Source: Methanoculleus frigidifontis | Lineage (GTDB): Archaea; Halobacteriota; Methanomicrobia; Methanomicrobiales; Methanoculleaceae | Direction: 5' to 3' | DNA length: 64,000 nucleotides | Assembly (NCBI RefSeq): GCF_030464345.1 | Contig: NZ_VCYH01000001.1 | Coordinates: 496,001 to 560,000, forward strand | Shown here: one piece after another, positions 1-64,000 of the stretch | How positions within the stretch are numbered: position 1 is the first letter of the stretch | Layout: each line of letters opens with the position of its first letter | Made by a program: the position numbers and the translations under genes | The notes under the pieces: model-generated | What the model saw: only the letters and a program-made list of their open reading frames with translations | The model's database searches: none | What the model was told of the DNA's origin: nothing

Positions 1-1343
1 AAGAAACAATTCTTCCCCGGGATCGTCAGATTCAGCGTTCCTGCACTGCTCTCACTCCCGAGATTCGAGACCAGATCCATGCGATCTTAAAGGCGAATGC
101 TGACCTCCCGAAGAAACAGCGGTGGACTGGACGGAAGATCTGGGATCATCTCGTCAAAGAGGGTTATACCATCAGTCATAGCACCGTCAAACGGGAGGTT
201 GCTTTATGGAAAGACCAGTATGGTCATCGGGAAGTCTACATCGCTCAGGAAACGGATCCCGGGTGCCGCGCAGAGTTTGACTTTGGCAAGACGGATCTCC
301 AGGTCAATGCCCGCTGGGGCAAGTTTCCCATGGCCTCCATGGTGCTCAACCATTCCCTGTATCGGTTCTCCTACCTTTACCATCGTGAGACATTGCTTGA
401 GGTTCTTGATGCGCACATTCGGTTCTTCAACGAGATCGGTGGCGTACCGGAGACCATCTTCTACGATAACATGGCGGCCATCATCAACCCCAGAACCAAA
501 GAGTGGAACTCCCGGTTTCTTGAGTTTTCCCTCCACTATGGGTTTGAACCCCATGCCTGCAATCCCCGGTCTCCGCACGAGAAAGGAACAGATGAGCAGT
601 CTGTCGGCTACGTGAGACGGCGGGCATTCAGTGAGCGAACCACGTTCTCATCCCTAAAGGAAGCAAACCAGTATCTGGCAACAGCGGTCAAAGAGATCAA
701 TGAGGGTTTCGTGTATCGCCGACCATCCCCTCCCAGTACAGGCCTCCTTCACGAGCAAGAAACATTTGCTCCTCTCCCGGCTCTTGAGTGTTCAACCTAT
801 CAATCCCGTTCAGCCAGGATCTCAAAATACTCACATGTTGTCTTCGAGTCAAACTACTATTCGGTGCCGGATACCTATCCCGGGAATTATCTCACCCTGA
901 ACTACTCTCCCGACACCGTTGAGCTGGTCGGTGGCAATGAGTTGCTTGCATGTCACGAACGCCGATTCGGAAAAGGGGAATTGGCCTACGACCTCACGCA
1001 CTTTCTCAAAACCTTTTCACGAAAACCGGGTGCACTCCAGCATTCCCGGGTATTCCGGCAGTTAGACGAGGCAATTCAGCACCTGCTCCATCAGCACTAT
1101 GCCGGGAGACACAAAGACTTCCTGCCGATCCTCTCGCTGTTCCATGAAGCATCGGAAGAGGAACTCGTTGCCGCGATCCGACTCCTGGAAGATCATGGCA
1201 TGGTTCCTACCTATGAGACCCTGCGATGCGTCATCATGCACCAGGCAGTTCAGCTGCCGGAGACCTCGTTTCCTCCGGATCGTATCAGCATGGAGGAACC
1301 GAATTTCTCTCACTACGATGGCTATCTCCGGGGTGTTCTCTGA
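1..1343 (+). CDS. istA: IS21-family transposase IstA, 5'-truncated by the window edge
   Basis: The reading frame is open from the first complete codon at position 3, so the true start lies outside the window. The visible 446 residues hold a helix-turn-helix-like N-terminal part (KKQRWTGRKIW) and a DDE integrase core. Candidate catalytic residues are the Asp in EFDFGK, the Asp in FYDNM and the acidic cluster in HEKGTDEQ. IstA cuts and joins element ends and works with the ATPase IstB. The stop codon shares a base with the istB start (TGATG), the usual translational coupling of IS21 elements. No frameshift is visible, so the element may be intact apart from the missing left end. Family assignment is secure from gene pairing and motifs. 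Confidence 0.92.
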   Translation, partial: ETILPRDRQIQRSCTALTPEIRDQIHAILKANADLPKKQRWTGRKIWDHLVKEGYTISHSTVKREVALWKDQYGHREVYIAQETDPGCRAEFDFGKTDLQVNARWGKFPMASMVLNHSLYRFSYLYHRETLLEVLDAHIRFFNEIGGVPETIFYDNMAAIINPRTKEWNSRFLEFSLHYGFEPHACNPRSPHEKGTDEQSVGYVRRRAFSERTTFSSLKEANQYLATAVKEINEGFVYRRPSPPSTGLLHEQETFAPLPALECSTYQSRSARISKYSHVVFESNYYSVPDTYPGNYLTLNYSPDTVELVGGNELLACHERRFGKGELAYDLTHFLKTFSRKPGALQHSRVFRQLDEAIQHLLHQHYAGRHKDFLPILSLFHEASEEELVAAIRLLEDHGMVPTYETLRCVIMHQAVQLPETSFPPDRISMEEPNFSHYDGYLRGVL

Positions 1344-2092
1344 TGCCTGCCGGAATTGAAGAACTCTGTCATATCCTGCGTCTCTCAGGGCTTGCTGCGG
1401 CAGTACGGGAACTTGAACCCGGTCCATGCTCCGAAGAGATTACGGGTTTTCTCCTTCATGCTCTGGAGTCTGAATACGAACTGAGATTAGCACGAAAACG
1501 GCTGAATGCCATCCGAATCGCGGGGTTTCCCACGATGAAGCGGTTTGATGAGGTTGTGGTCGATCTGTTGCCGGACGATGGACGAGCGTATCTTGCTGTC
1601 CTGAAACAGTTGCAGTTCATCGAAGAGCATCAGAATATCCTGATGATCGGGAACTCGGGAACCGGGAAGACCCATCTGGCGATCGCCACGGGAGTCCTGG
1701 CCTGTGAACACGGGTATCGGGTGATGTTCAAGACGACGGCGGGACTTGTCAATGAGTTGGTTGAAGCGAAACAGGAGCGGCGATTGACGTATCTTCTCCG
1801 ACAGCTGAAACGAGTGGATCTCCTGATCCTGGATGAATTGGGGTATATTACCTTTGACCTTGCAGGAGCGGAACTGCTCTTCCAGTTGCTTGCGTCTCGG
1901 TATGAGACCGCGAGCACGATGATTACGTCAAACCTGGTCTTCTCCGAGTGGGTGAAGATCTTTCACGATAAGGCACTGACAGCTGCCGTGCTTGACCGAA
2001 TCACGCATCGAGCCCTTGTCATGAATATGGCAGGAACCAGTTTCCGTCAGCGAGGAACACCCAAGGATTCATCAGGGAGAAGGCGAAAGTGA
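1343..2092 (+). CDS. istB: IS21-family helper ATPase IstB
   Basis: This 249-residue AAA+ protein, DnaC-like, assists the IstA transposase in target selection and strand transfer. The Walker A motif GNSGTGKTH and the Walker B motif LLILDELGY are both intact. An in-frame ATG at 1226 lies inside istA. I chose the ATG at 1343 because it gives the normal IstB length and couples directly to the istA stop. The C-terminal end is basic (SGRRRK), as is common for IstB. The right terminal repeats of the element begin 8 bases after the stop codon. Confidence 0.93.
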   Translation: MPAGIEELCHILRLSGLAAAVRELEPGPCSEEITGFLLHALESEYELRLARKRLNAIRIAGFPTMKRFDEVVVDLLPDDGRAYLAVLKQLQFIEEHQNILMIGNSGTGKTHLAIATGVLACEHGYRVMFKTTAGLVNELVEAKQERRLTYLLRQLKRVDLLILDELGYITFDLAGAELLFQLLASRYETASTMITSNLVFSEWVKIFHDKALTAAVLDRITHRALVMNMAGTSFRQRGTPKDSSGRRRK

Positions 2093-2100
2093 TAGCTCAG

Positions 2101-2146
2101 GTGGATCAGTTTTAGATGAGCCAAGTGGATCACTTTTGAATGAGCC
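2101..2146 (+). repeat. Right-end multiple terminal repeats of the IS21 element
   Basis: Two 22-base direct repeats lie at 2101-2122 and 2125-2146. Both begin GTGGATCA, end ATGAGCC and differ at a few positions. IS21-type elements carry such repeats at each end as transposase binding sites. The exact element boundary is probably a few bases further right, within 2147-2152. The 240 bases from there to the enolase stop hold no gene I can support. Confidence 0.75.
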
Positions 2147-2388
2147 AAAACACCCGGACTTCTCTCCTAGCGTGTTGTGTGTACTTCACGCTCCTGCAGC
2201 GGATGATTGCCGCAGGTCTGATCCCGTTCGTGCTGGCCGTAGATAAGTCTCACCAAGGATACTATTTGTAAATATCGGTCTCAAAAATCCCTGGTCAGCA
2301 AAATGGAACCGCCGGTGCCGCCTGATGGTTTCCCGGTCCGAACAGAATATCGAGTGGGGTGCCGGTGGCGCTCCGGCGCCTGCACCCC

Positions 2389-3681
2389 CTACCGGATGAA
2401 CCCTTTCCGCCCGGCATACCGGGCGGCATTCCCTGCCTCTTCTTCGATCCGGAGGAGCTGGTTGTACTTCTCCACCCGCTCACCGCGTGCCGGCGCCCCG
2501 GCCTTGAGGTGGCCGGTCCGCATCGCGACGGTGAAGTCGGCGATGAAGGTGTCGACGGTCTCGCCGCTCCGGTGGGAGACCATCGCGCCCCAGCTGTTCT
2601 TGTGCGCAAGCCGGACGGCGGCGATCGTCTCGGTGACCGTCCCGATCTGGTTCGGCTTGATCAGGACGGCGTTCGCCGTGCCTTCCCGGATTCCCCGCTC
2701 GATCCGGTTGACGTTCGTCACGAAGAGGTCGTCGCCGACGAGCTCCACCCGATCGCCGATCGCGTCGTTCAGCAGTTTCCAGCCGTCCCAGTCGTCCTCG
2801 GCGAGCCCGTCCTCGATGGAGACGATCGGGTAGGTGTCGGCAAGTTCCCGGTAGCGGTCGACCATCCCGGCGGCGTCCAGGGTCAGCCCTTCGGTCCGGA
2901 GTTCATAGGCGCCGTCCGTATAGAAGCTGCTCGACGCCGGGTCGAGGGCGATCCCAATCTCCTGGCCGGGACGGTAGCCGGCCCGCTCGATCGCCGCCAC
3001 GATCAGGTCGAGCGGTTCGGTGTTCGAGGAGACGGCGGGCGCGAACCCGCCCTCGTCGCCGACGCCGGTGCTGTAGCCCTTCTCTTTGAGGAGGGTCTTG
3101 AGGGCGTGGTAGATCTCGGCACCCCAGCGGAGCGCCTCGGCGAAGGTCGGAGCGCCGTAGGGTGCGATCATGTACTCCTGGAAGTCGGGCCCCTGCCAGT
3201 TTGCGTGCACGCCGCCGTTGAGGATATTCATCGCCGGCACCGGGAGGAGCGGCTCTGTCGGGTCGCCGAGGTACTCCCAGAGCCGCCGCCCCGCTGCTGC
3301 GGCGGCAGCCCGGGCGACGGCCATCGAGACTGCAAGCGTCGAGTTGGCGCCGAGATTCTCTTTGTTCGCCGTCCCGTCGAGCCGGATCAGCGCCTCGTCC
3401 ACCGCCTGCTGGCCGCCGGCGTCGAGCCCCGTCAGGGCGTCCCGGATCTCGCCGTTGATCAGGCTGACCGGCCGCTGCACGCCTTTTCCGTTGTAGCGGC
3501 CGATGACGCCGTCCCGGAGTTCGAGCGCCTCGTGAACGCCGGTGGAGGCGCCGGAGGGCGATGCAGCGCGCCCCATCGCCCCGCAGGCGAGGGTGACTTC
3601 GGCTTCGACGGTCGGGTTGCCCCGGGAGTCCAGGATCTCCCGGGCATGGATCGATCGGATGGTTGTGTCGATCTGGGTCAT
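2389..3681 (-). CDS. eno: Phosphopyruvate hydratase (enolase)
   Basis: Enolase interconverts 2-phosphoglycerate and phosphoenolpyruvate; in methanogens it mainly serves gluconeogenesis. The 430 residues match the family length. The N-terminal block [14 protein letters not shown], the substrate-loop region [10 protein letters not shown], the metal ligand in [11 protein letters not shown], the catalytic Lys in LIKPNQIGT and the SHRSGET motif are all present. The frame remains open upstream to 3801, but the start at 3681 ([11 protein letters not shown]) begins exactly where the family does. The gene stands alone, with IS21 at its 3' side, so the insertion did not damage it. Confidence 0.97.
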
Positions 3682-3748
3682 ACATATCATCTCAGTGGTG
3701 CTTTTTGTCCGGCGATGCGCATGAACCTTCGGATCGCCGGCAGGGTTC

Positions 3749-4093
3749 TTAGACCGGTCGCGGTGCCGCTCCGGGCCTGACGTCCCGTGCCCTGGCCGCA
3801 TAGACGGTGAAGTCCGTCACCTCGGGAGGGCCGGTCAGGTACTTTTGCAGCTGTTCAAGGGGACCTTTCAGGTCTCCCTCCGGGTGGAAGAGCTGCGCTG
3901 CCGATGCCTTCATCGCCGCATCGTCGTCCCAGAACGTGACGATGACCTCGGTGTCGGGGTCTTCCTCAGCGAGGAGTATGATATCTCCGCGAAACCCGCT
4001 CATGCCGATCGCCATGATCTCATCGAGGGTTTCAAGCGCCTTCTCCCGCTGGCCGCTCTTGTACTTCCAGCGGGTCATCCGTGCAACGACCAT
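3749..4093 (-). CDS. Antibiotic-biosynthesis-monooxygenase-like (ABM-fold) protein
   Basis: This 114-residue protein looks like a small dimeric alpha/beta-barrel ABM or stress-responsive barrel protein. Supporting features are the short N-terminal strand [10 protein letters not shown], a helix rich in charged residues ([13 protein letters not shown]), then [20 protein letters not shown] and a final strand. The frame is open upstream to 4282, but that extension has no family character, so the ATG at 4093 is chosen. It diverges from the TrmB-like regulator at 4251, whose start is preceded by a palindrome. The regulator may therefore control both genes. Substrate and reaction are unknown, and a heme-degrading or quinone-related role is only possible. 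Confidence 0.7.
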
Positions 4094-4230
4094 AGTAACC
4101 GGAGACTCCACGGGACCGATCGCTCTTATACCTTGTGCCGGGTGGGGGGGGGCATCGCCCGCCGCCCCCCTCCGCTCGAGGGAGTGCTTTTGCAGGATCC
4201 GCTCTCCGCGAGGGATAGTCCTATGCCTGG

Positions 4231-4250
4231 TGCAACCAAATAGAGTTGCA
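4231..4250 (+). promoter_or_regulatory. Palindrome abutting the TrmB-like start codon, candidate operator
   Basis: TGCAAC (4231-4236) and GTTGCA (4245-4250) form a perfect 6-base inverted repeat with an 8-base spacer. The start codon of the regulator follows immediately at 4251. A dimeric winged-helix regulator bound here would block its own transcript start. It lies within the 157-base divergent intergenic region shared with the ABM-like gene. The repeat is directly visible; its use as an operator is inferred. Confidence 0.45.
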
Positions 4251-4991
4251 ATGACGATCGAGATCATCCCGCAGCTCCGCACGCTCGGCCTGAACGAGTA
4301 CGAGGCGAGGGTCTACTCCACCCTCGTCGGGCTCCGCAAAGCCACCGCACGCGAGATCCACCGGCTGAGCGGCGTTCCCCGCGGGCGCATCTACGAGATC
4401 CTCCACGACCTTGTCCGCCGGGGGTTCATCGGCGTCGAGGAAGGCTCACCGAACTCCTACTACGTGCTCGACACCGACGCCGTGATCGACCGGCTCAAAG
4501 AGGACGCCGTACGGTCGCTTGAAGAGGCACGCACCGCCTTGAAAAGCCTCGAGGTCGAGCTGCCGGTGCCGCCCACGCCCTGGTTTGTCCTCCGGAGCGA
4601 CTGGGCGATCGAGAACCACTTCCAGTCGGTCTTTCGGAAGGTGCAGGACGAGCTCCTCGTCCTCTGCCGCGATCCCCTCTTTCTGCAGGAGCACGAGCGC
4701 CTCTTCAAACAGCTCCGGCGGCGGATCCAGGTCTCCATCGTCGTCAGCGACAAAGAGGCGTTTTCTGCCGTCAGGCTCCCGATATACGAGGCGGACGGGC
4801 TTCTCCGGGACTTCTTCGACGAAGAGATCCCCGGGCAGGGGCGCGTCGATATGACCGCCGTCTTCTTCATCGACGCGAAGGAGATCTTCTTCATCGGCAG
4901 AAGCGGTGCCGAGCAGGTTGCGTTCATCGGCACGGAGCGGGCTTTAATCCGCTACCTGGCAAAAAGCATCGCTGAGCGGATCCGCGAGTAG
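4251..4991 (+). CDS. TrmB-family transcriptional regulator
   Basis: The 246-residue protein begins with a winged helix-turn-helix of the TrmB type (LGLNEYEARVYSTLVGL, then TAREIHRLSGVPRGRIYEIL). A short coiled region and a C-terminal effector-binding-like domain (about residues 100-246) follow. TrmB regulators in archaea sense sugars or other small molecules. The ATG at 4251 is the family-consistent start; the frame is open further upstream but that part is not protein-like. A palindrome ends at the base before the start, suggesting autoregulation. The effector cannot be read from the sequence. Confidence 0.88.
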   Translation: MTIEIIPQLRTLGLNEYEARVYSTLVGLRKATAREIHRLSGVPRGRIYEILHDLVRRGFIGVEEGSPNSYYVLDTDAVIDRLKEDAVRSLEEARTALKSLEVELPVPPTPWFVLRSDWAIENHFQSVFRKVQDELLVLCRDPLFLQEHERLFKQLRRRIQVSIVVSDKEAFSAVRLPIYEADGLLRDFFDEEIPGQGRVDMTAVFFIDAKEIFFIGRSGAEQVAFIGTERALIRYLAKSIAERIRE

Positions 4992-5000
4992 GAGAGGGGG

Positions 5001-7307
5001 TCAGGCCAAAGCCGCCTGCTCGGCGCCCGCGTCCCGCCTTCCGGCGAAGCGGTACATGAGCGAGAGCACGGCCGGCATGACCAGGATCGCGCCCACGAGC
5101 GAGAAGCCGACGGTGATCACCGTCACGATCCCGAAGTTGCTGATGATATTGAAGGACGAGAGCACCAGCGCCGAGAAGCCGAAGACCGTGGTCAGGCCCG
5201 AGACCGTGATCGCGGTGCCGATCTTCTGGACGGCCGTCCGGATCGCTGCCGAGATCTCCATCCCCCGTGCAAGTTCCTCCTCGCAGCGCTCCATGATCAG
5301 GATGGTGTACTCGGACGCAACGCCGATCGTCATCGAACCGAGCACCGCGGTCAGGGGCGTGTAGTCGATCCCGAGCAGGTACATGATCGCCCCGTTCCAC
5401 CCCACGATCAGGACGATCGGGATGAGGGGCGAGACCGCGTTGATCTTCCGGTAGACAAGCAGCAGGAAGCCGAGGATGAAGGCGAATCCGAGCACCGTCA
5501 TCCCGGTCTTGGACTCCTTGATGTCGTCCATCAGCCCTGCAAACATCTCCATGGTGCCCGTGACCTGCCCGTGGACTCCTGCGGGAGGTTCGAGCCAGTC
5601 GATGTCCTTCCCGATGTCCTGCACGAGCGAGCGGGAGGCGTCCATCTCCATATCCACGGTCGAAAACTCCAGCACGGCCTCCATATTCCCGTTCAGGTAG
5701 CGGCTTTTGGACGCCTCGGGGATCCGGTCGACGATCGCGGCGATCTCCTGCTCGGTATCAGGGAGCGAACCGCCGTTGTAGTCTGCAACCAGGGTGGCGA
5801 TACTGGTAACGGCGGTGATCCGCTCGTCCTCAAGTTCGTACTCCCCGAAGTCGCGGATCCAGCCGAGCACCCCGGGGTCGAGGACGTCGTCTGCTGCGAT
5901 GACGACCGGGATGCTCGAGGTCGAGCCCATCGTCCGGGTGATCTTCTTCATGTCGAGCAGCGCCGGCATCTCCGAGGGGACGAAGGTCTCCCCGTCGGCG
6001 TTGATGGCGACCCGGCCGTCGAGCTGGAAACCCACCGCCGCCACCACGCAGAAGAGCAGGATCACCGGCACCGGGTGTTTCGCGACCGTGTAGGCGATCT
6101 TTCCGAGCAGTGCGTCGTAGCGCTCGATGAGGGAGCCGCGTGTCCCCGCAGCGTGCGGCGGCTCCGTCTCGCAGCCCTGCCAGTCGAGCTCGCAGGAGGC
6201 GACGTCGTCCAGCACCCCGACATGGGGTTTTGAGCGGTAGTGCATGATGAGGGCGAAGGTCGGCACGATGACGAGCGCCGCGAGGTAGCAGCAGACCACG
6301 CCGAGGGTGCAGGTGACGCCGAAGTCGGCGACCATCGGCACCGGCGCCAGGAGCATGGCGATAAAGCCCATTGAGGTCGCCCCCATGGCGACGAGGATGG
6401 AAGGGCCTGCGTTCGCGATCGCCGCCCGGACGGCCTCAGCGAGCGGCATCTGCCGGACGCTCTCGTCGAGCCGGGAGTGGAACTGGATGGCGTAGTCGAT
6501 CCCGATCCCGATCAGCACCGGGAAGGCGGCGATCACCGTCATGCTGATAGGGATCCCAAAAAGCCCCATGATCCCGAAGGTCAGGATCAGCCCCGTCGCA
6601 ACGACGGCCACCGGCAGCAGCCGGTAGCGGACGTGGGAGAAGAGCAGCATCACGGCGAGCACCATGAGGAGCATGGCGGCCCCGATCAGCATCCCCATCG
6701 ACGAGCCCATCTCCTGTTTCATCTCCTCCTGGAACGCCGGCGTGCCGGAGACGGTGACGCTGACCCCCGGCGGCGGGTCCGAGATGCCGATGAGCGAGTC
6801 GATCCCGGCAAGCACCTGACTCTGGGCGTCGCTCGAGACGCCCGGTTCAAGCGTGACGACACCGATCGTCATCAGGTTCGACGGCACGTACCGCTCGAGG
6901 AGGTCTGCGGGCACCTGTGCTTTTGCGCTGATAATATCGGCCTGCGACCGCGGAAGGTCGCCGCCGCCCGCTGCCTTGATCATGGTCACGATGCTCGAGA
7001 CATCAGCCACGTAGCGCTCGTTCCTGATATCCTCCTCGAGGAGATCGATGTAGGCGAGCACGTCGGGGTTGAGGACGTCGTCGGCCTCAAAGAGGATCAT
7101 GATGGCGTCGGAGCTGTAGGTGTCCTTGTAGTGGCTGAGCAGGGCGCCCCGCGAGGTGGTCTTATCGATGTAGGTGTCGTCCCCGGTCTCCATCGAGACC
7201 ATCGTCATGCCGAAGAGCGCGGCGATGAGGACGAAGGCGAAGACGCCCGCGACGGCGAACGGGCGCGAGACGATGGCGTCCGCGAGCAGGGTGAACGGTG
7301 ATTTCAC
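5001..7307 (-). CDS. RND/MMPL-superfamily exporter (HAE3-like)
   Basis: The 768-residue membrane protein has the two-fold RND layout. Each half has one transmembrane helix (first at about residues 15-37), a large extracellular loop and a bundle of five helices. RND signatures include IGIGIDYAIQFHSR in the first half and IGVASEYTILIMERCEEE in the second, the acidic residues being those used in proton relay. Such archaeal transporters are thought to export hydrophobic or lipid-like substrates. The start codon is GTG at 7307, directly in front of the first membrane helix. The small gene ending at 7330 lies 22 bases upstream on the same strand and is probably co-transcribed. The gene stops 9 bases past the convergent regulator. 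Confidence 0.9.
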   Translation of the reverse strand: MKSPFTLLADAIVSRPFAVAGVFAFVLIAALFGMTMVSMETGDDTYIDKTTSRGALLSHYKDTYSSDAIMILFEADDVLNPDVLAYIDLLEEDIRNERYVADVSSIVTMIKAAGGGDLPRSQADIISAKAQVPADLLERYVPSNLMTIGVVTLEPGVSSDAQSQVLAGIDSLIGISDPPPGVSVTVSGTPAFQEEMKQEMGSSMGMLIGAAMLLMVLAVMLLFSHVRYRLLPVAVVATGLILTFGIMGLFGIPISMTVIAAFPVLIGIGIDYAIQFHSRLDESVRQMPLAEAVRAAIANAGPSILVAMGATSMGFIAMLLAPVPMVADFGVTCTLGVVCCYLAALVIVPTFALIMHYRSKPHVGVLDDVASCELDWQGCETEPPHAAGTRGSLIERYDALLGKIAYTVAKHPVPVILLFCVVAAVGFQLDGRVAINADGETFVPSEMPALLDMKKITRTMGSTSSIPVVIAADDVLDPGVLGWIRDFGEYELEDERITAVTSIATLVADYNGGSLPDTEQEIAAIVDRIPEASKSRYLNGNMEAVLEFSTVDMEMDASRSLVQDIGKDIDWLEPPAGVHGQVTGTMEMFAGLMDDIKESKTGMTVLGFAFILGFLLLVYRKINAVSPLIPIVLIVGWNGAIMYLLGIDYTPLTAVLGSMTIGVASEYTILIMERCEEELARGMEISAAIRTAVQKIGTAITVSGLTTVFGFSALVLSSFNIISNFGIVTVITVGFSLVGAILVMPAVLSLMYRFAGRRDAGAEQAALA

Positions 7308-7329
7308 TGCCGGTTCCTCCGTCGGTGTA

Positions 7330-7719
7330 TCAGGCGTCCGCCCCGTATTCGCCGATGATCGCCCGGGTTACATCACGGGCGACGGCTTCGTCGCTCCGCC
7401 GGTTGGTGGCGATGCCGCATTCGGCGGCGAACCGTCGGAGACGGGCGGGGTCGCGGATGGTGTACTCCCCCTCGTAGCCGCAGGCTTCCAGGCACCGCGA
7501 TACGAGCAGGGCGACGGTCTCTGCATCGATCTCGTCTTCCATTATACCGGCGTGCAGCAGGTCGACGATGCACCGGTGGACCCGCGGCGGCAGGAACCCG
7601 GCCTCGTCCCAGACCCGGAATGTTGCAAAACCCTCGTCTCCGTGCGGCAACCGGCCGGGAAGAAGCAGTTCCTCCCCGACAGGCGTGTTCCGGACTGCTG
7701 AAATGTCTGATAGAATCAT
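7330..7719 (-). CDS. Conserved-looking small hypothetical protein upstream of the RND exporter
   Basis: The 129-residue protein starts MILSDISAVRNTPVGEE. The frame stays open to 8217, but that part overlaps the opposite-strand NTF2-like gene and has no protein character. No signal peptide or membrane helix is present. It is helical and charged, with two Cys (near CLEACG and AECG). A helical bundle resembling a degenerate helix-turn-helix is possible, and the family is not recognised. Its position 22 bases before the exporter suggests that it regulates or accompanies that transporter. Confidence 0.65.
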   Translation of the reverse strand: MILSDISAVRNTPVGEELLLPGRLPHGDEGFATFRVWDEAGFLPPRVHRCIVDLLHAGIMEDEIDAETVALLVSRCLEACGYEGEYTIRDPARLRRFAAECGIATNRRSDEAVARDVTRAIIGEYGADA

Positions 7720-7990
7720 GGTAACCGCCAGTTTCGTGAGAAGAGGTCTGCGCGATCCGGTGATATATGTGGTGCAACTGCAGAGGGGGGCAATTCCTGA
7801 ATGACTCACCATTTCTCCCTGGCAACCCGTCCTGCTTTTGGCCTTCGCGATCTGCAGCGTCCTTGGGGAGATCCCGGCACGGTGCGATCGACCCTCGCGG
7901 CGGTTTTTGGAGTGGGTAGTTTCATAGTGTTGGAGGCGGAGTGGAGCCGCAGCCCCGGGGCGAGGGGCAGCAGCAGGAGATGAGGAAAGC

Positions 7991-8404
7991 ATGCAGAAGG
8001 CAGGTCTGATTGATGAATCCCGGAAACCCATCGCAGAGGTGAATAAGCGATTCTCTGAAGGTTTCACGAAGGGTGACGCCTCGATAACGGCGGCAGGTTT
8101 TGCCGATGATGCGGTCATCTTTCCCCCGGATGCGGAGATGGTTCGGGGAAAGCAGGCTATCGAGGCGTACTGGCGGACGGTCATGGAATCAGGTGTTACA
8201 GAAGCGACGTTGACCACGGTCGAAATCTCAGGGAGCGGCGATTACCGCCATGAGATGGGTACGGGTGTCCTCACGGTGCACTCTCAGGGTGGAGCGCCGG
8301 TCGAACAGCAGATCAAGTACGTGGTCGTATGGAAGCGCACGGCTGAAGGATGGAGGAATGCATGGGACATCTGGAATAGTTCTCCCGCTGCATCCGGGAA
8401 GTGA
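7991..8404 (+). CDS. SnoaL/DUF4440-like NTF2-fold protein
   Basis: The 137 residues fit the NTF2-like cone fold. A long N-terminal helix (EVNKRFSEGFTKGD) leads to FADDAVIFPPDAEMVRGKQAIEAYW, the typical SnoaL/ketosteroid-isomerase-like block. Beta strands ending VVVWKRTAEGWRNAWDIWNS follow. Such proteins bind small hydrophobic ligands or act as isomerases or scaffolds; the substrate is unknown. A purine-rich ribosome-binding site (GGAGATGAGG) precedes the ATG at good spacing. The 270 bases upstream separate it from the divergent small gene and must hold both promoters. Confidence 0.82.
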   Translation: MQKAGLIDESRKPIAEVNKRFSEGFTKGDASITAAGFADDAVIFPPDAEMVRGKQAIEAYWRTVMESGVTEATLTTVEISGSGDYRHEMGTGVLTVHSQGGAPVEQQIKYVVVWKRTAEGWRNAWDIWNSSPAASGK

Positions 8405-8533
8405 GGGAGAACCTTCGGATCGGTGCTGTGATGCGCCGTGTAGATCCGGTCACGGCATATTCCCGGCACCGGGGTCACCCTGCTCGCCACGATCTGGCCT
8501 CCGGAGAGACCGCAGAGCGGCATGTACGCGGCG

Positions 8534-8878
8534 TCAGCGTACCGCGGGAAGGTGCCGGGTGGAGCATGCGGGGAGGGTTCCGTTTGCCGTGGTGCGTGGA
8601 TCGTCTGCCGCCCCGCCAACCGGAACCCCGATGCTGGGGCTGACACCGGGCTGGCCGGGTGCGACCCGGGTATACCGGTTCTCGTCCGTAAGATCGGTGC
8701 CGTTGACGGAGAGGGAGTAGACCGTTTCGGGCTCGCCGGTGACGGTCACGGTGAAGGTGCTGCCGTGGACGACGTCCGCTGTGCTCGACTCGATGGTCAG
8801 CGCCGCCGCCCCCCCGACGAGGGCGCAGAGGAGCAGGCAGAGGGTCAGCGTCAGGAGGATCCGGCGGCAGGGTGTCAT
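8534..8878 (-). CDS. Short secreted protein, possibly a truncated surface-protein gene
   Basis: The first 27 residues form a clear signal peptide (LLTLTLCLLLCALVGGAAA). A beta-sandwich-like segment follows (VHGSTFTVTVTGEPETVYSLSVNGTDLTDENRY), of the kind found at the start of Methanomicrobiales surface proteins. After about residue 75 the sequence loses this character and runs to a stop as Pro/Thr/Arg-rich text. I read it as the intact N-terminus of a larger surface protein whose remainder has been lost. A genuine small secreted protein is the alternative. No partner gene is adjacent. Confidence 0.45.
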   Translation of the reverse strand: MTPCRRILLTLTLCLLLCALVGGAAALTIESSTADVVHGSTFTVTVTGEPETVYSLSVNGTDLTDENRYTRVAPGQPGVSPSIGVPVGGAADDPRTTANGTLPACSTRHLPAVR

Positions 8879-8992
8879 AGAGAACGATATCGGTCACGCT
8901 TCTTTAAAAGCGTATTGCAGCGTTCCGTCCGGTCTGATAAACTCTTTTGCAAAAAAGCCGGGTTAAATCCTTCTGATGGGAATCTCCGGGCA

Positions 8993-10906
8993 TCACTCGA
9001 TCACCCGCAGCACCACGACCGTGATATCGTCGAACTGCGGAGCTTCGCCGGCGAACGCGGCGACGGCGTCCCGGATCGCGTCCGCGACCGCACCGGCGGA
9101 AAGGTCGGCAGCCTCCTCGACGACGGCGCGGAGCCGGTCTTCCCCAAGCATCCCGCCGCTTTCGCTCTCCGCCTCGGTCACGCCGTCGGTGTAGAGGACG
9201 AGGAGGTCGCCGGGCAGCAGCGGGAGCGTGACCTCGCCGTAGTCCATATCCTCGAGGAACCCGATCACCGGCCCGGTCGGCTCGAGCGTCTCATACGTTC
9301 CGTCCGCCCGCCGGAGGATCGGCGGGTTGTGGCCGGCGTTGACGTAGGTGAGGGTGCGTGCCCGTTCGTCGACGACGGCGTAGAAGAGGGTGACGAAGCT
9401 GACCGAGCCGGCGTCCTCGATGACGGTATTGTTCGCCCGGCGGATGGTCTCGGCGGGTACCCGGCACCAGCGTGCGACGGTGCGGACGGCCGTCCGGGAG
9501 AGCGCCATGTAGAGTGCGGCCGGCACGCCCTTCCCGGCCACGTCGGCGATGACGAGGGCACAGCGCCCCTCACCCTGGCCGAAGAAGTCGTAGAAGTCTC
9601 CCCCGACCTCTTTGGCCGGGAGGGTGAACGCCGCCACCTCGCACCCCCGGGGCTGCGGGACGCTGCGGGGCAGAAACGCGGTCTGGATATCGGCGGCGAT
9701 CCGGAGCTCCGACTCTTTCCGCTCGATCTCTTCGCTGTATTCCCGGATCCGCTGCACCATCCTGTTGATGCTCCCCCCGAGCCGGACGAACTCGGTCGTG
9801 TTCAGCCCCCGGACGGTATGGTCGAGGTCGCCGCCGGCGATCCGGTCGGCATCGTCGATGACCGCGCCGACGGCGGCACCGACGGAGCGGGAGAGCCATA
9901 CGGCAAGCCCGATCCCGAGCAGCGCGGCGGCGAGACCGATGACGGAGTAGAGGACCAGCAGGTGCTGGCCGATGGCGTCGATCCGGGAGTGGTCGAAGAC
10001 CAGTTCCAGCACCACGCTGCCGTCGGTCACCGCGGCAGGGTCGTGGAGGTCGACGAAGACCCGGCGGGTCGTTGTCCGGCCGGCGGGGTCCTCACTCGTC
10101 GCCGAGGTGCGGTCTGCAAGAACGTCCATGACCCCGGCACCCGCAATCTCCCCGACACCAGTGCCGGCGACGACGTTGCCGTAGACGTCGATGATGCTGA
10201 CGGCGGCGAGGTCCGGGTTGTTCTGCAGCAGCGTCCGGACGGTGTCGGCGTAGGAGAGGTGCGACCGCACATCGGCGAACTCGGGCGCGTCGATCCCGAG
10301 TTCGAGGACGTAGCGGTGGTCGGGTGTCGGGAGGTAGGCGAACTTGCGGAGGCGGCCGGAGACGTTCAGGTCGCCGGCGTCCTCGATCGAGCGGACGACG
10401 CGGTCGGCGGCGAAGGCGTCCCCCTCGCGGATGGCAGTCAGGCGGGAATAAAAGGCGGGGAACTGGCGGAAATCGACCCCGATGACGTCCGGGACGGTCG
10501 AGAAACGGATGGTCCCGTCGGCGTCGATGATGTAGAGGTCGAGGTCGCCCGGGAACGCGGGGGCGAGTTCGTCTCTGAGAGCCGCAAGGTCGATCGCGGA
10601 CGGATCACCGCCTGCTGCGCGGTAGGCGTCGGCAAACTCCCCGAGCCCCTCCTCCATAGGGGGGTTGAGGTCGTCGTCGACGAGGGCGAGACCCTTGTCG
10701 ACGAGGCGGACCGCCCCGATCCCGTTCTGCTCGGTGTACTCCCTGAGGGTGTCGTACTGCCGGACGGCGTCGCCGCTCGCCTGCAGGTACGAGACCGCCA
10801 GCACCAGACCGACGACGGCGATGATGATGAGAGCGACCGAGACTGCAAGGACACTCCGGATCGAGCGGGCGGGCATCTCCGGATCCCTGCGGCCTGCAGT
10901 CCTCAT
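8993..10906 (-). CDS. Membrane-bound SpoIIE-type serine phosphatase with extracellular sensor
   Basis: The 637-residue protein has a transmembrane helix at about 17-42 and a large extracytoplasmic Cache-like sensor at about 43-310 (it contains DLYIIDADGTIRFST). A second helix lies at about 318-340. A HAMP segment (GGDLDHTVRGLNTTEF) and a coiled linker lead to a PP2C/SpoIIE phosphatase domain. Metal-binding motifs are GGDFYDFF, DVAGKGVPAALYMA, YTDGVTEAE and FDDITVVVL. SpoIIE phosphatases activate STAS-domain anti-anti-sigma-type proteins by dephosphorylation. The STAS gene ends 18 bases upstream on the same strand, so the two form an operon with substrate and enzyme adjacent. No RsbW-like kinase lies in the window. 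Confidence 0.9.
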   Translation of the reverse strand: MRTAGRRDPEMPARSIRSVLAVSVALIIIAVVGLVLAVSYLQASGDAVRQYDTLREYTEQNGIGAVRLVDKGLALVDDDLNPPMEEGLGEFADAYRAAGGDPSAIDLAALRDELAPAFPGDLDLYIIDADGTIRFSTVPDVIGVDFRQFPAFYSRLTAIREGDAFAADRVVRSIEDAGDLNVSGRLRKFAYLPTPDHRYVLELGIDAPEFADVRSHLSYADTVRTLLQNNPDLAAVSIIDVYGNVVAGTGVGEIAGAGVMDVLADRTSATSEDPAGRTTTRRVFVDLHDPAAVTDGSVVLELVFDHSRIDAIGQHLLVLYSVIGLAAALLGIGLAVWLSRSVGAAVGAVIDDADRIAGGDLDHTVRGLNTTEFVRLGGSINRMVQRIREYSEEIERKESELRIAADIQTAFLPRSVPQPRGCEVAAFTLPAKEVGGDFYDFFGQGEGRCALVIADVAGKGVPAALYMALSRTAVRTVARWCRVPAETIRRANNTVIEDAGSVSFVTLFYAVVDERARTLTYVNAGHNPPILRRADGTYETLEPTGPVIGFLEDMDYGEVTLPLLPGDLLVLYTDGVTEAESESGGMLGEDRLRAVVEEAADLSAGAVADAIRDAVAAFAGEAPQFDDITVVVLRVIE

Positions 10907-10924
10907 CGCCTCCCCGTCCGATGC

Positions 10925-12238
10925 CTAGACCCGCTCGATCCGGGTGACCGGCGCGATCCCGACCGTGGCGCTCCGGAGCTTCGCGATCGGAAGGAGGTGG
11001 TGGAGCGCCGTGAACGTCCCCTTCTCAAGCGCCGTCGCGATCCCCTCCTCGAGGACTCCCGGCTCCACGAAGGGAACGCCGGCGTAGACCGCTCCGGTCG
11101 CGTAGATGAAGAAGGGTGATGCCGGAGCACCCGCCCGGGCGTAGGTGAGGGGCTCGATGACCGCGGGGTCGAGCGCCGACTCCGCCCGTGCCCGATCGAC
11201 GACGTAGCCGAACGCGATGAGCGTCTCACCGTCATAACGGGGCTCGATATCGGTGGCGGTGACCGCATCGGCCGCGAGGCTGCCGGGCCGCTTCCCGAAG
11301 TACATCGAGTGCGGCTGTGCCGGTTCCGTCTTCCCGGCGGCGCGGTGCGCCTCCAGAAGCGAGGATCTGATGTCCGCACTGCAGATGCCCCGGACGGTGC
11401 CCCGCAGCAGGAACGAAAAGACGCCGGTGTAGTCCGGGTCGTTCTCGCTGAGGTGATTGGCGATCGTCTTGACAATATCCTGCAGCGCTATCCCGTCGGG
11501 GCCGTCCGCCGCGAGGGTGAGGTGCGTCGGGAACGTGCCGTCGACACCGGCGCGAAACGCGCTCGCCAGCGTGATGTGCCCGCCCTCGAGGTGCTCGGGC
11601 AGGAGGTAGTCGGGCGTGAGGTTTCCGTCCGCCGGCATGGTGTAGACGGTGCCGCGGATGCCGAGCATCTCGCCGACGAGTGGGGCTGCTGCTTCGAGAT
11701 CCGGTGCGGCCGCTCCGATCCCGGCCATGTAGTCCCCGACCGGCACCGGGACGGCGGTGATAGCCTGTTCCGAGAACGGCCCGGCATAGGCCGCCCGGAG
11801 GCTGCCCGCGTAGCGGAGGATCGCACCCTCTCCGCCCCGGTCGCTAAAGGCGCCGCCCGCCTCCTCGGCCTCGCCGCCGGCCGGCCGGAGGTCAGCGAGC
11901 GCCGCAGCGAGATCGGGATACTCCTCGATGACCCGCAGAAACCCGCCCATCGCAAAGATCTTGTGGACGTACTCCCCGACGCCGGCGACGGCGACCCGGC
12001 CGCTGCGCTCTTTCATGGTGATATAGAGCGACTGGAAGAACCGGAGCCCCGCCGAGCTCATGAAGTCCACACCGCTCATGTCGATGACGACCGCCCTGTC
12101 GCCTTCGTGCAGGGAAGAGCGGAGAAGTTCGTCGACTTTCTCTGCTCCGAATCCGTCCAGTCTTCCGCATGCAGATACTACTATGACATTTCCCTCTCGC
12201 GTCACCGTGCAGTCCATGCAATCACACTGATGCATCAA
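10925..12238 (-). CDS. STAS-domain protein fused to an uncharacterised C-terminal domain
   Basis: Residues about 8-105 form a STAS domain of anti-sigma-antagonist type. The phosphorylatable serine lies in the conserved loop VVIDMSGVDFMSSAGLRFF. The remaining 320 residues (437 in total) form a domain I do not recognise. It contains GGHITLASAFRAGVDGTFPTH-like alternating strands, the phrase DYTGVFSFLLRGTVRGICSADI and a C-terminal TALHHLLPI. Canonical STAS antagonists are only about 110 residues, so the fusion is unusual. It is transcribed directly before the SpoIIE phosphatase, its likely partner. The start could be either of the first two ATGs at 12238 and 12235. Confidence 0.85.
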   Translation of the reverse strand: MMHQCDCMDCTVTREGNVIVVSACGRLDGFGAEKVDELLRSSLHEGDRAVVIDMSGVDFMSSAGLRFFQSLYITMKERSGRVAVAGVGEYVHKIFAMGGFLRVIEEYPDLAAALADLRPAGGEAEEAGGAFSDRGGEGAILRYAGSLRAAYAGPFSEQAITAVPVPVGDYMAGIGAAAPDLEAAAPLVGEMLGIRGTVYTMPADGNLTPDYLLPEHLEGGHITLASAFRAGVDGTFPTHLTLAADGPDGIALQDIVKTIANHLSENDPDYTGVFSFLLRGTVRGICSADIRSSLLEAHRAAGKTEPAQPHSMYFGKRPGSLAADAVTATDIEPRYDGETLIAFGYVVDRARAESALDPAVIEPLTYARAGAPASPFFIYATGAVYAGVPFVEPGVLEEGIATALEKGTFTALHHLLPIAKLRSATVGIAPVTRIERV

Positions 12239-12448
12239 CCGGACGTAAGAAAAGGATTATTATTCTCTTCCGGCGGGATCGTGTAGCAGTCCGGAGGAAT
12301 TGGGGATGTGCCCTATGGGAGTACAGGAAGGAGAATGACCCCCCGGCGCCAGGTATCCGGGTCAACGGATGCCCCTGCCTCTCTGTGCGGGAGAGGGATG
12401 CGGCTGCCCGGCGGCTATCTGGATATGCGCAACTCCCGGGATAAACGC

Positions 12449-12456
12449 TTTATACC
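12449..12456 (+). promoter_or_regulatory. TATA box for the V4R-like gene
   Basis: TTTATACC lies 65 bases before the chosen start codon at 12521, which would place transcription start near 12477. A second AT-rich stretch follows at 12468-12480. The rest of the 280 bases between the divergent STAS gene and this gene shows no other feature. Confidence 0.4.
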
Positions 12457-12520
12457 GGCCAGCCAAGATAAGATAATTGTTCACGGTCCGTTCGTTGCAA
12501 CCGTATATGGGGTTGAATCA

Positions 12521-13009
12521 ATGCTGCATGTGAAAGATATCCCGGAGGCTACACGGTGGGAGATGGCCACCCACGTGCTCGGCCGGCTGGTCCTGGCACT
12601 CGGACAGGAAGCGGAGAGCGAGACCGCGGCTTCCTTCCAGGCCAGGATGTTCTCTGAGATGGGTCAGGAGATCCGTGCCATCGCTGACCGGTACGGCCTG
12701 CCCAGAGGTCACGCCGCAGACATCGTACAGACGCTCGGTATCGTTTCGGTTGTCCTCTTCGGGCCGGCGTTTACAACGCGGTTCATCGAAGGATTCCCTG
12801 AAGAGAGCGTCATCAGGCTGACCGATTGCGCCATGTTCCGGGAGGAGAGTGCCCACGGCATCTCACCGCTCCAGGTCAACAGCGTCTGCCAGGCATATGT
12901 CGGGCATGCGGTAGAGGCCCTGAATCCTGAGTTTTCCATCTCCATCACCCGTGCCCGGTGCAGGGGAGATGCCTTCTGCGAGATGGTCATCGAGAGACGG
13001 AAACCCTGA
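12521..13009 (+). CDS. V4R / ATC-hydrolase-like small-molecule-binding protein
   Basis: The 162-residue protein begins MLHVKDIPEATRWEMATHVLG. It ends with a Cys-x-Gly-Asp-x-x-Cys motif (CRGDAFCEMVIE), the C-terminal signature shared by V4R domains and ATC-hydrolase-like proteins. The middle is helical. In methanogens such proteins often act as ligand- or metal-binding sensors; the ligand here is unknown. The frame is open upstream to 12308, but the TATA box at 12449 supports the ATG at 12521. The last 139 bases are duplicated at 42794-42932, and a catalase-gene remnant follows in antisense. Confidence 0.65.
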   Translation: MLHVKDIPEATRWEMATHVLGRLVLALGQEAESETAASFQARMFSEMGQEIRAIADRYGLPRGHAADIVQTLGIVSVVLFGPAFTTRFIEGFPEESVIRLTDCAMFREESAHGISPLQVNSVCQAYVGHAVEALNPEFSISITRARCRGDAFCEMVIERRKP

Positions 13010-13196
13010 AAAACCCTCGATAGCCCACTATCCCGGCGGCGGCCCGCGAGGTGCACGGAGCGCCCGCGGTTCTGGAAAGACGGGGGATGATCGTCTCCCT
13101 CGTATTCCCCTGCCTTTATCAACTGACGGGACACCACGGATTTTCCGTGCCCGTCATGCCGACAGCGATTGAGAAAAAAGATTTTGAGGAATGCCC

Positions 13197-13345
13197 GGCA
13201 CCAGTTCCTTCTTCTCCCGGCCCCCGTAGCGGTGCTACGCGATGGCAGTCCTGAAGTTCCCGGCAAACGAGTCCATGTCTCCCCGGCTCCCGCAGGTCAC
13301 GAACCCCTATCCCCCCTGCCCTCTCCTCCGGCGCCCGGGTTTTGC
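13197..13345 (-). pseudogene. Remnant of a catalase gene 3' end
   Basis: Read on the minus strand, this stretch matches the C-terminus of the intact catalase at 42999-45119. It encodes VTCGSRGDMDSFAGNF, then a TAG stop inside the equivalent of TAIAQHRHW, then REKKELVPG. Homology fades beyond about 13345. The fragment is convergent with the V4R-like gene. In the 42.8-43.1 kb copy an intact catalase faces a V4R fragment in the same arrangement. It is a relic, not a gene. The stretch from 13010 to 13196 holds nothing else recognisable. Confidence 0.8.
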
Positions 13346-13377
13346 CTGCGGGTCTTCTCTTTTCGAGGTGTCTCAAT

Positions 13378-13387
13378 CTATATATAT
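13378..13387 (+). promoter_or_regulatory. TATA box of the Dps-like ferritin gene
   Basis: CTATATATAT lies about 50 bases before the ATG at 13432, placing the transcript start near 13410 and giving a short leader. It is one of the clearest TATA boxes in the window and lies just beyond the catalase remnant. Confidence 0.55.
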
Positions 13388-13431
13388 CCGGATGAGAATG
13401 TGCTGCGTGTTCCGATTGTAACATCGGTGTG

Positions 13432-13989
13432 ATGAAAATGGCGAAAGTTGCACGCGAAATGGTAGAAAATGCAGGAGTCGACGTCGATAAACTCCTCGAA
13501 CTGCTCGTGAAGAATGCATCGGCCGAACTGACGACGTACTACTACTATACCATCCTCCGGTTCAACCTGATCGGGCTTGAGGGAGAGGGGGTCAAAGAGA
13601 TCGCGGAGACGGCACGCATCGAAGACCGCAACCACTTCGAAGCGCTTGTTCCCCGCATCTATGAACTGGGCGGCGCCATTCCAAACGACATGGTGGAGTT
13701 CCACAACATCTCCGCCTGCAAGCCTGCACGTCTCCCGGAGGATCCGCGAAACGTCATGGAGATCCTCACGGTGCTGGTGAACGCGGAGCGGTGTGCCGTA
13801 CGCGGGTATACCGAGATCTGCAACATGACTGCCGGCAAAGACCACCGTACCTACGATCTTGCGCTCGCGATCCTCAACGAGGAGATCGAGCACGAGTCAT
13901 GGTTCTCAGAGTTCCTCGGAGAAGGGCCTTCAGGCCATTTCCTGCGGAGAGGAGAGACCTCGCCTTTTGTTTCAAAATTCCTTCGCTAG
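13432..13989 (+). CDS. Dps-like (DPSL) ferritin-fold protein
   Basis: The 185-residue protein matches the archaeal Dps-like family, which oxidises Fe(II) with peroxide and stores iron in a 12-subunit shell. Ferritin four-helix motifs are SAELTTYYYYTILRFN, EDRNHFEALVPRIYELGG and LNEEIEHESWFSEFL, carrying the Glu/His di-iron ligands. The two Cys in AERCAVRGYTEICNM match the pair that distinguishes DPSL proteins from ordinary Dps and bacterioferritin. The C-terminal GPSGHFLRR is also typical. ATG codons at 13432 and 13438 are both possible starts. The catalase remnant beside it hints at an earlier peroxide-defence cluster. Confidence 0.88.
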   Translation: MKMAKVAREMVENAGVDVDKLLELLVKNASAELTTYYYYTILRFNLIGLEGEGVKEIAETARIEDRNHFEALVPRIYELGGAIPNDMVEFHNISACKPARLPEDPRNVMEILTVLVNAERCAVRGYTEICNMTAGKDHRTYDLALAILNEEIEHESWFSEFLGEGPSGHFLRRGETSPFVSKFLR

Positions 13990-14051
13990 AGGAGGGGAGG
14001 TGTCCCTTCCTCTTTTCCGGCTCCGCATGCTGCCCGCCCCGGAGTAAGACG

Positions 14052-14876
14052 ATGCTCATCGACTTCGCCGGGCTTGACCCGGTTCTGCAGGCGCTCCTCG
14101 CCGGGTGCTTCACCTGGGGGCTGACCGCTCTCGGAGCCGGGGGCGTCTTCCTGACGCGGAAGATGAACCGCAGGCGGATGGACGGTATGCTGGGGTTTGC
14201 AGCCGGGGTCATGATCGCCGCCAGTTTCTGGTCACTTCTGCTGCCCGCCGTCGAGCTTAGCGGATCGACCGGTCTTGCGGCCTGCATCCCGGCGGTCATC
14301 GGGTTCATCGCCGGCGGCGTCTTTATGCGGGGGCTCGACCTCCTCCTCCCGCACCTCCACACAGGCCTTCCCCTCTCGGGAGCGGAAGGGCCGGCCTCGC
14401 CCCTCGGGAGGACGACGCTCCTTGCCATCGCCGTCACGATGCACAACATCCCGGAGGGGCTCGCGGTCGGGGTGGCCTTCGGCGCCGCCGGTGCAGCCGC
14501 TGCCGCAGGCCTCCCGTACGAGACACTCGGCGCTGCGGTTGCGCTCACGCTCGGTATCGGACTACAGAACTTCCCGGAGGGGTTTGCCGTCTCGGCGCCG
14601 TTCGCCGGGGCGGGCTACTCCCGGCTCAGGAGTTTCTGGTACGGCCAGCTCTCGGCGGTCGTGGAACCGATCGCCGCCGTCATCGGGGCTGCTGCGGTGC
14701 TTCTGATCCAGCCGCTGCTCCCGTATGCCCTCGCCTTCGCCGCCGGTGCGATGATCTTCGTCGTCGGGGAGGACGTCATCCCGGAGTCGCAGAGGAGCGG
14801 CAACACCGACCTTGCCACGATGAGCCTGCTCGCCGGGTTCGTAACGATGATGGCGCTCGACGTCACCTTCGGGTGA
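14052..14876 (+). CDS. ZIP-family divalent metal transporter
   Basis: The 274-residue integral membrane protein has about eight predicted helices. The ZIP metal-site motifs are HNIPEG in helix 4 and QNFPEG in helix 5, and a GEDVIPES segment lies in the C-terminal half. A shorter cytoplasmic loop between helices 3 and 4 contains a His (LLPHLHTGLP). Such transporters move zinc, iron or manganese into the cytoplasm. It starts 63 bases after the ferritin gene on the same strand, so iron or zinc supply to the ferritin is a reasonable inference. The chosen ATG at 14052 gives the family length; the longer frame overlaps the ferritin gene. Confidence 0.9.
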   Translation: MLIDFAGLDPVLQALLAGCFTWGLTALGAGGVFLTRKMNRRRMDGMLGFAAGVMIAASFWSLLLPAVELSGSTGLAACIPAVIGFIAGGVFMRGLDLLLPHLHTGLPLSGAEGPASPLGRTTLLAIAVTMHNIPEGLAVGVAFGAAGAAAAAGLPYETLGAAVALTLGIGLQNFPEGFAVSAPFAGAGYSRLRSFWYGQLSAVVEPIAAVIGAAAVLLIQPLLPYALAFAAGAMIFVVGEDVIPESQRSGNTDLATMSLLAGFVTMMALDVTFG

Positions 14877-14916
14877 CCGGCTTCGAACGGAGCGAGAGCG
14901 TGCAAAAAATATGTTT

Positions 14917-15396
14917 CTAGGCGGTCGCCACCTGCTCCCGCAGGAGGCGCCGGATATCGAGCCAGATGATCAGGTCGGTTCGGTCGGTCTCCCGGCCGTC
15001 GCCTTCGTCCTCGACGCCCAGTTTGATGATCCCCTTGACGTAGGCGGCGTTCGAGGCCGCATCGTCCATCGTGTCGATGTCCCGGTCGTTCACCTGGCGG
15101 ACGCTGCTGACGTCGTCGACGATGATCCCGACGTTCGAGCCGCCGGCTGCCTCCGGAACCAGGACGATGATCTTCCGGTTCTCGGGGTTCTCCCCGTCGT
15201 GCAGCCCGAGGAGGGCGTTTAAGTTGAGGATGTTCGTGATCTCGCCCCGCAGGTTGATGATCCCGGCGATATACCCGGGTGAGCGGGGGAGCGGAGTGAT
15301 TGGCATCATCTCCACGATCTCCCGCGCAAGCTGGATGTCGAGGGCATAGTGCTCTCGTCCGAGCTGGAACTCCACCACATCGATGGTTGTTGCCAT
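14917..15396 (-). CDS. cheW: Chemotaxis coupling protein CheW
   Basis: The 159-residue protein has the CheW SH3-like double-barrel pattern: VVEFQLGREHYALDIQLAREIVEMMPITPLPRSPGYIAGIINLRGEI in shortened form, then VGIIVDDVSSVRQV and a C-terminal strand. CheW couples receptors to the kinase CheA. It follows the chemoreceptor gene by 15 bases on the same strand and is clearly in its operon. An insert rich in acidic residues (EDEGDGRETD) near the C-terminus is slightly unusual. No cheA or cheY is present in the window. Confidence 0.93.
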   Translation of the reverse strand: MATTIDVVEFQLGREHYALDIQLAREIVEMMPITPLPRSPGYIAGIINLRGEITNILNLNALLGLHDGENPENRKIIVLVPEAAGGSNVGIIVDDVSSVRQVNDRDIDTMDDAASNAAYVKGIIKLGVEDEGDGRETDRTDLIIWLDIRRLLREQVATA

Positions 15397-15411
15397 ACTG
15401 CATCCCCTGTA

Positions 15412-17724
15412 TCAGATCCGGAACCGCTGCATCTTCGAACGGAGCTCGCCGGCCATCTGGTTGATCTCGTGGGCTGCGCTGCCGATCTCCTCGGTCGAGG
15501 CGCTGGCCTCTTCGGCGAGCGCCGCAAGGTCGTCCATCTGGTTCTGAGTCTCCTTCGTGAGGCGCGTGCCTTCCGCCATCCCCTGCACGACCTTATTGGT
15601 GCTGTTTGCCTGGTCTTCAGTGGCACGGGCGATCTCCCCGAGGCCGTGCGCGACCACGTCGGCCTCGCTGATGATGGTGTGGAGCGCCTCGATCGTCTTG
15701 GTCACGCTCGCGACGCCGGCCCCGATCTCGGCATGGGCCGACGTGATCGCGCTTGCGGTCTTCTCGCTGCTCGTCTGGATACCGCCGATCACCTTCTCGA
15801 TATGCTGCGTTGCGCCCTTCGCCTCGCCGGCGAGGTTTCGCACCTCTCCGGCGACGACCGCAAACCCGCGGCCGTGCTCCCCGGCACGGGCGGCCTCGAT
15901 GGCTGCATTCAGCGCCAGCAGGTTGACCTGGTTGGCGATGTCGGTGATGAGTTTCACGATGTTGTTGATCTCGCGCATCTGGGCGTTGAGCCCCTCGATC
16001 TCCTCGACACTCTGCCGGGCGATCCCCTCGACGATCTTCATCTTCTGGTTCGCCTCGTCGCCGAGGCTCTGCGCCTGCTTGCCCTGGCTGGCCGTGTTCT
16101 GCGCCCGCTCGAGGACATCCTGCGAGGTGCTGGCGATCTCCTCGTTGGAGGCGGAGAGGTCGGCGAGTTGCCGGTCGATATCCTCGATCTGGTCGAGCAC
16201 CTGCCTGGCGAGGTCGGCGCACTGCTGGCTCGTGCTCGAGACCTGCTCGGCGGCTTTTGCGATCTCCTCCGAGCCCTTGCTCGTCTCGGCGGTGCCATCC
16301 TCGACCTGTACGATGGCCTGGTTTATCTCGCCGAGCGTCGTCGAGACCTGCACGCCGATGTTGTCCAGCGCCTCTTTGAGCTTCTGGAACTCACCGGCGA
16401 CCTTGAGTTTCTCGGTGAACCGTTCCGAGAAGTCGCCCTGTGCGTAGTGCTGCGAGACACGGATCGTCTCGTCGATGGGGTGAACGATAGCATCAAGCGT
16501 CTTGTTGACACCCTCGACCACGGTCCTGAACCCGCCCTCGTGCTTTGCGGCATCCGCCCGTGTGGTGAGTCTGCCGAACATGGCAGCCTCGACGAGCATC
16601 TCGGCGTCGTCGATCATCGCGCCGACGTTGTTGCGGACCTGCGCCAGGTTCTCTGCGATCGTGACGAAGTTCTGCCGGATCTCTTCGGTGCGTTCGTCGG
16701 CGGGAGCGATAACGAGATCGAACTCGAGGTTCCCGGCCGCAAGAAGGTTCAGGTTTCCGGCGAGGCGGTTAACCTCCTGATCCATATAGGCGGCCTTCTG
16801 CTGCGCCTCATCGACGAGGTTCTGCTGCTCGGTCCAGTCGTTCCAGACGTAGAAGGCCATCTCGATCTCACCGCTGCCGTCGAGGATCGGGATGGCGTTT
16901 AAGGTCAGGTACTTCTGCACGCCGTCGGGCCACTTCGCGAGGACGTCGGTCCGTGCCCGCTTCTTCGTCTCATAGCATGCGTAGAAGTCGTCACCGCCGA
17001 TGACCGTGATGTCGTAGTCATAGAGCTTCTTTGCCATCGTCTCTTCGCGGGTTCCCCGCCACATCCGGGCGTACTCATCGTTGATGTCGATGCGGCTCTT
17101 GTCTGCCCGCAGGACGGCGATGGCGAGCGGGTTGTCCTGGATCATCGTGTCGACGCGCTGCTGCGCCTTCGTGACCTCTTCCTCTTTGTCATGCTGCTCG
17201 GTCCAGTCGTTCCAGACGTAGAAGGCTATCTCGATCTCACCGCTGCCGTCGAGGATCGGGATGGCGTTTAAGGTCAGGTACTTCTGCACGCCGTCGGGCC
17301 ACTTCGCGAGGACGTCGGTCCGTGCCCGCTTCTTGGTCTCGTAGCAGGCATAGAAGTCGTCGCCGCCGATGACCGTGATGTCGTAGTCGTAGAGCTTCTT
17401 TTGCAGGGTCTCTTCGCGGGTTCCCCGCCACATCCGGGCGTACTCATCGTTAATGTCGATGCGGCTCTTGTCTGCCCGCAGAACCGCGATCGCGAGCGGG
17501 TTGTCCTGGATCATCTGCGTAAACTGCCTCTTGAGAGCGGCTGCTACGGTCAGTTCCTCCTGGTGAGACGCACCGCGCTCCTCCAGTGCGGCCAGTGCGG
17601 CGTTGATCCGGCTCGCGAGCGGCCGGAGTTCGTCTCCAACGGTGTTCTCATCAAGCCGGGAGGCATACTCCCCGGCGATGATCCGGTCAAGTGCTGTCTG
17701 CAGTGCTGCTGTATCCAATGCCAA
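15412..17724 (-). CDS. Soluble methyl-accepting chemotaxis protein with two near-identical PAS domains
   Basis: The 770-residue receptor has no membrane helix. Residues about 70-190 and 195-315 are PAS domains that are almost identical, both containing RADKSRIDINDEYARMW and GGDDFYACYETKK. Two HAMP-like segments (AAGNLEFDL and AQGDFSERF) follow. The C-terminal signalling coiled coil has the receptor hairpin tip NLLALNAAIEAARAGEHGRGF. It senses a cytoplasmic signal, probably with a ligand or cofactor in the PAS pockets, and signals through the adjacent CheW. The promoter must lie in the AT-rich segment upstream (17960-18060). The PAS duplication is visible at DNA level. Confidence 0.93.
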   Translation of the reverse strand: MALDTAALQTALDRIIAGEYASRLDENTVGDELRPLASRINAALAALEERGASHQEELTVAAALKRQFTQMIQDNPLAIAVLRADKSRIDINDEYARMWRGTREETLQKKLYDYDITVIGGDDFYACYETKKRARTDVLAKWPDGVQKYLTLNAIPILDGSGEIEIAFYVWNDWTEQHDKEEEVTKAQQRVDTMIQDNPLAIAVLRADKSRIDINDEYARMWRGTREETMAKKLYDYDITVIGGDDFYACYETKKRARTDVLAKWPDGVQKYLTLNAIPILDGSGEIEMAFYVWNDWTEQQNLVDEAQQKAAYMDQEVNRLAGNLNLLAAGNLEFDLVIAPADERTEEIRQNFVTIAENLAQVRNNVGAMIDDAEMLVEAAMFGRLTTRADAAKHEGGFRTVVEGVNKTLDAIVHPIDETIRVSQHYAQGDFSERFTEKLKVAGEFQKLKEALDNIGVQVSTTLGEINQAIVQVEDGTAETSKGSEEIAKAAEQVSSTSQQCADLARQVLDQIEDIDRQLADLSASNEEIASTSQDVLERAQNTASQGKQAQSLGDEANQKMKIVEGIARQSVEEIEGLNAQMREINNIVKLITDIANQVNLLALNAAIEAARAGEHGRGFAVVAGEVRNLAGEAKGATQHIEKVIGGIQTSSEKTASAITSAHAEIGAGVASVTKTIEALHTIISEADVVAHGLGEIARATEDQANSTNKVVQGMAEGTRLTKETQNQMDDLAALAEEASASTEEIGSAAHEINQMAGELRSKMQRFRI
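16823..17516 (-). repeat. Direct DNA repeat encoding the duplicated PAS domain
   Basis: Two copies of about 324 bases lie at about 16823-17146 and 17192-17516, within the chemoreceptor gene. Differences are few and mostly silent, so the duplication is recent or is kept uniform by gene conversion. Confidence 0.9.
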
Positions 17725-18604
17725 TCACCCTGGTTGTCTGTCGAAAGGTGCTCATTTCCGATGTACGGCGACTCTTCGCAGAGATTTCTTCTTCATGAAC
17801 GGAGACGGCTGCCGTACCTGTCCGCAGGCCGCGACGGGAGGCCTTTCAGAAGAAAAGGCACCGATTGCGTCTCATATCCGGCCTGCTGCGATACGGTAGT
17901 CGTTGTGCAGTGCACAGCCTCTCGGTGGCGTGCGCAGCTGGTACCTCATTTCTGTACCAAGTTCGGGTATATTAACATATTGATGACATTTTATCGTTGC
18001 CTGAATACTTTTTCTAAATTAAATCAGAGAATATGTATTTTTTTGAACAGATCCTCGTTATTAAGCACGCTTTTTCCCCCGGATCGATTCGCCCCTCAAA
18101 ACCCTGTTTTCGGGCATCGCTCCGGATGAAAATACAGCACGCCATCCGTGTTTTCGGTGTCTTCCCCGGTGTCAGCGGCCGGATCGGCACCGGCAAAAAG
18201 AGAGCGCAGGAGGCTGCACAGCGCGCAGGGGGGTTACCCCATTAGCGCTAACCTTAGATACGGGGGATTCAAGCGTATACCGCGTTCTTCCCCTGATGAG
18301 GCTTGTCCCGGGGACGCCCTTTTTTCCGGGCGTCTCCCCGTGCCGTGAGCCGTGGCGGCTAAGCGCCCCCGGGGAGGGGTTTTCCCCTCCCCTGTCTCCC
18401 GCGAAGATCCCCAGGACCGCATCAACCCCACCCCTCAAGGGGCGGGGGCGGTCATGGCGATACCCAGGGGAAAGCCGTGCCCCCGAATACCCCGGATTGC
18501 GGTCATCCGGAGCAAGAGATGCGACCTCATCACGTGCCTGGACCCCGCCGATAGCAACAGGAATTTCGGTGCACCCATAGGGTACGGTAGCGTATATGGG
18601 GGGG
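17725..18604. other. Long intergenic region: AT-rich block and GC-rich hairpins
   Basis: This 880-base stretch has no gene I can support. Positions 17960-18060 are markedly AT-rich compared with the rest of the window and probably carry the promoter of the chemoreceptor operon. From 18236 to 18600 the sequence becomes GC-rich and palindromic. A hairpin lies at 18310-18339 (ACGCCC/GGGCGT core). A perfect 9-base stem with a TTTT loop lies at 18371-18392. A smaller CCCC/GGGG stem lies at 18431-18442. This part could be a structured RNA, a decayed insertion element or terminators of the ATPase operon. I could not match it to SRP RNA or RNase P RNA. Confidence 0.5.
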
Positions 18605-19237
18605 CTACCCGGCCCCGCCCCGCTTTTTTGCCTTGGTGATCTTCCTGCGGTAGAGATCCTCCCGCTCCTGCTCTTCGAGCTGCTCCTCGATGTAGCGCAG
18701 CGTCTCAACGATGCGGGGGATCAGGACACGATCCATCGCGTTCACCTTCCGGCGGGTCCGGGTGATGCTCCGCTCGAGCGCCCGGAGTGTCTCCTCCTTC
18801 TCCCCGAGGAGGAGCGCCTGCTGCAGCACCCGGGCGAACCGGCCGGCGGCGATGACGATCTGCGGCGATGCGCCGATCGGGCAGGACGCAGGAATCTCCG
18901 GCGCTTCCCCGAGCGCCGGCATCCGCAGGCCGAGGACCGATCGCTCGCGGAGGGGAAGGTCGCCGGCATCGGGTACGGCGTAGCCGGCCTCCCGGATCGC
19001 CGCCGGGCCGTCGATCATCTCCGCATCGCGCTCCAGGGCGTAGGCCTCCGCGAGCACCGCGTCGAAGGCGGCCCGGTCCGCCTGGTACTCCGTATAGCGC
19101 CGGAAGAACTCGAGCAGCATCGCGTTCAGCTGGTCTTCGAGGAGGTCGCGCCCCCGCTCCGCCACCTCCCGGCGTTTCCGGAGCCGCTGCAACTCTATCC
19201 GGGTCGGGCGGGTGCCGGCGATGATCTGCCCGGCCAT
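18605..19237 (-). CDS. ahaD: A/V-type ATPase subunit D (central stalk)
   Basis: The 210-residue protein is the coiled-coil rotor axle. Its N-terminal helix (RPTRIELQRLRKRREVAERGRDLLEDQ) and C-terminal helix (RALERSITRTRRKVNAMDRVLIPRI) match the subunit D signature, including the RRKVNALE-like block. It turns inside the A3B3 head and links to F and C. It is the last gene of the operon and starts one base after the ahaB stop. Length is normal. Confidence 0.94.
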   Translation of the reverse strand: MAGQIIAGTRPTRIELQRLRKRREVAERGRDLLEDQLNAMLLEFFRRYTEYQADRAAFDAVLAEAYALERDAEMIDGPAAIREAGYAVPDAGDLPLRERSVLGLRMPALGEAPEIPASCPIGASPQIVIAAGRFARVLQQALLLGEKEETLRALERSITRTRRKVNAMDRVLIPRIVETLRYIEEQLEEQEREDLYRRKITKAKKRGGAG

Positions 19238-19238
19238 G

Positions 19239-20642
19239 CTACCCGTCCGCCTCCCCGGGGTAGTACTTCTCGATGAGGGCGGGCTCGATCCGCACGAGTT
19301 CGCTCTCCGGCAGCATGGAGAGCAGCTGCCACGCAGTATCCAGCGTCTCCTCGAACGTCCGTCGTTCGTTCTCCTGCTGCTGCAGGAACTCCGCCTCGAA
19401 CCGGTCGGCGAACGTCAGGTAGAGGAGGTCGATGTCGCCGAGGCTCTCCTCGCCGACCACCGCGACGAGGCTTCGGAGCCGCCGCCCCCGTGCGTACGCG
19501 GCGTAGAGCTGGTCCTTGACGGCGGCGTGGTCCTCCCGCGTCCGCCCCTCCCCGATCCCGCCCTGCATCAGGCGGGAGAGCGACGGCAGCAGATCGATCG
19601 GCGGGTAGATCCCCTTCCGGTGCAGGTCGCGGGAGAAGACGATCTGCCCCTCCGTGATGTAGCCGGTCAGATCGGGAACCGGGTGGGTGATGTCGTCGTT
19701 GGGCATGGTGAGGATCGGGATCTGCGTGATCGAGCCCTCCCGCCCTTTGATCCTGCCCGCCCGTTCATAGATGGCGGCAAGGTCGGTGTACATGTAGCCC
19801 GGATACCCCCGCCTGCCCGGCACCTCCTCCCGTGCGGCCGCCACCTCGCGGAGCGCCTCGCAGTAGTTGGTCATATCGGTCAGGATGACCAGCACGTGGT
19901 AGCCGAGGTCGAAGGCGAGGTACTCCGCGACGGTGAGCGCCATCTGCGGCGTGATGAGGCGTTCGATCACCGGATCGTCGGCGTGGTTCACGAAGACGAC
20001 GGCTTGCTCGAGCGCTCCTGTCTCCCGGAAGTTCCTGATGAAGAAATCGGCCTCCTCGTAGGTGATACCCATCGCTGCGAAGACCACCGAGAACGACTCG
20101 GCCTGGCCGCGGACACGCGCCTGCCGTGCGATCTGCGCCGCCAGGCGGGCGTGGGGAAGGCCGGAGCCCGAGAAGATCGGGAGTTTTTGCCCCCGCACCA
20201 GGGTGTTCATCCCGTCGATCGCGGAGATGCCCGTCTCGATGGAGTCGCGGGGGAAGTCCCGGGCGGACGGGTTGATGGGGCTGCCGGAGATCTCCCGCAT
20301 CGCATCCGGGATGATGAGCGGCCCGCCGTCGATCGGTTCGCCGGTGCCGCTGAGGATCCGCCCGAGAAGGGCCTCGGTCACCCCGATCTTCATCGTCTCC
20401 CCGGTGAACCGCACCGACGTGCGGAGAGTGTCGACCGCTTCGGTCCCGCCGAAGACCTGCACGACGGCGGTATCCTCCCTGCTCTCCAGCACCCGGCCTG
20501 CCCGCCGCTCGCCGGACGGCACGGTGATCTCGACTACCTCGCCGTAGGCGACGTCCGCCACCCCGGCGACGGTTATCAGCGGGCCGGTCACCCGCGTCAC
20601 CGTGAGGTACTCCCGGGCTCTGGGAGGCGGGTTATCAGCCAC
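19239..20642 (-). CDS. ahaB: A/V-type ATPase regulatory subunit B
   Basis: The 467-residue non-catalytic nucleotide-binding subunit has the N-terminal barrel ([16 protein letters not shown]), the [18 protein letters not shown] segment in place of a Walker A motif, and the [16 protein letters not shown] block. It alternates with A subunits in the hexameric head. The start overlaps the ahaA stop by 8 bases, indicating tight co-translation. No missing conserved block was noticed. Confidence 0.96.
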
Positions 20643-22428
20643 GCGGCGTCACCCCGTAGGCAGCCTTGCCCGCCGTAAGCCCGGCGAAGGCCTCGTCCAT
20701 CTCCTGCGCTATCACTGCATGCTCCCCGGCGAACCGCTCATCCGGCACGAACGGCATCCGCTCGATGCGGCTCTTCACAGCAAGTCCGCCGACCGCCGCC
20801 GCGGAGACGCCGGCGGCGACCGCCCGTTGTCCATGGCGGTAGAACCGGGCGAGCAGGTCGAGCATCAGATACTGCTTTTCGGCAGGGCAGTAGGTGTCGA
20901 CCGGGTGGAACGCAGACTGGATCAGAAACCCGTCCCGGATCAGCCGTGCCTGGACGAGGACGAGCCGGTCCTCTTCGGGGAGTACATCCTCCCCGACGAG
21001 CTGGACCGTCTCTAAAAGTTCGCTCTCCGCCTGGAGGACACCCATCATCTCGGTGCGGTACTCCTCCCAGCGGGGCGCCGCGTGCGCTGTCCACCAGCCC
21101 TGCACCGCCCCTGCGTAGGCCGAGTAGGAGGTGAGCCAGTTGATCGACGGAAAGTGCCGCTCGTGCGCCAGGTCGGCGTCCAGCGCCCAGAGCACCCGGA
21201 CGACGCGGAGGGTATTCTGCGTCACCGGTTCGGAGAAGTCGCCGCCGGGCGGCGAGACCGAGCCGATGACCGTCACCGACCCGGTCCTGCCCGAGCTGCC
21301 GAGGACGGCCATCCGGCCGGCCCGCTCGTAGAAGTCGGCGAGGCGGGAGGCGAGGTAGGCGGGGTAGCCCTGCTCCCCCGGCATCTCTTCGAGCCGGCCG
21401 GAGATCTCCCGCATCGCCTCGGCCCACCGGGAGGTGGAGTCGGCCATCAGGGCAACGTCGTAGCCCATGTCCCGGTAGTACTCGGCGATGGTGATCCCGG
21501 TGTAGACGCTCGCCTCGCGTGCCGCCACCGGCATGTTGCTGGTGTTCCCGATCAGCACCGTCCGGTCCATGAGGCTCTTGCCGGTCGTCGGGTCGACGAG
21601 GGCAGGGAACTGCCGGAGCACGTCGGCCATCTCGTTGCCGCGTTCGCCGCAGCCGACATAGACGATGATGTCTGCGTTCACGTACTTGGCGAGCTGGTGC
21701 TGTACGACCGTTTTTCCGGCGCCGAAAGGCCCGGGCAGCGCCGCGGTCCCGCCCTTCACGAGCGGGAAGAAGGTGTCGATCACCCGCTGCCCGCTGATGA
21801 GCGGGTCGGCCGCCTCGAGCCGCCGCAGTACCGGGCGGGGCTGGCGCACCGGCCAGTACTGCCGCATCCGGACTGTCTGCGTCCGGCCATCGCCTTTGAG
21901 GGTTGCAACGACATCATCGACCGTATACCGCCCTTCGGGTGCGATCTCCGCGATCGTACCCTGCAGCGTGGGCGGCACCATCACCCGGTGCTCGTGCACC
22001 TCCGTCTCGACCACCGCCCCGAGGGTGTCGCCGCCCACCACCCGGTCGCCCGGACGGACCGCCGGGGTAAAGTCCCACCCGCATTCGCGGCGGAGACCGG
22101 GCGCGTGGACGCCCCGGACGATGAAGTCGCCGCCTTCGGCCAGGAGGATCTCCAGCGGCCGCTGGATCCCATCGTAGGTGGTGCCGAGGAGCCCGGGGCC
22201 GAGTTCGGCCGAGAGGGGCATTCCGGTCGTCGTCACCGGCTCGCCCGGGGCTATTCCTTCGGTCTCCTCGTAGACCTGGATCGTTGCCACGTCGCCCTCC
22301 AGCACCACGATCTCCCCGACGAGCTGCTTGTCGCCGACCCGGACGACGTCGTACATCCGGGCTCCGGCCAGGTTCTTCGCAGAGACGACGGCGCCCGCTA
22401 TCCTGACGACCTCGCCGGTGATCGTCAT
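20635..22428 (-). CDS. ahaA: A/V-type ATPase catalytic subunit A
   Basis: The 597-residue catalytic subunit carries Walker [10 protein letters not shown] at about 233-241, the catalytic Glu region GCGERGNEM, the A-type non-homologous insert after the N-terminal barrel (about residues 110-190) and the arginine-finger region near [16 protein letters not shown]. It hydrolyses or makes ATP at the A-B interface. The frame extends upstream to 22527, but the ATG at 22428 starts with the family's usual TGEVVRIAG block and overlaps the ahaF stop by 4 bases (ATGA). Confidence 0.97.
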
Positions 22429-22757
22429 GCCGTCCCCCCGCTCTCGCGCATCCCGAGCGCTGCCAGCGCCCGGACCGACCGGGCGAACCGGTCCTCGTGC
22501 GGTATCCGCCCTTCCTCCCCCGGACACGCGACGATCATCGGGAACGCACCCTTTTCGCTGCGCACCCGCTCGAGGAGATCTGCGATCAGGACGGCGAGGC
22601 TCTCCTGCAGGAGGATGACGCCGACCTCCGGGTCGCGGATGCAGTCGAGCAGCGCTTCGGCCGCGGTCTCTGTGTCGGCGGCGAAATACGTCCGCTTCAC
22701 CCCGGCGAGCGCGAACCCGGCGACCATCCGCGTCCCTCCGATCGCGGCGATCTTCAC
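22425..22757 (-). CDS. ahaF: A/V-type ATPase subunit F (NtpG-like)
   Basis: The 110-residue protein has the small Rossmann-like fold of subunit F: MKIAAIGGTRMVAGFALAGV, then VGVILLQESLAVLIADLLE. It sits on the central stalk with subunit D. It overlaps ahaC and ahaA by 4 bases each. Position between C and A is canonical for archaeal and Enterococcus-type operons. Confidence 0.92.
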   Translation of the reverse strand: MKIAAIGGTRMVAGFALAGVKRTYFAADTETAAEALLDCIRDPEVGVILLQESLAVLIADLLERVRSEKGAFPMIVACPGEEGRIPHEDRFARSVRALAALGMRESGGTA

Positions 22758-23917
22758 GCGGCCGCCCCCCTGACGACGAGGAGCCGCCGGATACGGTCGG
22801 GATCCGCCCCGGTCAGTACGCCGACGAGTGCGGCGTGGAGGTTTCTGCGTTCGTACGCCAGCCCCGCCATGTGCTCGAGGAGCGGCCCGACGGTCAGCGG
22901 GTAGGCGCCGCCGAGCATCGTCGCGTAGTCGAGGAAGGAGGTCTCAAGCGCCGTGGTGATCGCAGTGGTCTCGCCCCCGGTCTCGTACTTCGGGATCAGC
23001 GGCGCCAGGACCGGCCAGTAGTCCGTCCCTTCGAGGATGTTCATCGCCTCGGGGACGGAACCCGCCTCCGCCATATGTTCGAGCACCTGCATCTCGAGGG
23101 CAAGCCCCGCGGGGATGAGGTGCTCCACCACCTCCTCGCGGCAGGCGCCGGTCGCCTTCGCCGCGAGAACCGTCGCCACGTTGACGCGGTCGATCCGGGC
23201 GCCGACGTACGCTGCCAGCGGCTGGCGGTGCTGCTGCCCGCTGCGGAGCACCCCTCGCGAAAGTTCGGCGTAGAAGAACCGGTCGAGGGCGGCGAGAAGC
23301 GGGCCTGCCCGCCAGTCCTCGAGGTAGCCCTCGAGCGCGTCGCGGAACGCCTCGCCGTACGGTGCGTCCCCGATGATCTCGGCCACCTCCTCCATGCCGG
23401 CCGCTTCTGCAATCCGCCGCAGCGTCGCGGCGTCCATCCGGCCGGCGGGGAGGAGTTCGTCTACGATCCCTGCCGGCGCGCTGTCCAGGTGTTTCCGCAT
23501 GATCGCGCTCTTCAGTGTCTCAATCTCAAATTCCATCATCGCCGCCTCCAAGAACGGCGCAATCGCCGCCGGTGCCGCCTGCTGCAGAGTGCCAAGTTCC
23601 CGTCGGTGCCACGCCGCCAGGGGCAGCCGGAGATCGGCGGCGTCGGACGGCACCTCCTCGAAGAGGCCGCGGGCACGCAGGACCGCGAGGAGTTCACCGG
23701 GCTCGCCCGTCACGGCGAGGGGGGAGATCTCCCGCCGCTCGACGAACGGGGTGCCGGTCGCCTTGACGTAGGCGATCGGGTGGACGAACCGGGCGATCTC
23801 CATCACCGGGATGAAGAGGACGACCAGCACGCCGATGATGACGGCCAGGCCGAGTCCTATCAGGACGACGAGGGCGGGCCCGCCGTCCACCGGCAGGTCT
23901 CCGATCTCCGGGATCAC
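22754..23917 (-). CDS. ahaC: A/V-type ATPase subunit C with an N-terminal membrane helix
   Basis: The 387-residue protein matches subunit C, the funnel-shaped socket that joins the rotor axle to the proteolipid ring. Matching segments include FEIETLKSAIMRKHLDSA, ARIDRVNVATVLAAKATG and a PLTVGPLLEHMAGLAYERRNL C-terminus. It differs from the usual soluble subunit because residues about 17-38 form a strong hydrophobic helix (VVLIGLGLAVIIGVLVVLF). A start at the later Met (MEIARF) would remove it, but the GTG/ATG at 23917 overlaps the ahaE stop by 4 bases, as elsewhere in this operon. I therefore favour the longer form. Confidence 0.85.
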   Translation of the reverse strand: MIPEIGDLPVDGGPALVVLIGLGLAVIIGVLVVLFIPVMEIARFVHPIAYVKATGTPFVERREISPLAVTGEPGELLAVLRARGLFEEVPSDAADLRLPLAAWHRRELGTLQQAAPAAIAPFLEAAMMEFEIETLKSAIMRKHLDSAPAGIVDELLPAGRMDAATLRRIAEAAGMEEVAEIIGDAPYGEAFRDALEGYLEDWRAGPLLAALDRFFYAELSRGVLRSGQQHRQPLAAYVGARIDRVNVATVLAAKATGACREEVVEHLIPAGLALEMQVLEHMAEAGSVPEAMNILEGTDYWPVLAPLIPKYETGGETTAITTALETSFLDYATMLGGAYPLTVGPLLEHMAGLAYERRNLHAALVGVLTGADPDRIRRLLVVRGAAA

Positions 23918-24504
23918 GGCTCCTCCTCCGAAAAAAGCCGCGCTGCAACCTCCATGACGACCGATCGCTGCATCCGCTGCAGGCGACCTTCGAACGTCTG
24001 GTTGACGCGGCGGTCACCCCCCTTCGAGCGGAGAACCGCCCCGCCGGTCGGAACCTCGCCGTCCGGCGCCGTCACGGCCGCAGCCTCCCGGGCAACCTCC
24101 CGGATCAGGGGGAGATCCTCCTCCCGCCCTGCGATCACCGCCTCCTCCCCGCCAAGGTCGCGGAGCCCCTCCGCGATCAGCCGGCCGAGTATTGCGGGGT
24201 ACTCCGGCGAGGCGGCGAGCGCGGGAAACTGTGCCTCGGCCCGCCTGATGCAGTCCCGGATCGCTGCGGACCGCGCTTCGTTCACCGCTGTTCTGGCGTC
24301 CATCCGGGCCACGGAGAGGATCCGGCCGGCTATGACCATACCTTCCCGCCGGGCCTCCTCGCACGCCCGTGCATGCGTCCGCCGTCCCTCCTTTTCCGCC
24401 TGCCGGCGGAGCGCGGCGGCTTCGTCGTTCGCCTCCTCTTCGATACCTGCGGCGCGACGGCGTGATTCAGCCAGAATTCGTTCGATGATTGCTTCCACAG
24501 TCAC
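23914..24504 (-). CDS. ahaE: A/V-type ATPase peripheral-stalk subunit E
   Basis: The 196-residue protein has a long charged N-terminal helix rich in Ala, Glu and Arg (about residues 1-90), then a compact C-terminal domain with LGRLIAEGLRDLGGEEAVI and GGAVLRSKGG. The latter corresponds to the GG(V/I) strand of subunit E. With subunit H it forms the peripheral stalk holding the head against the membrane stator. Start codon is GTG at 24504, 15 bases after the ahaK stop. Confidence 0.9.
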   Translation of the reverse strand: MTVEAIIERILAESRRRAAGIEEEANDEAAALRRQAEKEGRRTHARACEEARREGMVIAGRILSVARMDARTAVNEARSAAIRDCIRRAEAQFPALAASPEYPAILGRLIAEGLRDLGGEEAVIAGREEDLPLIREVAREAAAVTAPDGEVPTGGAVLRSKGGDRRVNQTFEGRLQRMQRSVVMEVAARLFSEEEP

Positions 24505-24519
24505 GTCTGGTCACCTGTA

Positions 24520-25962
24520 TTATCCGAAGATGCCAATCCCGAAGAGGATCAGGATGGCGACGAGCAGCCCGAAGATGGCGAAGGTCTCGGCGATGACGGC
24601 GAAGATCAGGCTCCGGCCGAGGGCGGCGCCGGAGCGGGCCGTGGCCTGGATGCCTGCCGCGGCGGTGATCCCCTGGCCGATCGCCGAGAGCCCGGCGAAC
24701 CCGACAGCAAGCCCGCTTGCGATCGTCGCCAGCCCGACGAGGGCGGTGACGGTGACGTCCTGGGTCAGGATGCCGGTGAAGGCCATGATCAGGACGGCGA
24801 CGAGGAGGCCGTAGATCGCCTGGGTCTCCGGGACGACCGAGAAGACCAGGCTCCGGCCGAACATCTCGTCGTCCTCCGCGGTCACGGAGACGCCCTCCGC
24901 TGCGGTGATCCCCTGGCCGATGGCGGAGAGCCCGGCAAGCCCGACGGCGAACCCGGCGCCGACGGCCGCGAACCCTGCCGCGATTGTTGCGGTGACGTCC
25001 CGGGTCAGGATCCCGGTGAACGCCATGATCAGGATGGCGGTGAGCAGGCCGTAGATCGCCTGGGTCTCCGGGACGACCGAGAAGACCAGACTCTTGCCGA
25101 AGGCTTCGTCCTTCTCCGCCGTCGCCGAGACCCCCGCCGCCGCGGTGATCCCCTGGCCGATGGCGGAGAGCCCGGCAAGCCCGACGGCGAGCCCCGCACC
25201 GATGGCCGCAAACCCGGACGCGATTGTTGCGGTGACGTCCTGGGTCAGGATCCCGGTGAACGCCATGATCAGGATGGCGGCGAGGAGGCCGTAGATCGCC
25301 TGGGTCTCCGGGACAACCGAGAATACCAGGCTCTTGCCGAAGGCCTCGGGCCGCCGGGCGGATGCGGTGATCCCGGAGCCGGCGGTGATCCCCTGCCCGA
25401 CGGCGGAGAGCCCGGCGAACCCGACGGCCGCCCCGGCGCCGATGGCGGCAAGCCCGGCCGCGTCCGAGACCGCGAGGTCGCCGGCGAGGAGGCCGGTGAA
25501 CGAGAGGATCAGCACCGCGGCGAGGAGGCCGTAGATCGCCTGGGTCTCCGGGATGACCGAGAAGACCAGGCTCCGGCCGACCGACCGTTCTTCCTGGACG
25601 GAGGCCGAGACCCCGGCAGCGGCCGCGATCCCCTGGCCAATGGCGGAGAGTCCGGCGAGGCCGACGGCAAGACCTGCGCCGACGGCGGCAAGCCCCATCG
25701 CAAACGAGACCTCGCCCCCCTCTCCCCCGAGGAGGCCGGTCGAGAGGAGGATCAGGACGGCGACGAGGAGGCCGTAGATCCCCTGCGTCTGCGGCACCGC
25801 CTGGAAGACGAGCGAGGTCCCGAACTTCTCGGGGCGGGCTGCGAGCGCGGCCGCACCTGCGGCGCCGACTATCCCGACCCCGATCCCGGACCCGACGGCG
25901 GCGAGCCCGACGGCCAGCCCCGCGCCGGTGACGGCGAGGACGGTGCCGATCCCGATCACCAC
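24520..25962 (-). CDS. ahaK: A/V-type ATPase proteolipid with six fused hairpins
   Basis: The 480-residue rotor subunit is six consecutive two-helix hairpins, 12 membrane segments in all. The second to sixth hairpins have an 80-residue period. Ion carboxylates are Glu139, 219, 299, 379 and 459. Hairpin 1 has Gln58 at this position (VPQTQGIYG). A helix-1 Gln (GQG: 110, 190, 270, 350, 430) is present in hairpins 2-6 but not 1. A Thr-Gln pair (TQ) is present in hairpins 1-5 but not 6, which has ETF. This is the ligand layout of Enterococcus hirae NtpK repeated five times, so sodium binding is predicted. It overlaps ahaI by 7 bases. Confidence 0.95.
   Translation of the reverse strand: MVIGIGTVLAVTGAGLAVGLAAVGSGIGVGIVGAAGAAALAARPEKFGTSLVFQAVPQTQGIYGLLVAVLILLSTGLLGGEGGEVSFAMGLAAVGAGLAVGLAGLSAIGQGIAAAAGVSASVQEERSVGRSLVFSVIPETQAIYGLLAAVLILSFTGLLAGDLAVSDAAGLAAIGAGAAVGFAGLSAVGQGITAGSGITASARRPEAFGKSLVFSVVPETQAIYGLLAAILIMAFTGILTQDVTATIASGFAAIGAGLAVGLAGLSAIGQGITAAAGVSATAEKDEAFGKSLVFSVVPETQAIYGLLTAILIMAFTGILTRDVTATIAAGFAAVGAGFAVGLAGLSAIGQGITAAEGVSVTAEDDEMFGRSLVFSVVPETQAIYGLLVAVLIMAFTGILTQDVTVTALVGLATIASGLAVGFAGLSAIGQGITAAAGIQATARSGAALGRSLIFAVIAETFAIFGLLVAILILFGIGIFG
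24523..25704 (-). repeat. Tandem 240-base repeats encoding proteolipid hairpins 2-6
   Basis: Five tandem units of about 240 bases are visible in the DNA, for example the segment encoding PETQAIYGLL recurs almost verbatim at 24.8, 25.05, 25.29 and 25.53 kb. Units 3-5 are the most alike. The first and last hairpins have diverged, consistent with expansion from the middle. Confidence 0.9.
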
Positions 25963-27950
25963 CGTTTCTCACCCCCGGAGCGGAGACTGTGCCGCCGCAC
26001 GGCCGCAAACGGGGCGAACGCCCTGCCGCCGCCGGTGTAGAACTTTCCGAAGAACTCGACATACTGGAGGCGCAGCGAGTGGATCATCCCGCCGAGCGCC
26101 TGCAGCAGCAGGTTCAGGGTGTGGGCGACGACGGCGAAGGCGACGGCCACCGGGACGAGCCATGGGCTTATCGCGGCGATCATCCCGGTGAGGATGTTGA
26201 TCGTCAGGGCGATCCCGAGCGTGGCGAGGTCGAGCGCCAGGATCCGGGTGTAGGAGAGCCAGTCGCCGAGGAAGTTCGTCAGCCGGAACGCGCCGAGCGG
26301 GCCGTAGGCGACGAAGACCATCCCGATCCCGGTTACGGCGCCGATGACGGCGATGATCTCGGCCGCCGGCGGGAGCGTGGCCCAGCCGAAGAACCCGAGC
26401 GCCAGGACCGCGGCCGCCGGCTGCAGGATGAACCAGGAGCACTGCTCGAAGATCCCCTGCCGGGTCCGGTTCGCCGCGACGTTCTGTCGGAGGCCGAGGA
26501 GCAGGCCGGCGTTGATCTGCACCACGCCGATCGCCAGCGCCACGACCAGGATCGTGACGGGCTCGGCGAGCGGGTCGATGACGGTAAACGGCAATTCCAT
26601 GCCGAAGAACCGCGGGAGAAGGTCGCCGAAGAACCCGCCCTGCAGGAGCCCGAAGACGATCCCCGAGACGCCGCAGGCGAGCAGGATAAGCGTCAGATCG
26701 CGCACCGACCGGCTGCTCCGACTGAGGAGGTGGTAGCCGAGGTACGCCCCGAGGACGAGAACCAGGCCGTAGCCGGCGTCGCCGAGCATGAAGCCGAAGT
26801 AGAGGACGATGATCGGGGCGATGATGACCGTCGGGTCGATCCCGCCGTAGCGGGGCACGGCAAACAAGCTCGTCAGCATCTCGAACGGCTGCGCCCAGGC
26901 AGGATTCTGGTACGCGACCGGAACGGGCGTCCGCGCCGGGTCGGGCGGGGAGAAACGGCAGAACGAGGTGCCGCCGGACGCCTCCTCGACCAGCGCCTCG
27001 AGCCGGGCACGGTCGGACGCCCGGACGAACCCCTCGATCACCACGATCTCCTGCGTGCTGCCGGTCAGGCTGAAGACCTCGCCCTCCTCCCGCAGCATCT
27101 CCGCCTCCTCCCGGTACGCCTGCAGCAGATCGCCGAGGGCGTCCCTGATCGCCGCGATCTCCCCAACAGTCTGCTGCGAACGCTCCCGCACTTCCGCCCG
27201 CTCGGCTTCGAGACGGCGGATGACCTCCTCCGGGGTGCCGGCCAGGCCGGGTGCGGCGATCGGCTCCCAGGCCGTCCCGGCGAGCGCCTCCTCGACCGCC
27301 GGCAGGCGGCCGTTCACGGTGGCGATGGCAAAGACGGCCGTCTCGTCCGTCTCGTGGGAGAGCAGCAGCACCTCGTCGGTCGCGAGGGCGGCGATGGCGT
27401 CCCGGACGGACTCTGCCGCATCGGCGGGGACGGTGCCGGCGAGGACGGTGACGTAGGCGGCGGTGCCGAGGTGTTCGGGGTGCACGCCCAGCGTGCGAAG
27501 ACGGCCGGCCGCCTGCAGATCGGCTTCAAGTTCTGCGGTGCGCTCCCTCAACCCGGCGAGCTCCTGCTGGAGTGCGATCGCCTGCCCGCCCTCGCCGATC
27601 AGCCGGTCGAGGTCTGCGGTGATCTCCGGGAACGGCAAGGCCGGAACCAGAGTCGGTTCCGTAGACCGCGGGACAAAGAGATCGCGCAGTGAGGGTTTTC
27701 TTTCCGGAACGCTCTCGCTGATCGCGGCGAGAATACGGTCTATCTTCAGCCGGTAGTCGATGGAAGCGGTCGTGTACCATGCCCGCTCGCCGGGGGTCAG
27801 CGCAGGTGCGTTCTCGCCGGGCCCATCGTGGATATCCCGAATCTCCACAAGCCCGGACTCGTGGAGCGCTCTCGCGGCCGCCTCTGCTTCAGCGGCATGG
27901 ACGCCGATCGTCACGACGAGCATCTCAGCGGGGGAGAGCACCGTCATCAC
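25956..27950 (-). CDS. ahaI: A/V-type ATPase subunit I (a subunit, membrane stator)
   Basis: The 664-residue stator protein has a cytoplasmic coiled half (to about residue 320, with long helices such as LQQELAGLRERTAELEADLQ). A membrane half of about eight helices follows. The second part includes LFAVPRYGGIDPTVIIAPIIVLYFGFMLGDAGYG in shortened form, a hallmark of subunit I. The essential Arg of the ion path should lie near LSYTRILALDLAT. It forms the two half-channels facing the proteolipid ring. The start may be 27950 or 27947, inside the 3' end of ahaH. Confidence 0.94.
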   Translation of the reverse strand: MMTVLSPAEMLVVTIGVHAAEAEAAARALHESGLVEIRDIHDGPGENAPALTPGERAWYTTASIDYRLKIDRILAAISESVPERKPSLRDLFVPRSTEPTLVPALPFPEITADLDRLIGEGGQAIALQQELAGLRERTAELEADLQAAGRLRTLGVHPEHLGTAAYVTVLAGTVPADAAESVRDAIAALATDEVLLLSHETDETAVFAIATVNGRLPAVEEALAGTAWEPIAAPGLAGTPEEVIRRLEAERAEVRERSQQTVGEIAAIRDALGDLLQAYREEAEMLREEGEVFSLTGSTQEIVVIEGFVRASDRARLEALVEEASGGTSFCRFSPPDPARTPVPVAYQNPAWAQPFEMLTSLFAVPRYGGIDPTVIIAPIIVLYFGFMLGDAGYGLVLVLGAYLGYHLLSRSSRSVRDLTLILLACGVSGIVFGLLQGGFFGDLLPRFFGMELPFTVIDPLAEPVTILVVALAIGVVQINAGLLLGLRQNVAANRTRQGIFEQCSWFILQPAAAVLALGFFGWATLPPAAEIIAVIGAVTGIGMVFVAYGPLGAFRLTNFLGDWLSYTRILALDLATLGIALTINILTGMIAAISPWLVPVAVAFAVVAHTLNLLLQALGGMIHSLRLQYVEFFGKFYTGGGRAFAPFAAVRRHSLRSGGEKRW

Positions 27951-28257
27951 CTTTTATCCGGGAGAGCACGTGCGCCGCCGCGTCCGGGATCCGTTTCCGG
28001 ACCCTCCGGTGCACTCCTTCCGCTTTCTCCGCTCCTTCGCGCCGGATATGCTCCGCCTCGCCTTCGGCTGCCGCACGTGCATCGCTGAGTATCCTCCGGC
28101 GCTCCTCCCGGGCTTCGGCCTCCCAGCGCCCCAGGATAGCCTCCCGCTCGCTGCGGGCGTCTGCGATGATCGCCTCGGCACGCGACCGGGCCTCCGCCAC
28201 GAGGGCCATCGCCTCCCGCTCCGCCTCTTTTATCCGGGTTATCTCGTCGGCAACCAT
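27925..28257 (-). CDS. ahaH: A/V-type ATPase peripheral-stalk subunit H (NtpF-like)
   Basis: This 110-residue, almost wholly helical and charged protein (EITRIKEAEREAMALVAEA) forms the peripheral-stalk coiled coil with subunit E. The frame is open far upstream through the Usp gene, but the ATG at 28257 is where the coiled coil begins. It overlaps ahaI by 26 bases and follows the Usp gene by 14 bases, leaving no room for a separate promoter. Confidence 0.85.
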   Translation of the reverse strand: MVADEITRIKEAEREAMALVAEARSRAEAIIADARSEREAILGRWEAEAREERRRILSDARAAAEGEAEHIRREGAEKAEGVHRRVRKRIPDAAAHVLSRIKGDDGALPR

Positions 28258-28271
28258 TCCTCGATCATCTC

Positions 28272-29135
28272 CTACCGCACCACGAGGACGTGCGATCCGG
28301 CGGCGTGCACGACCGCCTCGCTGACCCCGCCGAGCCGCATCGCAACGGCGTTCGATCGTCCTTTTGCACCCATGACGACCAGCCCCGGGTCTGCCGCTGC
28401 GATGACCGCCAGCAGCTCCGTGATGGCGTTGCCGGTCCTGACGATCGTGGTCACCTTCCCGGCACCGAGGGTCTCGAACCTGCGCCGCAGCTCCTCGAGC
28501 CGCCGTGCGTCGCGGCGTTCTCTCTCCTCCATCTGCGGCGCCGACGCAGGGCCGAGCCGCCGGGTATCCCGGATATGCACCAGCGTCAGGTCCGGGGCGG
28601 TGCTGCGGGCGATCGCCTCGACGAACGGGATGCACTTCTCCGCGTCCTCCGAAAAATCGGTGGCGAAGAGGATCCGCTCGAGCAGCCGCTCCTTGGCGAG
28701 CGTGCACGCGGCCTCGCTGACCGGTTCGATGCGGCTGAGTTTCAGGATGAGCACCGGGCAGCCCGCATGGTGGAGCACGTTCTCGGTCTCGTTGCCGAGG
28801 AACGTCCGCCTGAGCACGCCCTTCGGGTGCGATCCGATGAGAATGGCCGAGACGCGGTCACGCGCCGCACGCCCGACGATCTCGGTCCAGGGTGTCCCGA
28901 CCGCCACGTCCGCCCTGACGGCGGGCACCCCGGCCGCTATAAGCCGCCGGCTCCAGTCGTCAAGGACGCCCCGGGCGTAGTCGACCGCCCCGGCATCGGC
29001 ATCCGCCTCCCGCCGCTCGACGACATGGAAGAGCAGGAATTCGCCGGCCCCGGCATCGGCCAGGTCGCCGGCGGCGCAGAACATCCGTTCGGTGACACCG
29101 GAGAGGTCGACCGGGAAGAGTATCGTCGCGAACAT
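28272..29135 (-). CDS. Tandem universal stress protein at the head of the ATPase operon
   Basis: The 287-residue protein has two Usp domains. The first (1-142) ends with ILIGSHPKGVLRRTFLGNETENVLHHAGCPVLIL. The second (about 150-287) has LFATDFSEDAEKC and VVMGAKGRSNAVAMRLGGVSEAVVHAAGSHVLVV. The G-x2-G-x9-G-S/N ATP-binding pattern appears in both, slightly altered. The ATG at 29135 fits the family, and upstream in-frame sequence is unrelated. A TATA box lies about 30 bases before it, and the ahaH start follows 14 bases after its stop. It is therefore probably the first gene of the ATPase operon and may tie stress or nucleotide status to the enzyme. Confidence 0.9.
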   Translation of the reverse strand: MFATILFPVDLSGVTERMFCAAGDLADAGAGEFLLFHVVERREADADAGAVDYARGVLDDWSRRLIAAGVPAVRADVAVGTPWTEIVGRAARDRVSAILIGSHPKGVLRRTFLGNETENVLHHAGCPVLILKLSRIEPVSEAACTLAKERLLERILFATDFSEDAEKCIPFVEAIARSTAPDLTLVHIRDTRRLGPASAPQMEERERRDARRLEELRRRFETLGAGKVTTIVRTGNAITELLAVIAAADPGLVVMGAKGRSNAVAMRLGGVSEAVVHAAGSHVLVVR

Positions 29136-29160
29136 CGGATCAGTGAGGCTATTGTCCTGC

Positions 29161-29170
29161 CTCAATATAA
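29161..29170 (-). promoter_or_regulatory. TATA box of the usp-ATPase operon
   Basis: On the minus strand the sequence is TTATATTGAG, about 30 bases before the Usp start at 29135. A start about 25 bases downstream would give an almost leaderless transcript. No other TATA-like site is visible before ahaH. Confidence 0.5.
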
Positions 29171-29229
29171 CCGCTTCGCGCCGCGGGCGGCCCCTGTCAA
29201 AACGAAGTGGTATCGCGAACGCTCCTGCC

Positions 29230-29551
29230 AATGTATTCGATTGGATCGACGTGCTCGCCGCCCGGTTTGCCAGAGAGGGCGAACTCGAGAACTCCGCAAA
29301 CACTGCAGCGAAGGAGGTGTTCCGGGATACGATGCAGGAGTTTGACGATGCGGGAGCGCCTTCGCCGAGAGTGGCTGCCTCAACAAACCCGGGAACGCGG
29401 CGAAGCGTGCGGCCTGCACCGCGATGATGCACACGAAAGAGCGGGTGGAGTCTGCCGCCTCCGCCAACGTCGCCGGGGCTTTTGAGGCCGAGGCCGACAG
29501 CCTCATGGCGGCGTTCGACACCCTGCCCGAGGAAGTCCTCAAGGACATCTG
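29230..29551 (+). pseudogene. Frameshifted remnant of an unknown helical protein
   Basis: Two reading frames carry protein-like text. The first encodes VFDWIDVLAARFAREGELENSANTAAKEVF and continues to about 29350. The second continues as CGSAFAESGCLNKPGNAAKRAAC and MMHTKERVESAASANVAGAF, ending at a TGA at 29551 after LPEEVLKDI. They join if one frameshift near 29347 is repaired. No start codon fits the 5' end. The Cys-containing centre and acidic C-terminus suggest a small soluble protein, family unknown. Flanking genes are intact, so this is local decay or a sequencing error. Confidence 0.55.
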
Positions 29552-29679
29552 ATCTTCTCTTTTTTCGGCCGCCCGTTCTCCGAAAGCCTCTGCAGGAATG
29601 TTTATCCCGGGGCTGCTCCATTCATTCTTTACGAGCATCACCACTGCTATATGTTCGATCGAGGATTGGAGAATATCAC

Positions 29680-30207
29680 ATGGACGAGATAATCGCGAAA
29701 GCATGCCAGAGCTGCGGAATGCCGATGAATACCAAGGCCGATTTCGGCACGGAGGCGGACGGGTCGCTGTCGAAGGAATACTGCACCTACTGCTACCAGA
29801 GTGGCGCCTACACCGATCCTGCTATCACCATCGACGAAATGGCGGAGAAGGGCGGTGCGATGCTCGCGCAGCTCTATGAGATACCACCCAAGAACGCGAA
29901 AGAGTTCGCCAGAGAGCAGCTCGCCAGCCTGAAGCGCTGGGCCGGGCGGGAGGTCCCGCTCTGTGCGAGCTGCGGGATGCCCCTCGCACGGGACGAGGAC
30001 GCCGGGACCGAGGCGGACGGGTCGCGGAGCGGCACTTACTGCACCTACTGCTACCGGGACGGCGCCTTCACCGAACCGGACCTTACGAAGGCCGCGGCGG
30101 TCGCGAAGTACGCGCCGATGATGGCCGCACGCCTCGGCATGCCCGTCGAGAAAGCGAAGGGTATGGTGGAGCAGTACCTCTCGACGCTGCCGCGGTGGCA
30201 GGGGTAA
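29680..30207 (+). CDS. Duplicated zinc-ribbon protein (Zn_ribbon_2-like)
   Basis: The 175-residue protein consists of two copies of a domain beginning CxxCGMP. The first is CQSCGMPMNTKADFGTEADGS then YCTYCY. The second is CASCGMPLARDEDAGTEADGS then YCTYCY. Each has two Cys pairs for one zinc. A helical tail follows each ribbon (LAQLYEIPPKNA and MAARLGMPVEKA). The domain matches the putative zinc ribbon seen in many archaeal and bacterial small proteins of unknown role. A TATA-like TTTATCC lies near 29600. Function unknown; protein or nucleic acid binding is the usual guess. Confidence 0.82.
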   Translation: MDEIIAKACQSCGMPMNTKADFGTEADGSLSKEYCTYCYQSGAYTDPAITIDEMAEKGGAMLAQLYEIPPKNAKEFAREQLASLKRWAGREVPLCASCGMPLARDEDAGTEADGSRSGTYCTYCYRDGAFTEPDLTKAAAVAKYAPMMAARLGMPVEKAKGMVEQYLSTLPRWQG

Positions 30208-30308
30208 GGGCAGGACTGCGCCCCACACTCTTTTTCGAAAAGCCATCTACCTTTTTTCCGTATCTCTATACAGAACAACGGCCAACACTCCTGCCACAGG
30301 AGCATCAC

Positions 30309-30995
30309 ATGACCAAGGACTCATACACCAGCACCCTGCGGGCGGCCGCCCTCGAGCTGGGCGCGGAACTCTTCGGGGTGGCCGATGTGCGCCACTTCCT
30401 GAGCCCGGAGTACACCGGCAACCGGCCACAGGACTTCATGGAGAGCGCCCGCTCGGTGATCGTCCTCGGCGTTGCGGTTCCCCGGGGCTCGATCGAGAGC
30501 CTCCCGAAGGGCAGGGCAGAGTACACCAACACCCTGATGGCGGGCACGGCGACGCTGCGGCTCATCGCCTTCCGGCTGGCGCGGCGGATCGAGAGAGACG
30601 GCTACCGTGCCACGATTGTCCCGACGGAAGGCAGCGAGTTCGGCTACTGGTACGCGGATCGAGAGACGCTCATGGCCGATATGTCCATCAAGTACGCGGC
30701 CTACGCGGCCGGTCTCGGGAGCTATGGGGCAAACCACCTCCTGATCACCGACGAATTCGGCACCCGCATCCGGATGACCGCCGTCGTCACGGACGCGCCT
30801 CTCGGCGACGGAGGAGATCCGTCCCGCCCGTTCCTGCACGAAGACTGCAAAGAGTGTATGCGATGCGTCGCGGCCTGCCCGGCCGGGGCGTTCACCGCCG
30901 ACGGCACGATCGACCGGAAAAAATGCGCAGACTATATGTTCCACACGCTCGGCGGACTTCGCTGCGGCCTCTGCATCCAGGCCTGCCCAAAGTAA
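30309..30995 (+). CDS. QueG-like 4Fe-4S protein (epoxyqueuosine reductase family)
   Basis: The 228-residue protein resembles the family of epoxyqueuosine reductase and related 4Fe-4S proteins. Features are the N-terminal LGAELFGVADVRHF, the aromatic-rich centre (SEFGYWYADRETLMADMSIKYAAYAAGLGSYG), then two Cys clusters. The first is CKECMRCVAACPAGAF and the second C-x-x-CIQACPK at the end. Archaea lack queuosine, so true QueG activity is unlikely and a cobamide-dependent or electron-transfer role is more plausible. The ATG at 30309 follows a 100-base leader. It converges with the marker 8 gene 3 bases later. Confidence 0.8.
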   Translation: MTKDSYTSTLRAAALELGAELFGVADVRHFLSPEYTGNRPQDFMESARSVIVLGVAVPRGSIESLPKGRAEYTNTLMAGTATLRLIAFRLARRIERDGYRATIVPTEGSEFGYWYADRETLMADMSIKYAAYAAGLGSYGANHLLITDEFGTRIRMTAVVTDAPLGDGGDPSRPFLHEDCKECMRCVAACPAGAFTADGTIDRKKCADYMFHTLGGLRCGLCIQACPK

Positions 30996-30998
30996 GTC

Positions 30999-31856
30999 TC
31001 AGACCAGGGGTTCGGGCTGCCGGTCGCCGGGCACCGGGAGGCGGGTCGGTTTGAGCAGCACCTGCTCGTCCGAACGGCGGATCTTCTCGATGATGAGATC
31101 TTTTCCCCGCTCCGTCATCGCGTAGACCGGCACCGAGATCCCGGCCTGGACGAGCGCCCGCGGCCCGGCGACCTCCCGGACCGCACCCGATGCGCAGGCC
31201 GTCACCAGGTCAGCGGCAGCGGCGACCACCGCCGCCTCGTCCCGGGTCATGCCGGTACTGTGCACCGCGACGATAAAGGTTGCCGGGTGCGCCCGGCGGA
31301 TCGCCGCCGTATCCTGCGGGCGGGCGACCGTGACGGCGACGTTTCGGTAGCCCCTGGCCGCTGCGAGCGCGACGCCCGCCCCCTGGTCGATAGCGGCACC
31401 CTCCCGGTCGAGGACGATGCCGCCGCCTTTCTCGATCCGGTCGATGACGGACGGGTACGGTGTCGTCCGCACAAGCCCGGACATCCGCCCTCCGATCCCC
31501 TGCACCATCGCAGGGTCGGTCACGACAACCGTCCCGGCGCCGTCGCAGGCTATGACCGCGGCGTCGATCAGCCCTGTCTTCATCCCGAAACTGAGCAGTT
31601 CGGACGCCCCGAAGCCGACGAACTCCCGGGTCTCCAGCACCGCCCGGTCGGGGGTGCACATCCCGAACGCCCGTATCCGGTGTTCGATGTTCTCCCTGAC
31701 CGCGTCGGCAGATATCTCGGTGACCGGGCAGGCGAACCGCTTTGCAAGCGGGCAGTCGGCGATGACCGACTCGCCGACCTCGACGACGTTGCCGTTCCTG
31801 ACGACGACGCGGGTCTTTCCTATCGCCTCGATGATATGCTCGTCCGTATCAGGCAT
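30999..31856 (-). CDS. Methanogenesis marker protein 8 (DUF2099)
   Basis: The 285-residue protein begins DEHIIEAIGKTRVVVRNG, the characteristic opening of methanogenesis marker 8. It also contains CPLAKRF, GFGASELLSFGMKTGLIDAAVIACDGAGTVV (shortened) and VHSTGMTRDEAA. Marker proteins are found in nearly all methanogens and are thought to serve methyl-coenzyme M reductase maturation or modification; the exact reaction of marker 8 is unknown. Several conserved Cys (CPL, FACPV, CTPD) could bind a metal. A GAGGAG ribosome-binding site precedes the ATG at 31856. This gene is strong evidence that the organism is a methanogen. Confidence 0.85.
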   Translation of the reverse strand: MPDTDEHIIEAIGKTRVVVRNGNVVEVGESVIADCPLAKRFACPVTEISADAVRENIEHRIRAFGMCTPDRAVLETREFVGFGASELLSFGMKTGLIDAAVIACDGAGTVVVTDPAMVQGIGGRMSGLVRTTPYPSVIDRIEKGGGIVLDREGAAIDQGAGVALAAARGYRNVAVTVARPQDTAAIRRAHPATFIVAVHSTGMTRDEAAVVAAAADLVTACASGAVREVAGPRALVQAGISVPVYAMTERGKDLIIEKIRRSDEQVLLKPTRLPVPGDRQPEPLV

Positions 31857-31960
31857 ACGTGTATCTCCTCAAAGAATGTGTGGGAGTACTTCGTCCCTGC
31901 GGGGAGAAATGTGTCGCGGATCCGCCCCGTATTGGCGGATGCAGATCTGCTCCCGGCGGA

Positions 31961-32602
31961 TCATCGCCGTCTTCGCGCCTCTTTTGCAGCGACGATCTGC
32001 GCTTTCAGGCCGCGTGCCGCCGCCGCCACGTCCTCGGCAGCGACAACCGCCGAGATGACCGCGACGCCGTCGGCGCCGGCGGCGATCACCTCCCGGACGT
32101 TCCGCTGCCCGATCCCGCCGATCGCGAGCACCGGCACGCCGACCGCAGACCGAATGCTCGCAAGGGCGGCGAGACCGTGGCCGGCACCTGCGTCTGCCTT
32201 CGACCCGGTCGCAAAGAGCGGGCTGAGCGCGACGTAGTCGGCGCCGCCCGCCACGGCACGGACCGCCTCATCGGCGCACCTGACCGAGACGCCGACGATG
32301 AACTCCGGCGGCACCAGCCGGCGTGCGCATTCGACCGGCAGGTCGCTCTGCCCGAGGTGGACGCCGTCGGCGCCGGCGGCGAGAGCCACGTCCAGCCGGT
32401 CGTTCACGATAAAGAGGGCGCCTTCTTCTGCGGTGACCACCCGGACCTCCCGCGCCGCCGTGAGGAGGCTGCGGCAGGAGAGGGATTTGTCGCGGAGCTG
32501 GACGGCGTCCGCCCCACCGGCGACCGCGAGCCGGGCGAGCTCGGCGTGGCTGCGGCCATGGCCGATCTGCTCGTCGGTCACGACGTAGAGGTCATAGGTC
32601 AT
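31961..32602 (-). CDS. thiE: Thiamine-phosphate synthase
   Basis: The 213-residue TIM barrel joins hydroxymethylpyrimidine pyrophosphate to thiazole phosphate to give thiamine phosphate. Visible motifs are [35 protein letters not shown] and the phosphate-binding [12 protein letters not shown]. The start overlaps the thiM stop by 11 bases, so the two genes form a salvage operon with thiazole kinase first. Length is normal. Confidence 0.95.
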
Positions 32603-33401
32603 CGATCGTCCTCACCCGTGCGTGCTCTGCAAGGTCGTTCCCGGTGAGGGTGAAGACCTCGTCGATCAGCGCCGTCCGGAAGGAGTAGGGGCCGCGCGCC
32701 TCTCCTGCAGCACGCTCCCCGGCCCTCCCGAAGGCGGCGAGCGCCGCCGCTGCGGCAAGCACTCGGTCGCGCTCGACCGCGGCGAACGCCCCGGTGACCG
32801 ACGCCGCCATGCACCCGGTGCCGGAGAGCTGCCCCATCAGGGGGGTGCCGTTCTCGACCAGGACGATCCTTCTTCCGTCTGTGACGATATCGGCCGCCCC
32901 GCTCATCGCGACGACAGCGCCGGTCGTGCGGGCGCATTCGCGTGCGGTATCGACCGGATCGCCGGCGATGCCGCCCGAGTCCACGCCCCGGACAGTGCCG
33001 CCGGTGCCGGCGATCGTCCCGATCTCGCCGGCGTTCCCCTTCAGGACGGCGACGTCGATCCGGTCGAGGAGGCGAAGGGCGCTCTCGGTCCGCAGTCGCG
33101 TCGCCCCCGCCCCGACCGGGTCGAGGACGACCGGGATACCGAGCTCGTTTGCCCGCATCCCCGCAAGGAGCATCGCCTCGACCTGTTCGCGTGAGAGCGT
33201 CCCGATGTTCAGGACGAGGGCTCCGGCGGCCGCGACCATCTCGGCAGCCTCTTCAGGAGCCGCGGCCATCACCGGGGCGGCACCGGCGGCGATGGTGACG
33301 TTGGCGCAGTCGTTGATCGTGACGCTGTTCGTGATGTGGTGTATGAGCGGCCGCTTCGACCGCACGCGTGCAAGGATATCGGCGCATGTCTTCTGGTTCA
33401 T
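32592..33401 (-). CDS. thiM: Hydroxyethylthiazole kinase
   Basis: The 269-residue protein phosphorylates the thiazole alcohol in thiamine salvage. It has the ribokinase-like ThiM pattern: [40 protein letters not shown], and the catalytic Cys-containing anion hole [13 protein letters not shown]. It is followed directly by thiE. No TPP riboswitch is apparent in the short upstream region (33402-33461). Confidence 0.95.
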
Positions 33402-33461
33402 AGCATCTTCCGGGCGCGTTGTGTATACCAGAGTATGCGGTATGCGGACTTCAGGGTTCCT

Positions 33462-34112
33462 TCACGCGGCCGCGAGAGAGAAGACTGCGACGGCGAGGAG
33501 GAAGAGCCCCGTCACCCGGGAGACAGCGCGGTGGTTTTGGGCAAGGAACCCTGCTATCGACCGCCCCCGCCCGGCAGGGATGAGCGAGAGGGCAAAGAGC
33601 GGCGTCGCCATCCCGAGGGCGAAGAGCAGGAAGTGGAGCAGGTTTGCGGCGAAGTCTGCGGCGGAGGCGCTCAGGGCGAAGAGGAGGATGATCGGTCCCG
33701 GGTTGCAAGGGAGTGCGATCAGGCCGAAGAACGCCCCGAAGAGGAGGGCGGAGCCGGCCGGGCTCCCTCCTGTCGGCGCCTGCACCCCGGGGAGACGTCC
33801 CGCGACGTCCACCCCGAGGAGCATCGCTGCCCCGACGACGGCGAGCACCGCGTAGAGCGCCGGCGCCACGACGCCGATCGCTGCCGAGACCGAGAGCCCG
33901 AAGAGCCCTGCGGTGACGAGGCCGAAGCCGAACATCCCGGCGATCACCCCGGCCGTGACGACCGCGCCGACGGCGGCGGGCGATGCGAGTACCCGCCGCT
34001 CGCCGGGAAGGCCGGCAAGGAACGCGATATAGCCGGGGTAGAGCGGGAGGACGCAGACCGCCCCGAGCGGGGTCGCAAGCCCCGCAAGGTACGAGAGGAC
34101 GAAGGGGAGCAT
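33462..34112 (-). CDS. CcdA-type membrane thiol-disulfide transporter
   Basis: The 216-residue protein has about six membrane helices. The two CcdA Cys positions are in helix 1 (GAVCVLPLYPGYIAFL) and helix 4 (LIALPCNPGPIILLF), each followed by a Pro. CcdA proteins carry reducing power from cytoplasmic thioredoxin across the membrane. The thioredoxin-like lipoprotein gene ends 2 bases upstream on the same strand and is its likely receiver. The ATG at 34112 is chosen because the long upstream extension is an out-of-frame reading of that gene. Confidence 0.9.
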   Translation of the reverse strand: MLPFVLSYLAGLATPLGAVCVLPLYPGYIAFLAGLPGERRVLASPAAVGAVVTAGVIAGMFGFGLVTAGLFGLSVSAAIGVVAPALYAVLAVVGAAMLLGVDVAGRLPGVQAPTGGSPAGSALLFGAFFGLIALPCNPGPIILLFALSASAADFAANLLHFLLFALGMATPLFALSLIPAGRGRSIAGFLAQNHRAVSRVTGLFLLAVAVFSLAAA

Positions 34113-34114
34113 AC

Positions 34115-34633
34115 TCACCCGGAGAGGCGGGCCGCTATCCCGGCGGCGGAGAGGGGCGCGTCTGAGAGGAGCGATGCGTTGCCGGACTCGTCGACGACGA
34201 AGAGGGATGGGTACGTGGCAAAGGGCGCCCTCCCGAGGTCGCCGATCATTGCCCGGCTGAACCCGGGCGGCGGGATGGCGGCATGCCCCGTGACCCCCGC
34301 GGCGAGGAACCGCTGCTGCATCGTCTCCGGGTCGGCAGCGGGGTCGGGGGAGAGCAGAACGAAGGTCGCCGTTTCGGGGCTGCTCTCCTGGAGCCGGGCG
34401 ATCTCTGCAAGCTGCGCCGAACAGGCCGGGCACCAGTCGGCGTAGGTCTGGATGAGGACGGGATCGCCCGCCGCAGCAAGACCGGCGATGGTGAACGCTT
34501 CCCCGGTGACGAGGTCGGTGATAGGCGTCTCCTGCCAGGCGGCGGCACCCTCCTCCTGCCGCTCGGTGCAGAGCGCCGCCGCCGCGGCGAGAAGAAGGAT
34601 CAGTACGACTGCGATGAAGTATCCGGATCGCAT
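34115..34633 (-). CDS. Exported thioredoxin-fold protein (TlpA-like)
   Basis: The 172-residue protein has an N-terminal membrane anchor or signal (YFIAVVLILLLAAAAALC), where the Cys at 22 could be lipidated. A thioredoxin fold follows with active site WCPAC in QTYADWCPACSAQL and the cis-Pro segment TYPSLFVVD. It would reduce disulfides or reduce substrates such as peroxides outside the membrane. It is paired with CcdA downstream, which would keep it reduced. Confidence 0.88.
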   Translation of the reverse strand: MRSGYFIAVVLILLLAAAAALCTERQEEGAAAWQETPITDLVTGEAFTIAGLAAAGDPVLIQTYADWCPACSAQLAEIARLQESSPETATFVLLSPDPAADPETMQQRFLAAGVTGHAAIPPPGFSRAMIGDLGRAPFATYPSLFVVDESGNASLLSDAPLSAAGIAARLSG

Positions 34634-34821
34634 GCGGTATCACTCCTGCCGGCTAGTTCTCCATTATACTACATGAAGATTTGCCCGGGCGGCATATCCT
34701 CTCCGAACGGCTTTTCGGGTATGCACCGGAGAAGCGGGCTGGTATCGCCAACCGGCCGGGTCTCTTGCCCGAAGGCTCTGCCCCGATAGGTTTAGAAGGG
34801 GCAGCGGAGTATATTCGGTGA

Positions 34822-35268
34822 ATGACAGAGACTGTCCGTGAACTATCGCCCTCGGAGTTCCCCCTCGCCGAGAAGGTCTGGAAGCACTACCGCGGCCAGA
34901 AGGCAGACCCAAAGGCCGAACGGATCTTCGGCGTCTTCGAGGATGGCGACCTCGCTGCGACCGCCCGGTTCACCCGGCACCCGGACGGCAACGAGATGGA
35001 CTGCGTCTTCACCCTGGATGACTACCGGGGCAGGGGGCTGGCGCGCATCGCCGTCCGGGCGCTGCTCGACGCCTGCGGGCATGAGACGATCTATATCCAC
35101 TCGACGATCGTCCTGATCGGGTTCTACAAGACCTTCGGCTGGATCCCGATCCCGGAGGCGGAGATGCCGACGTCCATCCGAGACCGGTTCAACTTCTGCT
35201 TCGGGGAGATGGAGGGATGCAACATCTGTCCGATGGTGCGGGAGGGGGTCAGGCCGCCGGCGGCCTGA
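34822..35268 (+). CDS. GNAT-family N-acetyltransferase
   Basis: The 148-residue protein has the GNAT core: the acceptor strand MDCVFTLDDYRGRGLARIAVRALLDAC carries the acetyl-CoA loop pattern RGRGLA. The later motif FYKTFGWIPIP is also typical. The C-terminus adds a Cys pair (GCNICPMV). Substrate unknown. The 3' end overlaps the convergent serpin gene by 20 bases. The 190-base gap upstream holds its promoter. Confidence 0.85.
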   Translation: MTETVRELSPSEFPLAEKVWKHYRGQKADPKAERIFGVFEDGDLAATARFTRHPDGNEMDCVFTLDDYRGRGLARIAVRALLDACGHETIYIHSTIVLIGFYKTFGWIPIPEAEMPTSIRDRFNFCFGEMEGCNICPMVREGVRPPAA

Positions 35269-36520
35269 AGACCCGTCCAATGAAGAGGATAGTCCCGGTA
35301 TCGTCGTCCAGGATCACAAAGACGAACGGATGATCCGCCCGGAAGACGGGCACCTCCTCGTCGATGGGCGCGGCGCTCAGGCTGACAGCGACCCCGGTCG
35401 CCGCCGCTGCCTCGGTCCCCTCCTCGTTCACGTTGACGAATGCCTTATGGACGACGGCGGTGATGAAAAGGTTCTTTGTCCCGTCCATCCCCGAAAAGTC
35501 CGCAGCACCGGTGAACGCCGCCGGCATCCCCATCGCCGTGAGGGTCTCCGGGAGGCTGTACTCCTCCTCGAGGGCGAACTTCGGGAAGAAGACGTCGACC
35601 CGCTCGCGGGCGAGCGCCTGCCGGAGCTCCGCAAGGTTCTCCGCACCGCATGCCTCCTCCGCGGCAGTCAGGTTGCCGTCCTTCGGCAGCAGGACGAGCA
35701 TCGAGAGGTTGCTCCCGCCGGCGTACGTCATCGCGAGCGCCTGGAGGGTGTCGGTCTCCGCGTAGGGGTAGACGGCATCCTCGCCGGTTCGCTGCATCAT
35801 CGGGACACGCACAGTTTCATCCGGTGAAACCCGGAAATCGGCGTCCGCCGTCTCGTTCGCGTCGAACTGCAGCTCCCACGTTCCCGTGAAATAAATTGCG
35901 TTCGTGATGACGAGCCGGGTCAGGGGATCGATTGAGCCCGCCGGCAGCAGGTCCTGGATCTTCTCTTCGGTTTGTCTCTCGACCCAGCGGTTGATCGTCT
36001 GCCGAGACTCTTCAGGAGCGCCGATGAAATCGAGGTTCGTGACATTCGCGGCGTAATACCGCTCCGCCGTCTCGATATACTCCGGCAGGAACGGATACGT
36101 CTCCTCAGCCCAGAGGGCGTTCGCTGTCCGGAGGGTGGTGTTTGCATCGCCGCGGCTGAGTCCTCCCGTGAGGGCGGCAAATCCTGTCCGCCGGAGGGTT
36201 TCGTTTCCGGGCAGGTGCAGCACCGACGCTATCTCCCCGGCGGTGGTGCCGCGGGCGCCCTCGTAGGTTATCGCAAGGGCGGACGATATGCTGACGGGCG
36301 AGAAGAAGATGTTCTCCGTCGCAGAATCATTCGCGAGGCGGTGGTAGAGGTCGCAGGCAAACGCGTTGCTGCCCGCAACCACGTTCCCGGCAGCGGCCGG
36401 CGGTGTCGGGCTCTCCGGCTCCGCGGTTGCCGCTCCCGGCACGTCGATGCACCCTGCAGCGATGCCGCCGAGCACGACGACCGCCGCCAGGACGAAAAGA
36501 CCGATCCATCTCTGGTTCAT
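35249..36520 (-). CDS. Serpin-type protease inhibitor, predicted lipoprotein
   Basis: The 423-residue protein has a signal sequence ending in a lipobox-like AAGC at about residue 24, then a Pro/Thr linker and a full serpin fold. Serpin blocks include NIFFSPVSISSALAITYEGARG, LVITNAIYFTGTW and FRADHPFVFVILDDDTGTILFIGRV (shown in parts). The reactive-loop hinge reads NEEGTEAAAATG, the small-residue pattern of inhibitory serpins. The P1 bond lies within the following VAVSLSAAPID. It would trap serine or cysteine proteases outside the cell. The ATG at 36520 precedes the signal peptide; the longer upstream frame is not credible. Serpins are rare in archaea, so ancient transfer is possible. Confidence 0.9.
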   Translation of the reverse strand: MNQRWIGLFVLAAVVVLGGIAAGCIDVPGAATAEPESPTPPAAAGNVVAGSNAFACDLYHRLANDSATENIFFSPVSISSALAITYEGARGTTAGEIASVLHLPGNETLRRTGFAALTGGLSRGDANTTLRTANALWAEETYPFLPEYIETAERYYAANVTNLDFIGAPEESRQTINRWVERQTEEKIQDLLPAGSIDPLTRLVITNAIYFTGTWELQFDANETADADFRVSPDETVRVPMMQRTGEDAVYPYAETDTLQALAMTYAGGSNLSMLVLLPKDGNLTAAEEACGAENLAELRQALARERVDVFFPKFALEEEYSLPETLTAMGMPAAFTGAADFSGMDGTKNLFITAVVHKAFVNVNEEGTEAAAATGVAVSLSAAPIDEEVPVFRADHPFVFVILDDDTGTILFIGRVFRPPAA

Positions 36521-36613
36521 GGTCTGCTCTCTGCCGCTCCGAAGAGATATACCCAGCGTTGACGACGATTTTTTTCGAAGTCTCCTTCCCGCCGAAACGA
36601 AAACCGAGGATTC

Positions 36614-37162
36614 ATGAGATCGCACGGGCAACAGGAATGGATGAGTACGGACGCCGTAGAACGCATTGAAGCGGTGATAGGGGAAACGTACGCGAACGGC
36701 AACCTCCTTATCGAAACACTCCGGGATCTTGGGTTTACCCCGTGGAGCCGGACGAAGTCCGACGCCGTCCTCCTCGCCGAAGAGGAGAACCTGGCGCTCT
36801 TCCTGGAGTTCGATCCCCGCGATGGTATCTGCCGGAAATACGTGCTCTGCGGGTTGCAGCCCTATGCCAACCAGCGGCTGGGTTTTGTTCCGGAGAGCAG
36901 TCTTCAGAAGCTTCGGGGAGCGGATGCCGTCCCGGCCGCGCCGGAGCCGCCGATCCTGCAGGCCGGGGAGAAAGGCAGGCAGATAAAAGAGACGATCCGT
37001 GCCCTGGCGAAGACCAACGTCCTCGGCCTCGCCCGCATCTCCCAGGTCATCGAAGAGTCGCCCTACCCCGAAGCGGAGACCGAGACGCTGCTTCAGATGC
37101 TGCGCTGCAGCGGCGAGGTCATTGAGGCGCAGCAGGGATGGCTGCGGGTGGTCGGGAGCTGA
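36614..37162 (+). CDS. Uncharacterised protein with a C-terminal winged-helix-like part
   Basis: The 182 residues (173 if the ATG at 36641 is used) have no signal or membrane helix. The first half is compact (NGNLLIETLRDLGFTPWSRTKSDAVLLAEEENLALFLEF, in parts). The last 60 residues (IKETIRALAKTNVLGLARISQVIEE, then LLQMLRCSGEVIEAQQGWLRV) resemble a small winged helix with a beta wing. A regulatory or nucleic-acid-binding role is possible. It converges with the histidine kinase gene. Confidence 0.7.
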   Translation: MRSHGQQEWMSTDAVERIEAVIGETYANGNLLIETLRDLGFTPWSRTKSDAVLLAEEENLALFLEFDPRDGICRKYVLCGLQPYANQRLGFVPESSLQKLRGADAVPAAPEPPILQAGEKGRQIKETIRALAKTNVLGLARISQVIEESPYPEAETETLLQMLRCSGEVIEAQQGWLRVVGS

Positions 37163-37202
37163 CCGGCGCCGGAAGCATACCCAAAAGCCGTGCCGATGGT
37201 AT

Positions 37203-40148
37203 CTACGCGTCCGCCGAAACCCGGTATGCCCCGCCCGGCACGGCGATCTCGAAGCGTGCGCCCTCGCCGGGGACACCCGTCTCCCGGATCGCGATGCCGG
37301 TGATGGCGAGGATCTCCCGCACCAGGTAGAGCCCGAGCCCCGTATTTTTGCCGTATCCCCGCTTGAAGATCCGTTCTTTCTGATCGTCCGGGATGCCGGC
37401 GCCGTCGTCCTCCCAGAGGATCGTCAGCCCCCCAGGATCGGTGCGGTACGAGACGCAAACGCCGGTCGCGCCCGCGGCGTGGCGGAGGGTGTTATCCAGC
37501 AGGTTCTCAAAGACCTTCTCGAGCAGCGGGTCTGCGAAGATCTCGATCGCCGGAAGATCGCTCCCAACGGTGATAGGGGACGCCGGTAGGTCTGCAACGA
37601 CATCGGCGATCCGTACCCAGACGGGATTTCTGATCCCGAGATTCTGGTAGTCGCGGGTGAACTCGATCTGCCGCTGGATCGTGCGAGCCGCGGCCTCGAT
37701 GTTCCGGGCACACTCGGTGAGCTCCGGGCTCGGGCTCTCCTGCCGGGCAATATCGATGTACCCGAGCTGAACCATCACCTGGTTGAGGATGTCGTGCCGG
37801 GTGACGTTCGAGAGCAGGTGCAGTTTCCTGTTCGCCTCCTGCACCGCCCTTTCCGTCCGTTTCCGTTCGGTGACGTCGCGGATGTTTACGATGATGCCGC
37901 GGATCGACGGATCGTCCAGGTAGCTCTGCGCCAGCCCCTCGAGATAGAGCACGTTTCCGTTTTTGTGGGCCATGCGGAAGTCGAACCGGACCGAGGCGCT
38001 CCGATCGTCGATCAGATCGCTCCAGTACCCCCGGAGGAGCGGGATGTCTTCCGGGTGAATGTGGTCAAAGATCGACCCCGTAAACGTCTCTATTGGATAC
38101 CCGGTGATATCGGCGGCGACCGGGCTGATATAGCGGATGGCGGCGTCCGGGTTGACGATCACGAAGACGTCGGAGGAATGGTTCACCAGGAACTGGAAAT
38201 GCGCTTCCCGCTCCCGGAGCCCCTCCTCCATCCGCTTTCGCACCAGTGCGCCGCCGATGATCTCCGAGGAGATGCGGAGGAGCTCCGCATCCTCCGGGTG
38301 CCATTCGGTGGTGTAAACGACATTGTCGAGCCCGATGAACCCGATGACCTCTCCCCGGTTCTGCACCGGCAGGACCAGCACCGACCGGATCTCCTGGCTC
38401 TCCAGGACCTCCCGCTCGACAGAAGCGTCGGCGGGGAGCGCCGCGACGTCGGGGACGGCGATGACCTCCCCCCTGCGGAGGCGGGCCATCCACCACGGGA
38501 AGGTGTCGCAGGGGAGGTGCTGGAGGGTATCCCGCTGGGGCGACACTCCCTCGGCGCACCACTCGTGGGTATTGTTCATGGTCTCACCGTCGTCATCGAA
38601 GAGGAAGAGGTATGCGCGGGAGGCGGCGCTCAAGATGCCGATATCCCGCAGCGAGCCGTGCACCGCCGCATCGAAGTCGTCGCAGGTGATGAACCGCGAC
38701 GAGACAGCGGCGATGGTCTTCTCAAAGCGGTAGCGTTGCTCGAGGGCGTGCTTCATCCGCATGTACCCGGTGGTGTCGCGCCCCACCGCCTGATAGCCGA
38801 AGATACCGCTCGGATAGTAATAGAGCGCCCGGACATTCCAGCGCACCCACCGCACCGTGCCGTCGGCGAGGATCATCCGCTGGTCGATCGTCGTATCGGG
38901 GTGTTCGGGAGTGAGTCCTTCCAGTGCTGCGCGTATCCGGTCGCTATTGTCCGGAAGACTGAACGCCGTATCAACCCTCTTTTTCAGAAGTTCCTCCCGC
39001 TGTTTCCCGAAGAACCGGCAGAATGCTTCGTTGACGAAGGAACAGATGAAATCCGGCGTAAAACGGCAGATCAGTTCGGTCTGCTCCTCGACGACCGCCC
39101 GGTACCGCGCCTCGTTCTTCCGGAGCTCGTCGTGCGCCGCAGCAAGTTCGTCCATCTGCTGGCGTATCTCCTCTTCCGCCGCGGCAAGTTGTTCGTTTGA
39201 CGCCATCAGCTCTTCGTTCTTCTGCTCGAGCTCCTGCTTGCCGACCACGATCTCGTCCATCTGCTGGCGTATCTCCTCTTCCGCCGCGGCAAGTTGTTCG
39301 TTCGACGCCATCAGCTCTTCGTTCTTCTGCTCGAGCTCCTGCTGGGCGGTCTTGAGGGCGGTGATGTCGCGGACCGATTCGATTGCGCCGGTCAGGGTGC
39401 CGTCCTCATCGTAGAGAGGCGATGCCTTTGCCCAGAGAACGACCTTCCGGCCCTGTGGATGCGCGTACTCCGTCTCGACGGTGATGCTGCCTCCGTTTCT
39501 GGAAATGTTGGCGTATTGCTGCCTGGAATAGTTCGGATCGCATTTGAGAACGAGATCGATCAGCGTTCGCCTGCGTTCGCCGTAGAAGGGGAGCGCGTAC
39601 TCGAAGTCTCCCTTGCCGACGATATCCTCGGCGGCGATGCCGGTCATCTCCTCGGTCGCCCGGTTCCACGCGATTACCCGCCCCTCCGGATCGATGGCGA
39701 ACGTCGCGTCCGGCAGGAAATTGATGATATCCGTCATCCGCTTCTCGGACTGCAGGAGCTGCACTTCTGCACGCCGGCGGTAGACGGCATGCTTGACCTT
39801 ATGCTCGAGTTCGCGGAACTGGGTCTTCGGGTCGCTCCCTTTCTGCAGGTAGAAGTCGGCGCCGGTGTTCAGGGCTTCGATGACGACCTCTTCGCGCCCC
39901 CGGCCGGTGAAAAGGATGAATGGAAGCGAGTCGAATTTGCTCCGGACGTACTGCAGGAACGCGATTCCGTCCATCACGGGCATCTGGTAGTCGGAGACGA
40001 TCGCATCGTACGTCCGGTGCCGCAGCCGCTCGATGGCCTCACCTGCGGACGGAACGGTATCGACGGTCATTTCACCGCTCTTTTCAAGGAAATGCCTGGT
40101 AATGTCGAGGAGTGCGGGCTCGTCGTCGACATAGAGGACGGATATCAT
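37203..40148 (-). CDS. Hybrid sensory protein: receiver, PAS, GAF and histidine kinase
   Basis: The 981-residue soluble protein opens with a response-regulator receiver domain (VLYVDDEPALLDI, phospho-Asp in AIVSDYQMPVMDG, Lys in FYLQKGSDP). It continues with PAS domains (one starting IINFLPDATFAID), a long coiled coil with a repeated 35-residue unit, another PAS, a GAF domain (VLVLPVQNRGEVIGFIGLDN) and a further PAS. The kinase has an H-box NVTRHDILNQ and an ATPase domain with NLLDNTLRHA, DDGAGIP and GLGLYLVREI. This layout is typical of methanogen sensors. The ATG at 40148 matches the receiver start. It senses a cytoplasmic cue, likely redox or light-type ligands, but the ligand is unknown. 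Confidence 0.93.
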   Translation of the reverse strand: MISVLYVDDEPALLDITRHFLEKSGEMTVDTVPSAGEAIERLRHRTYDAIVSDYQMPVMDGIAFLQYVRSKFDSLPFILFTGRGREEVVIEALNTGADFYLQKGSDPKTQFRELEHKVKHAVYRRRAEVQLLQSEKRMTDIINFLPDATFAIDPEGRVIAWNRATEEMTGIAAEDIVGKGDFEYALPFYGERRRTLIDLVLKCDPNYSRQQYANISRNGGSITVETEYAHPQGRKVVLWAKASPLYDEDGTLTGAIESVRDITALKTAQQELEQKNEELMASNEQLAAAEEEIRQQMDEIVVGKQELEQKNEELMASNEQLAAAEEEIRQQMDELAAAHDELRKNEARYRAVVEEQTELICRFTPDFICSFVNEAFCRFFGKQREELLKKRVDTAFSLPDNSDRIRAALEGLTPEHPDTTIDQRMILADGTVRWVRWNVRALYYYPSGIFGYQAVGRDTTGYMRMKHALEQRYRFEKTIAAVSSRFITCDDFDAAVHGSLRDIGILSAASRAYLFLFDDDGETMNNTHEWCAEGVSPQRDTLQHLPCDTFPWWMARLRRGEVIAVPDVAALPADASVEREVLESQEIRSVLVLPVQNRGEVIGFIGLDNVVYTTEWHPEDAELLRISSEIIGGALVRKRMEEGLREREAHFQFLVNHSSDVFVIVNPDAAIRYISPVAADITGYPIETFTGSIFDHIHPEDIPLLRGYWSDLIDDRSASVRFDFRMAHKNGNVLYLEGLAQSYLDDPSIRGIIVNIRDVTERKRTERAVQEANRKLHLLSNVTRHDILNQVMVQLGYIDIARQESPSPELTECARNIEAAARTIQRQIEFTRDYQNLGIRNPVWVRIADVVADLPASPITVGSDLPAIEIFADPLLEKVFENLLDNTLRHAAGATGVCVSYRTDPGGLTILWEDDGAGIPDDQKERIFKRGYGKNTGLGLYLVREILAITGIAIRETGVPGEGARFEIAVPGGAYRVSADA
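39148..39344 (-). repeat. Direct repeat in the coiled-coil linker of the histidine kinase
   Basis: Two copies of about 92 bases, at 39148-39239 and 39253-39344 (105-base period), encode ELEQKNEELMASNEQLAAAEEEIRQQMDE-type coil in duplicate. They differ by one visible base in the shared core. The 35-residue period equals five heptads, so coil register is kept. Confidence 0.88.
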
Positions 40149-40308
40149 GGGCGCGTTTTTGATTCCCCGGTTATTTACGCATATTATCTGCCGAGAGACC
40201 TGAAAACCGTTTCCCTTTCGGTGTGCGGGTGCGACGGCAGCGCGTTGCCGCGTCCGGTAGAAATACGCCACCATATGGCGTAGGTACCTGCCCAGGAGAA
40301 GTACTGCC

Positions 40309-40860
40309 ATGTATGAACCATCACCCGACCCCGACGGCATGACCCTGCGGCCCGTGGGAATCATCAGGAACGCCATCCAGGAACCCTTCCTCGTCGCCGG
40401 CAGGGACGGTATCGCGATGCGGGAAGGACACGACGCAAGCATGAACCATATCCAGAGCACGAGCAGAGCGGTATCGGAGCTCGTCATCGACGCCGGCCGC
40501 GTCGGGGTGCTCGACGGTATCGAGGAGTACTCCCATATCACGGTGGTCTACTGGGGGCATAAGATTCCGGAGGATAGCCGGTCGCTCACGCACGTCCACC
40601 CGATGGGCAGAACCGATATCCCCAAAGTCGGGATCTACGCGACCTGCAGCCCCGCCCGCCCGAACCCGGTGCTCGTGACCGTCGTCAGGCTGCACGCCCG
40701 GCGGGGGAACGTGCTGGAGGTCGCCGGCCTCGACGCCGTCGACGGCAGCCCCGTCATCGACATCAAGCCCTACGTCCCGGCCCAGATCCCGGGCGGGGAG
40801 GTGCGGGTACCCGCCTGGATGGACATGCTTATGCAGGAAGTCGGCGAGCGGCAGGCGTGA
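40309..40860 (+). CDS. trmO: tRNA (t6A37-N6)-methyltransferase TrmO-like (TsaA/YaeB family)
   Basis: The 183-residue protein carries the TsaA/TrmO pattern: LRPVGIIRNAIQEPF at the start, VLDGIEEYSHITVVYWGH, and the SAM-site block GIYATCSPARPNPVLVTVVRL. The end matches LDAVDGSPVIDIKPYVP. TrmO methylates threonylcarbamoyl-adenosine at tRNA position 37. The start may be the ATG at 40309 or the internal one at 40339. It is divergent from the histidine kinase gene. Confidence 0.88.
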   Translation: MYEPSPDPDGMTLRPVGIIRNAIQEPFLVAGRDGIAMREGHDASMNHIQSTSRAVSELVIDAGRVGVLDGIEEYSHITVVYWGHKIPEDSRSLTHVHPMGRTDIPKVGIYATCSPARPNPVLVTVVRLHARRGNVLEVAGLDAVDGSPVIDIKPYVPAQIPGGEVRVPAWMDMLMQEVGERQA

Positions 40861-40930
40861 GGTCAGGGGTATGGCTGCCGGGATGCCGGACTATCCGATC
40901 CGGCGACCGCTTCCTCGTCGGTGAGCAGGA

Positions 40931-41587
40931 GTGGCGCAGATGACGGACGACGACGTGATACGGCGGTTCTACGATGCCGTCGCCGATGAAACGGCCGAAG
41001 TCTGGTACGCGAGCGACCTGCTGCTCTGCACGATCCGCGACTTTCTGCGCCTGCTCCCGGACCGCCCGGACGTCCTCGACCTCGGCTGCGGCACCGGTCA
41101 TGAGGCGAAGCGGCTGCACGCTCTCGGCGCCGCGGTGACCGGGATCGATTTCAGCCCCCGGTCGATCGCCATTGCCCGGGAGCGGACTCCCGAATGCGTC
41201 TTTCTGGAGATGGACTTTTTCGATCTCGACCCGTCCATCAGCACCTACGACGGCATCTTCGCGGCCGGCTCGCTCATCCACCTCTCCCCCGTCCGGCTGC
41301 AGGCGGCCGTGGCGTGTGCCGCCGCGGTGCTGCGCGAGGACGGCATCTTTCTTGCAGTCCTGCAGGTCGGTGAGGAGAACCGTGCAGAGTATCCGGAGAT
41401 CGACGGGGAGCGGATCGAGCGGGTCGTCTACCGGCATGCAAAAGAGTTTGTTCTTGACTGCTTTTCCCGGGCAGGGCTCGGCTTTGTGCGTGATGCGCCG
41501 CTGGCTCAGGAGCTTGCCGAAAGCGGATGGCGGGCATACTATTTTCAGAAAGTCTCTGGTTCTACCGCCCCCGCCAGGGCTCCTTGA
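40931..41587 (+). CDS. Class I SAM-dependent methyltransferase
   Basis: The 218-residue protein has the methyltransferase Rossmann motifs: motif I VLDLGCGTGHEAKRL, a motif II acidic end in VTGIDFSPRSIAIARE, and motif IV in FDLDPSISTYDGIFAAGSLIHLS. Start is a GTG at 40931; an ATG three codons later is also possible. Substrate unknown. Its 3' end overlaps the radical SAM gene by 26 bases on the opposite strand. Confidence 0.88.
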   Translation: MAQMTDDDVIRRFYDAVADETAEVWYASDLLLCTIRDFLRLLPDRPDVLDLGCGTGHEAKRLHALGAAVTGIDFSPRSIAIARERTPECVFLEMDFFDLDPSISTYDGIFAAGSLIHLSPVRLQAAVACAAAVLREDGIFLAVLQVGEENRAEYPEIDGERIERVVYRHAKEFVLDCFSRAGLGFVRDAPLAQELAESGWRAYYFQKVSGSTAPARAP

Positions 41588-42560
41588 GTGTTGCGGGGCA
41601 GCGGTCGCGGAGGGGGCAGGACCCGCAGTTTCGCGGGTGCGTGGGGCAGCCGCACGCCGCGGCATAGGCGGCGGTGAGCGCCGCTGCGGGATCGCCCCCG
41701 TACGCAGCGGTGAACCGCGCTGCGCCAGCGCCGACCTCGTCCGGCACCGCCTCGGGGTAGTAGCCGCTCCAGGCCACATCCTCAAGCCCGGCATCACGGC
41801 AGACCCCGCAGAGCCGCTCCATCTCCTCCCGCGACGGCCCTGGGTGATAATAGAGGACGTTATTCGGCCGAAACCCGATGAGCCGGTAGGGCACGCTCGG
41901 GTCGAGCGAGGCGATGAACCCGGCAATGGCGCCCACCTCCCCGTCGGTCATGCCGGGAATCACCACCGTCCGGAAGACCCTGATGGCGTCCCGCCCCTCG
42001 CGCACGAGGGAGGCCGCGTTCCGAAGCACCGGCCCGACCGGCGCCCCGGTGAGAGCGCGGTGCACCGGGTCCGACCAGGCCTTGATCTCGAGGGTGATCA
42101 CGCTGCAGAGGTCGACGATCCGCTCCATCGTCTCCGGCGTTGCAAACCCGCCGGTCGAGATCCCGATCCCGACACCGAGCCCCTGCCGCCCCACCTCGGC
42201 CGCGACCTCCTCGATGTAGGGGAGATGGACGATCGGGTCTCCGCCGGTAAACCCGATTGTCCGGATACGCGGGCCCGGGAAAGCGGCTATCTGTTCCCGT
42301 GCGTCGGCCACCAACGCCGCCGGCGGGACATACCCCGCGTAGTGCCAGCCGGGGTCGGGGTACTGCGATATCCGGTAGGCGTTGCAGTGGAGGCAGCGGT
42401 AGCAGCACCCGAGCAGGGTGACGATGTAGCTTGTGAGCGGCGCCGAGCAGATCGTCGCCGCCACCTCCGCACGCCCGGTACGGCAGACGCCCCGCTCTCC
42501 CCGCAGGCGGTCGGCGCTGCACCGCCACTCACAGAGGCGGCAGGACTCGAGATCCGTCAT
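41562..42560 (-). CDS. Radical SAM protein related to pyruvate formate-lyase activating enzymes
   Basis: The 332-residue protein starts with a Cys-rich segment (CRLCEWRCSADRLRGERGVC), then the radical SAM motif CCYRCLHC within LGCCYRCLHCNAYRI. GFTGGDP is the SAM-binding GGE-like segment. Near the end a further Cys group (CGCPTHPRNCGSCPLRDRC) probably holds an additional Fe-S cluster. The general layout resembles the PflA-like/AmmeMemoRadiSam class; the substrate is unknown. Its first 26 codons and upstream region are duplicated at 53510-53813. Confidence 0.85.
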   Translation of the reverse strand: MTDLESCRLCEWRCSADRLRGERGVCRTGRAEVAATICSAPLTSYIVTLLGCCYRCLHCNAYRISQYPDPGWHYAGYVPPAALVADAREQIAAFPGPRIRTIGFTGGDPIVHLPYIEEVAAEVGRQGLGVGIGISTGGFATPETMERIVDLCSVITLEIKAWSDPVHRALTGAPVGPVLRNAASLVREGRDAIRVFRTVVIPGMTDGEVGAIAGFIASLDPSVPYRLIGFRPNNVLYYHPGPSREEMERLCGVCRDAGLEDVAWSGYYPEAVPDEVGAGAARFTAAYGGDPAAALTAAYAAACGCPTHPRNCGSCPLRDRCPATLKEPWRGR

Positions 42561-42785
42561 ACTCTTTCGTGGCGCTGCACGTTCCCAAGAACCTTTGGGA
42601 CGGGGGAGGTCTCCCCCGCCGCCACGGCCAGGAGAAGAGGTTTAGATCTTCTCGATCTCGAGATTGTCGAAGGCAACCGTCGTATCGGTACTGGAGACCG
42701 AATCTGCCGAGAGCGCTACATATCCGCTGCTGAACATGCTGTCGTAGACCGTGTCCAGGTAGCGGTCGTTGACGTACAGGCTCTG
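42482..42785. repeat. 304-base segment duplicated at 53510-53813
   Basis: The segment covers the first codons of the radical SAM gene, its upstream region and the 3' end of a secreted-protein gene. It aligns without gaps to 53510-53813 at a constant offset of 11,028 bases, with only scattered single-base differences. Similarity stops sharply at the CAGGCTCTG sequence ending at 42785. Confidence 0.93.
42642..42785 (-). pseudogene. 3' fragment of the secreted LamG-like gene
   Basis: The minus strand encodes the C-terminal 47 residues SLYVNDRYLDTVYDSMFSSG... ending DNLEIEKI and stop. It corresponds to the end of the gene at 53670-54295. Upstream of 42785 the homology ends and a V4R fragment in the opposite orientation begins. 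It has no start or signal peptide of its own and is a relic. Confidence 0.85.
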
Positions 42786-42793
42786 CCGCCGTC

Positions 42794-42932
42794 CCAGGTC
42801 AACAGCGTCTGCCAGGCGTATGTCAGGCATGCGGTAGAGGCCCTGAACCCCGGGTTTACCATCTCCGTCGCCAGAGCCCGGTGCAGGGGAGATGCCTTCT
42901 GCGAGATGGTCATCGAGAGACGGAAACCCTGA
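42794..42932 (+). pseudogene. 3' fragment of the V4R-like gene
   Basis: The plus strand encodes QVNSVCQAYVRHAVEALN and ends CRGDAFCEMVIERRKP plus stop, matching the last 46 residues of the gene at 12521-13009. It aligns to 12871-13009 at a constant offset of 29,923 bases, with no gaps. No start codon or N-terminal part is present. It faces the intact catalase gene convergently. Confidence 0.87.
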
Positions 42933-42998
42933 GATCCCCGATCGCTCCCCTATCCTGCCGAGAGCGACTGCGAAAAAAGTTCCAGGGAATGCCCGGCA

Positions 42999-45119
42999 TC
43001 AGGCCGGCACCTGCTCCTTCTTCTCCCGGTCCCAGTGGCGGTGCTGGGCAATGGCCGTCTTGAAATTCCCGGCAAACGAGTGCATGTCTCCCCGGCTCCC
43101 GCAGGTCACGACCCCCATATCCACCACGTCTTCTCCGGCGCCGGCATCGGCATACTTCACGCCCCTGATGTCCGATGCCTCCAGAACCTCGATCCCCTCT
43201 CCCGTCGCCCCGATCGGCTTGCAGTGCTTGAATGCCTCGTTGACGAAGTGGAGTACATAGCCCTGGCTTTTGAGGGTATCGGTATGCTTGCCGCCCGGGA
43301 TATAGACGGCGTCGTACATGATCGATGCCGTGGTGACATAGCTCTTGTCGACCTCCATCTCCCTGCCGTCGGCGGATGTGATCATGCCCCGGAACTGCGA
43401 GACGACCAGCGGGTGCGCCCCGGCATCTTTCAGGGCCTGCTTCACCTGCATCACTTCGTTGTGGTCGTAGCCGTCCATGGCGAGGATCGCGACCTTCCTG
43501 CTCTTCACGGTGTCCCTGACGGTGTTCTCCTGGCTGAGATTCGGGGACTTCTTCGTTCCGGAGGACGCGCCCTTCTCTGCCGGCGGCGGCACCCCGATCC
43601 CCGCGGCCACCCGTATCGCGAGGTCGCCGTCGACATTGTTGATGAGGTCCACCACCCGCCGCCGGACTCCCTCGTCTGCGACCTTCCCGAGCTCGAAGTG
43701 GAACGCCTTGACGATGTGCTCCTTCTCGGCATCCGACATGCTGTTCCAGAAGAGCTTCGCCTGGCTGAAGTGGTCGTTGAACTTCTCGCCCCGGGCACGG
43801 ATCTTCCATCCCTCGACCTTCTCCTGGTAGTGGACGAACCCGCCCTCTTCCGCCGGCGCCGGCCGCGGCTTGTTCTCGCCGAGGGCATTTGGGAAGTAGC
43901 TGATCTCGCCGCTGTTGATGGTCATCCGGTTGTAGCCTTCCCGCTGGTTGTTGGCGACCGGCGCCAGCGGGCGGTTGATCGGGATCTCCTGGAAGTTCGG
44001 GCCCCCGAGGCGTATCAGCTGGGTATCGAGGTACGAAAAGAGCCTGCCCTGCAGGAGCGGGTCGTTCGAGAGGTCGATTCCGGGCACGACATTCGCCGGG
44101 CAGAAGGCGACCTGCTCGGTCTCGGCGAAGAAGTTGTCCGGATTCCGGTTCAGGGTCATCTTCCCGATCCAGCGGATCGGCACCTCCTCCTCAGGCCAGA
44201 TCTTGGTCGCGTCCAGGATGTTGAACTCGAATGTGTGCTCGTCCTCCTCCTCAATCATCTGCACGCCAAACTCGAACTCCGGGTAGTCCCCCATCTCGAT
44301 CGCCTCCCAGAGGTCGCGGCGGTTGAAGTCCGGGTCCTTTCCTGCCAGTTTCTGCGTCTCGTCCCAGACGAGCGAGTGGACGCCGAGCAGCGGCCGCCAG
44401 TGGAACTTCACGAACCGCGCCTTCCCCCCGGCGTTGACGAACCGGAAGGTGTTGACCCCGAACCCATCCATCATCCGGTAACTCCGCGGGAGCGCCCGGT
44501 CCGAGAGGACCCACATGATCATGTGGGTGATCTCGGGCAGGTTTCCGACAAAGTCCCAGAAGGTGTCGTGGGCGGCGGAGGCCTGCGGCATCTGGTGGTG
44601 CTGCTCCGGTTTGATGGCGTGGACGAGGTCCGGGAACTTGATCGCGTCTACGATGAAGAAGACCGGCATGTTGTTGCCGACGAGGTCGTAGTTCCCCTCT
44701 TCGGTGTAGAACTTCGTCGCGAACCCCCGGACGTCCCTGACGGTATCGGCGGATCCCCGAAACCCGACGACGGTCGAGAACCGGACGAAGACCGGCGTCT
44801 TCTTGGAAGGATCCTGGAGGAACGCCGCCCTCGTGTACTCGGTCATCGGCTCGTAGACCTGAAAGTAGCCGTGGGCGCCCGATCCCCGGGCATGAACCAC
44901 CCGCTCGGGGATCCGCTCGTGATCAAAGTGCGTCAGCTTCTCGCGGAAGTGAAAGTCCTCAAGGAGCGTCGGCCCGCGCTCCCCGGCCTTCAGCGAATCG
45001 TCGGTGTGGCTGACCCGGACTCCCTGGTTCGTCGTCAGGAACTCGCGTTCTGCGTCCTCGCGGACTGTGTCGAGCTGTTCCTGCTTGCTCTTCTCATCTA
45101 TCTTTCGCCTCTCGTCCAT
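42999..45119 (-). CDS. katE: Large-subunit heme catalase (HPII type)
   Basis: The 706-residue catalase has the large-subunit architecture. The catalytic His is in VVHARGSGAHGYF, the distal Asn in YDLVGNNMPVFF, and the heme-ligating Tyr in GRLFSYLDTQL. A C-terminal flavodoxin/DJ-1-like domain follows (about 555-706; SRKVAILAMDGYDHNEVMQ). It disproportionates hydrogen peroxide in the cytoplasm. It lies 75 bases after ahbC on the same strand, so its heme supply is encoded just upstream. Large catalases are mainly bacterial, and transfer into methanogens is likely. Its 3' end has a decayed copy at 13197-13345. Confidence 0.97.
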   Translation of the reverse strand: MDERRKIDEKSKQEQLDTVREDAEREFLTTNQGVRVSHTDDSLKAGERGPTLLEDFHFREKLTHFDHERIPERVVHARGSGAHGYFQVYEPMTEYTRAAFLQDPSKKTPVFVRFSTVVGFRGSADTVRDVRGFATKFYTEEGNYDLVGNNMPVFFIVDAIKFPDLVHAIKPEQHHQMPQASAAHDTFWDFVGNLPEITHMIMWVLSDRALPRSYRMMDGFGVNTFRFVNAGGKARFVKFHWRPLLGVHSLVWDETQKLAGKDPDFNRRDLWEAIEMGDYPEFEFGVQMIEEEDEHTFEFNILDATKIWPEEEVPIRWIGKMTLNRNPDNFFAETEQVAFCPANVVPGIDLSNDPLLQGRLFSYLDTQLIRLGGPNFQEIPINRPLAPVANNQREGYNRMTINSGEISYFPNALGENKPRPAPAEEGGFVHYQEKVEGWKIRARGEKFNDHFSQAKLFWNSMSDAEKEHIVKAFHFELGKVADEGVRRRVVDLINNVDGDLAIRVAAGIGVPPPAEKGASSGTKKSPNLSQENTVRDTVKSRKVAILAMDGYDHNEVMQVKQALKDAGAHPLVVSQFRGMITSADGREMEVDKSYVTTASIMYDAVYIPGGKHTDTLKSQGYVLHFVNEAFKHCKPIGATGEGIEVLEASDIRGVKYADAGAGEDVVDMGVVTCGSRGDMHSFAGNFKTAIAQHRHWDREKKEQVPA

Positions 45120-45194
45120 ACCCCCTCACCTGCATCCGTATCGTCCCGACTTCCGGCGGGAATGACGCCCACATTCCGGTCCGGCATCATAAAG

Positions 45195-46439
45195 CTACCG
45201 GAGTGCCGGAGGCTGCGTACGCGCTTCCGGAGAACCGGCCGGCGGGGCGTCTCCGGGAGTTTCCTCGCGGCAGAGCGGGCAGAGCGGGTCTTCCGCCCAG
45301 AGGTCGCCGGTTGCGGCGAGCGCCCGGATCCTGCACCCCCCGCCGCAGGTCTCCCGGTACGGGCACCTGCCGCAGGACCCCCCGACCAGGTCCTTCTTTC
45401 TCCGGAATGCCGAGAGAACGCCGTTATCCGGATCGTTCCAGACGGCGGAGAAGGGCCTGTCCCGGATGCTCCCGACCCTGAGGGCGGGGAGCTGGGCGAA
45501 CTGGCAGGGGTAGATGCTGCCGGCAGGATCGATGTTTGCAATCCGGTCGCCCGCGCTGCACCCGACACCGGAACGGGCGAGGAGCGTGCACATGCTCTCG
45601 TATGCGGGCGGGTCCTCCTCCCGGAGTCTCCGGAACAGGTACACGGCGTCCTGGGGTGCGTCGACGGTGAGAAACTCCATGGCCTCCGGGTCTCCCTCGC
45701 GTGCCTTCTGGACGAGCAGGTCGAGCAGACCGGCGATCTCGCGGGAACCCAGCTGCAGGGCGCCGTAACCCTCCCCTCCCCGGCCGCTCGGCACCAGCCA
45801 GTAGACGCAGAACCGCTCTGCCCCACAGTCCAATGAGAGATCGATGAGGTCCGGGATCTCGGCGTAGTTCTCCCGCGTCGCGGTCACCCGGACGCCGCAC
45901 TTCAGCCCGGCGGATCTGCAGTTCTCAAGGGCCCGGAGTGCCAGCAGAAAGCTCCCGGGAGCGTTTCGCATACGGTCGTGCGTCTCTGCCGTTGCTCCGT
46001 CGAGCGAGACGCCCACGTACTCCACGCCCGCGTCGCAGAGCCGCCGGGCAGCTGCAGGCGTTATCAGCGTGCCGTTGGTGCTGAGAGCGGTGGTCAGGCC
46101 GCAGTCGTTTGCGTGGCGGGCGAGGTCCCAGAAGTCTTCCCTGACGAGGGGTTCGCCCCCGGAGAAGAGGAGGAGGGGTACCCGCATCCCGGCGAGGTCG
46201 TCGATGAGAGCCATCCCTTCCTCCGTCGTCAGCTCGTCCTCCCGCCGCTCTCCCGGCCCTGCCCGGATATAGCAGTGGGAACAGCGGAGGTTGCACCGGT
46301 TCGTGATGTTCCAGAAGACGACCGGCCGGCGGATATCAGAGAAGGCGAGCATGCCGCTCGGGGTCCTGCCGCCGTGCCGGTGGCGGAGCACCTCGCTGAC
46401 CGTGCCCTGTGCGTGGATGTACCTGGTTATTCGGTTCAT
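45195..46439 (-). CDS. ahbC: Fe-coproporphyrin III synthase AhbC (radical SAM)
   Basis: The 414-residue radical SAM protein has an N-terminal extension (MNRITRYIHAQGTVSEVLRH) and the motif CNLRCSHC. A C-terminal SPASM-like Cys cluster reads CGRCPYRETCGGGCRIRA. The N-terminal extension fits AhbC, which removes acetate side chains of didecarboxysiroheme, rather than AhbD. The ATG at 46439 overlaps the ahbB stop by 4 bases. It is the last gene of the heme operon ahbD-A-B-C. Confidence 0.88.
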   Translation of the reverse strand: MNRITRYIHAQGTVSEVLRHRHGGRTPSGMLAFSDIRRPVVFWNITNRCNLRCSHCYIRAGPGERREDELTTEEGMALIDDLAGMRVPLLLFSGGEPLVREDFWDLARHANDCGLTTALSTNGTLITPAAARRLCDAGVEYVGVSLDGATAETHDRMRNAPGSFLLALRALENCRSAGLKCGVRVTATRENYAEIPDLIDLSLDCGAERFCVYWLVPSGRGGEGYGALQLGSREIAGLLDLLVQKAREGDPEAMEFLTVDAPQDAVYLFRRLREEDPPAYESMCTLLARSGVGCSAGDRIANIDPAGSIYPCQFAQLPALRVGSIRDRPFSAVWNDPDNGVLSAFRRKKDLVGGSCGRCPYRETCGGGCRIRALAATGDLWAEDPLCPLCREETPGDAPPAGSPEARTQPPALR

Positions 46440-46930
46440 TGCCCGCGCCCCGGTCCTGTGGCAGGCTCTATCCGCCCGCTCGGCTGTCGCTTGAACTCCT
46501 CGGTGCTGATGATGATCCGGTAGTCGGCGGCACCGGTCGCCCGGGAGAGCGCCCCGACTTTCCGGAGCACGGCCTCCCGGTCGCGGCAGTGGAGCACCGT
46601 GTAGAGGTTGTACTCCCACCGGCCCGGGACGGTGCGGCGCTCGTAGCAATGGGTCACGTCAGGACTCTCTGCCATGGCGGTTCCGATCGCCGCGGCCCGG
46701 TCTCGCGGGACGCTCCAGACCACCATGGCATTGGCCGCAAAGCCGGCCTTCCGGGGGTTGATCCGCGTCCCGAACCGGCGTATGACGCCGGCATCCCGGA
46801 GCCGCTCCAGCCTCCCGACAACCTCCTCTTCGCTGATCCCGAGCGTCCTTGCCGCGTGGAGAAACGGCCGCTCCTCGATCCCGATGCCGTCCTGCGTCAA
46901 CCTGAGAATCTCCCTATCGATCCCGTCCAT
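46436..46930 (-). CDS. ahbB: Siroheme decarboxylase subunit AhbB
   Basis: The 164-residue protein has an AsnC/Lrp-like fold: winged helix (LGISEEEVVGRLERLRDAGVIRRFGTRINPRKAG, in parts) and a RAM-like domain with VTHCYERRTVPGRWEYNLYTVLH. AhbA and AhbB form a heterodimer that decarboxylates siroheme to 12,18-didecarboxysiroheme. It overlaps ahbA by 17 bases and ahbC by 4. An Lrp-type regulator is ruled out by the operon context and by the CYERR block. Confidence 0.9.
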   Translation of the reverse strand: MDGIDREILRLTQDGIGIEERPFLHAARTLGISEEEVVGRLERLRDAGVIRRFGTRINPRKAGFAANAMVVWSVPRDRAAAIGTAMAESPDVTHCYERRTVPGRWEYNLYTVLHCRDREAVLRKVGALSRATGAADYRIIISTEEFKRQPSGRIEPATGPGRGQ

Positions 46931-47402
46931 ATCGTTCCTCCTCCAGCCAGAACCGCACGTCGATCTTGAACCGCCGCACCACCGGGAGGTCTAGAACATC
47001 CCCGGTCGGGATCCCTGTCCGGCGCCGGATCTCGTCGAGCGTCGCTGCCAGGTCCTCCTCGCTCGCCGCGGCAAGGGTGAACCAGAGGTTGTAGTCGTCG
47101 TCGCGCCGGTAGTTGTGGGATACACTGTCGTAGCCGCTGACGACCGCCGCGACCTCGTCCATCCGCCTCTCGGGCACCCGCATCGCAATGAGCGTGGACG
47201 AGCGGACGCCGAGGCGCTCCGGCTCGAGGACCGGTGCGATATGTTTGATGACCCCCTGCCGGACGAGGGCCTCCAGCCGATCCATCACCTCCCGCTCCTG
47301 CATCCCGAGCGCCTCTCCGAGAACCCAATACGGCCTCGGGTCAAGGGGGAATTCGTCCTGCACCCGCTGGAGCAGCGCCCGGTCATGCGGATCAATCTGC
47401 AT
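46914..47402 (-). CDS. ahbA: Siroheme decarboxylase subunit AhbA
   Basis: The 162-residue partner of AhbB has a winged helix (LGMQEREVMDRLEALVRQGVIKHI) and a ferredoxin-like half carrying the active-site motif SHNYRRDDDYNLWFT. Family members use this His/Tyr/Arg region to hold the porphyrin carboxylates. The ATG at 47402 lies inside the ahbD 3' end (11-base overlap). Longer upstream frames belong to the ahbD gene. Confidence 0.9.
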   Translation of the reverse strand: MQIDPHDRALLQRVQDEFPLDPRPYWVLGEALGMQEREVMDRLEALVRQGVIKHIAPVLEPERLGVRSSTLIAMRVPERRMDEVAAVVSGYDSVSHNYRRDDDYNLWFTLAAASEEDLAATLDEIRRRTGIPTGDVLDLPVVRRFKIDVRFWLEEERYGRDR

Positions 47403-48459
47403 CGGCACCGCCACCCGGCCTGTACAGACACCAGGGGTCCTCGGCCAGGTAGTCTCCGCCGGCACCCCTGCATTCTTCCGTAAGCCCGTATGCCCGTGCA
47501 CGGCACCCGCCGCACCCGGAACGGTACTCGCACCGGCCGCATTTCCCGGCCAGTGCATCGCCGGTGCGGAGGTTTCTCAGGACCTCCGATCCGTCCCAGA
47601 TCTCTCCAAACGCTGTCTCGCGGACGTTCCCGAGGCTCAGCGGGAGGTAGGGGCAGGGGGTGACCTCACCCTTCGGGTCTATCCTGCAGTAGCGGATGCC
47701 TGCGATGCACCCCCGTTCCCCGTCCTGCACGGAAAGTCCCATCTCCGCTGCGATCCTGACATACTGCGGGGCGCACGTCGGACGGATGGCGAGGTCCCGG
47801 TCTTTCCGCAGCCGGAGGATCTCCCGGATCAGGGCCTCGTACATCTCCGGGGAGATGTCGACGAGTTCCTTCCCCCGCCCCGTGGGGACGAGGAAGAAGA
47901 ACTGGAAGTCGTGTACCCCGAGGTCTTCTCCGAGCGCCGCGATAGCGTCGAGCTCCCGGTGGTTCTGCAGGGTGACGGTCGTGTGTATCTGGAGACCGAT
48001 ACCGGCGTTTTTGCAGGCCTCGATCCCCTGCACCGCACGCCTCCAGGCACCCGAAACCCCCCTGAACCGGTCGTGCTTCTCCGGGTCTGCAGAGTCCAGA
48101 CTGACCGCCGCTTTCCTGACGCCCGCCTCCGCGAGCCGGACCGCGGTACGGTCATCGATCAGCGTCCCGTTCGTCCCGAGGGCCATCCGGAGCCCGCGGG
48201 AGGTCCCGTATGCGGCAATGTCACAGAGGTCCTCCCGCAGCAGGGGCTCTCCGCCGCTGAGGATCACGACCGGGGATCCGGTTCCTGCAACCTGGTCGAG
48301 GAGCGTCTTCGCCTCGGCGGAGGTGAGTTCCGTCCCCTCTCCCCCGCCCCCTGCGTCCAGGTAACAGTGGGCGCACCGCAGGTTGCATCGGGAGGTGACG
48401 TTCCATGAAATAAGGGCAGGCTGGTATCTGTTGCCGTCCCCCACGCTGCGTGCCATCAC
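47392..48459 (-). CDS. ahbD: Heme synthase AhbD (radical SAM)
   Basis: The 355-residue radical SAM protein has motif CNLRCAHC in SWNVTSRCNLRCAHCYLDAG and a C-terminal Cys cluster CGRCEYRSGCGGCRARA for a second Fe-S centre. It begins almost directly at the SAM motif, which fits AhbD, the enzyme that converts Fe-coproporphyrin III to heme by oxidative decarboxylation. ATGs at 48459 and 48456 are possible starts. It is the first gene of ahbDABC. A weak TATA-like element lies near 48530. Confidence 0.88.
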   Translation of the reverse strand: MMARSVGDGNRYQPALISWNVTSRCNLRCAHCYLDAGGGGEGTELTSAEAKTLLDQVAGTGSPVVILSGGEPLLREDLCDIAAYGTSRGLRMALGTNGTLIDDRTAVRLAEAGVRKAAVSLDSADPEKHDRFRGVSGAWRRAVQGIEACKNAGIGLQIHTTVTLQNHRELDAIAALGEDLGVHDFQFFFLVPTGRGKELVDISPEMYEALIREILRLRKDRDLAIRPTCAPQYVRIAAEMGLSVQDGERGCIAGIRYCRIDPKGEVTPCPYLPLSLGNVRETAFGEIWDGSEVLRNLRTGDALAGKCGRCEYRSGCGGCRARAYGLTEECRGAGGDYLAEDPWCLYRPGGGADAD

Positions 48460-48612
48460 TCAGATCACCAGAAGATACCGGTAGGCTCTCCTCCGGACGG
48501 AGAGAGCAGGGGTATACTCGGGCGACGCTATATCAAGGTATCGGGGAGGAGGAATCTGCGTTCTCCCCGGAGACAGCCTGTGACCGGGGAGGCGGCGGCG
48601 CGTACCCTGCAC

Positions 48613-49464
48613 TCACCGTGTCCGCACCCAGAGCGATCGCCCCTGCATCTCGCCTTCGTCCAGGCGGAGATCCTCGGTGACCGGGGAGAGCACGGTATTC
48701 AGTTCGGCGTCCCGGGCAACGCGGTTGCAGGGAAGGATAATGTCCATCTCGCCGGAGTGGATCATCTCTGCGACCAGCAGCTGGTCGGCGTACGAACCGC
48801 CGGACCTGTCCGGGGATATGTCGGAAGGGACGAAGAGGTCCTGCAGCTGCACATAGACGCCGGGGCGGATATTCGGGAGAACATACTGCACCATCTCAGA
48901 GTATCCCCGGATACCGGACGTATGGTACGTTGCCACCCGGACGACGTCGCCCTCTTCCAGGTCCGAGAAAACGGTCGGGCCGATCAGGTCGTCCGGGTCT
49001 GTCCGGGCTCTCTCCGCAAACCAGCCGGACGGAAACATAAACGAGGATATCGATATGATATCGGTGGCGAGGCGATGGTCGTCGACGGCTCTTCTGGCGA
49101 ACCGCGTCGACTCTCCCGCTCCGATCTCCAGGTAGCGCCCCGGTCTGTTCAGGCAGAGAAATCCGTACAGGGACAGGGCGTCCAGCACCGGGAGATCGCA
49201 GTTCCTCCACGACGGAGTCGCGGACTCACCGGCCGTCCCGACCGGATTGACGGGTATTCTTCGATAGTCGTCACGGAACCCGAGGAGCATGCGGAGCACC
49301 AGAACGTACCAGTGCCGGTTCCGTTCGACGAGTGCGTCGAGCGGCAGGTACGGCTGATCGCCGGCCTTCAGGAACTGTTCGGGGATGTCGTACTCGCAGG
49401 CGGGCCTCTCCGAAGGGAGCAGGCGGCGCATTCCTTCGACAATCTCGCGTATCGGGTCGGGCAT
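48613..49464 (-). CDS. Methyltransferase-like protein of unknown substrate
   Basis: The 283-residue protein has a central Rossmann segment RYLEIGAGESTRFARRAV that resembles SAM motif I, then TDIISISSF and FSDLEEGDVV. A C-terminal block reads YVLPNIRPGVYVQLQDLFVP, which resembles the family of methyltransferases with FkbM- or TylF-like layout. N-terminal 60 residues are helical. It may modify a sugar or lipid. The ATG at 49464 is preceded by an adenine-rich leader. It is divergent from the P-type ATPase gene. Confidence 0.7.
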   Translation of the reverse strand: MPDPIREIVEGMRRLLPSERPACEYDIPEQFLKAGDQPYLPLDALVERNRHWYVLVLRMLLGFRDDYRRIPVNPVGTAGESATPSWRNCDLPVLDALSLYGFLCLNRPGRYLEIGAGESTRFARRAVDDHRLATDIISISSFMFPSGWFAERARTDPDDLIGPTVFSDLEEGDVVRVATYHTSGIRGYSEMVQYVLPNIRPGVYVQLQDLFVPSDISPDRSGGSYADQLLVAEMIHSGEMDIILPCNRVARDAELNTVLSPVTEDLRLDEGEMQGRSLWVRTR

Positions 49465-49562
49465 CGGAATCTCCCGTTTCTCTCGCACTGTCGTTTGCCG
49501 ACGTAGGTGATTATGGCTCTTCCGGCATAAAAGCCTGATTCTGTTCGGTGCAGCACCGAGAA

Positions 49563-49572
49563 CCTTTAAGTA
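49563..49572 (+). promoter_or_regulatory. TATA box of the P-type ATPase gene
   Basis: CTTTAAGTAC lies about 30-39 bases before the ATG at 49602. A transcript starting about 25 bases downstream, near 49592, would exclude earlier in-frame ATGs at 49548 and 49581. This supports the chosen start. Confidence 0.5.
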
Positions 49573-49601
49573 CCCTACCGATGATGGGACTAAATACGGC
49601 A

Positions 49602-52115
49602 ATGGACGGTGATACACCCCCGCATGCCCGGGACATTCAGTCGGTGCGAACGGCACTCGGCACATCGTTTGATGGCCTCTCCGACGAAGAGGCGCGCAGG
49701 AGGCTCGAACGCTACGGAAAAAACATCCTCGAAGAAGAGGAGATCAGCAGGTTCCGCATCTTCATCAAGCAGTTCCAGGACTTCCTGATCTACATCCTGA
49801 TGGCTGCGGCCGTCATCGCGCTCCTCGCCGCGGACTTCAAGGACTTCGTTGTCATCGTCGCGCTGATCCTGGTCAACGGGCTTATCGGCTACTGGCAGGA
49901 ACTGAAAGCGGAGTCCTCGATCCGCGCCCTGAAAAAGCTCACGGAGAGCAGGGTGTCGGTGGTCAGGGAGGGAGAGATCCGCCAGGTACCGTCCCCGGAG
50001 ATCGTCCACGGCGACGTCGTCCTCCTTGCCGAAGGGGATATTGTTACCGCGGATATCCGGCTCTACGAGAGTTACGGCCTCGCGGTCGACGAGGCGACGA
50101 TGACCGGGGAATCGGTTCCGGTCTCCAAGGATCATCAGGCGGTCCTCGATCCCGGTGCCCAGCCCTACGAGCTCGCCAACAGTCTGCTGTCCGGGACCAC
50201 CGTCGTGCGGGGCTCAGGGAGGGGATTTGTGGTGCGCACCGGGCGCGACACCTACCTGGCCGGCATCGCGGCGCGGGCGCAGGAGGCATCCCCCGAAAGC
50301 CCGTTCACCCGGGCGATCCGGGACTTTTCGATGCGCTACGCTGTTCTAATCATGATTATTCTTGTGCTGGTCGGGACGGTCGCGTTCCTGCAGGGGCGGG
50401 AGCTGGTCGGTATCGCCTACCTCCTGGTCGCCCAGCTCGTCTCCGCGGTTCCGGCAGGGCTGCCGCTGGTGGTCACCCTGGTGATGGTGGTCGGTGCGCT
50501 GGCGCTCAGCCGGAAACAGACCCTGACCCGGCACCTCCCGTCGGTGGAGACGCTCGGAAGCGCCACGGTGATCGCCTCGGACAAGACCGGAACGATCACC
50601 GAAGGGCGGCTGGCCGTGCAGGACGACGTTGCCCTGGACTCCCGTGCTCTCATGCTGGCGGCGGCTCTCTGCAACGACGCCCGGGAGGGGACCGGCGATC
50701 CGATCGACGTCGCCCTCTCCCGGTGGGTCGGGGAGTACGGCGAGCTCCGGGAGCGGCACCCCCGCACCTGGGTCTTCCCGTTCGACACGGCGATGAAACT
50801 GATGGCGACCGCAAACGAGGTGGACGGCCGCCGCCGGTTCTTCATCAAAGGGGCGTTTGAGGAGCTCGCGAAGCGTGCAGAGAACCGGGACGACCTGGCT
50901 GCTCTCGAGGAGCGCTTGAACGCGATGGCCGAGGGCGGTCTTCGGGTGCTGGCGTTCGGTGCCGGGGACTGGCAGGGCGAGGACCCGGACGCGTGGCGCT
51001 ACGAGATCGTCGGGCTGGTCGGGTTCCTTGACCCGCCGAAAGACGGCGTCCGGGAGTCGGTCATCACCGCCCGGAAGGCGGGTATCCGCGTGCTGATGAT
51101 CACCGGCGACTACCCGCTGACGGCACGGGCGATCGCCGGGGAGGTGGCGATCTGGAAGGAAGGGGAGTCGGTCCTGACCGGGGGCGAGATCGAGTCCATG
51201 GACGACGATGCCCTCTACGCAGCTCTCGCGACCGCGACGGTTCTTGCCCGGGTGATCCCCGAGCATAAGTACCGGGTCGTGCGGGTCCTGCAGGACCGCG
51301 GCGAGATCGTCGCGGTGAGCGGCGACGGCGTGAACGACGTCCCGGCGCTGAAGGCGGCGGATCTCGGGATTGCGATGGGTTCGGGGACCGAAGCGGCAAA
51401 GAGCGTCGCCAAGATGGTGATCCTGGACAACAATCTGCGGGTGATCGTCGACGCGATCGAGAACGGCCGGGTGATCGTCGACAACGTCCGGAAGGTGATC
51501 TACTACCTCCTCTCAACCTCCATCTCCGAGGTGGTGCTGATCAGCACCTCCATCTTTGCCGGATTTCCGCTTCCGCTCGTCCCCATTCAGATCCTCTGGA
51601 TCAACCTGGTTACGGACGGCGTCCAGGACAAGATGTTCCCGTTCATCAAGGAGGAGGGGGACGTCATGAGGCGGCCGCCCAAACCGCCTGCCCGGCAGTT
51701 CTTCGAGCGCCGGCAGATCACCCGGATCCTGATCTTCGGGCTGGTCATGGGCATGGCGAGTTTTCTGGTCTTTGAGCACCTTATTTTCCGGTTCCCCTAT
51801 GAAACCGCCAATGCGATCATCTTCACCGCGTTCGCGGCGTTCCAGTGGTCGAACGGCATCCAGGCGCAGAAAGAGCACGAGCCGTTCTTTGTGAACATCC
51901 GACGCAGCCTGACGATCAATCCGCTCATCTTCCTCAGCGTTCTCATCGGGCTCGTGCTGCAGCTGGCCGCGATCTATATTGTGCCCTCCTGGTTCAATGC
52001 CGTGCCCCTGGCACCGGAGCAGTGGGGTTACGTCGCTTTGCTCGCCGTCGTGGCCTTCGCCGTGGTGGAGACGATCAAGTGGGTGGAGTACCTGGCCGAC
52101 AGGGCGGCAGGGTAA
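49602..52115 (+). CDS. P-type cation-transporting ATPase (P2/P3-like)
   Basis: The 837-residue pump has all P-type blocks: the actuator TGES (in DEATMTGESVPV), the phosphorylation site SDKTGTITE, KGAFEEL in the nucleotide domain, MITGDYPLTARAIA and GDGVNDVPALKAADLGIAMG. Membrane segment 4 reads SAVPAGLPLVVT, with Ala where Ca pumps have Glu and H+ pumps have Val. Segment 5 has SISEVVL and segment 6 has WINLVTDG, both calcium-pump-like. The ion is therefore uncertain; a proton or a monovalent or divalent cation is possible. The 5' region was set using the TATA box at 49563. Confidence 0.9.
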   Translation: MDGDTPPHARDIQSVRTALGTSFDGLSDEEARRRLERYGKNILEEEEISRFRIFIKQFQDFLIYILMAAAVIALLAADFKDFVVIVALILVNGLIGYWQELKAESSIRALKKLTESRVSVVREGEIRQVPSPEIVHGDVVLLAEGDIVTADIRLYESYGLAVDEATMTGESVPVSKDHQAVLDPGAQPYELANSLLSGTTVVRGSGRGFVVRTGRDTYLAGIAARAQEASPESPFTRAIRDFSMRYAVLIMIILVLVGTVAFLQGRELVGIAYLLVAQLVSAVPAGLPLVVTLVMVVGALALSRKQTLTRHLPSVETLGSATVIASDKTGTITEGRLAVQDDVALDSRALMLAAALCNDAREGTGDPIDVALSRWVGEYGELRERHPRTWVFPFDTAMKLMATANEVDGRRRFFIKGAFEELAKRAENRDDLAALEERLNAMAEGGLRVLAFGAGDWQGEDPDAWRYEIVGLVGFLDPPKDGVRESVITARKAGIRVLMITGDYPLTARAIAGEVAIWKEGESVLTGGEIESMDDDALYAALATATVLARVIPEHKYRVVRVLQDRGEIVAVSGDGVNDVPALKAADLGIAMGSGTEAAKSVAKMVILDNNLRVIVDAIENGRVIVDNVRKVIYYLLSTSISEVVLISTSIFAGFPLPLVPIQILWINLVTDGVQDKMFPFIKEEGDVMRRPPKPPARQFFERRQITRILIFGLVMGMASFLVFEHLIFRFPYETANAIIFTAFAAFQWSNGIQAQKEHEPFFVNIRRSLTINPLIFLSVLIGLVLQLAAIYIVPSWFNAVPLAPEQWGYVALLAVVAFAVVETIKWVEYLADRAAG

Positions 52116-52124
52116 ACCGCATTC

Positions 52125-53420
52125 TCACCCTGCACTCCGGACGATCTGCGCCAGGAGGGCGGCGAGGAGCACCAGCGGAATGGCGTAGCGGATGAGGAAC
52201 AGGAACGCCCGCTGCATCCTTCTGCTCCCGCCGATCTCGTCGAAGATCCACGCCGGGTTCATGAACCAGCCTGCAACGGTGCTCACGAGCAGGCCGGCCA
52301 CGATCAGCCCGAGCGTCCCGAAGATGTAGTCGCCGAGGTCGAGGAGCGGCGTGCCGAAGAGTTCCAGGCGAAGTGCGGTGTAACTGAGCGCCGACGGGAG
52401 GCCGAGGAGTATGACGGCGCAAAAGACGAGGAGCGTCGCCCGTCTGCGGGAATACCCGTAGGAATCGATGATCGTCGCCACCGGCACCTCGAGCATGGAG
52501 ACCGCCGAGGTGAGCGCGGCAACGAAGAGCATGGCAAAGAAGAGCACGCCGAGAACGGCTCCGAACGGAATGCCGGCGAAGGCCGAGGGCAGGGTGACGA
52601 ACGCGAGGTTCACGCCAGCCGCCGGGTCAAGGCCGAACGAGAAGACGAGCGGGAAGATGATCAGGCCGGCGAGGAGGGCGATCAGGATGTCGGCGACGGT
52701 GATCACCGAGGCGCTCCTGAAGATGTCTGTCCGCCCGAGGTAGCTGCCGTAGGTGAGCAGGATGCCCATTCCGACCGAGAGGGAGAAGAACGCCTGCCCG
52801 AATGCTGCCGCCCAGACGAGCGGATCCGCGAGCCGGGATGTGTCGGGTGCCAGGTAGAACGCGATCCCGGCGAGCGCCCCGGGCGTTGTGAGGGCGTAGG
52901 CGACGAGGAGCAGGAGGATCGCCACGAGTACGGGGATGAGGTAGCGTGAGAGCCGCTCGATCCCCTCCCTGACTCCTGACCTGACGGTTGCAAAGACGGT
53001 GAGGCCGGTGATGAGGAAGAAGACCAGCGGATAGTAGGAGTTCGTGAATGCCGTGAAGTCGACCGGCCGGTTCAGGGCGAAGAAGAGGGTGTAGGCAAAG
53101 ACCCAGCTCGCGATCACGAGGTAGTAACTCAGGATCAGGCTTATGGTGGCGACGATGAGGATGCCGACCGGGAAGAACCGTTCACCGATGGCCCGGAAGG
53201 CCGGCCCGACCGAGGTCTGCAGGTGCCGCCCGATGGCAAGTTCGAGCATCATGAGCGGCAGGGCGAAGAGGAAGACGGATATCAGGTAGGGGATCAGGAA
53301 CGCCCCGCCGCCGTTCTGCCCCACGATATACGGGAACCGCCAGATGTTCCCGATCCCGACGGCAGAACCGATGCTGGCGAGGATGAATCCCGTCCATGAC
53401 GACCATTGTTCGCGAACCAT
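52125..53420 (-). CDS. Neurotransmitter:sodium-symporter (SNF) family transporter
   Basis: The 431-residue protein has about 11-12 membrane helices and the SNF start WTGFILASIGSAVGIGNIWRFPYIVGQNGGGAFLIPY (in parts), where the unwound helix 1 (GSAVGIGNIWRFP) binds sodium and substrate. Further blocks are LELAIGR and FFSLSVGMGILLTYGSYL in helix 6. It probably imports amino acids or related amines with sodium. It converges with the P-type ATPase at a 9-base gap. Confidence 0.94.
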   Translation of the reverse strand: MVREQWSSWTGFILASIGSAVGIGNIWRFPYIVGQNGGGAFLIPYLISVFLFALPLMMLELAIGRHLQTSVGPAFRAIGERFFPVGILIVATISLILSYYLVIASWVFAYTLFFALNRPVDFTAFTNSYYPLVFFLITGLTVFATVRSGVREGIERLSRYLIPVLVAILLLLVAYALTTPGALAGIAFYLAPDTSRLADPLVWAAAFGQAFFSLSVGMGILLTYGSYLGRTDIFRSASVITVADILIALLAGLIIFPLVFSFGLDPAAGVNLAFVTLPSAFAGIPFGAVLGVLFFAMLFVAALTSAVSMLEVPVATIIDSYGYSRRRATLLVFCAVILLGLPSALSYTALRLELFGTPLLDLGDYIFGTLGLIVAGLLVSTVAGWFMNPAWIFDEIGGSRRMQRAFLFLIRYAIPLVLLAALLAQIVRSAG

Positions 53421-53509
53421 TGGTACCGACGCCCGTTACCGGTCTGAAATGCCCTCCATAACCTTAAGCATTCCTGTTTCCCGCCGTCCCGGGCATGAGG
53501 GAAGAGAGA

Positions 53510-53813
53510 GGCAGACGCCCCGCTCTCCCCGAAGGCGGTCGGCGCCGTACCGCCACTCGCAGAGGCGGCAGGACTCGAGATCCGTCATACTCTTTCGTGG
53601 CGCTGCACGTTCCCAAGAACCTTTGGGACGGGGGAGGTCTCCCCCGCCGCCACGGCCAGGAGAAGAGGTTTAGATCTTCTCGATCTCGAGGTTGTCGAAG
53701 GCAACCGTCGTATCGGTGCTGGAGACCGAATCTGCCGAGAGCGCTACATATCCGCTGCTGAACATGCTGTCGTAGACCGTGTCCAGGTAGCGGTCGTTGA
53801 CGTACAGGCTCTG
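53510..53813. repeat. Second copy of the 304-base segment of 42482-42785
   Basis: The copy continues seamlessly into the rest of the secreted LamG-like gene at 53814, while the 42.5 kb copy continues into the full radical SAM gene on the other side. Each locus therefore keeps one of the two genes whole. Position for position there are no insertions or deletions between copies. Confidence 0.93.
53511..53588 (-). pseudogene. 5' fragment of the radical SAM gene
   Basis: Starting at an ATG (53586-53588, minus strand) the fragment encodes MTDLESCRLCEWRYGADRLR and ends the homology at GVC. It then runs into unrelated codons and a stop near 53465. It matches the first 26 codons of the gene at 41562-42560, with Tyr in place of one Cys. 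It is a non-functional relic of the duplication. Confidence 0.85.
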
Positions 53814-54295
53814 TGAATCGCCGTCGCACTCAATGTGGATATGGTTCGTAACGTCCTCTCCCTTCTTTATGTACCGCGAATACGCAGGGTCAACAAGCTC
53901 CTCGCTCTCGTCGTCTTCCCATTTAGAACGGTGTAGGTGCCGTCGGTGTCGAAGCAGAAATCATAGCCGTTGCACCCGTCGTCGAGGTCTTTCATCCGGG
54001 TAGAGATGCGGTATCCGTCTCCTTCAAGCACTTTTGCATCGATGTCAAGAATAAAATCACTGAACCGGCGGTTGAGCACATAGGTAAGGGCATACTCGTC
54101 CGGCTCGTCCGTGATGAGGAGTTTTCCGTCAGAATAGTCGATATCCCCCAGCGTGGCGTCGGTGGGCTCGTCCCAGGGCACCTTCCAGTTGTCGAAGTCA
54201 TCGCTAAAGTCCGGCGTCTGCGCCTGCACACCCGTCGTCCCGATACCGAAGATGGCGACGAGCATGACCAGCATGGGCAGCAGTTTCTTCACCAT
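53670..54295 (-). pseudogene. Secreted LamG/DUF1080-like protein with a frameshift
   Basis: The start at 54295 encodes a signal peptide (KKLLPMLVMLVAIFGIGTTGVQA) and a beta-sandwich domain (DFSDDFDNWKVPW, FILDIDAKVLEGDGYRISTRM). At about 53935 the frame is lost: in one frame it ends at 53867, while the next frame continues as KWEDDESEELVDPAYSRYIKK and ends DNLEIEKI. Adding one base repairs it. The joined protein of about 208 residues would be an exported sugar-binding or structural beta-sandwich protein. The frameshift may be a real mutation or a sequencing error. Its last 144 bases are duplicated at 42642-42785. Confidence 0.7.
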
Positions 54296-54486
54296 ACCAC
54301 CTCCGGCGGCTGCCTTTACCGGATCTATTAATAATTTTCCTGCCACTCATACAACCGGCACGCGTGCATGCAGGAGACGCATCCCGACGCCGGGCACGTA
54401 CCGGAAGGCAGGGAACTTCGCTTGTCGCACACGCTGTCCGACCGCCGGAGCTGCCGTGAGCGGGTGCTGCTCCGGGAAAAAAGGTG

Positions 54487-54738
54487 TTATATTCTCTTCA
54501 TGAGCTTTTCCGCCTCGGACTTTACATCCTCCTGGCTTTTGTAGTCTCTGTCCTCGAACTGGTTCAGGACGTCGATGACCATCTGCGGAGAGTCGGTAAA
54601 CTTTGCCCGCTCGATCAGATCCTGCTTCGATGCCGGATAGTCGACGCCGGAGATCTGGACCGCGATGATCTGCGGGTCGAGTTCCTGCATAGCGCTGCTT
54701 GCTCCCGATTCCTTCATTCCTGCCATATTTCTCACCAT
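54487..54738 (-). CDS. DUF2795 family protein
   Basis: The 83-residue protein has the DUF2795 signature ISGVDYPASKQDLIERAKFTDSPQMVIDVLNQFEDRDYKSQEDV (in parts). Family members are small helical proteins of unknown function, sometimes linked to stress. The ATG at 54738 is the family-consistent start. Its TATA box is probably the TTATATAC on the minus strand at 54782-54790. The 140 bases downstream (54347-54486) hold no gene. Confidence 0.8.
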   Translation of the reverse strand: MVRNMAGMKESGASSAMQELDPQIIAVQISGVDYPASKQDLIERAKFTDSPQMVIDVLNQFEDRDYKSQEDVKSEAEKLMKRI

Positions 54739-54780
54739 CACATCTGTGCACCGATGGAGTGCGGCACTACCCACCCGTGG

Positions 54781-54791
54781 ATAGTATATAA
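54781..54791 (-). promoter_or_regulatory. TATA box of the DUF2795 gene; rest of the 54739-55140 gap
   Basis: On the minus strand AGTTATATACT lies about 45 bases before the ATG at 54738. The remaining 350 bases up to the AddB-like start at 55141 hold no supported gene and presumably carry that operon's promoter, although no strong TATA box is visible there. Confidence 0.4.
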
Positions 54792-55140
54792 CTATGCCTG
54801 CAGCCCGGCAGATGCGTCACGGCATATCCCGGAGCGCCCGAGACGGCGGGCAATATCCGGGTTTTCTCCTTCCCAGGCCGGAGCCGATTGGAGCAGGACC
54901 CATGCCCGGCGTTCCGGCGGTTTGCCGCCGTCTTGTACCGCTACCATCGCGGAAGGCATCTCCGGCAACTATTACGCAGCGTTGAGGCCGCAGCCCGGCT
55001 GCAGCCCTTCGGCGAGGCGAGAGACCGGATCGAAGGTCGGCGGTAGCCGGCAGCGCCACCCAGTTTTTTGCACCGGCCCGGACCCAAATAACAAAACTCA
55101 TCCTTCCCCGCCCCGAGATCTCTTCCCAAGAGATTCCCTG

Positions 55141-58053
55141 ATGCCCTCCACTGCTGTATACCGCCTCGACACCATCTGCCGGCAGTTCGCCGAGGCTGCC
55201 GCCCAGGACCCTTTCGGCACCGTCCTCATTCTCCCGACGGCGCACCTTGCCCGGGAGGTCGTCCACCGCCTCGACGCGGAAGGCACACCCCTCGTCGCCG
55301 ACGCCGTGACCACCCTTTCCGGCCTCGCCGCCAGGATATTTGAGAACCGTGCGACCGTCGAGACGCTGATCTCCGACACAGAGTCCCGCCTCGTCGTCGC
55401 CCACCTCCTCGCGGCGGAGCCCGGCCGGTTCCCGCTGCTCGCCGGCACCGGTGCCGTCGACGACCTTGCGACGCTCTTTTCGGTCCTGGTTACCCGGAAG
55501 GTCGACTATCCGGCCGCCCTCGGCGACCTGCAGAGCGCAAAGAGCGCCGAGATCGGCGATCTCCTCGATGCCTACCGCCGGTTCCTGGACGACCACGCCC
55601 TCGTCGACGGCAGCACTCTTTTTTCCTGGGTTGCCCGGCGGGCTACGGGATTCCGCACGGTCTTCGTCTACGGGCTCTTCGAACCGGTGGCGGTCGAGCA
55701 GGAGTTTCTGCTCGCGCTCTGTGAGTCTGCGGAGGCGTTCTGCGACATCCCGGCCTCCAGCGACACCGACCGGCCCTGCAGTGACGTCCGGATCACAGAG
55801 CGGCGCGACCGGTTGGATGAGGTTCGGGCGATCGCCCAGGAGATCCGCGACCTGATCGCCGCCGGTGTCCGGCCGGGTGAGATCGCGGTCGCCTTCCCCG
55901 ACTTCGAGCCGGCGATCCCGTATGTCGAGGAGGTCTTCGCCGACTTCGGCATCCCCTACGCCGCCTCCAGCGGCCGGGCGCTGACCGGATCCCCGCTCGT
56001 CCGCTCGCTCCTCGACATCCTTTCCGTCCCGATCTTCGGCTGCCGCCGCGAAGACGTCGCCGCCCTCGCCGCAAGCCCGTATACCGGGCTTTCCCCGGAG
56101 ATCGACCTCCTCTCCCGCGAGAGTGGGATCGTCGCCGGCGCCGGGACCTGGGATGCCCGCCTCGCCGGCCTGGCTGCCACGCTCGCCGGGGAGCAGTCGC
56201 TGCCCGGGACACCGGAGCACGCCCGCCGGCGGCTTGCGGCGAAGATCGCGGCGATCGAATCTGCCCGGAAGGACATCCGCAGCCTCTTCGCCGACCTTGC
56301 GGCTCTCGACGGGTCAAAGACGATCCCTGAGCACCTCGCCGCCTACCGATCAATCCTTGAGCGCCGGGGCTGGCCGGCGATGCCGGAAGAGGGGAACGCC
56401 GCCGTCCTGGAGCGGGAGGAGCGCGACCTCGGCGCGTTCGCGGGTCTCCTCGAGAGCCTGGAGCGGTTCTCCCGGGTACTGCCGGAGCGGCCGGTCCCGC
56501 TCGCCGAGTTCGCCTCCCTGCTCGGGCTCCTTGCCGCCGGCACCCGGCCGCCCCGCACCCGGAACCGGAACGCCGTCCAGGTAGTCGGTCTCCGGGAGCT
56601 CGCCCACCTGCAGGTTCCCTCCCTCTTCATCGCCGGCCTCGTCGAGGGCGTGATGCCGCGGCTGACCACCCGGCTGCCGCTCGCCACCGACCTTGAGACC
56701 CGGCGGCTCGGGACACGTACTGCGGCCGATATCCTCCGGGAGGAGCGTCACCACTTCACCGCGGCGCTCCTCGCCGGCACGGAGCGGCTCTACCTCAGTT
56801 TCCCGGCGGCCGACGGCACATCACCCCTGATCCCCTCCCCCTTCCTGGATGCCGTCCGGGACGAGATCGCTACTGTGCCCTGGGGCAGCACCGATTTTCC
56901 TGCCTCGCGGACGTTCGCGGCCCGGAACGCCGGCGCCCGACTCGCCCGGGGAGAGGCCGCGGCCGCAGACGCCGATGCAGCCCGCCGCCTTGCCGTCGAG
57001 ACCGCCCACCGGCAGGGTGCCTACGCCTCCTCCTACGACGCCGTCCTCACCGCCGAATCGGGCGTCGTGGCGACGCTCGCAGACCGGTTCGGCCCTGCGG
57101 CCGTCTTCTCCCCGACGGCGCTCGAGACCTATGCCGACTGCCCGTTCCGGTTCTACGTCTCCCGGGTGCTCGGGCTCGCCCCGCTCCCGGCGGTCGACCG
57201 CGACCTCACCGGCCTGGAGCGCGGCAGCCTCCTCCACCGGATCGCCTTCCGGTTCTACGCGGACTGGCGGGCGGACGGCAACGCCGCAGTCACCGCCGCG
57301 TGCTACCCGGACGCCCTGCAACGGATCCTTGCGATCGGCCGGGAGGAGGCGGACCGGTTCGCCTTCGCCAGCCCGGCGTGGGCGGCCGAGCGCCAGCACC
57401 TCCTCGGCTCGCCCGAGGCAGGAGCGGGACTGCTTGAGCGGTTCCTCTGCCACGAGGCTGCAATTGCTGCCTCCGGGTTCGTCCCGGACGCCTTCGAAGT
57501 CTCCTTCGGCCTCCCGATCGTTCCGGGAACCTGCGACCCCGGATCGACGCCGGACGCCGTCGCCGTCCCGCTCGGCGACGAGGTCGTCCGGATCCGGGGC
57601 AGGGTCGACCGGGTCGACCGCCTCCCGGACGGCCGGTTCCTGGTCACCGACTACAAGACCGGCAGCACCCATCCCGGATTACGCGAGATCGCCTCCGGCC
57701 GGGCGCTGCAGCTCCCGCTCTACCTCCGGGCGCTGGAGACCCTGACCGGCACGCCCGGTGTCGCGGGCACCTACTACACCCTCCGCCGCGGCACGGTGCA
57801 GAACAAACCGGTCTTCCGGGACGCCGACCTTGCCACGGAGTTCGCAGCCTTCCCACCCTCGCGGAGCGGCGTCGCGGACGTCCGGGAACTGGTCGACGCC
57901 TCGCTCGCCCACGTGCAGCGATATCTCGGCGGGATCCGCAGCGGCTGGTTTGCACCCCGCTCTGACCCGGGCCCCTGTCCCCGCTACTGCGACTTTCAAA
58001 CGGTCTGCCGGTTCGACGCGATGCGGCTGCTCGAGGAGGAGGAAGAACCATGA
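55141..58053 (+). CDS. AddB-like helicase-nuclease subunit (PD-(D/E)XK)
   Basis: The 970-residue protein has the layout of AddB/RexB. A degenerate UvrD-like N-terminal half comes first, with no Walker A. A RecB-type nuclease at the C-terminus has VTDYKTGSTHPGLREI and QLPLYLRAL. Cys residues that could hold an Fe-S cluster flank the nuclease: one in DCPFRFYVSRVLGL and three in CPRYCDFQTVC at the end (spacing C-x3-C-x5-C). With the next gene it would resect DNA ends for recombination repair. It overlaps that gene by 4 bases. The ATG at 55141 was chosen because upstream sequence is not protein-like. Confidence 0.82.
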   Translation: MPSTAVYRLDTICRQFAEAAAQDPFGTVLILPTAHLAREVVHRLDAEGTPLVADAVTTLSGLAARIFENRATVETLISDTESRLVVAHLLAAEPGRFPLLAGTGAVDDLATLFSVLVTRKVDYPAALGDLQSAKSAEIGDLLDAYRRFLDDHALVDGSTLFSWVARRATGFRTVFVYGLFEPVAVEQEFLLALCESAEAFCDIPASSDTDRPCSDVRITERRDRLDEVRAIAQEIRDLIAAGVRPGEIAVAFPDFEPAIPYVEEVFADFGIPYAASSGRALTGSPLVRSLLDILSVPIFGCRREDVAALAASPYTGLSPEIDLLSRESGIVAGAGTWDARLAGLAATLAGEQSLPGTPEHARRRLAAKIAAIESARKDIRSLFADLAALDGSKTIPEHLAAYRSILERRGWPAMPEEGNAAVLEREERDLGAFAGLLESLERFSRVLPERPVPLAEFASLLGLLAAGTRPPRTRNRNAVQVVGLRELAHLQVPSLFIAGLVEGVMPRLTTRLPLATDLETRRLGTRTAADILREERHHFTAALLAGTERLYLSFPAADGTSPLIPSPFLDAVRDEIATVPWGSTDFPASRTFAARNAGARLARGEAAAADADAARRLAVETAHRQGAYASSYDAVLTAESGVVATLADRFGPAAVFSPTALETYADCPFRFYVSRVLGLAPLPAVDRDLTGLERGSLLHRIAFRFYADWRADGNAAVTAACYPDALQRILAIGREEADRFAFASPAWAAERQHLLGSPEAGAGLLERFLCHEAAIAASGFVPDAFEVSFGLPIVPGTCDPGSTPDAVAVPLGDEVVRIRGRVDRVDRLPDGRFLVTDYKTGSTHPGLREIASGRALQLPLYLRALETLTGTPGVAGTYYTLRRGTVQNKPVFRDADLATEFAAFPPSRSGVADVRELVDASLAHVQRYLGGIRSGWFAPRSDPGPCPRYCDFQTVCRFDAMRLLEEEEEP

Positions 58054-61000
58054 ACCTGACCGAGCGGCAGCGCAAGGCCGCCCACGACCACACCCGGAGC
58101 ACCTGCGTCACCGCCGGCGCCGGCACCGGCAAGACCCATGTCCTGGTGCAGAAGTACATCGACCTCCTCGCAAGCCAGGGCGACCTCGGCGTCGGCAACA
58201 TCCTCGCCCTGACCTTCACCGAGAAGGCCGCCGCCGAGATGAAACTCCGCATCCGGCACGCCCTCGCCGCGAAGGAGGGCGACCGCTGGGAGACGCTCCG
58301 CGATGAGTTTCTCTGGGCGCAGATCTCGACTTTCCACGCCTTCTGCGCCCGGGTCCTCCGGGAGTTCCCGCTCGAGGCCGGCGTCGCCCCCGGGTTCGCG
58401 GTCCTCGACGAGCGGGAGGCGGCGCGGATCCGGGACGAGGCGTTCGCATCGCTCGTCTCCGGCGACCCGCCCGAACCCTGCCGCAGCGCCCTGGTTGCCG
58501 TCCTCCGGGCGGTCGGGGTATACGGCCTGCGGACCGCCCTCGAGCGGCTGTACTCCCGCCGCGCTGCCGCGGAGGAGTTCTTCGCCGCCCTCGCCCGGGA
58601 CGAGGAGACCGTGCTCGCCGCGTGGCAGGCAGCAATCGAGCGCTGCCGGACCGAGGAGCAGGACGCCTTCGCCGCCGCCGCAGCCCCGGCGCTCGATACT
58701 CTGCGGAACCTTGCCGCCCGCTACGGCGGCGACGCCGACCCGGGCCAGGAATACCTCCGGGCAGCCGCACCGCACCTCGCCACGGGATCGGCCGCGGCGC
58801 TCGCGGAGATCCACGCGGACCCGAAGTTCCGGGCGAACATGGGGAGAAAGCAGAACTGGGAAGGCGACGATCTTGCCAGGCTGCGGACGGCCTACAAGAA
58901 TCTCAATACCTGCCTCAAAAATCACGCCGGGTTCCTCACGCTCAGCCTCGACCCGGCCGACCCCTTCACCCGTGCGACACTCGCGCACCTCCGCGAGCTT
59001 GGTGTGGCCTTTCGGGCGTTCACGGATGCCGTCGATGCCGAGAAACAGCGCCGGAGCGCACTTGATTTCACCGACCTGATCGGCCGCACCCACCGCCTCT
59101 TCGCGGATCGCGACGACCTTGTGCAGGCGCACTTCCGCAGTCGCTTCCGGTACGTCCTGGTCGACGAGTTCCAGGACACCGACCCGGTGCAGAACGCCAT
59201 CATCACTGCGATCATCAGCGACTGTGCGCACCTCTTCGTCGTCGGCGACCCGAAGCAGTCGATCTACCTCTTCCGCGACGCCGACGTTACCCAGTTCAAA
59301 CGCACCCGCGACCTGATCGAGCAGCGCCTCGGCGGGGCGGCCGTCCCGCTCGACGTCAACTTCAGGAGCACCCCGGCGGTCGTCGGGTTCGTCAACGCCG
59401 TCTTCGCCGCCCTGATGGCGACGGCGGACAGGCTCTGGGAGTTTGCGTACGAACCCCTGAAACCCGCCCGGACGAACGACGCCGGTTCGGTCGAGCTCCT
59501 CCTCACCCCGAAGGCCGGGTCGGCCGCAGCCACCCGCCGCGCCGAGGCGGAGATGGTCGCCCGGAAGGTTCAGAACCTGGTCGAGCACGAGAGCCGATCC
59601 GTCCACTGGGACCGGGACGGCCGGCACCTCGACGAACCCCGGCCCGCCGGGTACCGCGACATCGCCGTCCTCCTCGAGCGGCGGACGAACCTTGCCGCCT
59701 ACGCGTGGGCGCTTGCCCGCTACGGTATCCCCTACCACGTCCACGCCGGCCTCGGGTTCTACGGGCGGCAGGAGGTCTACGACCTCTACAACCTCCTCCG
59801 GTTCCTGGCCTGCGACCGGGACGACGTGGCGCTCTACGGCGTGCTCCGCTCGCCCTACGTCGGCTTCTCCGACGCCGTGCTCTTTTCGGTCGCGGAGGCG
59901 GGAGAACCTTCCGCCTCCCTCTGGGAACGGCTGCAACAGTTCGCCGCCGCCGACCCGGACGCCGCCGCGGCGGTCTCCCGTCTTGCCGCCTGGCTCCTGC
60001 ATGCCCGGCGCATCCCGCCCGCAGACCTCCTCTGCCGGATCGTCGCCGAGTCCGACATCTCCCTGGTCTTCGGCGGCATGCCGGGCGGGGAGCAGGCGGC
60101 CGCGAACGTTGAGAAGGTGATCGCTCTCGTCCGGCAGATGGAGGCGGCCGGCCGCGGCACCCTGAACAAGATCGTCGCCGAGCTCGGGCGGTGCATCGAC
60201 GACGGCGAGCGGGAGGGCGACGCGCCCCTCGACCTTGCGGGCGCCGATGCGGTGCTGGTCATGACGGTGCACGCCGCCAAGGGGCTCGAGTTTCCGATCG
60301 TCGTCGTCCCTGACCTCGCCGAGCCGCCCCGCGCCGGCGGCGGCCCAATCATGCTGGAGGACGGGCTGCTGCTCGGGGTCACCGTCCCGAACCCGGGACG
60401 CGACTACGAGCCCGAGGAGACGCCGGTCCTGCAGGTTCTCAAGCGGGAGTACCGCAGAAAAGAGGAGGCCGAGCAGCGCCGGCTCTTCTACGTCGCCGCG
60501 ACGCGGGCGAAGGATCACCTCGTCCTCTCCGGCACGCTCCCGGAAACGGTGCCGGCGGTCCTTGACGGCGAGCGTACCCGGATGGCCTGGCTCGCCCACT
60601 GCCTCGGCCTCTCCGGCGAGGCCTACGCCCGGGGATCTGCCCATCTGGCGGTTCCGGGCGAGGACGAGCCCCTCATAATCCCGCTCGTCACCGATCCCGC
60701 GGCGATACACGCCGAGCCGCGCCGGGCGAAGCCCGCCGCCCCCGCCATGCCTGACGGCGGCGCTCCGGCCGATTCCCCGGTGATCGTCGCGGACGAGGAG
60801 CACGTCTTCTCGGCGAGCGAGATCCGCCGGTACCTCCGCGGGGCGCCCGGGCACACCGCCGGACGGCTCCGGCCGGACGATGCGATGACCCGCGGGCTGA
60901 TCGTCCACGAAGTCCTCCGCGGCAGAGACCCGGCCGCGGTGCTGCGCTGTTACGGCGTCGCAGGCCGGCCCGAGGAGCTCCGGACTCTCGCCGATCGCTT

Positions 61001-61358
61001 CTTCGCGGCAGAGGTGATGCAAGGGGCGACGAGCGACCACTGCGAGGTGCCGTTCCGGGTGCGGATCGGCGGCAACGCGTTCGCGGGCGCCATCGACCGG
61101 CTCGTCCGGCGGCCGGACGGCTCCTGGATGCTGATCGACTACAAGACCGGCGGCGCCAACGATTACGCCGTCCAGATGGCGATCTATCGCCGTGCCGCCG
61201 AAGCGATCCTGGCGGGGCCGGTCACCCCCTACCTCTACTTCGTCGACGCCGACCGCTGGGTCGAGGCCGCGGCGGACGATGAACCGGTCATCGCCGCGGT
61301 CATCGCCGCGGTCATCGCCGCGGCCCGCAAAATCGCAGAAGAGCGGCGGCGGGTGTGA
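58050..61358 (+). CDS. AddA/RecB-like UvrD-family helicase-nuclease
   Basis: The 1102-residue superfamily 1 helicase has Walker A AGAGTGKTH, motif Ia LTFTEKAAAEMK, motif II VDEFQDTDP, motif III VVGDPKQSIYLFR, motif V VMTVHAAKGLEFP and motif VI FYVAATRAKDHL. A C-terminal PD-(D/E)XK nuclease follows (GAIDRLVRRPDGSWMLIDYKTGG and QMAIYRRAA). This is AddA architecture, with AddB directly upstream. AddAB degrades double-strand ends and loads recombinase in bacteria; in archaea the usual end-resection system is HerA-NurA with Mre11-Rad50. The C-terminus contains a 12-base triplicate (61287-61322) encoding repeated VIAA. Confidence 0.88.
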   Translation: MNLTERQRKAAHDHTRSTCVTAGAGTGKTHVLVQKYIDLLASQGDLGVGNILALTFTEKAAAEMKLRIRHALAAKEGDRWETLRDEFLWAQISTFHAFCARVLREFPLEAGVAPGFAVLDEREAARIRDEAFASLVSGDPPEPCRSALVAVLRAVGVYGLRTALERLYSRRAAAEEFFAALARDEETVLAAWQAAIERCRTEEQDAFAAAAAPALDTLRNLAARYGGDADPGQEYLRAAAPHLATGSAAALAEIHADPKFRANMGRKQNWEGDDLARLRTAYKNLNTCLKNHAGFLTLSLDPADPFTRATLAHLRELGVAFRAFTDAVDAEKQRRSALDFTDLIGRTHRLFADRDDLVQAHFRSRFRYVLVDEFQDTDPVQNAIITAIISDCAHLFVVGDPKQSIYLFRDADVTQFKRTRDLIEQRLGGAAVPLDVNFRSTPAVVGFVNAVFAALMATADRLWEFAYEPLKPARTNDAGSVELLLTPKAGSAAATRRAEAEMVARKVQNLVEHESRSVHWDRDGRHLDEPRPAGYRDIAVLLERRTNLAAYAWALARYGIPYHVHAGLGFYGRQEVYDLYNLLRFLACDRDDVALYGVLRSPYVGFSDAVLFSVAEAGEPSASLWERLQQFAAADPDAAAAVSRLAAWLLHARRIPPADLLCRIVAESDISLVFGGMPGGEQAAANVEKVIALVRQMEAAGRGTLNKIVAELGRCIDDGEREGDAPLDLAGADAVLVMTVHAAKGLEFPIVVVPDLAEPPRAGGGPIMLEDGLLLGVTVPNPGRDYEPEETPVLQVLKREYRRKEEAEQRRLFYVAATRAKDHLVLSGTLPETVPAVLDGERTRMAWLAHCLGLSGEAYARGSAHLAVPGEDEPLIIPLVTDPAAIHAEPRRAKPAAPAMPDGGAPADSPVIVADEEHVFSASEIRRYLRGAPGHTAGRLRPDDAMTRGLIVHEVLRGRDPAAVLRCYGVAGRPEELRTLADRFFAAEVMQGATSDHCEVPFRVRIGGNAFAGAIDRLVRRPDGSWMLIDYKTGGANDYAVQMAIYRRAAEAILAGPVTPYLYFVDADRWVEAAADDEPVIAAVIAAVIAAARKIAEERRRV
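61287..61322 (+). repeat. Three tandem copies of a 12-base unit in the AddA-like gene
   Basis: GTCATCGCCGCG occurs three times in succession, encoding VIAAVIAAVIAA near the C-terminus. Being in frame, copy-number change would lengthen or shorten the tail without breaking it. Confidence 0.95.
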
Positions 61359-61550
61359 GTGATGCGATCCTGCACTGCATGGACATGACAGCAATCTTCC
61401 GGCCGGCGGCCCTCTCACCCGTTCATCCCGTTTCGTGAGTACCCCGGTCGAAATAAGGCATCCTGCCGAGCCATCGGTCAAAAGAAGCCCTCAGGAAGGG
61501 TTTATTCCGGAGCCGTTTGCATACCGTTAACAAGACTGAGGAGGCAGAGG

Positions 61551-61748
61551 CTGAGCACGCTTGAATCGTGTCTCGGTACACTGCACCAGGGAGTTTACCC
61601 GGTCATCGTCCTGAAAACCCTGGTTACCGAGCCCCGATACCATTGCGAGTTACTGGAGAGCGGGCAGTACCACGCCCACGAGACGGTGTCGGAGTACCGT
61701 GTCCGCATGGACAGGTACGATCCCGAGAAGAACCCGTCATGCACCTGA
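61551..61748 (+). CDS. Possible small gene without a standard start codon
   Basis: The frame encodes LSTLESCLGTLHQGVYPVIV, LKTLVTEPRYHCELLESGQY and EYRVRMDRYDPEKNPS, then a stop at 61748, and reads like real protein. No ATG, GTG or TTG is available. The first plausible codon is CTG at 61551, preceded by GAGGAGG at 61538-61544. It may be a CTG-started gene, a fragment, or a chance frame. It overlaps the start of the next gene by 10 bases, which supports coupling. Confidence 0.35.
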   Translation: MSTLESCLGTLHQGVYPVIVLKTLVTEPRYHCELLESGQYHAHETVSEYRVRMDRYDPEKNPSCT

Positions 61749-62083
61749 TCGACACCCCCCTGGTTCTCATGATCCACGAGACCATGAAGACCATCTTCAT
61801 CTTCCTCCTCTCCGGGATCGTGCTCATGGCGGGTGTGTGCATGGTTCTGGACGCGCACGGGTTGAGGAATGCCGCCCGTCTGATGGAAGAGGGCGGATTT
61901 GTCCGACGATCCCTTCCAGCCGGGGGAGTGATAAAAGAGGGTGATGCTTCGGGCTCAACCGCGAGGTTACTCCGTCGCTCTGCCTGTCTTTATCCCGGTG
62001 CGGCTGCTGTCCCTCTTGCCGGAGATGCTCATCACGGCACCGATGTCCGGGTTAATCAGGCATACCGGGAAGTACCCGAATAA
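61739..62083 (+). CDS. Small membrane protein of unknown function
   Basis: The 114-residue frame has one clear membrane helix (TIFIFLLSGIVLMAGVCMV, about residues 18-36). The first 60 residues look like protein, but the last 40 overlap the convergent gene (stop at 61967) and may not be real. A function cannot be assigned. It follows the CTG-frame with overlap and could be translated with it. Confidence 0.4.
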   Translation: MHLIDTPLVLMIHETMKTIFIFLLSGIVLMAGVCMVLDAHGLRNAARLMEEGGFVRRSLPAGGVIKEGDASGSTARLLRRSACLYPGAAAVPLAGDAHHGTDVRVNQAYREVPE

Positions 62084-63229
62084 CGACCTGTAGTCGATCT
62101 TCAGCATCCGGTGCCGGACGAGATCGATCTCGATCTTCTCTAAACTGCCCTTCATCTGCGGGGTCACGCCCTCGCCCGGCGGTGCGGTTTCGAGGGTTGA
62201 GATGGCCGGAAGTATCTCCTCCCTGATCGCCTCGATCTTCGATTTTGAGAGGCTTTCCGCAAGCGTTCTACTGTATCTCCCCTGAAGATGCCGTACAGCG
62301 ATCATCTGCGTCAGGAAGATCAGGGCAAAGATCCCTGTGTTGATGTGGATGTCGGCTTCGGCGGATGTGAAACTGCCGTAGGTGATCCCGGGGAGGACGA
62401 GCGCCGCGATGAGAACTATGCCGGTGACGGTGATCAGCACGGCGGCGGTGAGTGCGTATTTCAGTCCTTTGCTCCAGGTCTCTTCGTAATGCTCTTTGAA
62501 CGTGGAATGGATGCCGAGCACTCCCGTGAAAAAACCGCGGGAATACGGCTGCACGTGCGCAACCGCGATATAGAACACGATTATCGCAGCGGACTGGACT
62601 ATGATGATGATGGAGGAATAAGCCTCGAACTGGCCGTCGATTGCCCAGCCTGCGAATGCAAATGCCGCGGAGAGGGCGAAGAGCATGAGAAAACCCGGGG
62701 CCAGCGGCTGGCAGTTTATGAAGAACAGGTTCCAGCCGAGTTCGTAGAGGGAGTTCCTCTGTCGCGAAAGCCCTTTGATCGTCTCCGTTGTGTCGGCGAT
62801 ACCGATGCTGCCCCTTCCGGAGGTCCCCCCGGCCGCGATCTCGTCCCGGCTCTTTCTCTCGCGATCTTTGAGTTCCCTGACGTACCCTATATACGACTTT
62901 ACATCCGCCATGTCGGTCGGAAGCATGGTGAGGAAGGGGTTCACCATCAGGAACGTGAAGGCTGCCATAATCCAGTACAGGTAGAACTTCCAGGTGAATG
63001 CAAACATGAGCCCCAGGTTGATTGCTACCGCCGCCCCGAGGATGAGCGGCGTATATGTAAGGCTCCATTTCGTCTCGTTGAGGCGTTTCAAATCGTCTTT
63101 TGCCGTGCTGAAGATCTCTTCCGCTTCAGCCCGGGATGATGTGAGGTTCTGAACAAATTCCTCCGGAGACATCTCCGGGATCTCTTCCGTATTGCGTCTT
63201 TTGAATCTATTCCAGTAGGGCAGTTCCAT
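61967..63229 (-). CDS. Uncharacterised multi-helix membrane protein with cytosolic coiled ends
   Basis: The 420-residue protein has a charged N-terminus (to about 50), helices at about 60-100, 165-230 and 245-320, and a cytosolic C-terminal coil (AESLSKSKIEAIREEILPAISTLE). No active-site or transporter motif is recognised. A sensor, channel or membrane-organising role is possible. It begins MELPYWNRFKRRNTEE with a positive cluster. It stands alone, with a 550-base non-coding region on its 5' side. Confidence 0.8.
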   Translation of the reverse strand: MELPYWNRFKRRNTEEIPEMSPEEFVQNLTSSRAEAEEIFSTAKDDLKRLNETKWSLTYTPLILGAAVAINLGLMFAFTWKFYLYWIMAAFTFLMVNPFLTMLPTDMADVKSYIGYVRELKDRERKSRDEIAAGGTSGRGSIGIADTTETIKGLSRQRNSLYELGWNLFFINCQPLAPGFLMLFALSAAFAFAGWAIDGQFEAYSSIIIIVQSAAIIVFYIAVAHVQPYSRGFFTGVLGIHSTFKEHYEETWSKGLKYALTAAVLITVTGIVLIAALVLPGITYGSFTSAEADIHINTGIFALIFLTQMIAVRHLQGRYSRTLAESLSKSKIEAIREEILPAISTLETAPPGEGVTPQMKGSLEKIEIDLVRHRMLKIDYRSLFGYFPVCLINPDIGAVMSISGKRDSSRTGIKTGRATE

Positions 63230-63781
63230 CAGTCATGGTTTCGTTACGATTGCTAATAAGATCGCATCTTTTGCAGTAACCAGGGGTTTTATCTGAATTT
63301 TCAGCCGCACGATCCTTCTCCGACAAAAATGGTGGAATGCACTGCGGCGAGCGGACACGCCACAGTGCACCCGGGTCCTGCGGTACTGTCCTCTTCCGGA
63401 GCGGCGCCCTCTCCGATCCCGCCTGCAGTTCCGGACGTCTGACCCTGCGGCGGTTGCGGCGGATAGCATGGGAATCCGGACTGGGGAGCCGGCGGCGAAG
63501 AGCGATTCTGCCCGGCAGGGATGCCGTCTGATTTCCCCATGTCGCACCGGGGGGAATATCCGGCCTCCCTGGTTTCATGCTCCCTGTGGCGGCCGGGGTT
63601 CGAACCCTTTCATCGACGTGAAAGGGCCGCAACTGCGATTGGGCGGACCGCATGGAGATCGAGACTCTCGCGGCCGTGCCGGCCGATGAAGCGAGTCCGG
63701 CAGGACCGGTCTGACCCGGTTGTCGGGCGGCGGTGTTCCGGGAGGGGAGGGGATCTTCAACTCAAAGCCTGACGGTTTCTC
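63230..63781. other. Intergenic region with only a doubtful small frame
   Basis: A minus-strand frame at 63301-63540 would give a 79-residue Pro/Gly/Ser-rich peptide with Cys (GPGCTVACPLAAVHS) and no clear family; I do not call it a gene. A perfect palindrome GGGTTCGAACCC lies at 63597-63608 and looks like a tRNA T-loop, but no tRNA can be folded around it. Nothing else is supported. Confidence 0.4.
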
Positions 63782-64000
63782 ATGCTCCGTTCTCTGATCT
63801 ATCTGTGCTCAAACTCCGCTCCAACGGAGCGCGTCGTTCCTGGCGGTGCTTGTTCTCCTGCCACGCCCGGTCGCAACTTCATGGACCCCAGGTCTTTCCT
63901 TGAGGACGGATCCCGTCAAGCGTTCCTTATAACCCCGGATCTGCAAGGTTGTCTACCCCTGCTGTACCGTGAGGCTATCCGCGACGCTGTTGCATCCATC
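63782..64000 (+). CDS. Partial open frame running off the right edge
   Basis: The frame is open from an ATG at 63782 to the last complete codon of the window, 73 codons without a stop. It includes MDPRSFLEDGSRQAFLITPD, which may be the true start (63880), and LQGCLPLLYREAIRDAVASI. The protein continues outside the window. No family is recognised. Composition is protein-like, but the short length keeps confidence low. Confidence 0.35.
   Translation, partial: MLRSLIYLCSNSAPTERVVPGGACSPATPGRNFMDPRSFLEDGSRQAFLITPDLQGCLPLLYREAIRDAVASI

What the first reader, a model, noticed from the sequence alone, without database searches (positions are those of the whole stretch)
24520..25962. Proteolipid with six fused hairpins and five of six ion carboxylates
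Reading the 480 residues directly shows Glu at 139, 219, 299, 379 and 459 and Gln58 in hairpin 1. The helix-1 Gln is missing only in hairpin 1 and the Thr-Gln pair is missing only in hairpin 6. This is the NtpK four-helix unit with four complete hairpins inserted, giving five complete sites within one chain and none at chain-to-chain contacts. Known archaeal fusions include double, triple and 13-fold proteolipids; a six-hairpin NtpK-like chain with terminal blanks would change the ion-to-ATP ratio in a predictable way.
Basis: partly seen in the sequence, partly recalled or inferred. Interest (0 to 1): 0.82.

Follow-up and report, generated by a model that had tools for sequence, protein, structure and literature searches.

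The report
Six-hairpin rotor of second archaeal ATPase
A methanogen carries, beside its ordinary ATP synthase, a second one whose rotor building block is six copies fused into one chain with five predicted sodium sites, and relatives with two, three or four fused copies keep the same two end pieces, so nature has varied the middle of the rotor in whole units.

Summary
Confirmed. The minus-strand ORF at 24520-25962 encodes a 480-residue A-type ATPase subunit K with six diverged hairpins. Hairpin 1 is blank (no helix-1 Gln; Gln58 in place of Glu), hairpins 2-5 are complete, and hairpin 6 has Gln430 and Glu459 but lacks the Gln and Tyr partners. It lies in a complete operon; the same genome has a second, ordinary A-ATPase with an 85-residue one-hairpin K. 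All 34 intact Methanomicrobiales copies that I read show the same six-hairpin pattern, so it is not an assembly artefact. Relatives with 2, 3, 4 or 6 hairpins keep the same first and last hairpins, which match the two hairpins of Enterococcus NtpK; only the number of complete middle hairpins varies. Sites per chain should be n-1 (1, 2, 3, 5), with none at the chain seam. AlphaFold agrees with NtpK. The count switched between 3 and 6 at least twice (AU test). Na+ use, ring size and ion/ATP ratio are inferred, not shown. Fused proteolipids of 2, 3 and 13 hairpins and an extra Na+ A-ATPase in Methanomicrobiales are already published; I found no open-access description of the six-hairpin chain. 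New variant of a known kind.

The parts
24520..25962 (-). Subunit K (proteolipid), 480 aa, six hairpins
   Evidence: ORF; PF00137 x6, 3e-92; AlphaFold pLDDT 91.4, pTM 0.90
25732..25947 (-). Hairpin 1, N-terminal cap: no helix-1 Gln, Gln58 instead of Glu, Thr59/Gln60/Tyr63 present
   Evidence: Motif table; aligned with NtpK hairpin 1
25489..25701 (-). Hairpin 2, complete (Q110, E139, T140, Q141, Y144)
25249..25461 (-). Hairpin 3, complete (Q190, E219, T220, Q221, Y224)
25009..25221 (-). Hairpin 4, complete (Q270, E299, T300, Q301, Y304)
24769..24981 (-). Hairpin 5, complete (Q350, E379, T380, Q381, Y384)
24529..24741 (-). Hairpin 6, C-terminal cap: Q430 and E459 present, Phe461 instead of Gln, Phe464 instead of Tyr
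   Evidence: groups with NtpK-type second hairpins
25956..27950 (-). Subunit I (stator a-subunit), closer to E. hirae NtpI than to Thermus I; SYTR and RLQYVEFFGKFYTGGG segments kept
   Evidence: PF01496; 188.8 bits to 8wci chain P versus 90 to Thermus
27925..28257 (-). Probable subunit H/G (peripheral stalk), 110 aa
   Evidence: PF16999 below its cut-off, 2.7e-4; position in operon
23914..24504 (-). Subunit E
   Evidence: PF01991 2e-24
22754..23917 (-). Subunit C
   Evidence: PF01992 3e-41
22425..22757 (-). Subunit F
   Evidence: PF01990 9e-15
20635..22428 (-). Subunit A (catalytic), 597 aa
   Evidence: PF00006 2e-74; TIGR01043 best family, 906 bits, below its equivalog cut-off of 972
19239..20642 (-). 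Subunit B
   Evidence: PF00006 1e-81; 65% identical to the housekeeping B
18605..19237 (-). Subunit D (central stalk)
   Evidence: PF01813 2e-39

Best explanation
This is the rotor subunit of a second, accessory A-type ATPase, most likely Na+-coupled. One chain supplies six consecutive positions of the membrane ring. Each ion site lies between the outer helix of one hairpin (main-chain carbonyl, Thr, Gln, Tyr) and the next hairpin (helix-1 Gln, Glu), as in NtpK, so the chain holds five sites and the seam between chains is blank, because hairpin 6 lacks the Gln/Tyr partners and hairpin 1 lacks the Gln and the Glu. The chain arose from an NtpK-like two-hairpin protein by insertion of complete hairpins between fixed end caps. 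Two or more chains close the ring; two would give 12 positions and 10 sites (3.3 ions per ATP), three would give 18 and 15 (5 per ATP). Shown by sequence: hairpin number, ligand pattern, caps, operon, second ATPase, wide conservation. Inferred: Na+ specificity, chains per ring, ion/ATP ratio, role. The role I find most likely is Na+ export or Na+-driven ATP synthesis in organisms that already have an ordinary enzyme.
For: Six hairpins and ligand pattern. NtpK ligands are Leu61, Thr64, Gln65, Tyr68 of hairpin 1 and Gln110, Glu139 of hairpin 2 (PMC2359735); this chain aligns with NtpK over both hairpins. Structure model best matches NtpK, TM 0.88 by target length, 1.7 A. Caps shared by capped 2-, 3-, 4- and 6-hairpin relatives and forming their own groups in the hairpin tree. 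Complete second A-ATPase with one-hairpin K in the same genome. Orthologous operon clade, separate from the housekeeping clade. Stator subunit closest to E. hirae NtpI, 189 bits against 130 for the housekeeping paralogue. ProAD reports a Na+-A-ATPase beside two H+-A-ATPases in eight Methanomicrobiales genera (PMC11738941).
Against: Nothing tested here contradicts the architecture. Na+ specificity from motifs is a prediction only. Chains per ring are unknown: known rings vary in size, and 12, 18 or 24 hairpins would all take six-hairpin chains. In the Thermoplasmatota six-hairpin relatives hairpins 3 and 4 break the perfect pattern, so sites can be lost. No expression data. The marine or halotolerant bias of named hosts (Methanogenium, Methanocalculus) is anecdotal and rests on my knowledge of these genera.
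Confidence: 0.8

Rival explanations
1. The repeat number is an assembly artefact (expansion or collapse) and the true chain has another hairpin number.
For: In several MAGs contigs end inside this gene (L050, L051, L053-L056, L058, L066, L067), so short reads do struggle here; one draft genome (L052, L187) breaks the frame.
Against: Hairpins 2-6 differ by 13-34% in DNA; 34 intact copies all have six, including genomes in one or two contigs.
Confidence: 0.03
2. It is an ordinary H+-coupled ATP synthase whose fused rotor is neutral drift without functional consequence.
For: Fusion of tandem proteolipid hairpins is known to recur (PMC2359735); counts changed several times here.
Against: A separate ordinary one-hairpin A-ATPase exists in the same genome; the Na+ ligand set is kept in all five sites of all intact Methanomicrobiales six-hairpin copies read; six is invariant across 34 copies although the middle repeats are similar enough to recombine.
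Confidence: 0.12
3. The ring is mixed: the six-hairpin chain assembles together with the one-hairpin K of the other operon.
For: Mixed rings exist elsewhere (A. woodii c1/c2, PDB 4bem, matched); both genes are in one genome.
Against: The stator subunits of the two operons are far apart (27% identity over 573 residues), and the one-hairpin K lacks the Gln/Tyr partner residues (E.IPETI..F), so seams would be incomplete.
Confidence: 0.05

Closest known systems
Enterococcus hirae V-type Na+-ATPase rotor subunit NtpK (PDB 2bl2)
   Same: Fold (1.7 A over 150 columns); same site geometry split between one hairpin and the next; same two end hairpins; stator subunit NtpI is the nearest solved relative of this I subunit
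   Different: NtpK has two hairpins and one site; here four complete hairpins lie between, giving five sites
Triple-hairpin K of Methanocaldococcus jannaschii and other methanogens (NCBIfam NF004913, 220 aa)
   Same: NF004913 is the best NCBIfam match (500 bits); fused proteolipid; the 3-hairpin relatives found here have the same caps
   Different: Half the number of hairpins; I did not read the M. jannaschii sequence itself here, and its link to NF004913 is my inference from the length
13-hairpin K of Methanopyrus kandleri
   Same: Fused multi-hairpin proteolipid with Na+ ligands
   Different: All 13 hairpins keep the full ligand set (PMC2359735), so no blank caps, and one chain is taken to close the ring
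Four- and six-hairpin K of the Thermoplasmatota record's phylum (L155-L159)
   Same: Same caps, same hairpin counts 4 and 6
   Different: Except in L158 they carry a ~110-residue N-terminal extension with a likely signal peptide; in the six-hairpin forms hairpin 3 lost the Gln/Tyr partners and hairpin 4 lost its helix-1 Gln; probably independent origin

Membership tests
A/V-type ATPase subunit K (ATP-synt_C, PF00137) | Two-helix hairpins matching PF00137 above its cut-off | tested here: met
   Six stretches, 303 bits, cut-off 24
A/V-type ATPase subunit K (ATP-synt_C, PF00137) | Ion-binding carboxylate in the second helix | tested here: met
   Five of six hairpins
A/V-type ATPase subunit K (ATP-synt_C, PF00137) | Encoded with the other A1Ao subunits | tested here: met
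   I, E, C, F, A, B, D by Pfam; H below its cut-off
NtpK-type capped Na+ proteolipid | First hairpin blank but with Thr-Gln...Tyr; last hairpin with Gln and Glu but no Gln/Tyr partners | tested here: met
   ligands from PMC2359735
NtpK-type capped Na+ proteolipid | Exactly two hairpins | tested here: not met
   Six hairpins; so it is a relative of NtpK, not an NtpK
NtpK-type capped Na+ proteolipid | Na+ transport | not testable with these tools
   Complete Na+ ligand sets only predict it
Monomeric ring subunit (Methanopyrus type) | One chain long enough to close the ring | not testable with these tools
   Six hairpins are fewer than in any ring I know of, so at least two chains are expected (inference)
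NCBIfam NF004913 (220-aa subunit K) | Match over its equivalog cut-off | tested here: met
   500 bits against 211, but in three separate stretches, so the model does not describe the six-hairpin length

The most novel reading that the evidence does not exclude
Chain lengths in this capped family are limited to 2, 3, 4 and 6 hairpins because all must divide a conserved 12-position (or 24-position) ring. The six-hairpin enzyme would then have a two-chain ring with 10 sites and two opposite blank positions, and its relatives 6, 8 or 9 sites on the same ring: a natural series of gear ratios made by changing how often a blank seam occurs, not by changing ring size.
Probability: 0.25. Interest if true: 0.8.

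Novelty: new variant of a known kind. Interest (0 to 1): 0.52.

Why it matters
How ring size and site number set the ion/ATP ratio of rotary ATPases is usually studied by comparing unrelated enzymes or by mutating one. Here closely related enzymes, sometimes within one family of methanogens, differ by whole hairpins between constant caps (3 versus 6, switched at least twice), and sit beside an ordinary enzyme in the same cell. That makes the effect of site density, blank positions and rotor symmetry testable in natural homologues. It also warns that no NCBIfam K model matched here has this length and that short-read assemblies break at this gene.

Tried and rejected
Assembly artefact: rejected. 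Only ATPase of the genome: rejected, a second complete operon exists. A single origin of the six-hairpin form without later change: the AU test rejects the six-hairpin rows as one clade (p 6e-4) and the three-hairpin rows as one clade (p 1e-5). Chains of 5 or 7 hairpins: looked for in 232 Methanomicrobiales, 394 genomes of the phylum, 152 of the Methanosphaera phylum and 243 of the Thermoplasmata record's phylum; none found, though long upstream frames at first looked like candidates. Plasmids: only weak matches to two Bacteroidales records. Literature: no open-access paper found that describes a six-hairpin chain; ProAD's supplement, which groups K by hairpin number, could not be read.

Full report
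OBSERVATION. It lies on the minus strand, 24520-25962, 480 residues from a GTG that overlaps the end of the I gene. Pfam finds ATP-synt_C six times. Residues are as stated: Glu139, 219, 299, 379, 459 and Gln58; helix-1 Gln at 110, 190, 270, 350 and 430 but not in hairpin 1. One detail is off: hairpin 6 reads E-T-F, so its Thr is kept and only the Gln and the Tyr are replaced, both by Phe. The period is 240 nt, and hairpins 2-6 differ by 13-34% in DNA, with third codon positions 50-79% identical; the longest exact internal repeat is 49 nt.

SURROUNDINGS. On the same strand lies a complete A-type ATPase operon: H (weak match), I, K, E, C, F, A, B, D. The genome has a second complete A-ATPase operon on contig 4 with an 85-residue one-hairpin K. 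The two operons are distant: B is 65% identical, I 27% over 573 residues, D 28%, C 24%. In an A+B tree the window operon falls in a clade of its own, away from the housekeeping clade of Methanomicrobiales.

DISTRIBUTION. In 232 Methanomicrobiales genomes, 58 have a multi-hairpin relative. By my count from that table, 35 have an intact six-hairpin frame, 13 a three-hairpin one, one a four-hairpin one, one is broken by a stop and 8 are cut by contig ends. I read the hairpins of 34 intact six-hairpin copies; every one has the pattern blank cap, four complete hairpins, C-terminal cap. Named hosts include Methanogenium marinum and cariaci (the latter frame-broken in its draft), Methanocalculus taiwanensis and chunghsingensis, a Methanofollis and a Methanoculleus MAG. 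The three-hairpin form occurs in a 3,544,738-base contig (G911), which from memory is the size of the Methanospirillum hungatei JF-1 genome. The other genome of the window's own genus lacks the gene, so presence is patchy.

ANATOMY AND ORIGIN. The published Na+ site of NtpK uses Leu61, Thr64, Gln65 and Tyr68 of hairpin 1 and Gln110 and Glu139 of hairpin 2 (PMC2359735). Our chain aligns with NtpK across both hairpins. Reading each hairpin for these positions gives, in capped relatives: two hairpins, V.LPQTQ..Y Q.MSETF..F; three, one complete hairpin between; four, two between; six, four between. Some two-hairpin chains have Gly or Met where Gln58 is. In a tree of 108 hairpins the first hairpins group together, the last hairpins group together and the middle ones cluster mostly by lineage, for instance all middle hairpins of family f5 including those of its three-hairpin members. 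The tree rests on 71 columns, so inner detail is weak. In a tree of A+B+I the six-hairpin rows are not one clade (AU p 6e-4), nor are the three-hairpin rows (p 1e-5): the number switched between 3 and 6 at least twice. Within chains, middle hairpins are often about as alike as orthologous ones, which suggests exchange among them; that is inference.

STRUCTURE. AlphaFold with 34 aligned sequences gives pLDDT 91.4 and pTM 0.90, all helical hairpins. The nearest solved structure is NtpK: TM 0.88 by target length, 1.7 A, 37% identity.

MECHANISM. From the ligand pattern each of hairpins 2-6 completes a site with the hairpin before it: five sites per chain. The contact between chains pairs hairpin 6 (no Gln, no Tyr) with hairpin 1 (no Gln, no Glu): blank. 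Sites per chain are n-1 for every capped chain of the window's phylum read here, apart from the odd all-blank K of G164. The stator I subunit is nearest to E. hirae NtpI, 189 bits against 90 for Thermus; for the housekeeping I the figures are 130 and 94. This favours Na+, as does the published count of a Na+ A-ATPase beside two H+ A-ATPases in eight Methanomicrobiales genera (PMC11738941). Na+ use remains a prediction. The ion/ATP ratio is 5m/3 for m chains: 3.3, 5.0 or 6.7 for two, three or four.

RING SIZE. In this family I saw 2, 3, 4 and 6 hairpins and never 5 or 7. These all divide 12 and 24; 4 does not divide 18, and 3 and 6 do not divide 20. Independent changes are few, perhaps seven or eight, and E. 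hirae's ten NtpK chains make 20 hairpins, so this is a lead, not a result.

COMPARISON. Fused proteolipids are known: 2 (many), 3 (M. jannaschii), 13 (M. kandleri) (PMC2359735). The NCBIfam K models that match are 102 to 220 residues long, one to three hairpins. ProAD states that K may have two or more hairpins with or without a site and groups K by hairpin number; its supplement may list six. The chain is therefore a new variant of a known kind, with the caps-plus-inserts series as the main new point.

Noticed in passing
L107, reverse complement from 4353 (G164); also L104: An A-ATPase operon with a three-hairpin K whose hairpins all carry Gln in place of the carboxylate (PQTQ), followed at once by a 77-residue one-hairpin K with a complete PETQ site: a possible mixed ring of blank triplets and active singles. 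ProAD mentions 41 A-ATPases with 'non-catalytic' K.
   Followed up: partly
L155, L156, L159 (and L157 with four hairpins): K proteins of 603-613 aa from the Thermoplasmata record's phylum with six hairpins and a ~110-residue N-terminal extension that starts like a signal peptide; hairpins 3 and 4 have lost partner ligands.
   Followed up: partly
L108 (G143): A four-hairpin capped K inside Methanomicrobiales family f2, where both three- and six-hairpin forms also occur.
   Followed up: no
L050, L051, L053-L056, L058, L066, L067: MAG contigs end inside this gene, so the K gene is a recurrent assembly breakpoint and is likely undercounted.
   Followed up: partly
L095 (G083): A one-hairpin A-ATPase operon lies about 10 kb from the six-hairpin operon on the same contig.
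   Followed up: no
L008:8069-8326: The housekeeping one-hairpin K aligns with a helix-1 Glu and PETI in helix 2, like the two-carboxylate sites described for Fusobacterium and predicted for Methanosarcina (PMC3692424).
   Followed up: no
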